A DNA stretch of 37,581 nt from positions 1 through 37,581 of the forward strand of contig CAMPCO010000003.1 of the NCBI GenBank assembly GCA_946646305.1, given 5' to 3'. The notes beneath the pieces are model-generated. The model was not told where the DNA came from. It did no database searches and worked only from the letters and a program-made list of their open reading frames with translations. This document shows positions 1 to 37,581 of the stretch, piece after piece. The number at the start of each line of letters is the position of its first letter. Position 1 is the first letter of the stretch. A program made the position numbers and the translations under genes. Source of the stretch: an uncultured Clostridia bacterium. Its GTDB lineage: Bacteria; Bacillota; Clostridia; Oscillospirales; Acutalibacteraceae.

Positions 1-1
1 C

Positions 2-79
2 GCCGCGGTGATTACATCGATTATCTTTGCCTTGATACTTCCGGAGCTTTTAAAAATTGTAAAGCGAATAGTTAAATAA
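2..79 (+). CDS. C-terminal fragment of a membrane-type protein (…AAVITSIIFALILPELLKIVKRIVK*), truncated by window edge
   Basis: Frame 2 is open from the window start to TAA at 77-79; hydrophobic then basic C-terminus, followed directly by a hairpin terminator. Confidence 0.5.
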   Translation, partial: AAVITSIIFALILPELLKIVKRIVK

Positions 80-80
80 A

Positions 81-113
81 AAAAGAGGGCCTTTAAAAAG
101 GCCCTCTTTTTTT
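81..113. terminator. Bidirectional intrinsic terminator
   Basis: AAAAGAGGGCC-TTTAAAAA-GGCCCTCTTTT with A-tract upstream and T-tract downstream. Confidence 0.85.
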
Positions 114-429
114 ACACGGGAATAAATTTTTCAAGCGCTTTTATATGAAGCCTTTCGGTTTGACGCTTGCAATAGCCTACTATAAGCGCTATTTCCTCGA
201 GACTTCTGCCGCAAATATATTTTTGGGCTAATATTTCACTTAATATTCCGCCATCGGTATTCTCTATCGCCGCTTCGATTTTATCCCGCGTTTTGGCGCA
301 TTCTTTTATTTTTTCATCATATATTTCACCCTTTTCGGGGTTTATTTTTTTCATTGAATTGTATCTGCCTATTTTAAGCAGCATAGCCTTATAGCTATTA
401 AGATATTCCTTTGCTTTTTCAAGATTCAT
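112..429 (-). CDS. Small sigma-70 region-4-like / phage-type HTH protein (105 aa from internal ATG)
   Basis: C-terminal ‘LAQKYICGRSLEEIALIVGYCKRQTERLHIKALEKF’ resembles sigma-region-4/ArpU/DUF1492-type HTH; the start at 429 (MNLEKAK) is preferred over 465. Confidence 0.6.
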   Translation of the reverse strand: MNLEKAKEYLNSYKAMLLKIGRYNSMKKINPEKGEIYDEKIKECAKTRDKIEAAIENTDGGILSEILAQKYICGRSLEEIALIVGYCKRQTERLHIKALEKFIPV

Positions 430-802
430 TTTTATTTCCCGCCCGTGTTCCGTAATATGTACCATAGCTTAAATTTGTTCCGTGCTCCTTATTATATTCC
501 TCGACTGCGCGAACCGCGGCATATAATGGGCTTACAAGCCTTAGTTTTCGCCGCTTGGCTTCAAGTTCAAAAAGCCTTTTACCGCGTGTTTCACAAGCCT
601 TGTTACAATAATCGCCCTTGTTATCATAAGCAAGCCTTGCCCCGCAGCATTTGCAGTGGCGCGCCTCGATATAAGCAATATCCTCGCTTTCGCAGTACGG
701 ACAAAGCATTATTTTCTCATAAGGGGGAGTGGTTAGTCCGTGGCGTTCAAAATAGATTTTAGGGTCAAAAAATTTTTTCTTGCAGTCCGTACAATAGTAC
801 AT
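419..802 (-). CDS. Zinc-knuckle/zinc-ribbon protein, phage-like (127 aa)
   Basis: Multiple Cys pairs: CTDC, CPYC, CKCC, CNKAC; SD-like GAAAGGAAG upstream; stop overlaps the next leftward gene. Confidence 0.65.
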   Translation of the reverse strand: MYYCTDCKKKFFDPKIYFERHGLTTPPYEKIMLCPYCESEDIAYIEARHCKCCGARLAYDNKGDYCNKACETRGKRLFELEAKRRKLRLVSPLYAAVRAVEEYNKEHGTNLSYGTYYGTRAGNKNES

Positions 803-826
803 AAGTTTTTTCTTCCTTTCTTTTGC

Positions 827-855
827 TTGACATTTTTAATATAAGGTATTATAAT
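827..855 (+). promoter_or_regulatory. Consensus sigma-A promoter, rightward (XRE/ImmA genes)
   Basis: TTGACA (827-832), 17-bp spacer, TATAAT (850-855). Confidence 0.85.
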
Positions 856-869
856 TGGAAATACCGAAA
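854..869 (-). promoter_or_regulatory. Operator-like site O1
   Basis: Reverse complement TTTCGGTATTTCCAAT matches 12/16 of the O3 sequence; overlaps the end of the rightward -10 and the predicted +1. Confidence 0.55.
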
Positions 870-874
870 TCGAT

Positions 875-890
875 TTACGGCATTTCGTAT
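875..890 (+). promoter_or_regulatory. Operator-like site O2
   Basis: TTACGGCATTTCGTAT, 14/16 identical to O3. Confidence 0.7.
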
Positions 891-901
891 CTGCAATATA
901 C

Positions 902-930
902 ATTATATTACGGTATTTCGTAATTGTCAA
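902..930 (-). promoter_or_regulatory. Consensus sigma-A promoter, leftward (zinc-knuckle and HTH genes)
   Basis: On minus strand: TTGACA (930-925), 17-bp spacer, TATAAT (907-902). Confidence 0.85.
908..923 (+). promoter_or_regulatory. Operator-like site O3 (TTACG-N6-CGTAA palindrome)
   Basis: TTACGGTATTTCGTAA fills 16 of the 17 spacer bases of the leftward promoter. Confidence 0.75.
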
Positions 931-968
931 GTGGTTTTTACGATTTTTCCGAAAAAGGGGATAAAATA

Positions 969-1310
969 ATGACTGAAACTTACGCGCGTATTGAAGAATT
1001 ATGCAAGCAAAAGGGGATAAATATTTCGGTTATGTGTCGGGAAACCGGCATATCCAGAGCAGTGCTTACCGATTATAAAATGGGTAGGCAAAAAACCCTT
1101 TCGGCAGAGATTTTATCTAAAATAGCCGAATATTTTTCAGTAACCGTTGATTACCTGCTGGGGGCCCCCGTTACCCCTGCGGATGAGCAATCTCTGAAAG
1201 TGGCGCTCTTCGGCGGCGATACATTTGTTACCGACGATATGTGGAACGAGGTTAAGCGCTACGCGGAGTTTATTAAGGAGAGAAAGAATGGAGATAAAAA
1301 GACTGTATAA
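969..1310 (+). CDS. XRE-family HTH transcriptional regulator (cI/ImmR-like)
   Basis: MTETYARIEELCKQKGINISVMCRETGISRAVLTDYKMGRQKTLSAEILSKIAEYFSVTVDYLLG: classic Xre HTH. Confidence 0.9.
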   Translation: MTETYARIEELCKQKGINISVMCRETGISRAVLTDYKMGRQKTLSAEILSKIAEYFSVTVDYLLGAPVTPADEQSLKVALFGGDTFVTDDMWNEVKRYAEFIKERKNGDKKTV

Positions 1311-1683
1311 CATAGCTGAAAAAGGCGGCATTACAGTTGATAGATTTAATATGGAGCAAAACGGCTCGGCTTCGGTGCTTATGGACGCGGCTTGCTATAT
1401 AGCGGTAGACCCGAAGCTTTGCGGCAGGAAAGAAAAGGTTTCTCTGGCGCACGAGATAGGCCACTGCGTTACAGGCAGTTTTTACAATATTTATGCTCCG
1501 CTTGATATAAGAAAAAAGCACGAGCTTAAAGCCGACCGCTGGGCCATAAAAAAACTGATACCGAAAACCACATACAGGCGTGTTATAAAACACGGAATAG
1601 ATAATCTATACGACTTGGCGGAATACTTTGATGTGACAACCGATTTTATGCAAAAAGCGATAGATTATTACAGCGAAAACTAA
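1288..1683 (+). CDS. ImmA/IrrE-family metallopeptidase
   Basis: ‘SLAHEIGHCVTG’ HEXXH motif; overlaps the end of the XRE gene. Confidence 0.88.
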   Translation: MEIKRLYNIAEKGGITVDRFNMEQNGSASVLMDAACYIAVDPKLCGRKEKVSLAHEIGHCVTGSFYNIYAPLDIRKKHELKADRWAIKKLIPKTTYRRVIKHGIDNLYDLAEYFDVTTDFMQKAIDYYSEN

Positions 1684-1713
1684 AAAACCGAGGGAAATTC
1701 CCTCGGTTTTTTA
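1683..1713. terminator. Intrinsic terminator
   Basis: AAAAACCGAGGGAA…TTCCCTCGGTTTTTT. Confidence 0.85.
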
Positions 1714-1776
1714 TATTGAAATATTGTTATACTATTAACAATCTTATTTATTATTGGTTATACAAAATAATTTTTA

Positions 1777-1805
1777 TTGCTAAAACTGAATATTTATTAT
1801 ATAAT
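1777..1805 (+). promoter_or_regulatory. Promoter for opp operon
   Basis: TTGCTA-17-TATAAT. Confidence 0.65.
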
Positions 1806-1883
1806 ATACAAGTAACTATGCATTATTATTCATTTTCGGCTTTTGCCGAAGCTAATTCATTATTTGAGAGGCGATAAAAAACA

Positions 1884-2813
1884 ATGAACTCTAAAACGCT
1901 GTTTTACATTTTAAAGCGAATTGTGCTTGCTTTGGTTACGGTTTGGATAGTAATCACAATTACCTTTTTTGTAATGCGTGCAATTCCCGGCGGACCGTTC
2001 CTCGGCGAGAAGGCTATTTCGGCTTCCGCTCAGGCGGCGCTTGAAAAGAAATACGGGCTGGACAAGCCTTTGCACGAACAATATTTCACCTATCTCGGTG
2101 ATGTTGTTACAAAATTCGATTTCGGCCCATCGCTTAAACAACGCGGCCGTATGGTTATAGACATTATTGCCGATGGTATGAAAACCTCTGCAAAGCTCGG
2201 CGTTATATCCGCCGTTGCGGCGCTGATTGTCGGTGTTGTTCTCGGCGCGTTTGCCGCGCTCAGAAGAAATAAGCTGGTGGACAAGGTTATAATGGTTATC
2301 ACAACGGCTTTCGTTTCGATGCCATCCTTTATTATCGGGTCGCTGATGCTGGCGCTGTTTTCGGTAAAACTCGGGCTTCTCCCCGCAAACGGAACAACCG
2401 CCGCGGGTCTTATCTTGCCGATAATAACCCTGGCGCTTTACCCCATGTCTTACATAACGCGGCTTACCCGCTCTTCCATGCTTGATGTTTTGGGTCAGGA
2501 CTATATCCGCACCGCCAAGGCAAAGGGCGTTTCGGGAACAAAGGTTATATTCGGCCACGCGCTTAAAAACTCCCTTATCCCGGTAATAACCTATTTCGGA
2601 CCGATGCTTGCGTACATTGTTACCGGCTCTTTGGTTGTTGAGCAGATTTATGCCGTTCCCGGTATAGGACGCGCGTTTGTAAGCAGTATCACAAACCGCG
2701 ACTATCCGATGATAATGGGAACCACCATAGTTCTCGCTACACTGATAGTAATTATGAACCTGGTCAGCGATATTCTTTATAAAGTTGTTGACCCGCGCAT
2801 CAATTTGGAATAA
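1884..2813 (+). CDS. oppB: Oligopeptide ABC transporter permease OppB/DppB
   Basis: MFYILKRI…ITFFVMRAIPGGPF; binding-protein-dependent permease motif; operon context. Confidence 0.93.
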   Translation: MNSKTLFYILKRIVLALVTVWIVITITFFVMRAIPGGPFLGEKAISASAQAALEKKYGLDKPLHEQYFTYLGDVVTKFDFGPSLKQRGRMVIDIIADGMKTSAKLGVISAVAALIVGVVLGAFAALRRNKLVDKVIMVITTAFVSMPSFIIGSLMLALFSVKLGLLPANGTTAAGLILPIITLALYPMSYITRLTRSSMLDVLGQDYIRTAKAKGVSGTKVIFGHALKNSLIPVITYFGPMLAYIVTGSLVVEQIYAVPGIGRAFVSSITNRDYPMIMGTTIVLATLIVIMNLVSDILYKVVDPRINLE

Positions 2814-2826
2814 GGAGGAAACCGAT

Positions 2827-3882
2827 ATGGCTAAATTATTAAGTATGCATATAGATGTTGATTCCTTTATTCCCGCAACCGATGAAGAAAAGGAATATAT
2901 GGTGCGTATGCGCCCGTCTTCCACCTTCTTTAAAGACGGTGTTAAGCGCCTTATAAAAAACAAGGTGGCGCTTGTAAGTTTTATTCTTATAGTTCTTATA
3001 ACTATCGCTTCTATCGTTATCCCCTATTTCTGGCCCTATTCTTATGAGGATATGCTCGGTGTTTCGCCGGGAAAGCCGGTTGATGCATCGTATAACAACC
3101 TGTCCCCCTTTACATACAGCACCGCCGAGCAGGCAAAAATAGATGCGGGCGAAAGCGTTTTCCCGCATGTTTTCGGAACCGACTCTTCCGGCCGCGATTA
3201 TTTTATCCGCGTTGTTTACGGAACGCGAATTTCCCTCGCCGTTGGTTTCTTCGCAAGTATCATTGTTTTGATAATCGGCTTAACGCTTGGCTCCATAGCG
3301 GGCTATTTCGGCGGCAAGGTTGATATGGTAATAATGCGAATAGTTGATGTTATCTATTCTCTGCCTGATATGCTTATGGTAATTCTGCTTGCCGCGGTTA
3401 TGAAACTTGTGCTTGCCCCTGTTATAGAGGGTACGGTTCTTGCCAAGATAGGCAGTAATATTATAAGTTTGTTTATAGTTTTCGGTGTTCTTTACTGGGT
3501 ATCGATGTCCCGCCTTATACGCGGTCAGATATTATCCCTTCGTGAGCAGGAATATGTTTTGGCTTCAAAGGCGGCAGGCGCAAAGGGCGGCTGGATAATC
3601 ACAAAACACCTTTTGCCCAACTGCATAAGCGTTGTTATAATCTCTACCGCTTTGCAGATACCGAATGCTATTTTCACCGAAAGTTTTCTTTCATTCTTAG
3701 GTCTTGGTGTTAATGCGCCGATGCCTTCGCTCGGTTCTCTTACCTCCGATGCGCTCAACGGCCTTGCATCCTACCCGTACAGAATGGTTATCCCCGCTTT
3801 GGTTATTTCGCTTATCGTGCTTTCACTGAACCTTTTCGGCGATGGTCTTCGCGATGCGTTCGACCCCAAGCTTCGCGGTTAA
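2827..3882 (+). CDS. oppC: Oligopeptide ABC transporter permease OppC/DppC
   Basis: ‘HVFGTDSSGRDYFIRVVYGTRISL’ signature; start at internal ATG after AGGAGG-like SD. Confidence 0.93.
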   Translation: MAKLLSMHIDVDSFIPATDEEKEYMVRMRPSSTFFKDGVKRLIKNKVALVSFILIVLITIASIVIPYFWPYSYEDMLGVSPGKPVDASYNNLSPFTYSTAEQAKIDAGESVFPHVFGTDSSGRDYFIRVVYGTRISLAVGFFASIIVLIIGLTLGSIAGYFGGKVDMVIMRIVDVIYSLPDMLMVILLAAVMKLVLAPVIEGTVLAKIGSNIISLFIVFGVLYWVSMSRLIRGQILSLREQEYVLASKAAGAKGGWIITKHLLPNCISVVIISTALQIPNAIFTESFLSFLGLGVNAPMPSLGSLTSDALNGLASYPYRMVIPALVISLIVLSLNLFGDGLRDAFDPKLRG

Positions 3883-3902
3883 GAAAGGAAAGGTGAATTA
3901 AA

Positions 3903-4919
3903 ATGGCTTTACTTGAAGTTAAAGATCTTCATACATCATTTTTCACCCCTGCGGGCGAAGTTAAAGCGGTTAACGGTCTTTCCTTTAATCTTGACAGGCG
4001 CAAGGTTTTGGGAATAGTAGGCGAATCGGGATCGGGCAAATCGGTAACGGCATATTCCATTATGCAAATCCTCGCCTCCACCGGTAAAATAGTATCGGGC
4101 TCTATCAAGTTTGACGGTCAAGAGCTTGTAGGCGCCGGCGAAAAGGTTATGAAAACCATTCGCGGCAACAAGATTTCCATCATATTCCAGGACCCGATGA
4201 CATCGCTTAACCCGACCTATACAATAGGTCATCAGCTTATGGAAGCAATTTTGCTCCATACAAATCGTAATAAACACGAGGCGCGCGAGCGCGCTATTGA
4301 GATGCTCAGGCTCGTTAATATAAACGAGCCGGAAAAAAGAATAAATCAATACCCCTTTGAGTTTTCAGGCGGTATGCGCCAGCGCATTATGATTGCCATG
4401 GCTCTTGCCTGCGAACCGGATATTCTTATCGCGGATGAGCCGACCACCGCGCTTGATGTTACCATCCAGGCGCAAATTCTCGAGCTTATGAAATCGCTTC
4501 AGGAAGAACTCGGTATGGCGATAATAATGATAACCCACGATTTGGGTGTTGTGGCTCAGATGTGTGATGAGGTTATAGTTATGTATGCGGGGTCTGCCTG
4601 CGAACAGGGCACCGCCGATGAAATCTTCTATAACCCGGCACATGAATATACAAAAGGTCTTATGCGTTCTATCCCTACAGCGGATACAGCCGGCACCAAG
4701 CTTAAGCCCATAACCGGCACACCTATCGACCTTCTTAATTTGCCTAAGGGTTGTCCGTTTGCACCGCGATGCGAAAATGCGATGAAAATTTGCATTAAAG
4801 AGCGCGCGGAAAGAATGCAGATTAACGAGTTCCACCAGGCAAACTGCTGGATGAATGTCAAAGAGGGCATTGAAAACGGCAGTATCGAAATCTCAAAGGA
4901 AGGCGGCGAAGAAAGTTGA
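3903..4919 (+). CDS. oppD: Oligopeptide ABC transporter ATPase OppD
   Basis: Walker [17 protein letters not shown] signature, C-terminal CPFAPRC oligopeptide motif. Confidence 0.94.
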
Positions 4920-5899
4920 GCGAAAACAAAACCCCGCTTATAGAAGTTAAGCACCTAAAAGAATACTTTAATATCAACACAGGTTTTATGCGCTCAAAGC
5001 CGCTTAAAGCAGTTGATGATGTTTCCTTTTCGATAAACCAGGGCGAAACACTCGGTCTTGTCGGTGAATCGGGCTGCGGCAAAACCACAGTCGGCAGAAC
5101 CTTGCTTAATCTCTACAAGCCTACCGGCGGCGAGATTTACTACAAGGGAAAGCAGATAAAAACCAAAGCGGATATAAATGAGTTCCGTAAAAAAGCCACA
5201 ATGGTTTTCCAGGACCCATATTCTTCGCTTAACCCCCGAATGACCGTTTCCGATATAATCGGCGAGCCGCTTGATATTCACAAGGCTTATAAAACCCGTG
5301 AAGAGCGCCACGAAAAGATATTAACCCTTATGGACAGGGTTGGTCTTAACAGTGAGCACGCCGCCCGTTATGCCCACGAATTTTCCGGCGGTCAAAGACA
5401 GCGTATCGGTATTGCCCGCGCTTTGGCGCTTGACCCGGACTTTATCGTTTGCGATGAGCCGGTTTCGGCTTTGGATGTTTCCATTCAGGCGCAGGTAATC
5501 AATATGTTTGATGAACTGCAGCAGCAGATGGGGCTTACATATCTTTTTATAGCCCACGATATTCTTGTTGTTCGCCACATAAGTGACCGTATCGCGGTTA
5601 TGTATCTCGGCAAAATGGTTGAGCTTGCCGATGCCGCGGAAATATATGAGCACCCGCTGCACCCATATACAAAATCGCTTATGTCGGCAGTTCCCCAGCC
5701 TGACCCGAAAATCGCGAGAAGCAACAAGCGAATTGTTCTTTCGGGCGATATTCCGAGCCCCCTGAACGCGCCCTCGGGTTGTCCGTTCCACACCCGTTGC
5801 CCCTATGCCACCGAGGAATGCTCACAGTCTATGCCCGAATTTAAAGAAATCTCTTCGGGACATTTTGTCGCTTGCCATAAAGCGGCGGAAATTAACTGA
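4916..5899 (+). CDS. oppF: Oligopeptide ABC transporter ATPase OppF (TTG start, 4-nt overlap)
   Basis: Walker A GESGCGKT, FSGGQRQR signature, CPFHTRC. Confidence 0.94.
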   Translation: MSENKTPLIEVKHLKEYFNINTGFMRSKPLKAVDDVSFSINQGETLGLVGESGCGKTTVGRTLLNLYKPTGGEIYYKGKQIKTKADINEFRKKATMVFQDPYSSLNPRMTVSDIIGEPLDIHKAYKTREERHEKILTLMDRVGLNSEHAARYAHEFSGGQRQRIGIARALALDPDFIVCDEPVSALDVSIQAQVINMFDELQQQMGLTYLFIAHDILVVRHISDRIAVMYLGKMVELADAAEIYEHPLHPYTKSLMSAVPQPDPKIARSNKRIVLSGDIPSPLNAPSGCPFHTRCPYATEECSQSMPEFKEISSGHFVACHKAAEIN

Positions 5900-5913
5900 T
5901 TTTTGTATCAATT

Positions 5914-5927
5914 CTGCCGAAAGGCAG
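5914..5927 (+). promoter_or_regulatory. Intercistronic GNRA-tetraloop hairpin upstream of oppA
   Basis: CTGCC-GAAA-GGCAG. Confidence 0.45.
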
Positions 5928-5959
5928 TTTGAAAAATATTTTTTGAAAGGAAAATAGCT

Positions 5960-7768
5960 ATGAAAAAAATCATTGCACTTGCCCTCGCATTGGTAATGGT
6001 ATTCGCTCTTGCTGCTTGCGGCAAAGATACCAAAACTTCCAATGTGAATTCCCTCGCCGTTTGTGTTGGTTCAGAACCCGATACAATCGACCCCGCACTA
6101 AACTCTGCAGTTGATGGCGCTACCTACCTTGTTCACCTTTTCTCAGGCCTTGCAAAGTGGAAGATGGATGATTCCGGTAAATTCGAAATCGTTCCTGATG
6201 CCGCAAAAGAGCTTGTTGAAGGCGTTAAGAACGAAGATGGCACCGTTACCTACACCTACACCTTGCGTGATGGCCTTAAATGGTCTGACGGCAAAGATGT
6301 AACCGCAGCTGATTTCGAGTTTGCTTGGAATCGTGCCGCTTCTGCCGAACTCGGCGCTGACTACGGATATATGTTTGAAGTAGTTGATGGTTATAACGAG
6401 ATAAGCGAAGCTGATGCTGAAGGCAACCCCGTAAATCCCGATGCTAAGCTCAATGTTAAAGCAGTTGACGAAAAGACCCTTGAAGTTACTCTTTACAATG
6501 AAGTAAGCTACTGGGATGAATTGCTTGCATTCCCGGTATACTTCCCTGTTCGTGAAGATGTTGTTTCCAACGAAGCTTGGGCAACCGATCCTAAGACCTA
6601 TGTTTGCAACGGTGCTTACACTTTAAGCGCTTGGGATCACAACAGCCTTATCACCCTCAAGAAGAATGAACACTATGTTGACAATGAAGAAATCACAATG
6701 GAAACACTTAAGTTCTATCTTTCTGATGATGCCAACAACCAGCTTTCTAACTTCAAGAACGGCGAATGGCAGCTTATCGATGATGTTCCCACCAATGAAA
6801 TATCATCTCTTAAGACTTCTAATCCCGATGAATTCGTAGTTGCAGGTCAGATCGGTACTTACTATGTTTGCTGGAATGTTAACGAAGATATCCTTCCCGC
6901 AGACCTCGGTCTTACAGGCGCAGAAGCTGAAAAAGCTCGCGCTGAAATCCGCAACGCTACCGCTCTTCTTTATGACCGCAACTACATAGTTGATGAAATC
7001 GGCCAGGCAGGTCAGGTTCCCGCTTCTTCATTCGTAGCAATGGGTATGACCAATCCTGATGGTACCGAATTCTACAAGACCGCAGGCGATAGCAAAGACT
7101 ATGACGGTTATTATGATGTTTCTGCAGAAGCTACAACATCTAACTTTGATAAAGCTATCGAAATCCTCAAGAAGTATTATAAATATGATGAGGCTTCTAA
7201 GAAGTTCACCAACTTCCCGACCCTCACCTATCTTTACAATACAAACGAAGGTCACAAGGCTATCGGTGAATACCTCCAGAGCGCTATGGCTAATATAGGT
7301 ATCACAATGAACCTTGAAAACCAGGAGTGGAACACCTTCTTACAGACCCGTAAGAACGGCGACTTCTCTGTTGCTCGTAACGGCTGGCTTGCTGACTACA
7401 ATGACCCGATCTGCTTCCTCGATATGTGGGTAACCGCTTCGGGTAACAACGATGTTCAGTTCGGCAAAGGCGCTCACGCAGGCGTTAAAGCTTACAGCCT
7501 TGACCTTACAAAGTATGGCTATGATGTAAAGGTTGAAAACGGCACATGGGCAGAAACCTATGATGTTCTTATCAGCACCATCAAGAGCTGCACCGACAAT
7601 GAAAAGCGCTATGAAATGATGCACCTCGCAGAAGATATGCTTATGTCTACCGGCTGCATCGTTCCGCTTTACTTCTACACCGATATCTATATGATATCCA
7701 AAACTGTTGACGGTTTCTTCTCCAACCCGCTTGGTTATAAGTACTTTATGTACACAACCGTTAAATAA
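5960..7768 (+). CDS. oppA: Oligopeptide-binding lipoprotein, ABC solute-binding family 5
   Basis: Lipobox ‘ALAAC’; ‘SEPDTIDPALNSAVDGATYLVHLFSGL’; downstream of oppBCDF. Confidence 0.95.
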   Translation: MKKIIALALALVMVFALAACGKDTKTSNVNSLAVCVGSEPDTIDPALNSAVDGATYLVHLFSGLAKWKMDDSGKFEIVPDAAKELVEGVKNEDGTVTYTYTLRDGLKWSDGKDVTAADFEFAWNRAASAELGADYGYMFEVVDGYNEISEADAEGNPVNPDAKLNVKAVDEKTLEVTLYNEVSYWDELLAFPVYFPVREDVVSNEAWATDPKTYVCNGAYTLSAWDHNSLITLKKNEHYVDNEEITMETLKFYLSDDANNQLSNFKNGEWQLIDDVPTNEISSLKTSNPDEFVVAGQIGTYYVCWNVNEDILPADLGLTGAEAEKARAEIRNATALLYDRNYIVDEIGQAGQVPASSFVAMGMTNPDGTEFYKTAGDSKDYDGYYDVSAEATTSNFDKAIEILKKYYKYDEASKKFTNFPTLTYLYNTNEGHKAIGEYLQSAMANIGITMNLENQEWNTFLQTRKNGDFSVARNGWLADYNDPICFLDMWVTASGNNDVQFGKGAHAGVKAYSLDLTKYGYDVKVENGTWAETYDVLISTIKSCTDNEKRYEMMHLAEDMLMSTGCIVPLYFYTDIYMISKTVDGFFSNPLGYKYFMYTTVK

Positions 7769-7778
7769 TTAAACCTTA

Positions 7779-7816
7779 AAAAAAGGCCCGGCAGTCAGAT
7801 TGACTGCCGGGTTTTT
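7779..7816. terminator. Intrinsic terminator after oppA
   Basis: CCCGGCAGTCA-GAT-TGACTGCCGGG plus T-tract. Confidence 0.9.
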
Positions 7817-7817
7817 C

Positions 7818-7997
7818 TTATTTAAACATGGTTTGTATTCCGTCTACAACATCGCCCATCGCTTTAACAAGCTTTGCAGAGCCTTTTGAAAAGTTATGCT
7901 TTGAATCTTTCAAAACCGCTTTGGTCACAATGGTAACGCCTGCGCCTGCTACAATGCCGGCGCCCATGCCCTTTAAAAATGATGCTTTGCTATTCAT
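7818..7997 (-). CDS. 59-aa glycine-rich small protein (YtxH-like), not in ORF track
   Basis: Manual translation: MNSKASFLKGMGAGIVAGAGVTIVTKAVLKDSKHNFSKGSAKLVKAMGDVVDGIQTMFK*; GGGAGG SD 9 nt upstream. Confidence 0.75.
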   Translation of the reverse strand: MNSKASFLKGMGAGIVAGAGVTIVTKAVLKDSKHNFSKGSAKLVKAMGDVVDGIQTMFK

Positions 7998-8002
7998 AAT
8001 AA

Positions 8003-8047
8003 AAAACCTCCCTTTTTTTCTTATTATTAACGAAAACGGGAGGTTTT
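8003..8047 (-). promoter_or_regulatory. Hairpin (possible terminator) whose 3' arm contains the SD of the 59-aa gene
   Basis: Minus strand: AAAACCTCCC…25 nt…GGGAGGTTTT. Confidence 0.5.
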
Positions 8048-8052
8048 ATTTA

Positions 8053-8808
8053 TTAAAATTCTTTTTTTGCCAAAAATTTAAAGGCAGACTTTATGTGAAT
8101 AAAAAGCAGTTTGAGTTTTTTGGCGCTATCCCTTTGCCATGCGTGATAAACAGATATTTCAGGCACAATAACGGTTTTGCCGAAATGCTTTGCCCTGAGG
8201 GTTAAATCGGCATCCTCTAAATACATAAAGTACCGCTTGTCAAAGCCGCGTAGGCGCTCAAAGACATCACCCTTTATACACATAAAGCAACCGGAGCAAA
8301 AATCAATTTCCGTTACTTTTTCAAAGTTTTCGCCCTTCATAACATATTCATCGCGTATTTTTGGAAAAAGCCTTCCAAAGAAAAGCCGCTTAAAGGTGGG
8401 CTTTTTCTTCGGCAGATACTGAACAGTTCCGTCAGTATTTAAAATCTGCGGCATAGAAAGGGCAATATCGGGGTTCTGCTCCATAAAATCAGCAAGGGAT
8501 GATAAAACATCGCCTTTAATCTCAATATCGGGGTTTATAACAAAATGATATTTGCCAAGCCCTTTTTTGAGTGCTATATTATGCGCCGCGCCAAAGCCGA
8601 TGTTTTTATCATTTTCGGTAAACTCCACGCCATCTATTCCCCTTAAAAGAGCGGCGGTGTTATCGGTGGAATGATTATCTATAACATAAAGCTTCAGCGG
8701 GTATTTTTTTGTGTTTTCAAGTATAAGGCGAATTGTTTTTTCCGCTTCTTCGCCGTTATTATAGGTAACAACCGCGGCGGAAATAAAGAAGTCCTTAATA
8801 AATATCAC
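8053..8808 (-). CDS. Glycosyltransferase family 2 (rhamnosyltransferase-like)
   Basis: ‘ISAAVVTYNNGEEAEKTIRLIL…VIDNHSTDNT’, ‘NPDIEI’, ‘DEDADLTLRAK’-like motif. Confidence 0.9.
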   Translation of the reverse strand: MIFIKDFFISAAVVTYNNGEEAEKTIRLILENTKKYPLKLYVIDNHSTDNTAALLRGIDGVEFTENDKNIGFGAAHNIALKKGLGKYHFVINPDIEIKGDVLSSLADFMEQNPDIALSMPQILNTDGTVQYLPKKKPTFKRLFFGRLFPKIRDEYVMKGENFEKVTEIDFCSGCFMCIKGDVFERLRGFDKRYFMYLEDADLTLRAKHFGKTVIVPEISVYHAWQRDSAKKLKLLFIHIKSAFKFLAKKEF

Positions 8809-8811
8809 CCT

Positions 8812-9729
8812 TTATTTTAAAAATCCTGAAATAATTTCCTGTTCGGCCTGTTGCTCGGTAAGCCCTAAGGTCATAAGCTTTGTTATCTGCTCGCCCGCGA
8901 TTTTGCCGATTGCCGCTTCGTGGATAAGGGATGCATCGATATGGTTTGCATTGACCTGCGGAATGGCATTAACCCTTGCATCATCCATAATAATGGCATC
9001 ACATTCGGTATGGCCGTGGCAAAGGGCATTTCCGTTCACACAAGATTTAAAGGTCTGGGTGGAATGTTCCTTTGCAACCGAGCGGGAAACCACCTGCGCG
9101 CCCGAGTTTTCGCCGTTTAAGTCAACGGTGAAATCGGTGGTGGCATTTTGTGTGCCGTGGGTCATTATCTTTTCTTTTATAACAATCGTTCCGCCTGCTT
9201 CCACCTTGGCTTTTGTAACGCGGGTGGTGGAGTCAATGCCCTTAATCTGGGCGGTTTCCATTTCCATATATGCATTTTCGCCGACATTAACTATGGTGGT
9301 GGGGTTCATATTCCTGCCGCCTGTACCATCGCCCTCGCCATAATGCTTTTCGATATATTTAACGCGGGAATTCTTGCCTATAAAAAAGGAATGAATACCA
9401 TCGTGGCGTGATTCTTTTTCGCCGCAGTTATGAATGCCGCAACCGGCTACAATGGTAACATCGCAGTTTTCACCTATAAGAAAATCGTTATATACCAAAT
9501 CATTAAGACCTGTGGCATCAATTATAACCGGAATATGCACCGTTTCACCCTTGGTGCCGCTTTTGATGATTATATCGATACCTGGCTTGTCTTCCTTGGT
9601 TCTGATATCTATATTTTCGGTGGTGGACCTTGCCTGCAAAGCGCCGTTTGCGCGAATATTATAAGCGCCCTGCGGCTCGCCATCCATATCGGCGATTATT
9701 TTAAGCAGTTGTTTTTCTGTATCGGTCAT
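8812..9729 (-). CDS. Short SufB/SufD-family Fe-S cluster scaffold protein (SufD/SmsB-like)
   Basis: C-terminal ‘ARVNAIPQVNANHIDASLIHEAAIGKIAGEQITKLMTLGLTEQQAEQEIISGFL’ is SufBD-typical; only 305 aa. Confidence 0.9.
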   Translation of the reverse strand: MTDTEKQLLKIIADMDGEPQGAYNIRANGALQARSTTENIDIRTKEDKPGIDIIIKSGTKGETVHIPVIIDATGLNDLVYNDFLIGENCDVTIVAGCGIHNCGEKESRHDGIHSFFIGKNSRVKYIEKHYGEGDGTGGRNMNPTTIVNVGENAYMEMETAQIKGIDSTTRVTKAKVEAGGTIVIKEKIMTHGTQNATTDFTVDLNGENSGAQVVSRSVAKEHSTQTFKSCVNGNALCHGHTECDAIIMDDARVNAIPQVNANHIDASLIHEAAIGKIAGEQITKLMTLGLTEQQAEQEIISGFLK

Positions 9730-10466
9730 GCTTTTACCTCTTTCATATTATCTGTAAGCACCTTGCAGGTTTCGTTCATACTGTCATAAAGTTCGGGCAA
9801 AATCTCCTGCTTTGCACCATAAGCTTTAAGCTCACCCGCGGAGAGCACCGCCACCTTATCGGCAATATTCAAAATGCGCTCCTGGTGGGAGATGATTATG
9901 ATTGAGCCGCCTATATTATCATGCATTTTTTGAAAAACATTTATAAGACTGCCAAAACTCCAAAGGTCGATACCCGCTTCGGGCTCATCAAATATCGAAA
10001 GTTTTGTGCCGCGCGCCAAAACGCTTGCAATCTCAATTCTTTTAAGCTCGCCGCCCGAAAGGGAACCGTTTACCTCGCGGTCAATATAGTCCCTTGCGCA
10101 AAGCCCCACCTGGGAAAGATAATCGCAGGCATCGGAAACGGTTATATCCCTGCCCGATGCTATGCGGATAAGGTCATTAACGGTAATGCCCTTGAACTTT
10201 ACGGGCTGTTGAAAGCCAAAGCTTATTCCCGCCTTGGCGCGCTCGGTAACCGAATAATCGGTAATATCAACACCGTCAAGCAAAATTTTGCCCGATGTGG
10301 GTTTATAAATGCCTGCTATAATCTTTGCAAGGGTGGACTTGCCGCCGCCGTTAGGACCTGTTATGGCAACAAAGCCATCTTCTATATCAAGCGATATGTT
10401 TTTAAGTATTTCTTTTTCTCCCGCTTCACTGCTTGCGGAAAAAGAAATATTTTTAAGACTTATCAT
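9726..10466 (-). CDS. sufC: SufC-like ABC ATPase
   Basis: Walker A GPNGGGKST, LSGGELKRIEIASVLARG, adjacent to SufBD homolog. Confidence 0.9.
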   Translation of the reverse strand: MISLKNISFSASSEAGEKEILKNISLDIEDGFVAITGPNGGGKSTLAKIIAGIYKPTSGKILLDGVDITDYSVTERAKAGISFGFQQPVKFKGITVNDLIRIASGRDITVSDACDYLSQVGLCARDYIDREVNGSLSGGELKRIEIASVLARGTKLSIFDEPEAGIDLWSFGSLINVFQKMHDNIGGSIIIISHQERILNIADKVAVLSAGELKAYGAKQEILPELYDSMNETCKVLTDNMKEVKA

Positions 10467-10507
10467 ATCCTCGGCTCCTTTTGAAAGTCAAAATATACTA
10501 CATTTGC

Positions 10508-10536
10508 ATTATACACTTTTTTGCGCCTTTTAGCAA
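10508..10536 (-). promoter_or_regulatory. Promoter for sufC-like operon
   Basis: Minus strand TTGCTA-17-TATAAT. Confidence 0.65.
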
Positions 10537-10546
10537 TATATATTAT

Positions 10547-10575
10547 TTGATAAAGGCGGCATTTTGTGGTATAAT
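10547..10575 (+). promoter_or_regulatory. Promoter for tex
   Basis: TTGATA-17-TATAAT. Confidence 0.65.
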
Positions 10576-10605
10576 TTTTAAAAGTTTTAAAAAGGAAAGA
10601 AACAG

Positions 10606-12762
10606 ATGAATATTATTGAACAATTAACAAAAGAATTTAATATAAAACAGTGGCAAACCGAAAACACCATTAAACTGCTTGATGAGGGAAACACCGTTCC
10701 CTTTATCGCCCGCTACCGCAAGGAGGTTACGGGCAGTCTTGATGACCAGCTTTTGCGCGAGCTTTTTGACCGCCTTGAATATCTTCGCAATATGGAAGAA
10801 ACCCGCGAAAAGATAAAGGCCGCAATAGAAGAAGCCGGCGCTTTGACCGAGGAACTCTCATCGGCTATCGATAACGCAAAAACCCTTTCCGAACTCGATG
10901 ACCTATATAGGCCATATAAAAAGCACAAGAAAACCCGCGCGGATGTTGCAAAAGAAAAGGGGCTTGAGCCATTGGCTTTTGCCTTGTTAGAGCAAAAAGA
11001 GAACTCCGATTTGCCCGAAAATATGGCAAAGGACTATATAAATGCCGAACTCGGCGTTGAAACTGTGGAGGATGCCTTGCAGGGCGCTTCCGATATTATA
11101 GCGGAAATCATCTCAAACGATGCCGATATAAGAAAACGGATGCGAATTGTTTGCTCTGCCCACGGTGTTATTGAAATAAAGGGCGCTAAAGATGATTTAG
11201 ATGTTTACGGTATGTATGCCGATTACAGTGAGCCTATAAGCAAAATACCAAATCACCGCGTTTTGGCAATTAACCGAGGCGAAAAAGAGGGCTTTTTAAA
11301 GGTTTCCGTAAACCTTGATGAAGAAAAGGCGGAATTTATTGTTTGCCGCGATTATGTAAAGCAGGGCCCCTGCGCCGATTTTGTCAAAGCGGCGGCAAAG
11401 GATGCCTACTCCCGCCTTATTTTCCCGTCTATCGAGCGCGAAATGCGAAGCGCGCTTACCGAAAAAGCGAGCGAAGATGCAATAAAAGTCTTTTCTCAAA
11501 ATCTGCGTCAGCTTCTTATGCAGCCGCCTGTTAAAGACAGCGTTACCATAGGGCTTGACCCCGGTTACAGAACGGGCTGCAAGGTTGCCGTTGTTGACGG
11601 AACGGGCAAGGTGCTTGATGTGGGTGTTATATACCCCGTGCCGCCCCACGAAAAAAAGGAAGAAGCCAAAAAAATAATAAAAGACCTTGTTAAAAAATAT
11701 AATGTTCGCACCTTTGCGATAGGCAACGGCACCGCAAGCCACGAAACCGAGGTTTTTGCCGCAGAGGTTATAAACGAGATAAACGATGGTCTTTCATATA
11801 TGGTGGTAAGCGAAGCGGGCGCGAGCGTTTATTCGGCTTCAAAACTTGCCGCAAAGGAATTCCCCGACTATGATGTTTCGCTTCGTTCCGCGGTTTCCAT
11901 CGCAAGGCGGCTTCAAGACCCGCTATCGGAACTTGTAAAAATTGACCCCAAGGCGATAGGTGTCGGTCAGTATCAACACGATATGCCGCAAAACAGACTT
12001 TCCGCCGCGCTTGACGGTGTTGTGGAAACCTGCGTTAACGAGGTGGGTGTTGACCTTAACACCGCTTCTGTAAGCCTGCTTTCCGCCGTTGCGGGAGTAA
12101 ACGGCACCGTGGCTCAAAACATTGTAAACTACCGCGAAGAAAACGGCCGCTTTAAAAACAGAAACGAACTTAAAAAGGTTGCAAAACTCGGTCCCAAGGC
12201 ATTTTTGCAGTGCGCGGGCTTTTTGCGTATCGCAGACGGCAGTTGCGCCCTTGATAATACCGCCGTTCACCCCGAGTCATACAAAGCGGCAGAAGAACTG
12301 CTCGGCATTTTCGGTTTTACAGACAGCGATATTTTAAAAGGGGGTCTTAAAACACTCGGCGAAAAGGCGGAAGGGCTTGGGCTTGAGCCTTTATCAGAAA
12401 AACTCGGCATCGGTGTTCCGACACTAAAAGATATTATATCCGAACTGCAAAAGCCGGGCCGCGACCCGCGTGATGAACTGCCCCGCCCCTTACTCAGGCA
12501 GGATGTTATGTCGCTTGAAGATTTAAAAAGCGGTATGGAATTAAAGGGTACTGTTCGCAATGTGGTTGATTTCGGCGCTTTTGTTGATATAGGTGTTCAT
12601 GAAGACGGTCTTGTTCATATTTCGCAAATCTGCGACCGATTTATAAAACACCCCGGCGAGGTTTTGCATGTGGGCGATGTTATAAATGTTCGCGTTTTGG
12701 ATGTTGATTTAAAGAAAAAACGAATTTCACTGACTGCGAAAGGTGTTCCGCAAAATGGTTAA
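10606..12762 (+). CDS. tex: Tex family RNA-binding transcriptional accessory protein
   Basis: ‘TVPFIARYRKEVTGSLDDQLLR’, YqgF-like ‘GLDPGYRTGCKVAVVD’, C-terminal S1 domain. Confidence 0.96.
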   Translation: MNIIEQLTKEFNIKQWQTENTIKLLDEGNTVPFIARYRKEVTGSLDDQLLRELFDRLEYLRNMEETREKIKAAIEEAGALTEELSSAIDNAKTLSELDDLYRPYKKHKKTRADVAKEKGLEPLAFALLEQKENSDLPENMAKDYINAELGVETVEDALQGASDIIAEIISNDADIRKRMRIVCSAHGVIEIKGAKDDLDVYGMYADYSEPISKIPNHRVLAINRGEKEGFLKVSVNLDEEKAEFIVCRDYVKQGPCADFVKAAAKDAYSRLIFPSIEREMRSALTEKASEDAIKVFSQNLRQLLMQPPVKDSVTIGLDPGYRTGCKVAVVDGTGKVLDVGVIYPVPPHEKKEEAKKIIKDLVKKYNVRTFAIGNGTASHETEVFAAEVINEINDGLSYMVVSEAGASVYSASKLAAKEFPDYDVSLRSAVSIARRLQDPLSELVKIDPKAIGVGQYQHDMPQNRLSAALDGVVETCVNEVGVDLNTASVSLLSAVAGVNGTVAQNIVNYREENGRFKNRNELKKVAKLGPKAFLQCAGFLRIADGSCALDNTAVHPESYKAAEELLGIFGFTDSDILKGGLKTLGEKAEGLGLEPLSEKLGIGVPTLKDIISELQKPGRDPRDELPRPLLRQDVMSLEDLKSGMELKGTVRNVVDFGAFVDIGVHEDGLVHISQICDRFIKHPGEVLHVGDVINVRVLDVDLKKKRISLTAKGVPQNG

Positions 12763-13705
12763 AAAAGATAATATAAAAGGCAGTTTAATTCTGACCCTTG
12801 CCTCTCTTATATGGGGGCTTGCGTTTGTGGCGCAGGATGGGGTTTCGGATAAAATGCCGCCGATAATGGTTAATGCCGTTCGTTTTATAATTGCTTTTTT
12901 CCTGCTTTCCTTATTTTACAGAATAATAAGCAGGGGCAAGGAAAAAGTTTTTGAAAAAGACAAAGCCGCCCGTAAAACTGCTCTTACAGGCGGGGCAATT
13001 TGCGGCGCGCTTTTAGCCCTTGCCACAAATGTTCAGCAAATAGGCATAACCGTTTACCCCGATAATGTTGCCGTTTCGGCACGCGGCGGTTTTTTAACGG
13101 CGCTTTATGTTATAATAGTACCTGTTTTATCGGTATTTTTGCGCAAAAAGATAAAAGCCGTTGTCTGGCTTGCGGTTTTGGTGGCTATGACAGGTGTTTA
13201 CCTCATCTGTTTTTCAAGCGGAATAGGCGGCGTTTATCTCGGCGATATTCTGCTTATCGCCTGCTCCTTCTGTTTTTCTTTTCAGATAATGTTTGTTGAT
13301 AAATACTGCGATATTGTAGGCGGGGTAAGGCTTTCCTGCATTCAGTTTTTGTTCTGCGGTATTATTTCGGGGGTTTTCTCAATTATCTTTGAAAGTTCCA
13401 AATTCAGTACCGTGGACATAAAAGGCGCCGCGCCCTATTTATTCTACCTGGCTTTCTTTTCAAGCGCCATAGGTTACACCTTGCAGGTGGTGGGGCAAAA
13501 ATATGCCGAACCGTATATCGCCTCGCTTGCTATGAGCCTTGAGTCGGTTTTTGCGACACTTGGCGGCTGGGTTATAATGCACAACAGTATGAGTTTTAAT
13601 GAAATAATCGGCTCCGCGCTTGTGTTTGCCGCTATAATTTTAGCCCAAACGCCGGAAATAATGGAAGCCGTAAAACAAAAGCAAAACAAAAAGGCGGATG
13701 AATAA
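12755..13705 (+). CDS. EamA/DMT-family transporter
   Basis: Ten hydrophobic segments; ‘LTLASLIWGLAFVAQ’; C-terminal EamA repeat. Confidence 0.88.
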   Translation: MVKKDNIKGSLILTLASLIWGLAFVAQDGVSDKMPPIMVNAVRFIIAFFLLSLFYRIISRGKEKVFEKDKAARKTALTGGAICGALLALATNVQQIGITVYPDNVAVSARGGFLTALYVIIVPVLSVFLRKKIKAVVWLAVLVAMTGVYLICFSSGIGGVYLGDILLIACSFCFSFQIMFVDKYCDIVGGVRLSCIQFLFCGIISGVFSIIFESSKFSTVDIKGAAPYLFYLAFFSSAIGYTLQVVGQKYAEPYIASLAMSLESVFATLGGWVIMHNSMSFNEIIGSALVFAAIILAQTPEIMEAVKQKQNKKADE

Positions 13706-13720
13706 TTCATCCGTCTTTTT
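13692..13720. terminator. Intrinsic terminator overlapping EamA stop
   Basis: CGGATGAA-TAA-TTCATCCG plus T-tract. Confidence 0.7.
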
Positions 13721-13756
13721 TTGCATTTATGCGGTAGGGTAAAACCTTATCGCTTT

Positions 13757-14707
13757 TTATTTTTTAAGAGCTATTGCCTCTTTTGCTTTTTTGGCTATAT
13801 CTGCCGCGCGAAGATGGAAAGCATCTATAAGATAATCTGCCGAAGCGGAATAACCAAAGCAATCGTTAACACCCATTTTAAGAACGGGAACGGGATATTC
13901 CTCGCAAACAACTTCACTCACCGCGCCGCCGAGACCGCCTACAATGCTATGCTCTTCGGCGGTTACGATAGCGCCCGTTTCGCGCGCCGCTTTTATAATC
14001 GCTTCGCGGTCAATCGGTTTTATAGTGTGCATATTGATAATGCGAGCATTTATGCCTTCCGCTTTCAAAAGCTCATAAGCCTTTAAAGCCTCATCAACCA
14101 AAATGCCCATAGTTATTATGGTAACATCTGTGCCCTGCTTTAAGGTTTGGGCTTTGCCTACTGTAAATTCATCGCTGCTGCCGAATAAAACGGGGGAAGC
14201 CATACGCGAAAATCTGAGGTAAACAGGTCCCTCTATTTCCATAGCGGCTCTTACCGCCTGTCTAGCCTGGGTATCATCCGCGGGGGCTATGATGGTAAGT
14301 CCCGGAATGGTGCGCATAAGGGCAATATCTTCGTTGCATTGATGGGTTGCGCCGTCTTCACCGACCGAAATGCCCGCGTGGGTTGCGGCAACTATAACAT
14401 TAAGGTGGGGGTAGCCCGCGCCGTTTCTGATTTGCTCATAGGCTCTGCCTGCGGCAAACATTGCAAATGTGCTTGCAAAAACGCGTTTGCCGGTAGATGC
14501 TATACCGCAAGCGATATTTATAAGGTTTTGTTCGGCAATTCCGCAATCATAAAATCTATCGGGAAAAGCCTTTTTGAATTTACCTGTTTTGGTGGCGTCT
14601 GCCAGGTCGGCATCAAGCACCAAAAAATCTTCTCTTTCGTGTCCCAGTTCCACAAGGGCATCGCCATAGGAATCACGGGTAGCTATCTTTTTTACTTCTG
14701 CGCTCAT
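13757..14707 (-). CDS. Transketolase C-terminal subunit (split transketolase)
   Basis: ‘SYGDALVELGHEREDFLVLDADLADATKTGKF…DCGIAEQNLINIACGIA’. Confidence 0.93.
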   Translation of the reverse strand: MSAEVKKIATRDSYGDALVELGHEREDFLVLDADLADATKTGKFKKAFPDRFYDCGIAEQNLINIACGIASTGKRVFASTFAMFAAGRAYEQIRNGAGYPHLNVIVAATHAGISVGEDGATHQCNEDIALMRTIPGLTIIAPADDTQARQAVRAAMEIEGPVYLRFSRMASPVLFGSSDEFTVGKAQTLKQGTDVTIITMGILVDEALKAYELLKAEGINARIINMHTIKPIDREAIIKAARETGAIVTAEEHSIVGGLGGAVSEVVCEEYPVPVLKMGVNDCFGYSASADYLIDAFHLRAADIAKKAKEAIALKK

Positions 14708-14721
14708 ATTATTCCCCTCCC

Positions 14722-15555
14722 TTAAATCTTATCGTATGCGGCACGAAGCTCTTCCATAGCGGCGGCATATTGCTCATCGTTTGGCGCTTTTCCGTGCCAG
14801 GAGGCCTGATTTTCCATAAATGAAACACCCTTGCCCTTAACCGTATGGCAAACTATGGCAACGGGTTTATCAATCGAATGCGCTTCCGTTACGGCCTTGT
14901 CAATCTCTTCAATATCATTGCCGTTAATTGATATAACATGGAAATTAAATGCGCGGAATTTTTCATCGATCGGCTCGGCGGAGTTGACCTCTTTAATGGG
15001 GCCGTCAATCTGCAAGCCGTTGTAATCTATAAACAAAGTAAGATTTGAAAGGTTTTTATTGCCGGCAAACATAGCCGCTTCCCAAACTTCACCCTCTTCA
15101 AGCTCGCCATCGCCTAAAAGGGCATAAACATTAGCGCCTAACTTAAAATGCTTTGAGGAAAGCGCCATTCCGCAAGCGGCGGAAACACCTTGCCCCAAAG
15201 AGCCGGAGGAAATATCAACACCGGGCGTATGCTTTTTATCGGGGTGGCCCTGTAAAAATGAGTCGGGACGGCGTAGTTTAAGCAGTTCCTCCTTCGGGAA
15301 AAAGCCGCGTTCTGCCAAGGTGGCATAAAGCACCGGGGCGGCGTGACCTTTCGATAAAACAAAGCGGTCTCTGTTTTCCATCTCGGGGTTTTCGGGGTCG
15401 ATATTCATCTCTTTAAAGTAAAGATAGGCTAAAATCTCCGCCGCGGAAAGTGAACCGCCGGTATGACCCGAACCCGCCGCGTGAATGCTCTCTATAATAT
15501 CCATACGGATTTTATAAGCGCATCTTTGCAGCTGTTTTTTCAAGTTTTCATCCAT
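14722..15555 (-). CDS. Transketolase N-terminal (TPP-binding) subunit
   Basis: ‘GSGHTGGSLSAAEILAYLYF…DRFVLSKGHAAPVLYA’, ‘LLGDGELEEGEVWEAAMFAG’. Confidence 0.94.
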   Translation of the reverse strand: MDENLKKQLQRCAYKIRMDIIESIHAAGSGHTGGSLSAAEILAYLYFKEMNIDPENPEMENRDRFVLSKGHAAPVLYATLAERGFFPKEELLKLRRPDSFLQGHPDKKHTPGVDISSGSLGQGVSAACGMALSSKHFKLGANVYALLGDGELEEGEVWEAAMFAGNKNLSNLTLFIDYNGLQIDGPIKEVNSAEPIDEKFRAFNFHVISINGNDIEEIDKAVTEAHSIDKPVAIVCHTVKGKGVSFMENQASWHGKAPNDEQYAAAMEELRAAYDKI

Positions 15556-15558
15556 TTG

Positions 15559-16386
15559 TTAAAATCTCCTTTTCAAAAAATCTATAAAATCGGCAACGGC
15601 GCCGTTTTCTGCCGCTCCCGTTATTTCCTTTGCGTATTTTTTAACCTCATCCGGCGCGCCCGAGGGGCAGGCGGATATGGCCGCCAGGCTTAACATTTCT
15701 ATATCGTTATACCCGTCGCCTATGGCAAAAAGGTTTTCGCGTTTAACATTTGTCATCTCGGCAAGCTTTAAAAGGGTTTGCGCCTTTGAGATACCTTTCG
15801 GCATTTGCTCAAGATAACGCCTGTCTTTTCCGTAGAGGATAACCAGTGTATCGCAAAAATCAGAGGCTTTGGCTTCATTTAAAACCGCCCGTTTTACAAT
15901 AGCCTGTTCATTTGTATCTTCAAAAAGATAAAGAATTTTATTTGCCTTTAAAGTTTCCAGCATACCAAAATCAAATGGCTTTGGCGTCATTTTTTCATAT
16001 TCCTGGTGGTCTATTGTTTCTTTTGTTTCATTAACTGTATAAACATTTTCGCCCGAATGAATTTCAATGCCGACACTGCCGGAAGCCGAAAGCGCGCTCT
16101 TTATACAGCCAAATTCGCTCTTTTCAAGGGTTATTTCGTATAAAACCTGTCTTTTGGATGTATCATAAATCATACTGCCGTTGCTTACAACCGATGGGCC
16201 AAAACCGTTATAAAGGTCGGTTATGGGTTTTAACGCCGCAACCGTTCTGCCGGTTGCTATGGAAACAATGCCGCCCTCTGATTTAAAATACTCAATCGCT
16301 TCAATATTTCGCGCCGGCAGAACACCGTTCATAAGCAGTGTTCCGTCAATATCGCAAGCAAGTAAGCAACCATCAAATTTTCCCAT
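15559..16386 (-). CDS. Cof-type HAD-IIB family hydrolase
   Basis: ‘LLACDIDGTLLMNGV’, ‘FAIGDGYNDIEML’. Confidence 0.92.
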   Translation of the reverse strand: MGKFDGCLLACDIDGTLLMNGVLPARNIEAIEYFKSEGGIVSIATGRTVAALKPITDLYNGFGPSVVSNGSMIYDTSKRQVLYEITLEKSEFGCIKSALSASGSVGIEIHSGENVYTVNETKETIDHQEYEKMTPKPFDFGMLETLKANKILYLFEDTNEQAIVKRAVLNEAKASDFCDTLVILYGKDRRYLEQMPKGISKAQTLLKLAEMTNVKRENLFAIGDGYNDIEMLSLAAISACPSGAPDEVKKYAKEITGAAENGAVADFIDFLKRRF

Positions 16387-17293
16387 TTTTATCTATTTCT
16401 CCTAAAAACGCAGTGAAATACTGTGGCAGGTCACTGCTAAACTCCATATATTCTCTGGTAACCGGATGAATAAAGCCGATTTTTCTTGCATGAAGACATT
16501 GACCCTCAAGCTTTTTTATAACCTTTTTAGGCCCGTAAACATCATCCCCCGCAACCGGGTGACCGATATATGCCATATGCACCCTGATTTGGTGGGTTCT
16601 GCCGGTTTTAAGCCTTAGCCTTACATGCGTAAAATCGCCGTAACGCTTTACAACCGTAAAATGCGTTTCGGCATATTTTGAATTTTTTTCTGTTACCGCC
16701 ATCTGTTTTCTTTTTACGGGGTGGCGGCCGATGGGCGCGTTTATAACACCCTCATCTTCCTTTATATTCCCGTAAACCACCGCTTCATATTCGCGACTGA
16801 GGGAATGTTCCTTTATCTGCTCGGCAAGGAAAATATGCGCTTCATCATTTTTGGCAATAAGCAGCAGTCCGCTTGTGTTTTTATCTATTCGGTGCAGTAT
16901 CCCCGGGCGCATAACGCCGTTTATGCCCGAAAGGCTATCGCCGCAATGAAAAAGCACCGCATTTACAAGGGTGTTTTCATAATTTCCCGCGGCAGGGTGA
17001 ACCACCATACCTTTAGGCTTATTTACAACAAGCAGGCTATCATCTTCGTAAACAATATCAAGCGGAATATCCTGCGGCAGTGCCTTATAGGGCACGGGGT
17101 CCTCTATCTTAACGCAAAGGCTGTCCCCTAAGACCACGCGGTAATTTTTAGCGGCGGTTTTGCCGTTTACCGTAACGGCTCCTACCGATATAAGTTCCGC
17201 CGCGCGCGACCTTGTTATATCGCAAGCAGATGCCGTATAACTATCAAGACGGCAACCTTCGTTGCCGTCAACTGTCAGTTTAATTTCCTTCAT
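16373..17293 (-). CDS. rluD: RluA/RluD family pseudouridine synthase
   Basis: S4 domain; ‘HRIDKNTSGLLLIAK’, ‘LKTGRTHQIRVHMAYIGHPVAGD’. Confidence 0.93.
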   Translation of the reverse strand: MKEIKLTVDGNEGCRLDSYTASACDITRSRAAELISVGAVTVNGKTAAKNYRVVLGDSLCVKIEDPVPYKALPQDIPLDIVYEDDSLLVVNKPKGMVVHPAAGNYENTLVNAVLFHCGDSLSGINGVMRPGILHRIDKNTSGLLLIAKNDEAHIFLAEQIKEHSLSREYEAVVYGNIKEDEGVINAPIGRHPVKRKQMAVTEKNSKYAETHFTVVKRYGDFTHVRLRLKTGRTHQIRVHMAYIGHPVAGDDVYGPKKVIKKLEGQCLHARKIGFIHPVTREYMEFSSDLPQYFTAFLGEIDKNGKI

Positions 17294-17813
17294 TTTCTTC
17301 TGCTTTTTCTTTATATTCTTTAATGGTGTCTTTTTTCTTATTGCGATATTCTTTGAAAATGCCGCTTATAAGATATAACACAAGCATAGCCCCGCCGATT
17401 ACTATCGCGCAGTCAGCCACATTGAAAACAGGGAAACTATCCCAAAATGTAAAATGCAGAAAATCTACAACATAACCGCCGCGGAAAATGCGGTCAATCA
17501 TATTGCCAAGTCCGCCCGAAATGATAAGCAAAATTGCCCAAAACATAAATTTGTTTTTTGCGCCGTATTTAAGAAGCAGGGCAATGCAGACAAGCATTAT
17601 CACAACAGTCAGCGATAAAAGCAGCCAGGTCGAGCCGCCCAGCATTCCCCAGGCGCCGCCGTCATTCCTGACATATATAATATCGATTAGACCCGGAATT
17701 AAAACCTTGCCTTTTCCGCCTAAAACATAGTTTGCGGCGATTAAATGCTTTGTGTACTGGTCGAAAACCATAACAAGAGCACCACACAGGACCGCTAAAA
17801 CATAAGTTATCAT
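17280..17813 (-). CDS. lspA: Lipoprotein signal peptidase (signal peptidase II)
   Basis: ‘DQYTKHLI’, ‘NDGGAWGML’, ‘GGLGNMIDRIFRGGYVVDFL’, ‘FNVADCAI’. Confidence 0.94.
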   Translation of the reverse strand: MITYVLAVLCGALVMVFDQYTKHLIAANYVLGGKGKVLIPGLIDIIYVRNDGGAWGMLGGSTWLLLSLTVVIMLVCIALLLKYGAKNKFMFWAILLIISGGLGNMIDRIFRGGYVVDFLHFTFWDSFPVFNVADCAIVIGGAMLVLYLISGIFKEYRNKKKDTIKEYKEKAEENEGN

Positions 17814-17842
17814 ATTTTTTCTCGTTTCAAATAGTTTAAATA

Positions 17843-18307
17843 TCAGTAATTATACTTTTCTTCTATTTCATCAAACAGGAAATTGCCGGAAACATCAACG
17901 CCGCGTGCCGCTATAACAAAGGTGTTTTTTGCAACCTTTTTCATATTGCCGCCGTTTGCATAAGCAACGCCGCTTAAAAAGTCTACAATTCTTCTGGATG
18001 TTTCGCGATTTGCGTTTTCCAGATTTAAAATGGCGGTTTTGCCTATATTGAGATTATCGGCTATTTCGATAACATCTTCATATCTTTCGGGGCGGGTTAA
18101 GAAAACCTGCATGGAACTGTTTGAGGGGGCTTGCGATTTAGCGTTTCTTGAACGAATTATTCTCGGGGCTTCGGTTCTTTCTCTTCTTGTTGCTTCTGTT
18201 TCTTTTTCGGAAGAGTAGCCTTCTTCCTCGCCCATTTCCTGCTCCTCATCGTATTCATCATCTTCGGGAATGGTCATGATGTTTTTAATGTTGTCCCACA
18301 ATTTCAT
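17843..18307 (-). CDS. sepF: Cell division protein SepF
   Basis: ‘RPERYEDVIEIADNLNIGKTAILNLENANRETSRRIVDFLSGVAYANGG’. Confidence 0.93.
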   Translation of the reverse strand: MKLWDNIKNIMTIPEDDEYDEEQEMGEEEGYSSEKETEATRRERTEAPRIIRSRNAKSQAPSNSSMQVFLTRPERYEDVIEIADNLNIGKTAILNLENANRETSRRIVDFLSGVAYANGGNMKKVAKNTFVIAARGVDVSGNFLFDEIEEKYNY

Positions 18308-18319
18308 CTGTTTTTCCTC

Positions 18320-19027
18320 CTAAATATTTGTATATATTCTTCTGCCGAACAGGGCTGTGCCGAGCCTTACAAGATTTGCGCCGCATTTTATTGCGCACTC
18401 ATAATCATCCGACATACCCATAGACAAAATATCCATACTTATATTATCTTTAATTTTACCGCTATTGTCAATAAACAGTTTATACATTTGCTCGAAATAT
18501 GACGCATTGCCATCTTTTGTTTCACAAACGGGCGGAATTGCCATAAGTCCTTTAATACAAATGGCGGGAAGCTCCGCGATTTTATAAAGATTTTCGTTGA
18601 GCTCATGGGATAAAAAGCCCGATTTGCTTTCTTCGTTTCCTATGTTTACTTCAAGCAGAATATTTGAAACAAGTCCGTTTTTCTGCGCCTGCTTTGAAAT
18701 CTCGCTTGCCAGGTGATAAGAGTCCACCGAATGGATAAGCTCAACATCCTTTATAATGTCTTTCACCTTGTTTGTTTGCAAATGGCCTATAAAATGCTTA
18801 TGAACGGGTTTATAAAAGTCCCGCTTTGCCGTAAATTCCTGAACACGGTTTTCGCCGATATACTTTATGCCGCTTTCAATCGCATAATTTATGGTTTCAA
18901 TATCCTGCGTTTTTGTGGCGGCAAGCAGAATAATATCATCCGAATGTTTTCCGGCAAGTATTGCGGCTTTTTCGATATTTTCTTTAATCTCGGTATATTT
19001 TTTATCAAATTCTTCTCTGTTAATCAT
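18320..19027 (-). CDS. yggS: YggS family PLP homeostasis protein
   Basis: ‘LLAATKTQ’, ‘YIGENRVQEF’, ‘HFIGHLQTNKVK’, ‘LSMGMSDDYECAIKCGANLVRLGTALFG’. Confidence 0.95.
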   Translation of the reverse strand: MINREEFDKKYTEIKENIEKAAILAGKHSDDIILLAATKTQDIETINYAIESGIKYIGENRVQEFTAKRDFYKPVHKHFIGHLQTNKVKDIIKDVELIHSVDSYHLASEISKQAQKNGLVSNILLEVNIGNEESKSGFLSHELNENLYKIAELPAICIKGLMAIPPVCETKDGNASYFEQMYKLFIDNSGKIKDNISMDILSMGMSDDYECAIKCGANLVRLGTALFGRRIYTNI

Positions 19028-20233
19028 TCAGTTTACCACCTTTCCGTCATATAGTTTTTTGCCCTTTATAACAACATCATCATAAAGTCTTAAAGCGCTT
19101 TCGTTGCTGTTGTTTTTCTCGCAAATAATATAGTCATCCTGGGCATAAATAACCTTTACGGGAACAAATTCAAGCATACCGCCGTTTTTTATGTAAACAC
19201 CGGTCTTTGAGTCAATTATACGAAGGGCGCTTTTTGCGATTTTAAGCCCTGTATACACATTATTAACTATTGTAAAATCACAGAAGCGTGTGGAAGCAAG
19301 CTCCTGACTGACGCTTCCGCAAGACAAAACTATTGTGGCTTCATCTCTTTCTTTGGACATATTTATCGCTTTAACGGTTACCGGCAAATCGGTGCCGCCG
19401 TTTACCGATGTATGAATAGATAATTCATCCCCCGCAGAATAGTTTTGTATTTCACCTATCGGTATTTTTGCAACAACCATCCATTCATAACCCGAAACAA
19501 TCTTGCCGATGGTATTTTCGGGAATTTTGTCGGGCTTTGCGCTGTCTAAAAGCTCGGGGGTAAGGTCTTCTGCTTTTTTATCGGCAAAAACGGTTTCATA
19601 CCCGTCAACATGGGTTAAAAAGTATCCCGACATGGGCGCCGAAACCTGTCCCGATGGGGCGGGCAGGGTAGCATTAAGACTGTCGCGTTCCTGCTTTAAT
19701 TCATTTATCCGCGCCGAAAAATCGGTCTGCTCGCCGGTTATTATCTGGCGGCGGCTTATTGCGCTTGTAAGCTTATGGGTTAGCGTTCCGCTATGGGAAA
19801 AGTCCCCGCCGCGGCAGGAAATTATAAGGTCGGAAAGAGCCTCGTTTACCTTGGCATCGGCAAGGCTTAAATCGGAAGCGATAACACTGTTATAGCTTTG
19901 CAACTCTTCCATATCTTTTATCTGCTCATTTATCTCTTCAATACGGCTTACGGTATAAGAAGAGGAAGCGCTTTCATATATTTCGGCAACGGTGCCGCCG
20001 TTGGAGACGCGCTCGCCGTCAAAAACCTCGAAATGATAAACGCCGGGGGAAGAATTAACAACCACCGATTCTTCTCTTATAACCATACCGTGTACCGAAA
20101 TGCCGTCAACAACCTCGGCATACTCGGCGGTCTGGGTTTTTACGGGATTAAAGATAGCGGAATAAACCTGATGAATAAAAAACAACAGCAAAATTCCCAC
20201 AAGGAAATAACGCAAAATTTTATTATTCTTCAT
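19028..20233 (-). CDS. HlyD-fold membrane-anchored protein (periplasmic-adaptor-like, no cognate transporter nearby)
   Basis: N-terminal TM; lipoyl/biotinyl-like ‘VNSSPGVYHFEVFDGERVSNGGTVAEIY’; coiled-coil region; HlyD-like C-terminal. Confidence 0.75.
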   Translation of the reverse strand: MKNNKILRYFLVGILLLFFIHQVYSAIFNPVKTQTAEYAEVVDGISVHGMVIREESVVVNSSPGVYHFEVFDGERVSNGGTVAEIYESASSSYTVSRIEEINEQIKDMEELQSYNSVIASDLSLADAKVNEALSDLIISCRGGDFSHSGTLTHKLTSAISRRQIITGEQTDFSARINELKQERDSLNATLPAPSGQVSAPMSGYFLTHVDGYETVFADKKAEDLTPELLDSAKPDKIPENTIGKIVSGYEWMVVAKIPIGEIQNYSAGDELSIHTSVNGGTDLPVTVKAINMSKERDEATIVLSCGSVSQELASTRFCDFTIVNNVYTGLKIAKSALRIIDSKTGVYIKNGGMLEFVPVKVIYAQDDYIICEKNNSNESALRLYDDVVIKGKKLYDGKVVN

Positions 20234-21165
20234 GGTTTTCCCTCGCTTTCAAGAATGGCTTTTGCTTCTTCTAAAACATCGCATTTATCAAAATAAAGCC
20301 ATTTTATATCCTTTCTTTTATTAAACCAGGTAAGTTGCCTTTTGGCATAGCGCCTTGTTTGCCTTTTAAGGTTTTCCACCGCTTCGCTAAGTGTAGTTTC
20401 GCCCTCGAAATAGGGGAAAAACTCCTTATGACCGATAGCCTGGGTTATGCCGTTTGTGCGGTCGGTTTTCAGCATAAATGCTTTTCTTGCTTCTTCCAAA
20501 AGTCCTTTTTCCATCATCATATCAACGCGCGCATTTATGCGATTATAAAGATTTTCCCTGTCGCTTGCGGTAATGCCGAGCGCAATATAATCATAATCGC
20601 CGGTCGCAGGCTTTGAAAGTATGTCAAGTTCGGTTTTGGTTTTGCCTGTTGATTTATAGATTTCAAGCGCGCGAACTATTCTTCTTTTATCATTCGGGGA
20701 AAGTTTTTCCGCCTGCCTTGGGTCAACCTTTGAAAGCGCACTTAGCATATACTCCCCGCCTTTATTATCATACTCGGCTTCAAGTTCGCTTCTCAATTCG
20801 CTCTGCGCCGTTTCGGGAGAAAGCCTTATTCCGTCAAGCAGGGCATTTATGTATAGCCCTGTTCCGCCCACTATAATCGGCAGTTTTCCGCGCGAATTTA
20901 TATCGGCGATTACCGCTCTCGCTTTTTCAAGATAGTCATAAACGGTAAAAGGAGTGTCAAAGGGCAAAAACTCCAAAAGATGGTGTTTTATGCCGCACAT
21001 CTCTTCTTTATCTGCGGCGGCGGAAGCGATATGCGCGCCTTTATATATTTGCATTGAATCGGCGGAAACAATCTCGCCGTTATATAGCTTTGCAAGGCTT
21101 ATACCAAGTCCTGTTTTTCCGCTTGCCGTGGGGCCTAAAACACAAATAATCTTTATTTTTTCCAT
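20230..21165 (-). CDS. miaA: tRNA dimethylallyltransferase
   Basis: ‘VLGPTASGKTGLGISLAKLYNGEIVSADSMQIYKG’, ‘PIIVGGTGLYINALL’. Confidence 0.96.
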   Translation of the reverse strand: MEKIKIICVLGPTASGKTGLGISLAKLYNGEIVSADSMQIYKGAHIASAAADKEEMCGIKHHLLEFLPFDTPFTVYDYLEKARAVIADINSRGKLPIIVGGTGLYINALLDGIRLSPETAQSELRSELEAEYDNKGGEYMLSALSKVDPRQAEKLSPNDKRRIVRALEIYKSTGKTKTELDILSKPATGDYDYIALGITASDRENLYNRINARVDMMMEKGLLEEARKAFMLKTDRTNGITQAIGHKEFFPYFEGETTLSEAVENLKRQTRRYAKRQLTWFNKRKDIKWLYFDKCDVLEEAKAILESEGKP

Positions 21166-21168
21166 AAG

Positions 21169-23067
21169 CTACTGTATTCTTCCGAAATATTTATCAAGCT
21201 GCGATTTGCTTATGGCATAAGCCACGGGTCTGCCGTGGGGACAGTACATAACATCGGGGTCGGAAAGCACCTTTTCGGCAAGGGATAACATCTCCGCCCT
21301 TTCGGTTATAAAGCCTGCTTTTATTGCCGCTTTGCAGGCAACGGTATGATAAATATCATCAATTTCCTTGGTGCTTACATCCCCGCCGAAGGTAAGGGTG
21401 GAAATCGCGCTGACCACCGCTTCGCCGACATCTAATTTATCAAGGCAGGCGGGTATTGAACGAACAATGATATTCGTTCCGCCGAAATCTTCTATTTCAA
21501 AGCCCGCGTGAGCCAGAATATCTGTATTATTTGTAGCCGCGGTGTGTTCCGCTTCGGTAAGGGTTACGCTAAACGGCACCAAAAGCGGCTGGGTTTCTAT
21601 TTTATTGTTTTTCTTAAAATCGTTATATAAAATACGCTCGTGGGCGGCATGCTTATCGATAAGATAGATCTGATTGCCTTGTTCTACTATTATGTAAACC
21701 GAGAATGCCTCGCCTATAAGCCTTACTTCTTTTTCGGGGTTGTATTCGGCGGAGATATTCTCTTCCTGTTCGTTTCTTTTATCAGTCTCGCGAGATTCTG
21801 CCGCCTCGACAACAGGCGGCTTTGAGGAAACCTCATCCTCTGTTTTTAAATCGCTGTTTTCGTTTTCTTTTTTCTCTTTATAATCTAAAACATCTTTTCT
21901 TAAAAAGAAGGGAATGTTATCCTCTTTTAAAACCGATGTTTCTCTTTTTATTTCTCTTTGTTCGGGCTTTGGCTCTTCATTTATGTTAAGCCCTGTTTGG
22001 CGGTATTTTTCTGCCGTCATCTTAAAGAAGTTATCTGTTTTCGGCTTTATGGTAATTTCCGGCCTTGTATCAAGGGTGGAAACGGCATTTTTTATGGCAT
22101 AGTAAACCGCTGTAAAAATCTTTCGCTCATCCACAAAGCGAACTTCGGTTTTTGCGGGATGAACATTTATATCCACAGTCTTTGGCGGAACGGTTACAAA
22201 AAGGACAAAAACAGGGAATTTGCCCACCATATTGCTATCCTTATAAGCCTGCTCCGCCGCGGCGGTAACGGTTTTTGAAAGGACAAGCCTGCCGTTTAAA
22301 AATACAAACTGAAAAGCGCGGGAAGCGCGGCAGTAAACCGGCTTGCAGGCAAAGCCCGAAACCGATACATAGTCACTGCTCCCGCTTACGGGAATAAGGG
22401 TGGAATGAATTTCGCGCCCTAAAACACTGTAAATTGTGTTGCTGAGTTTACCGTCCCCCGTTGTGGAAAAAACAAGCTTGCCTTCTCTTATAAATTTAAA
22501 GGAAATTTCCGGGTGAGAAAGGGCTATTCTTTCAACCACCGATTGAATGGCGGTGCCTTCGGTGGAGTCCTTTTTAAGAAACTTCATTCTGGCGGGAGTA
22601 TTGTAAAAAATATCCCTTATTATAATGGTTGTGCCATCGGGACAGCCTGTTTCTTCAAATAAAACCTCTTTGCCGCCCTCAATTATATAATGAGTGCCTG
22701 TTTCTTTATCGTGCGGCTTTGTAAACATCTCTATTTTAGCCACACCCGAAATAGCGGCAAGGGCTTCTCCGCGGAAGCCGAGCGTTTCAATGCCATCCAA
22801 ATCATCGGCGGAAGATATTTTACTTGTGGCGTGGCGCAAAAAGGCAAGCGGCACCTGGTCGTTTTCAATACCGCAACCATCATCGGCAATACGAATATAA
22901 CCCACACCGCCGTTTTTTATCTCAACGGTTATGCGGTGACTGCCGGCATCTATTGAATTTTCAACCGTTTCTTTAACAACCGATGCCGGGCGCTCTACAA
23001 CCTCGCCCGCGGCAATTAGTTCGGAAACCGATTTAGGTAAAAGATTTATAACAGGCACTGCATTCAC
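21169..23067 (-). CDS. mutL: DNA mismatch repair endonuclease MutL
   Basis: ‘IAAGEVVERPASVVKETVENSIDAG’, ‘GFRGEALAAISGVA’, C-terminal ‘CPHGRPVA’. Confidence 0.96.
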   Translation of the reverse strand: MNAVPVINLLPKSVSELIAAGEVVERPASVVKETVENSIDAGSHRITVEIKNGGVGYIRIADDGCGIENDQVPLAFLRHATSKISSADDLDGIETLGFRGEALAAISGVAKIEMFTKPHDKETGTHYIIEGGKEVLFEETGCPDGTTIIIRDIFYNTPARMKFLKKDSTEGTAIQSVVERIALSHPEISFKFIREGKLVFSTTGDGKLSNTIYSVLGREIHSTLIPVSGSSDYVSVSGFACKPVYCRASRAFQFVFLNGRLVLSKTVTAAAEQAYKDSNMVGKFPVFVLFVTVPPKTVDINVHPAKTEVRFVDERKIFTAVYYAIKNAVSTLDTRPEITIKPKTDNFFKMTAEKYRQTGLNINEEPKPEQREIKRETSVLKEDNIPFFLRKDVLDYKEKKENENSDLKTEDEVSSKPPVVEAAESRETDKRNEQEENISAEYNPEKEVRLIGEAFSVYIIVEQGNQIYLIDKHAAHERILYNDFKKNNKIETQPLLVPFSVTLTEAEHTAATNNTDILAHAGFEIEDFGGTNIIVRSIPACLDKLDVGEAVVSAISTLTFGGDVSTKEIDDIYHTVACKAAIKAGFITERAEMLSLAEKVLSDPDVMYCPHGRPVAYAISKSQLDKYFGRIQ

Positions 23068-23091
23068 CGTCCTTTTTTTGGAATTTGTTTT

Positions 23092-25686
23092 TTAAATTGA
23101 TTTTGCTTTGTTTACGATGTCAAAAAGCACACTCATCGCTTCTATGGGGGTAAGGGTGTTGACATCTAAATTTTTAAGTGTTGACAGAATATCCACCGCG
23201 CCCTGCATTTCAAGGGGAAGCTGACTGTCAGACGCGGCAACCGTTTTATAGGTTACAACACCTTCGGAAAGTATTTTTTTGAGTATCTGTTTTGCGCGGT
23301 CGGTAACTGCTTTTGGTATTCCGCCGAGCTTTGCAACCTCTATACCATAACTTTCATCCGCGCCGCCCGGAACAATGCGCCTAAGGAATATAATATCATC
23401 CCCGCGCTTTTTGGCGGCTATATTATAGTTTTTAACGCCGGAAATTTCGTTTTCCATAGCGGTTAATTCGTGATAATGGGTGGCAAAAAGCGCTTTTGCG
23501 CCGAGGGTTTTCTTATCGGCAACATATTCAAGCACCGCTCTTGCAATCGCCATACCGTCAAAGGTGGAAGTGCCTCTGCCTATTTCATCGAGAATAAGCA
23601 GGCTGTGTTTTGTGGCGCTCTTAAGAATATCCGCAACCTCGCTCATCTCTACCATAAATGTAGATTTTCCGCTTGCAAGGTCATCCGATGCGCCAACGCG
23701 GGTGTAAACCCCGTCAACTATACCGATTTGCGCCATTTTAGCGGGAACAAAGGAGCCGATTTGCGCCATAATGGTTATAAGGGCAACCTGGCGCATATAG
23801 GTCGATTTACCCGCCATATTCGGCCCTGTTATGATAGCGCAACGGTTATCATTCATATCAAGCAGGGTATCATTCTGAACAAAGGGCGAGTTTATCATCT
23901 GCTCAACAACAGGATGTCTGCCGTCCTTTATGCTTATAACCCCGCTTGTGTTTACAACCGGGCGGCAGTAATCGTTTTCTGTCGCGGTTTGCGCAAAGGA
24001 GCACATAACATCAAGCCTTGCAATGGCTCCCGCCGTGCGCTTAAAGGACTCGCCGTAAGCCGAAACCTTTTCCCTTATAGCGGAAAACATTTCCTGTTCA
24101 AGAGCCAAAGCCCTGTCCTTAGCGGTTAAAACACGGGTTTCAAGCTGCTTTAATTCTTCGGTTATAAACCTTTCGCAGTTTGTAAGGGTTTGTTTTCTTA
24201 TGTAGTCTTCGGGAACCTTGTCAAGGAATGAATTTGTAACCTCTATGTAATAGCCGAAAACCTTATTAAATCTTACGCGCAGATTTTTAATGCCGCTGCG
24301 CTCGCGCTCTCTCGCTTCAATATCGGCAAGATAGGTGGTGCCGCTTTGCATATCACGGCGCAGGGTATCTATTTCCTCGCTATACCCCTCTTTTATGATG
24401 TTGCCCTCTCTAAGCAGGAAGGGCGCATCGGGGTTTATTGAGTCATCAATCAGTTTTACTATTTCATCGGCGGTATCTATATCTGCATAAATCTGCTTTA
24501 TCATTCGGCAGTTTGCCGTGGCAAGCAGTTGTTTTATATAGGGGAATTTATGTGCCGTTTCCGCAAGGCTTAAAAGGTCGCGGGCATTGGCGGTACCGTA
24601 AATCACCTTGGTGATTATTCTTTCAATATCCCGAATTCCCGTAAGATATTCCTGCGCTTCCTGGCGGAGCATCGGCAGTTCGCAAAGCTCTTCAACCGCG
24701 TTTTGCCTTGCAAGAATATCATTTACCGATAAAAGCGGCTCGGTTATATAGCTTGAAAGCAAGCGCCTGCCCATCGCGGTGCGGGTTTTATCAAGCACCC
24801 ATAAAAGAGTGCCCCTTTTACTGCCCGAGCGCATGGTTTGGCAAAGTTCAAGGTTTCTTATTGCGGTGCTGTCCAGCCGCATAAATTGCGACTGGGTGTA
24901 AACAGATAGTTTATTAACCGTAACTTTTGCGCCTTTGCCGTTTTCGGTTAAATAATCGGTAAGGGCGCAAACGGCGGCGGAAATGCAGGAGTCCGCCGAA
25001 AAGCCTAATTCGTTTATGGCTTTAACGCCGAAATTGCGGCAAACAAGCTCACCCTGAACCGCTTTATCAAAGCAGACCTTGTCCCTTTCGGTTTTGGCGG
25101 TTGACTGAAGAGAATTTATAAACTGCTTAATGCTTTCTTCCTTAAAATCTTCGGGATAGATAATCTCGGTGGGAGAAAAGCGCGAGATTTCATCGCAGGC
25201 GCGAATTGCCGCGTTATCACCGCTAACCTCGGTTGCGTGGCACTGGCCGGTTGAAGCATCGGCAAAAACAAGACCTATAGAGCCATCCTTTTCATAAACG
25301 GCGGCAAGATAGTTGTTTCTGCCCTCATCAAGCATATCGCCCTCAACAACGGTGCCGGGGGTGATAACCCTGATAACATCGCGTTTAACAAGGCCTTTTG
25401 CCTTGGCGGGGTCCTCGGTTTGCTCGCATATCGCAACCTTATGGCCTGCCGCAACAAGGCGGGCAATATAACTTTCACAGCTGTGATACGGCACGCCGCA
25501 CATCGGGGCGCGCTCTTCAAGGCCGCAATCTTTGCCGGTGAGCGTAAGGCTTAATTCCTCGCTGGCAAGGCGTGCGTCCTCAAAAAACATTTCATAAAAA
25601 TCGCCAAGGCGGAAGAAAAGGATACTGTCTTTATTCTGCTCCTTTATCTCCATATATTGGCGCATCATCGGTGAAAGTTCGGCCAT
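23092..25686 (-). CDS. mutS: DNA mismatch repair protein MutS
   Basis: ‘FFRLGDFYEMF’, Walker A ‘GPNMAGKSTYMRQ’, ‘DEIGRGTSTFDG’. Confidence 0.97.
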   Translation of the reverse strand: MAELSPMMRQYMEIKEQNKDSILFFRLGDFYEMFFEDARLASEELSLTLTGKDCGLEERAPMCGVPYHSCESYIARLVAAGHKVAICEQTEDPAKAKGLVKRDVIRVITPGTVVEGDMLDEGRNNYLAAVYEKDGSIGLVFADASTGQCHATEVSGDNAAIRACDEISRFSPTEIIYPEDFKEESIKQFINSLQSTAKTERDKVCFDKAVQGELVCRNFGVKAINELGFSADSCISAAVCALTDYLTENGKGAKVTVNKLSVYTQSQFMRLDSTAIRNLELCQTMRSGSKRGTLLWVLDKTRTAMGRRLLSSYITEPLLSVNDILARQNAVEELCELPMLRQEAQEYLTGIRDIERIITKVIYGTANARDLLSLAETAHKFPYIKQLLATANCRMIKQIYADIDTADEIVKLIDDSINPDAPFLLREGNIIKEGYSEEIDTLRRDMQSGTTYLADIEARERERSGIKNLRVRFNKVFGYYIEVTNSFLDKVPEDYIRKQTLTNCERFITEELKQLETRVLTAKDRALALEQEMFSAIREKVSAYGESFKRTAGAIARLDVMCSFAQTATENDYCRPVVNTSGVISIKDGRHPVVEQMINSPFVQNDTLLDMNDNRCAIITGPNMAGKSTYMRQVALITIMAQIGSFVPAKMAQIGIVDGVYTRVGASDDLASGKSTFMVEMSEVADILKSATKHSLLILDEIGRGTSTFDGMAIARAVLEYVADKKTLGAKALFATHYHELTAMENEISGVKNYNIAAKKRGDDIIFLRRIVPGGADESYGIEVAKLGGIPKAVTDRAKQILKKILSEGVVTYKTVAASDSQLPLEMQGAVDILSTLKNLDVNTLTPIEAMSVLFDIVNKAKSI

Positions 25687-25717
25687 CGGATAAATCCCCT
25701 TTTAAATAGTTTAAAAA

Positions 25718-26116
25718 TCAGTGGCAGCCGCCGCAGGTAGAACATTCGCCGCCGCAATCATGAACAAGCGGCTCACAGGTTGTAGGGTCAGCCCCGTCAA
25801 CACACTGCATAATAACACTGTTTACATCGTTGAGCATACTGTCAACATCTGTTTTTGCGGCATTGTATTCAACCATGGTAGCGCTGGACATAATTTCGCC
25901 GTAAACATCGCGAAGTTTTTTCCTCAGCTCGTCCGCCTTTTCGTTTTCTTCGGGGGAAAGGCGCTCAATATTCATACGAACGGTGTTGAATTCGCCTATC
26001 TTTTCCTGAAGAGCGGTGTCGTTATCATTAGCAAGGCGGGCCTTTGCAAAGCGGATAAATCTTTCATCCTGCTGAATGGCTTCGCCGAGTTTTCTTGTCG
26101 CTTCTAAAATAGTCAT
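25718..26116 (-). CDS. YlbF/YmcA (RicA/RicF)-family protein with Cys-rich C-terminal tail
   Basis: YlbF-type helical domain; tail …CVDGADPTTCEPLVHDCGGECSTCGGCH; adjacent to miaB as in B. subtilis ymcB-ymcA. Confidence 0.85.
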   Translation of the reverse strand: MTILEATRKLGEAIQQDERFIRFAKARLANDNDTALQEKIGEFNTVRMNIERLSPEENEKADELRKKLRDVYGEIMSSATMVEYNAAKTDVDSMLNDVNSVIMQCVDGADPTTCEPLVHDCGGECSTCGGCH

Positions 26117-26131
26117 TTTTGTTTCCTCACT

Positions 26132-27532
26132 TTATTCTGTTATTTCACCTTTAAGACCGTGGTCATAAGAGGTTATTTTTACATTTTTAAAACTACCGAT
26201 AAAATCCTTTTCGCCCGCAAAGCTTATCTGCGCCATATTGGAAGCCTTGCCCGAAAGAATACCATCATCGTATTCCTCGCAAAGCACCCTTACCGTTTTG
26301 CCGATGTTTTCTTCTTCTTTTTCCTTTTGTATTTTATCCTGAACGGCAAGAAGCTCCGAAAACCATCTGCCCTTTTCTTCGCGGGTTACGGGGTCGGGCA
26401 TTTCTGCGGCGGGCGTGCCTTTTCGCGGCGAATAGATAAATGTGAAAAGGGAGGAATATCTCACCTTTTTCACAAGCTCTATTGTTTGCTTAAAGTCCTC
26501 ATAAGTTTCGCCCGGGAAACCGACAATTATATCGCTTGTAAAGGTTATATCGGGCATAAGGCTTCGCGCCTTTTCTATAAGGGATAAATATTTTTCCGCA
26601 GTGTAGCGGCGGTTCATTATTTTAAGTATTCGGTCACTGCCCGCCTGAACGGGAAGATGCAAATGCCGCTCAACCTTTTTTGAGTCGCGCATGGCAAGGA
26701 GCAGTTCTTCGGTGCAGTCCTTCGGGTGGGAGGTCATAAACCTTATTCTGAAATCGCCCGGTATATCGTTTACCATACGAAGCAGTTTCGCAAAGTTTAT
26801 ATCTTCATCAAGGCCCTTGCCGTAGGAATTAACATTCTGCCCCAAAAGCATTATTTCCTTATAGCCCGAATTTACCATATCGGTAACTTCTTTTATAATC
26901 TCCTGCGGTTTTCTCGACCTTTCTCTGCCCCTTACATAGGGTACTATACAGTAGGTGCAAAAATTGTCGCAACCGTACATAACCGGCACAAAGCCTTTAA
27001 AAACATCATCGCGGTTAACGGGAATTCCCTCGATAACGGGGTCGTTGTTTAATTCATTTTCAAAAATGCGCTTTGTACCCGTAAGTTTTTTGTAAACAAA
27101 TTCGGGCAGGCGGTGGGTTACCCCTGTGCCGAAAACCATATCGACATAAGGGTAGCTTTCTTTAAATCGGCGGCTTACATGCTCCTGCTGAGCCATACAA
27201 CCGCAAACGGCGATTATCATACCTTTTCTCTGCCGCTTGTATTTCTTAACGGCGCCTACATTGCCGAAAACCCTGTCCTCGGCATGTTCTCTTACAGCGC
27301 AGGTGTTAAAAATAATAAAGTCCGCTTTCGATAAATCTTCGGTAAATTCATAGCCCATAAGCGACAGCATTCCGCGAATTCGTTGCGAGTCGCTTACATT
27401 CTGCTGGCAGCCGAAGGTTACCACCGCGGCAAGCGGGGTTTCGCTTTTGGTTTCGCGCAGAATATTATAAACCCTTGCGGCATAAGCCTTTTGCTCGGGC
27501 GAGTATTCATTTGAAGAAAAATCGTACTGCAT
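26132..27532 (-). CDS. miaB: tRNA-2-methylthio-N6-dimethylallyladenosine synthase MiaB
   Basis: ‘FGCQQNVSDSQRIRG’, radical SAM ‘GCDNFCTYCIVPYVRGRERSR’, C-terminal TRAM. Confidence 0.96.
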   Translation of the reverse strand: MQYDFSSNEYSPEQKAYAARVYNILRETKSETPLAAVVTFGCQQNVSDSQRIRGMLSLMGYEFTEDLSKADFIIFNTCAVREHAEDRVFGNVGAVKKYKRQRKGMIIAVCGCMAQQEHVSRRFKESYPYVDMVFGTGVTHRLPEFVYKKLTGTKRIFENELNNDPVIEGIPVNRDDVFKGFVPVMYGCDNFCTYCIVPYVRGRERSRKPQEIIKEVTDMVNSGYKEIMLLGQNVNSYGKGLDEDINFAKLLRMVNDIPGDFRIRFMTSHPKDCTEELLLAMRDSKKVERHLHLPVQAGSDRILKIMNRRYTAEKYLSLIEKARSLMPDITFTSDIIVGFPGETYEDFKQTIELVKKVRYSSLFTFIYSPRKGTPAAEMPDPVTREEKGRWFSELLAVQDKIQKEKEEENIGKTVRVLCEEYDDGILSGKASNMAQISFAGEKDFIGSFKNVKITSYDHGLKGEITE

Positions 27533-27566
27533 TTTACATCCCTTTTTTATATAGTGGCACTCCTAC

Positions 27567-27595
27567 ATTATACAACCAAAAAGAGGTTTTAGCAA
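27567..27595 (-). promoter_or_regulatory. Promoter for the miaB-led leftward gene train
   Basis: Minus strand TTGCTA-17-TATAAT. Confidence 0.65.
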
Positions 27596-27653
27596 GTGAT
27601 TATAAAATATAAATAAAACAAATTATTTTTTATATAAAAAAGTTTATTTTCTC

Positions 27654-27682
27654 TTGAAAAATCAAAGTCCTACTGCTATACT
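27654..27682 (+). promoter_or_regulatory. Promoter for DUF1846 gene
   Basis: TTGAAA-17-TATACT. Confidence 0.55.
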
Positions 27683-27712
27683 CAATTATGATAATAATGG
27701 AGGAGTATTTTT

Positions 27713-29197
27713 ATGAAGATTGGATTTGATAACGACGAATACATAAGAAGGCAGTCACAAAACATTCGCGAGCGCATTGCCAAGTTCGGCGATAAGCTTT
27801 ATATGGAATTTGGCGGCAAGATTTTTGATGACGCGCACGCTTCCCGCGTGTTGCCGGGTTTTCTGCCCGATTCAAAGGTAAGAATGCTTTTGGAGCTTAA
27901 AGATGAGGCGGAAATCATTGTTGCAATAAACGAAGATGCCATCGAAAAGAACAAGCAGCGCGGCGATCTCGGTATCACCTATGACCTTGAAACCCTGCGC
28001 CTTATTGATGCGCTCAGAGGCATCGGCCTTTATGTGGGCAGTGTTGTAATAACCCGCTTTACGGGACAACCCCTGGCGCTCAGCTTTGAAAAGCGCTTAA
28101 AGGCTCTTGGCGTGCCGGTTTACAGGCATTATCCGATACCCGACTACCCCTCCAATATTCCGCTTATAGTAAGTGATGAGGGCTTTGGCAAAAACGATTA
28201 TATAAAGACCGAAAGAAAGCTTGTTGTTGTAACCGCTCCGGGTCCCGGTTGCGGAAAAATGGCGACCTGCCTTTCCCAGCTTTATCACGAGCAGAAGCAC
28301 GGTGTTAAAGCGGGCTATGCCAAGTTTGAAACCTTCCCGGTTTGGAGTCTGCCGCTTAAGCACCCGGTAAATGTGGCTTATGAAGCGGCAACCGCCGATC
28401 TTAACGATGTTAATATGATCGACCCGTTCCACCTTGAAGCCTATGGCAAAACCGCCATCAACTACAACCGCGATATTGAAATATTCCCCGTTGTTAAAAC
28501 AATGCTTGAACGCATTTTGGGCGAATGCCCCTATAAAAGCCCCACCGATATGGGCGTTAATATGGTCGGCTTTGCCATCAGTGATGATGAAACGGTTAAA
28601 GCCGCGGCGAAGCAGGAAATTCTGCGCAGATATTATTCGGCGCTTTGCAGTGTAAGGCAGGGGCTGGGCGATGCTAACGAGGTTGCCAAAATAGAACTGC
28701 TTTTAAATCAGTGTTCAATTTCGGTAGACGACCGCCCGACTGTAAAAGCGGCGCTCCAAAAGGCGGAAGCCACCGGCGCCCCCGCAACGGCGATAGAACT
28801 TGATGACGGCACAATCATAACAGGCAAAACCTCGGCGCTGCTGGGTGCCAGCTCTTCAATGCTTTTGAATGTTTTAAAGGTTCTCGCGGGCATTCCCGAT
28901 GATATTCAGCTTTTGTCCCCCACCATAATAGAACCTATTCAGCAGATGAAGGTAGGCGTTCTCGGCAACCACAACCCGCGCCTTCACACCGATGAGGTGC
29001 TCATAGCCCTTTCCATCTGCGCCGCCACAAGCGGCACCGCAAAAAAGGCGCTTGAACAACTTGAAAAGCTTAAAGGTCTTGAAGGCCATTCAAGTGTTAT
29101 TCTTTCCCGCGTTGATGAGCAGACCTTTAAAAAGCTCGGCGTTAATATGACCTGCGAGCCTAAATATCAAACCAAAAAACTTTATCACGCAAACTGA
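27713..29197 (+). CDS. DUF1846 domain-containing protein
   Basis: ‘IGFDNDEYIRRQSQNIRERIAKFGDKLYMEFGGKIFDDAHASRVLPGFLPDSKVRML’ is characteristic of the family. Confidence 0.93.
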   Translation: MKIGFDNDEYIRRQSQNIRERIAKFGDKLYMEFGGKIFDDAHASRVLPGFLPDSKVRMLLELKDEAEIIVAINEDAIEKNKQRGDLGITYDLETLRLIDALRGIGLYVGSVVITRFTGQPLALSFEKRLKALGVPVYRHYPIPDYPSNIPLIVSDEGFGKNDYIKTERKLVVVTAPGPGCGKMATCLSQLYHEQKHGVKAGYAKFETFPVWSLPLKHPVNVAYEAATADLNDVNMIDPFHLEAYGKTAINYNRDIEIFPVVKTMLERILGECPYKSPTDMGVNMVGFAISDDETVKAAAKQEILRRYYSALCSVRQGLGDANEVAKIELLLNQCSISVDDRPTVKAALQKAEATGAPATAIELDDGTIITGKTSALLGASSSMLLNVLKVLAGIPDDIQLLSPTIIEPIQQMKVGVLGNHNPRLHTDEVLIALSICAATSGTAKKALEQLEKLKGLEGHSSVILSRVDEQTFKKLGVNMTCEPKYQTKKLYHAN

Positions 29198-29227
29198 TTA
29201 CATTTTAAAGCAATAATAGAAAACAAT

Positions 29228-29303
29228 AAAAACCTTCTCGGAATAAACCGAAGAAGGTTTTTATTTTTATAAAAGCAGAAAACTATCTGTTCTCTGCTTT
29301 TTT
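29228..29303. terminator. Tandem intrinsic terminators after DUF1846 gene
   Basis: AAAAACCTTCTCGG…CCGAAGAAGGTTTTT, then AAAAGCAGA…TCTGCTTTTTTT. Confidence 0.7.
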
Positions 29304-29358
29304 TAAATCTTAAAGTATAAATATCCGGAAAATATATGCCGCAATATTTTGCAGGAAT

Positions 29359-29676
29359 TTATAAATCAAAGCTTTTAATCTCTTTACCGGTACCCATAAT
29401 AACAAATTCCGGCATGCTGATAATTCTGCCGTCTGATTTCAGAACAACACAAGGCGTATGCCCTATGCCGCCCACATATAAATCATCAGAGTGACTGCCG
29501 AAAACATACCCGTTTTCGTACTCTGTGCAACAATCAAGATTAGGTTTAAATTCTTTTGCTTTTTTAAGGGCTTCATTATAAGAAATTCGGTCGTCACCCG
29601 CTTCGAATATTTTTCTTACCTCTTCAGGAAAATAACTTTCCGGCTCTTGATACTTTATTTTGCCGCTTTTTTTCAT
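29359..29676 (-). CDS. Hypothetical 105-aa protein
   Basis: Stand-alone ORF with SD-like AAAGGTGG upstream; ‘GYVFGSHSDDLYVGGIGHTPCVVLKSDGRII’ vaguely resembles small immunity-protein folds. Confidence 0.6.
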   Translation of the reverse strand: MKKSGKIKYQEPESYFPEEVRKIFEAGDDRISYNEALKKAKEFKPNLDCCTEYENGYVFGSHSDDLYVGGIGHTPCVVLKSDGRIISMPEFVIMGTGKEIKSFDL

Positions 29677-29765
29677 AATAATACCACCTTTTATTTTGTT
29701 GTGATATTATTATCCCAAAACCCCTGACCAAAAGTTCGGACTTTGAACCTTTTTCACCGTTATAC

Positions 29766-29797
29766 AAAAAAAGACCACGGTTTCCCGTGGTCTTTAA
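29766..29797. terminator. Intrinsic terminator, TTTC loop
   Basis: AAAGACCACGG-TTTC-CCGTGGTCTTT. Confidence 0.85.
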
Positions 29798-29810
29798 ATT
29801 TTAAAATTTA

Positions 29811-30311
29811 TTATTTAGAATAAACTTTTTTAGCGCCCATGAAAGCTGCGGCTGCTGCGAGCATTACAACAACATAAGCTACAGACATATCAGCAGTCTT
29901 AGGAGAAGTGTTTGAAGAACCTTCCGGCTGCGGATCGGTCTTAACGCCGTTATAGTCTGCGCAAAGAATAATGTCTGTCTTAGCAATAACGCTAACCTGA
30001 GTATCGGTAAGCTTTGTGCCATCAGCTAAAGTATAGTCGGTTCCTTCTGTTGCGGGAGTACCGTCAGCCTTGTAAACAGACCAGCCGTTGAATGTACCTT
30101 CGTTCGGATCGGCTTTTGCAATAATTTTATCGCCATCATCAATGACGGTGGTTGAATTGCCTGCATCGAAACCGGAAACGCCGATACCTCTTCTCATTAT
30201 TACTCTATGCTGAGTGCCATCACCCTGAACGCTGCTTTCTACTGCGAAAGCAGAAACAGAAAGAGTGAACAAAACAGCTAAACAAAGAACTACTGCGATA
30301 ACTTTTTTCAT
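29811..30311 (-). CDS. Secreted, probably sortase-anchored small surface protein
   Basis: N-terminal signal peptide MKKVIAVVLCLAVLFTLSVSAFA; C-terminal ‘SPKTADMSVAYVVVMLAAAAAFMGAKKVYSK’ resembles a (S/N)PKTG-type sorting signal (motif, TM, basic tail). Confidence 0.8.
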   Translation of the reverse strand: MKKVIAVVLCLAVLFTLSVSAFAVESSVQGDGTQHRVIMRRGIGVSGFDAGNSTTVIDDGDKIIAKADPNEGTFNGWSVYKADGTPATEGTDYTLADGTKLTDTQVSVIAKTDIILCADYNGVKTDPQPEGSSNTSPKTADMSVAYVVVMLAAAAAFMGAKKVYSK

Positions 30312-30393
30312 GCCTTTTATCCTCCTAAAAGATAATTTTACAAATGTATTATATCAAAGCATTTTTAAAAAGTAAACCCTTTTTTTAAAAGTT

Positions 30394-30672
30394 TTATAAT
30401 TTTTTTACGCTATCGGTAAAAAATCCCAGAACGGCATCGGTAAACCCGAAAATTAAACTGAGTACTGTGAATATGGCTACCAAAATAATAAATACCGCCA
30501 AAGCGCAAAAATGCGCCCTTGCAAAATTGCGGCGGTTGATATTTTTACCCGAAAAGGAGTAAACTATCAAAAGAATAAGTCCCGCAACGGGAATTTGGAA
30601 CAAAAGTTCATACCCGAAATAACTCCACGGGGAAAGCGGTTTATATTTTCTGTCTTCAAACATAATATTCAT
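30394..30672 (-). CDS. Small two-TM membrane protein
   Basis: ‘SPWSYFGYELLFQIPVAGLILLIVYSFS…FCALAVFIILVAIFTVLSLIFGF’; SD-like AAAGGGAGG; minus-strand TTGAAA-17-TATAAT upstream. Confidence 0.75.
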   Translation of the reverse strand: MNIMFEDRKYKPLSPWSYFGYELLFQIPVAGLILLIVYSFSGKNINRRNFARAHFCALAVFIILVAIFTVLSLIFGFTDAVLGFFTDSVKKL

Positions 30673-30731
30673 CCTCCCTTTTAACTATATTATAATAACA
30701 AAGTATAAATTTTTCAACTGTATAATTTTTC

Positions 30732-30760
30732 TTGGCAAAACTGCCATTTTATGCTAAAAT
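30732..30760 (+). promoter_or_regulatory. Promoter for prfC
   Basis: TTGGCA-17-TAAAAT. Confidence 0.55.
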
Positions 30761-30798
30761 ACTTTTACTGATTTTCTCATTTTAAGGAGAGATAATTT

Positions 30799-32388
30799 TT
30801 GGATTTTAAAGAAGAGATAAACAGGCGCCGGACCTTTGCCATAATTTCCCACCCCGACGCCGGTAAAACAACCCTTACCGAAAAACTGCTTTTATACGGC
30901 GGTGCCATTCAAAAAGCCGGCTCGGTTAAAGGCAAAGCCACCGCCCGACACGCGGTTTCCGACTGGATGGATCTTGAAAAGCAAAGAGGTATTTCCATAA
31001 CCTCTTCGGTTTTGCAATTTGAATATGAGGGCTTTTGCATAAATATTCTCGATACCCCCGGCCACCAGGACTTTTCCGAGGATACCTACCGCACCCTTAT
31101 GGCGGCGGACAGTGTTGTTATGGTGATAGACGCGGCAAAGGGTATTGAGCCGCAAACCAGAAAACTTTTTAAGGTTACCGCAATGCGCCATATACCGATT
31201 TTTACCTTTATAAACAAGCTTGACCGCGAGGCAAGGGATAGTTTTGAGTTGCTTGATGAGATAGAAAAAGAATTCGGAATAGGCACATATCCCATAAACT
31301 GGCCCATCGGCTGCGGCGTTGACTTTAAAGGCGTTTTTGACCGAAACACCCGCGAGATACTGACTTTCAGCGACCACCACCGCGGTCAGGATAAGCTGGA
31401 AGCGATAAAATGCGACCTTGGCGACACCGAAAAGCTTGACTCTTTAATAGGTGAATATTCCCGCCGCGATTTGGTTGACCAGATTGAGCTTTTAGACGGC
31501 GCGAGCTTTGATTTTGACCTTGAAAAGGTTCACCGCGGGGAGCTGACACCTGTTTTCTTCGGCTCGGCGCTTACGAATTTCGGTGTTGAACCTTTTCTTG
31601 AAAACTTTATAAAAATGACAACACCGCCGCTTGTTCGAAAAACAAAATCGGGCACCATTGAACCGACAAGCGAACACTTTTCCGCCTTTGTTTTTAAAAT
31701 TCAGGCGAATATGAACAAGGCCCACCGCGACCGAATGACCTTTATGCGAATTTGCTCGGGCAAATTTGAACGAGATAAAGAATATTACCACATTCAAAGC
31801 GGAAAGACTTTGCGTCTTTCCCAACCGCAACAACTTATGGCGGATAGCAGGCAGATTGTTGATACCGCTTATGCGGGCGATATAATCGGCGTTTTTGACC
31901 CCGGCATTTTTTCGATAGGCGATACCGTTTGCGAAAAAAAGGCGCAGGTTGAATTTGAGGGCATACCCACCTTCGCCCCCGAACATTTTGCCATAATCGA
32001 GCATACCGACAGCCTTAAAAGAAAGCAGTTTGTAAAGGGTGTTGAGCAGATAGCGCAGGAGGGCGCGATACAGATTTTCCGCGAGCCTAATTCCGGTATG
32101 GAAAGGGTTATCGTGGGGGTTGTGGGCGTTTTGCAGTTTGAGGTGCTCGAATACAGGCTTAAAAACGAATACAATGTAACCGTTATTCGCCGCGATTTGC
32201 CCTATCAGTTTATCCGCTGGATAGACAGCGAGGACACAGATGTTAAAAGCTTAAACCTGACCTCCGACACAAAATGGGTCGAAGATTTTAAAGGCAACAA
32301 CCTGCTTATTTTTACAAGCGAATGGAATATAAACTGGGCGCTTGAAAAAAACGAGGGGCTTCGCCTTCGCGATTTCAGCAACAATTAA
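30799..32388 (+). CDS. prfC: Peptide chain release factor 3 (TTG start)
   Basis: ‘RRTFAIISHPDAGKTTLTEKLLLYGGAIQKAGSVKGKATARHAVSDWMDLEKQRGISITSSV’. Confidence 0.96.
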   Translation: MDFKEEINRRRTFAIISHPDAGKTTLTEKLLLYGGAIQKAGSVKGKATARHAVSDWMDLEKQRGISITSSVLQFEYEGFCINILDTPGHQDFSEDTYRTLMAADSVVMVIDAAKGIEPQTRKLFKVTAMRHIPIFTFINKLDREARDSFELLDEIEKEFGIGTYPINWPIGCGVDFKGVFDRNTREILTFSDHHRGQDKLEAIKCDLGDTEKLDSLIGEYSRRDLVDQIELLDGASFDFDLEKVHRGELTPVFFGSALTNFGVEPFLENFIKMTTPPLVRKTKSGTIEPTSEHFSAFVFKIQANMNKAHRDRMTFMRICSGKFERDKEYYHIQSGKTLRLSQPQQLMADSRQIVDTAYAGDIIGVFDPGIFSIGDTVCEKKAQVEFEGIPTFAPEHFAIIEHTDSLKRKQFVKGVEQIAQEGAIQIFREPNSGMERVIVGVVGVLQFEVLEYRLKNEYNVTVIRRDLPYQFIRWIDSEDTDVKSLNLTSDTKWVEDFKGNNLLIFTSEWNINWALEKNEGLRLRDFSNN

Positions 32389-32400
32389 ATCAAAAGACAA

Positions 32401-32428
32401 AAAGGCGGAAAATCTTTCCGCCTTTTTC
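32401..32428. terminator. Intrinsic terminator after prfC
   Basis: AAAGGCGGAAA-ATC-TTTCCGCCTTT. Confidence 0.85.
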
Positions 32429-32503
32429 TGTTTTAAAATTTATTGTAATTCTTAAAAATATATGTTAATATTATTATGTATAATTTTATTGAGGAGTTTT
32501 ACA

Positions 32504-33511
32504 ATGTCAGATATAGAAACAACTGCCAAAAAAAGGGCGCTCAGCTGTGTTCAGCCAAGCGGTATTTTAACCCTCGGCAACTACCTTGGCGCGCTCAAAA
32601 ACTTTAAGGCTATGCAGGATGATTTTGAATGCATATTCGCCGTGGCAGATTTGCATGCGATAACCGTAAGACAGCAGCCCGCGGCTTTGCGGCAACAGAT
32701 ATATTCCACCTATGCTTTGTTTTTAAGCATCGGTCTTGACCCCGAAAAGAGTATTCTTTTTGTTCAGTCTCATGTAAAGGAGCATGCCGCTCTTTCGTGG
32801 CTGCTTTCCTGCAATACGCAGTTTGGCGAAATGGCGCGTATGACCCAGTTTAAAGATAAATCGGCAAAGCATGCCGACAATATAAATGTCGGTCTTTTCT
32901 CCTACCCCGTTTTGATGGCGGCGGATATTTTGCTTTATAAGCCCGATTTTGTGCCGGTTGGCGCCGACCAAAAGCAACATCTTGAAATCGCGCGCGATAT
33001 TGCCAACCGCTTTAACAATAATTACGGCGAGGTTTTCAAAATTCCCGAGCCGTATATTCCGCCCCTTTGCGCCAGGGTTATGTCGCTTCAAAACCCCGAG
33101 CAGAAGATGTCTAAATCGGATGAAAACCAAAACGCTTTTGTTTCTCTGCTTGATGATAAAGATACAATCATTCGCAAGTTTAAGCGCGCCGTTACCGATA
33201 GCGACAACAAAATTTGCGTATCCGAAGATAAACCCGGCATTACAAATCTTATCGGTATTTATTCGGCGGTAACGGGAAAATCCACTGCCGAAATAGAAGC
33301 GGAATTCAGCGGCAAAGGCTATGGTGACTTTAAGCTTGCCGTAGGCGAAGCGGTCGCCGAAGAACTTTCCCCCATCTATGAAAATTATAACAGATTTATT
33401 TCCGATAAAGCGGAGCTTGACCGTATGTTCCGCGAGGGTGCCGAAAAGGCATCATACCTTGCAAACAAAACCTATAAAAAAGCTATGAAAAAGGTTGGCT
33501 TTGTGTTATGA
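32504..33511 (+). CDS. trpS: Tryptophan-tRNA ligase
   Basis: ‘SCVQPSGILTLGNYLGAL’, ‘VPVGADQKQHLEIARDIANRFN’, ‘KMSKS’. Confidence 0.97.
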   Translation: MSDIETTAKKRALSCVQPSGILTLGNYLGALKNFKAMQDDFECIFAVADLHAITVRQQPAALRQQIYSTYALFLSIGLDPEKSILFVQSHVKEHAALSWLLSCNTQFGEMARMTQFKDKSAKHADNINVGLFSYPVLMAADILLYKPDFVPVGADQKQHLEIARDIANRFNNNYGEVFKIPEPYIPPLCARVMSLQNPEQKMSKSDENQNAFVSLLDDKDTIIRKFKRAVTDSDNKICVSEDKPGITNLIGIYSAVTGKSTAEIEAEFSGKGYGDFKLAVGEAVAEELSPIYENYNRFISDKAELDRMFREGAEKASYLANKTYKKAMKKVGFVL

Positions 33512-34437
33512 GTTTTCCGCTTGTGGGCAATGAAAAGGTGCGCTATACGGTAGAGTCGTTTCTCGCCTCTTCCCGCCTGCCGCACGCCATAATTATTTCG
33601 GGCGAAGCGGGGCTTGGCAAACACACCCTTGCAAAATACATAGCAAAATCAGCGGTTTGCACCGGGGACAAAAAGCCCTGCGGTGTTTGTCACGGCTGTG
33701 AAACCTCTGAAAAGGGTCTTCACCCCGATATAACCTTTGTGACAAGAGAAAAGGACAAAAAAGAGATAAGCGTTAAGATAATAAGGGATGTAAGAAGCGA
33801 GGCATTTGTTGTTCCGCACGAGGCGCCCAAAAAGGTTTTTATTATTGAAGAAGCCGAAAGGATGAACACCTCTGCCCAAAACGCACTGCTTAAAGTTCTT
33901 GAAGAGCCGCCCGAATATGTTGTTTTTATTCTGCTTTGTTCGGTGAGGTCGGCTCTGCTGCCCACTGTTTTGTCCCGTTGTATAAACCTGTCTCTTTCCC
34001 CTGCTTTGGGCGAAGAGGCGGAAGAGGTGGTAAAAAGCCTTGCCGGATGTGATACATCCGCCGCGGCGGAGGCGCTCTATACAACCCACGGCAACATCGG
34101 CAAAGCGGTCGCGGCTATAACCCGCCATAGCGAAAATATCGCGGGCAGTACCGCAAAGGCATTTCTCGATATGATGTTTGAGCGGGATGAGTACGGAATG
34201 CTAAAAGCCCTTTCCGCTTTTGAAAAGGACCGCGCCGCAACCGATTTGTTCTTTTCGGAACTGAAATTTGAAATATGCGAAAGAATTAAATCACTTCCGA
34301 AAAACGGCCGCCGCGCAAAGGCGCTTTTCAGTCTTTTTTGTGATATAGACAGATTTTCCGAAAGCGCAAAACTAAATGCAAACCTTTCGCTTTTATTCTG
34401 CTCTTTGGTAGTAACGGCGAACAATTATATGAGGTAA
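33508..34437 (+). CDS. holB: DNA polymerase III delta' subunit
   Basis: Walker A-like ‘GEAGLGKHTLAKYIAKS’, zinc module ‘CTGDKKPCGVCHGC’, ‘NALLKVLEEPP’. Confidence 0.93.
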   Translation: MSFPLVGNEKVRYTVESFLASSRLPHAIIISGEAGLGKHTLAKYIAKSAVCTGDKKPCGVCHGCETSEKGLHPDITFVTREKDKKEISVKIIRDVRSEAFVVPHEAPKKVFIIEEAERMNTSAQNALLKVLEEPPEYVVFILLCSVRSALLPTVLSRCINLSLSPALGEEAEEVVKSLAGCDTSAAAEALYTTHGNIGKAVAAITRHSENIAGSTAKAFLDMMFERDEYGMLKALSAFEKDRAATDLFFSELKFEICERIKSLPKNGRRAKALFSLFCDIDRFSESAKLNANLSLLFCSLVVTANNYMR

Positions 34438-34443
34438 ATATTT

Positions 34444-35307
34444 ATGACTCAAGTTATTTCTGTAAAATTTAATGACACCGGTCGTTCATACTTTTTTGAC
34501 CCCGGCGATATTTCTTTTGCTTCGGGTGAAAAGGCAATAGTTGAAACGGCAAACGGCATTTCCTGTGTCAGTGTTGTTGAGGGAAATCACGAGGTTTCGG
34601 ATGAAAGCATTGTAAGCCCTCTTAAAAAGGTTATCCGCAAAGCGGATGAAAACGACCTTAAAACGCTGAAACAGAACAAAGAAAAAGAGGCTTCCGCCTT
34701 TACTGTTTGCGAGGAAAAAATTGCGGCACACGACCTTAAAATGAAGCTTGTAAGAACCGAATATTCTTTTGACAGCAGTAAAATAACCTTTTTCTTCACT
34801 GCTGACGGCAGGGTTGATTTCAGGGAACTTGTAAAAGACCTGGCTTCCCATTTCCACACAAGGATAGAATTAAGACAGATAGGCGTTCGCGATGAAGCGA
34901 GAATGCTCGGCGGACTCGGTATCTGCGGTCAGCCCTACTGCTGCAAACGGTTTTTAAATGATTTTGAGCCCGTTTCCATAAAAATGGCAAAGGAGCAAAA
35001 CCTTTCCCTTAACCCCACAAAGATTTCCGGAAGTTGCGGCAGACTTATGTGTTGCCTTAAATACGAGCAGGAGTCTTACGAATATCTGCTTAAAATCACA
35101 CCGGGTGTCGGCTTTAAGGTTAAAGCGCCCGAGGGTATAGGCACGGTTATTGATGTAAACTATATCACCGGCAATCTGGTTGTAAAACCCGATACCGAGG
35201 AGGGTATTCCCTTTAAAACACATCGCGACCGCGTTAAGGTTTTATCCCGCGGCAGAAAAGCCAAAATCGATGAAGCGCAGGAAAAAGAACTCGAAGCGCT
35301 TGAATAA
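34444..35307 (+). CDS. ricT: PSP1 domain protein, YaaT/RicT-like
   Basis: ‘RQIGVRDEARMLGGLGICGQPYCCKRFLNDFEPVSIKMAKEQNLSLNPTKISGSCGRLMCCLKYE’; holB neighbour. Confidence 0.93.
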   Translation: MTQVISVKFNDTGRSYFFDPGDISFASGEKAIVETANGISCVSVVEGNHEVSDESIVSPLKKVIRKADENDLKTLKQNKEKEASAFTVCEEKIAAHDLKMKLVRTEYSFDSSKITFFFTADGRVDFRELVKDLASHFHTRIELRQIGVRDEARMLGGLGICGQPYCCKRFLNDFEPVSIKMAKEQNLSLNPTKISGSCGRLMCCLKYEQESYEYLLKITPGVGFKVKAPEGIGTVIDVNYITGNLVVKPDTEEGIPFKTHRDRVKVLSRGRKAKIDEAQEKELEALE

Positions 35308-35326
35308 AAAGCTTTGCAAATAATAG

Positions 35327-35354
35327 TTGATTTTTTGTCATATTATGTTAAAAT
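35327..35354 (+). promoter_or_regulatory. Promoter for ferredoxin gene
   Basis: TTGATT-16-TAAAAT. Confidence 0.5.
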
Positions 35355-35410
35355 AACTGTATAAACCCGTTTTTCGGTGTTATAAAATCTATTTTCGGAG
35401 GTGCAACAAG

Positions 35411-35581
35411 ATGGCTTACAAAATTTCAGACGCATGCATAAGCTGTGGCTCTTGCGCAGCAGGCTGCCCCGTTGATGCTATTTCTGAAGGCGATACTCAG
35501 TACAATATCGATCCCGATACTTGTATAAGCTGCGGCGCTTGCGCAGCAGGCTGCCCCGTTGATGCTATCTCTGAAGAATAA
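35411..35581 (+). CDS. 2[4Fe-4S] ferredoxin (56 aa), not in ORF track
   Basis: Manual translation: MAYKISDACISCGSCAAGCPVDAISEGDTQYNIDPDTCISCGACAAGCPVDAISEE*; SD GGAGG upstream. Confidence 0.95.
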   Translation: MAYKISDACISCGSCAAGCPVDAISEGDTQYNIDPDTCISCGACAAGCPVDAISEE

Positions 35582-35593
35582 TCATCAATACAT

Positions 35594-35625
35594 AAAAGCG
35601 AGCACAGAATTTGTGCTCGCTTTTT
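35594..35625. terminator. Intrinsic terminator after ferredoxin
   Basis: AAAAGCGAGCACA…TGTGCTCGCTTTTT. Confidence 0.88.
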
Positions 35626-35633
35626 CTTTTGGT

Positions 35634-35662
35634 TTGACATTTATGGCATTAAAATATATAAT
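35634..35662 (+). promoter_or_regulatory. Consensus promoter for RluA/D-family gene
   Basis: TTGACA-17-TATAAT. Confidence 0.75.
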
Positions 35663-35696
35663 TCATAAGTAGAAATAAAAGGAAGGGGGCGGCAGT

Positions 35697-36674
35697 ATGA
35701 AAAAACTTTTTACGGCTAAAAAAAATGATGCCGATAAAAGGCTTGATAGGTTTGTTATGAAGGTCTGCCCTAATATGCCCTCTTCCCACCTTTATAAGCT
35801 TATAAGAAAAAAAGATATAAGGGTAAACGGCGCCCGCGCCGAGCTTTCTTACAGACTTTGCCCGGGAGATACCGTATCAATATTCGCCCCCGATGAATTT
35901 TTTGAAGACACCACTAAAAACTATGATTTTTTATCCGCTTCAAAGGCGCTCGATATAGTTTACGAGGATGAAAACATAATCGTGGTCGATAAACCGCAGG
36001 GGCTTATTGTCCACCCCGATAAATCGGAATACCGCGATACGCTTATAAACAGAATTCTTCGCTATCTTTACGAAAAGGGCGAATACGACCCCGAGGCGGA
36101 AAACACCTTTACCCCCGCCCTTGCAAACCGCATCGACCGCAACACCTGCGGAATGGTGCTGGCGGCAAAGAATGCCGAGGCGCTTAAAGTTTTATGCGAT
36201 AAAATAAAACTGCGAGAGATTGATAAATTTTATCTTTGCGTGGTTCACGGCGTTCCTAAAAAAAGGGAAGCCTTGCTTACGGGTTATCTTTTTAAGGATG
36301 AGGATAAAAACCGCGTCTTTCTGCAAAGCAAAAAGCAGGATAACAACCGCACAATTAAAACAAAATACCGCCTTTTGGCGACAAAGGGTAACCTTTCCCT
36401 TTTAGAGGTGGAACTGCTGACCGGCAGAACCCACCAGATACGCGCCCATCTTTCTTCCATAGGTCATCCGCTTTTGGGGGACGGGAAATACGGCAACCTT
36501 AAAGCCGATAAAAAAATGGGATATACAAAGCAAGCCCTTTGCTCATATAAGCTTTGCTTTAATTTTAAAAGCGATGCGGGGGTTTTAAACTATCTTTCGG
36601 GTAAAACACTGACGCTTAGTGATGTATGGTTCGCCCGCGAACTTTTCGGAGAGAATTATAAAGATTTAATATAA
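35697..36674 (+). CDS. RluA-family pseudouridine synthase (second paralog in window)
   Basis: N-terminal S4 domain; ‘NRIDRNTCGMVLAAKN’, ‘LLTGRTHQIRAHLSSIGHPLLGDGKYG’. Confidence 0.93.
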   Translation: MKKLFTAKKNDADKRLDRFVMKVCPNMPSSHLYKLIRKKDIRVNGARAELSYRLCPGDTVSIFAPDEFFEDTTKNYDFLSASKALDIVYEDENIIVVDKPQGLIVHPDKSEYRDTLINRILRYLYEKGEYDPEAENTFTPALANRIDRNTCGMVLAAKNAEALKVLCDKIKLREIDKFYLCVVHGVPKKREALLTGYLFKDEDKNRVFLQSKKQDNNRTIKTKYRLLATKGNLSLLEVELLTGRTHQIRAHLSSIGHPLLGDGKYGNLKADKKMGYTKQALCSYKLCFNFKSDAGVLNYLSGKTLTLSDVWFARELFGENYKDLI

Positions 36675-36702
36675 AAGCCGCAAGTTTCCTTGCGGCTTTT
36701 AT
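36673..36702. terminator. Bidirectional intrinsic terminator, TTTC loop
   Basis: AAAAGCCGCAAG-TTTC-CTTGCGGCTTTT. Confidence 0.88.
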
Positions 36703-36705
36703 TAT

Positions 36706-37473
36706 TTATTTGTAGTCTTCAAAAACAAGGCTGTACTTTTCGTCTTTTTTCAATTCTGAAAGCATTATTGTATCCTGCATTTTATCGCCTGCCGACATTG
36801 GACCCACCATAAGTGTTCCAGTATCAACAATGGTTCCCGAAGAGTCTAAAACCTTATATACTGCACACGAATAAGTTCTTTCCGAATGGGATCTATTCTC
36901 TACCATATTCATTGTAACACTGACATCTATAAAGCCATAATCGTTTTCAAGTTTAATATCAGTTATTTGTGAAACAATTTCTATATTGCCGTTGTAATCA
37001 TATCTATTCACCGTTATCGGCGTTTGAGGAAGATCTATGGAAACATCATCTTTCTCTGTTAAATAATCGGAAAAAACGATTTCATCTGTACTGTCAACAT
37101 CGTCAAAACTGCTTTTTGTTTTGTTAAAGGCATTTAAAAACACACCGAAGATTAAAAATATTGTAATTATTATCCTTATTATACTTATAATAATTGTCGC
37201 TTTTGAAAACCCGTGTTTGTCCTTTTTATTTGTTGAAATATCAATTATAGCCATTATAAGACCCGCTACGGCAGACAACAACAAAGCTATGACAAACGCA
37301 ATTATTCCGAGAGTTGATTCTTTTTTCTCTGTCGGTATGTTTTGATTTGCATTGTTGACCTGTGCATTTTGTGGGTTGACCTGAAAATTTGTTTCTTCCT
37401 GCACTGCGCCGCAATGAGGACAAACCTGTGTTTTATAATCAATAAAATTTCCGCAGTATTGACATTTTCTCAA
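36706..37473 (-). CDS. Zinc-ribbon membrane protein (DUF4190-like TM region plus extracytoplasmic domain)
   Basis: N-terminal ‘CQYCGNFIDYKTQVCPHCG’; two TM segments; C-terminal soluble beta-rich region. Confidence 0.8.
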   Translation of the reverse strand: MRKCQYCGNFIDYKTQVCPHCGAVQEETNFQVNPQNAQVNNANQNIPTEKKESTLGIIAFVIALLLSAVAGLIMAIIDISTNKKDKHGFSKATIIISIIRIIITIFLIFGVFLNAFNKTKSSFDDVDSTDEIVFSDYLTEKDDVSIDLPQTPITVNRYDYNGNIEIVSQITDIKLENDYGFIDVSVTMNMVENRSHSERTYSCAVYKVLDSSGTIVDTGTLMVGPMSAGDKMQDTIMLSELKKDEKYSLVFEDYK

Positions 37474-37550
37474 TCTGTTCAGTCCCCTTTTATAATCATC
37501 CTTATATTTGATTATATCAAATTGCCTTTAAAAAGAAAAGATAAATATAA

Positions 37551-37579
37551 AAAAGCCGCAGGTTTCCCTGCGGCTTTTA
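37551..37579. terminator. Intrinsic terminator, TTTC loop
   Basis: AAAAGCCGCAGG-TTTC-CCTGCGGCTTTT. Confidence 0.85.
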
Positions 37580-37581
37580 GT

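Follow-up and report, generated by a model that had tools for sequence, protein, structure and literature searches.

The locus described here, in a 37,581-nucleotide stretch of Clostridia DNA that we call the window, is probably an immunity switch of the prophage type, with an ImmR/ImmA-type (COG2856) gene pair and a promoter geometry like that of phages P2 and 186, that now lies in ordinary chromosome. Apparently the switch has been domesticated. The window is one entire contig of a 1.17-Mb MAG that is 93% complete, and its relatives are Oscillospiraceae/Clostridia MAGs, many of them from ruminant guts. To the right of the cassette we find ordinary chromosome with opp transporter, tex, mutL, mutS and RF3 genes, and no integrase or structural phage genes around the switch on that side; on the left the contig ends 110 bp from the cassette, so that such genes could lie beyond it.

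The rightward operon begins with an xre/immR-like gene (969-1310, + strand) that encodes a Cro/CI-type HTH repressor of 113 aa. Its product scores above the cut-off for HTH_26 (E=7e-11) and HTH_3, matches phrog_8 (transcriptional regulator), and has profile matches to ICEBs1 ImmR (7t8i, E=1e-5) and to DdrO chains. The end of xre is overlapped by the start of the next gene (1310 and 1288, respectively), an immA/irrE-like gene (1288-1683, + strand) for an M78 metallopeptidase with an intact HEIGH motif (Peptidase_M78, PF06114, E=2e-8; phrog_87 metallo-protease, E=2e-25). The xre-immA operon is closed by a palindromic, terminator-like hairpin with a 15-pair stem (1681-1713), which was listed on the - strand and which, read directly, ends in a T run on the + strand too. 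Transcribed the other way are a Zn-ribbon protein gene (419-802, - strand), whose product has a helical tail and pairs of invariant cysteines, and an ArpU/sigma-region-4-like helix-turn-helix protein gene (112-429, - strand; phrog_36, E=3e-10), followed by a palindromic terminator-like hairpin (81-110) that we read directly from the sequence. An earlier note on this DNA did not mention what the leftward transcript contains.

Facing promoters and the operator array

Each operon is preceded by a perfect TTGACA-17-TATAAT promoter (12/12 match), at 827-855 (+) upstream of xre-immA and at 902-930 (-, read from 930 to 902) upstream of the Zn-ribbon/sigma4-like operon. The -10 elements are 46 bp apart, and the earlier note had both promoters and this distance exactly right. 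With starts at ~862 and ~895, which are predictions from the -10 positions only, the two transcripts would overlap. At a threshold of at least 10/12 this is the sole facing pair in the 37.6-kb window, and in 2000 dinucleotide shuffles of positions 780-980 a facing pair of at least 10/12 arose in 0.5% and one of at least 11/12 in none. All 46 loci compared, the window included, keep the facing pair with at least 10/12 per side and 17-bp spacers, the counts over these loci being not independent because of shared ancestry; the promoter gap across relatives is 27-46 bp. Apart from these two, the window has a single perfect TTGACA-TATAAT promoter, at 35634 (+), shortly before a pseudouridine synthase gene (35697-36674).

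By sequence, a conserved operator array spans both promoters in the 46 loci. The full design consists of four TTACG-N6-CGTAA operators. A and C lie in the rightward and leftward spacers, respectively, B in the gap between the promoters, and D in the stretch that separates the leftward -35 from the xre ribosome site. Scores of at least 7/10 are reached by B, C and D in 46/46 loci and by A in 39/46. The A-B spacing is 41-42 bp in 30 loci and 30-32 bp in 9 loci, while B-C and C-D measure 30-33 bp and 30-32 bp across the 46; these spacings correspond to 3 or 4 helical turns.

We scored the sites in the window with a matrix derived from relatives. Operator C (908-923, 21.0 bits) is a perfect palindrome that fills the leftward promoter spacer and is the only perfect TTACG-N6-CGTAA in the assembly. 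Operator B (TTACGGCATTTCGTAT, 875-890, 14/16, 16.4 bits) lies within the start of both predicted transcripts, and operator D (TTACGATTTTTCCGAA, 938-953, 12/16, 5.0 bits) has its centre 30 bp from that of C. Slot A (834-849) has decayed to 5/10 half-site matches, and it is empty in the window and in its closest relative (L128/L221).

The earlier note had proposed three operators, O1, O2 and O3, and had staked its reading on conservation of these 16-mers in homologous loci, which proved strong over the 46 loci. O2, given as a 14/16 match, and O3, given as perfect, were read correctly and occupy slots B and C, and the centre distances of 21 and 33 bp are also correct; however, the conserved slots number four, D was missed, and O1 is not among them. 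O1 (854-869) does match in inverted orientation at 12/16, a match that D equals, but it is a weak site: it has 4.0 bits, ranks 13th by the matrix in the window, lies outside the four conserved slots and reaches a score that shuffled regions attain 16% of the time. Its core GAAATACCGAAA is nevertheless kept identical in the nearest relative, L128, where the flanking bases differ, and the site lies two turns from B. From the sequences of this one genome pair, O1 may be a lineage-specific replacement for slot A.

A search for a wider regulon by the perfect operator gave no second locus in the assembly, and the matches elsewhere in relatives include TTACGAGAATTCGTAA. A recurrent TTACGAGAATTCGTAA/TTACGAGAATCCGTAA palindrome is present in many same-genus genomes, including ones without the XRE (for example G028:C10:39507, G024:C13:809 and G012:C9:43956).

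The leftward genes and dinB

In 46/46 loci the gene next to the switch on the left is that of the Zn-ribbon protein; the sigma4-like gene usually comes after it, and dinB stands next in most same-genus loci. While dinB is present in 35/36 same-genus relatives searched, it was not found in the window's own assembly (G000, 93% complete), and an adjacent dinB is absent from the window and from a seven-locus clade. Zn-ribbon, sigma4-like and dinB genes also stand together without the XRE or its operators in L101 (G009:C85) and L106 (G029:C19).

We considered whether the switch replaces LexA in the SOS response of a LexA-less lineage, and this is ruled out by the finding of LexA both in the genus and in the window's genome. 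Many stand-alone dinB copies carry a LexA box. Among the cassette dinB copies checked, 14 of 15 have one, either after the sigma4-like gene and ahead of dinB, or at the dinB start, and most cassette dinB genes have a promoter of their own together with this box. LexA boxes before most cassette dinB genes also rule out control of cassette dinB by the switch alone. Given these boxes and the missing dinB in the window's assembly, we regard the two small genes as the direct targets of the switch, with dinB reached by possible read-through only.

The Zn-ribbon protein has no Pfam family and no phage match; viral and phage searches with it returned nothing close, and a fold search gave no significant match. 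The sigma4-like protein (P0004) is modelled by AF2 with a pLDDT of 95.7, and its best matches in the fold search are sigma region 4 domains, with E of about 0.5 or worse and none of them at E<0.4.

Relatives and prophages

The XRE occurs in 39/70 same-genus genomes at E<=1e-25, with one copy in each. The two A-B spacing classes, which are about one helical turn apart, fall into the two clades of the XRE tree, and these clades also differ in promoter gap (44-46 versus 27-34 bp) and in the presence or absence of immA. Presence of immA changes once on the tree, coinciding with the split in A-B spacing. One clade, with 14 XREs in the tree, has the array and no immA alongside, so that ImmA cannot be the sole trigger. 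It is made up of L023, L026, L034-L037, L041 and L232-L238, which retain switch and operon, lack an immA next to xre and have the narrower promoter gap. Since the locus counts share ancestry, we base the case for phasing on the difference of one turn and on the prophage loci described below, which are more distant.

XREs of the order that are more distant, whether or not an M78 gene accompanies them, often keep the facing layout with different operators, these being of TTACA type in L148, L151, L155, L158 and L252, of GTAC type in L160 and of TTTCGGAAA type in L159 and L162; a de novo search for operators at distant XREs yielded spacings that were mixed and noisy. In another family of the order, at ~4600-4780 of L108 (G039:C34), an XRE/M78 pair faces a dinB-side promoter with GGTGAAA-type repeats, so that the layout is kept with another operator. 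Residue 35 of the recognition helix (D/E) and TACG/TACA sites vary together, at 52:20 against 1:6 (naive p=0.004). We rejected this covariation as independent evidence, as it rests on one independent contrast on well-supported branches, and retain it as a lead only.

A conserved insertion site was not found; the resemblance of the window to L221 does not extend beyond the cassette. In G072 the counterparts of the window's opp genes and of the cassette are on separate contigs.

We searched IMG/VR for the pattern of a promoter with the operator in its spacer. Seven contigs matched, and five of these carry the pattern twice, face to face. The four main sites in L354, L357, L358 and L360 have spacings of 41-42, 32-34 and 30-32 bp. 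L360 is a near-copy of L358, and in both a metalloprotease (phrog_87) and an integrase (phrog_1) come after the XRE; the other side starts with a transcriptional repressor of phrog_1468 and has an SSB gene farther out. L240, a phage-labelled human faecal scaffold, carries these operators too, at spacings of 42, 35 and 41 bp. Judged by these sequences, the design elsewhere looks like a prophage immunity switch. Because it recurs in prophage contigs, the chromosomal cassette is most simply read as a descendant of a prophage immunity switch. The earlier note had likened the arrangement to a phage-type switch, and this comparison gains from finding the same arrangement upstream of an XRE gene in prophage-like contigs; what the note left out is the overlapping M78 gene at 1288-1683, by which the pair is of ImmR/ImmA type.

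Known switches, proposed mechanism and rival explanations

Like the ImmR/ImmA systems of ICEBs1 and related ICEs and phages (TnSmu1, SaPI3, pneumococcal prophages), the locus pairs an XRE repressor gene with a following M78 metallopeptidase gene. Its control region holds several predicted operators, where ICEBs1 has six repressor sites (PMC8960796), and an opposite operon would be under control. In ICEBs1 itself, if not throughout the family, PimmR and Pxis are divergent (PMC11318856), whereas the promoters here face each other and the transcripts overlap, which makes the locus a variant and not an ICEBs1 layout. Also unlike ICEBs1, there is no excisionase, RapI/PhrI or mobility gene, and the controlled operon consists of two small genes. 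The facing promoters of P2/186 switches are 40-60 bp apart (PMC7498355), in line with the 46 bp here. The locus departs from P2/186 in that no Apl/Cox gene is seen beside the switch, the first leftward gene being that of the Zn-ribbon protein, and in having an ImmR-type repressor with an operator array, a Gram-positive host and no phage around the switch in the window. With the promoters of ICEBs1 divergent and P2-like switches using Cox/Apl, it fits neither known switch exactly.

Predicted facing promoters with ImmR/ImmA-like genes are already known. According to passages of PMC11318856, PhagePromoter predicts them in such modules of the Clostridium clostridioforme prophages phi5 and phi12, for which transcriptional interference was proposed and a comparison with 186 drawn. 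Phi5 and phi12 thus share ImmR/ImmA-like genes and facing promoters with our locus, but they are full prophages, and the passages of PMC11318856 consulted mention neither an operator array nor phasing nor conservation across genomes. In the open-access literature searched we found no description of the phased array, of its variation by one turn or of its use next to dinB, an absence that is weak evidence.

From the promoters, the operators in their spacers, the conservation, the gene content and the HEIGH motif, all of which are observed in the sequence, we infer a working scheme of binding, cleavage, damage signal and interference. XRE dimers would bind the TTACG-N6-CGTAA sites 3-4 helical turns apart, which would put neighbouring dimers on one face of the DNA. 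Operator C, inside the leftward promoter, would shut that promoter together with B, which lies within the first bases of both predicted transcripts, while operator A, inside the rightward promoter in most relatives, would serve autorepression, and a further putative site, D, precedes xre. Since A is lost in the window, the leftward promoter would there be guarded more tightly than the xre promoter. By analogy with ICEBs1, TnSmu1, pneumococcal prophages and Deinococcus (PMC8960796, PMC10233336, PMC12637031, PMC5552922), ImmA would be activated, most likely by DNA damage, and lead to cleavage of the XRE, whereupon the leftward promoter would fire. This would yield the Zn-ribbon and sigma4-like products, with possible read-through into dinB where dinB follows. 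Leftward polymerases would also cross the xre promoter and, as in 186 (PMC7498355), might hold it down by interference.

The best solved match of the XRE is 6jq1, which by its sequence we regard as DdrO (the entry name is XRE regulator only), and over the recognition helix it aligns GISRAVLTDYKMGR with GISVPYLSDLERGR. Many DdrO-motif (RDRM) sites have the half-site TTAYG in the form TTAYG-N7-CRTAA (PMC1978522), and the half-site TTACG fits it. DdrO/IrrE of Deinococcus thus resembles our pair in combining an XRE with an M78 peptidase, in half-site and in recognition helix; the RDRM, however, is 17 bp long (N7) and our operator 16 bp (N6), and the Deinococcus regulon is scattered whereas the only perfect site in this assembly is at this locus. 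DNA damage is a signal to which both ImmR/ImmA and IrrE/DdrO pairs respond (PMC10233336, PMC12637031, PMC5552922).

Four other explanations were weighed. That the perfect facing promoters and the palindromes arose by chance from AT-rich sequence has next to no probability in our view: O1 alone is at chance level, but none of 2000 shuffles gave at least 11/12 for both promoters, and conservation extends to 46/46 loci. We also think it very improbable that the pair is a toxin-antitoxin-like module, with XRE as antitoxin, M78 as toxin, an ordinary autoregulated promoter and leftward genes that are unrelated neighbours. Such XRE-COG2856 pairs are discussed, in passages of PMC2701414, within a comparative survey of type II toxin-antitoxin and related mobile stress systems, but the S. 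mutans ImmRA pair, when tested, was no such module (PMC10233336), the operator-filled promoter points at the constant Zn-ribbon neighbour, and the clade without immA keeps everything else.

The two remaining explanations have more in their favour. The switch might be the remnant of a decaying prophage, left by a dead phage and with leftward genes now useless to the host; the prophage contigs with the same switch, the sigma4/ArpU-like gene of phage type, and the loss of operator A and apparent lack of dinB in the window's assembly agree with this. We consider it unlikely, as the facing promoters and operators are intact, the XRE is kept as a single copy across so many of the genus genomes, the likeness between the window and L221 is confined to the cassette, and no further phage gene belongs to the cassette. 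Less easily set aside, though still rather doubtful, is an accessory mutagenesis switch, in which XRE/ImmA would be a second, LexA-independent damage control on a dinB operon, as IrrE/DdrO is on Deinococcus repair genes. The consecutive Zn-ribbon, sigma4-like and dinB genes of most same-genus relatives, the DdrO-like half-site and recognition helix and the M78 peptidase speak for it; against it stand the LexA box that dinB usually has of its own, the LexA of the genus and of this genome, and the want of an adjacent dinB in the window and the seven-locus clade.

Starting from the domesticated immunity switch as the preferred reading, we tentatively suggest, at somewhat less than even confidence, that gut Oscillospiraceae may use such a prophage ImmR/ImmA switch, with its facing promoters and helically quantised array of four operators, to place a second damage-responsive control on the Zn-ribbon/sigma4-like operon that accompanies an SOS-regulated translesion polymerase, and that the face-to-face array may be a general immunity design of ImmR-type repressors in the phages of these bacteria. 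A Gram-positive ImmR/ImmA counterpart of the 186 face-to-face switch, earlier only predicted in a few prophages, thereby gains sequence support from many genomes. Promoter orientation, placement of operators in spacers and helical phasing can also be read from dozens of natural variants of a compact switch, some of which lack the metallopeptidase and some of which differ by one helical turn. Two small, uncharacterised proteins emerge as the output of what is likely a damage-responsive switch beside dinB.
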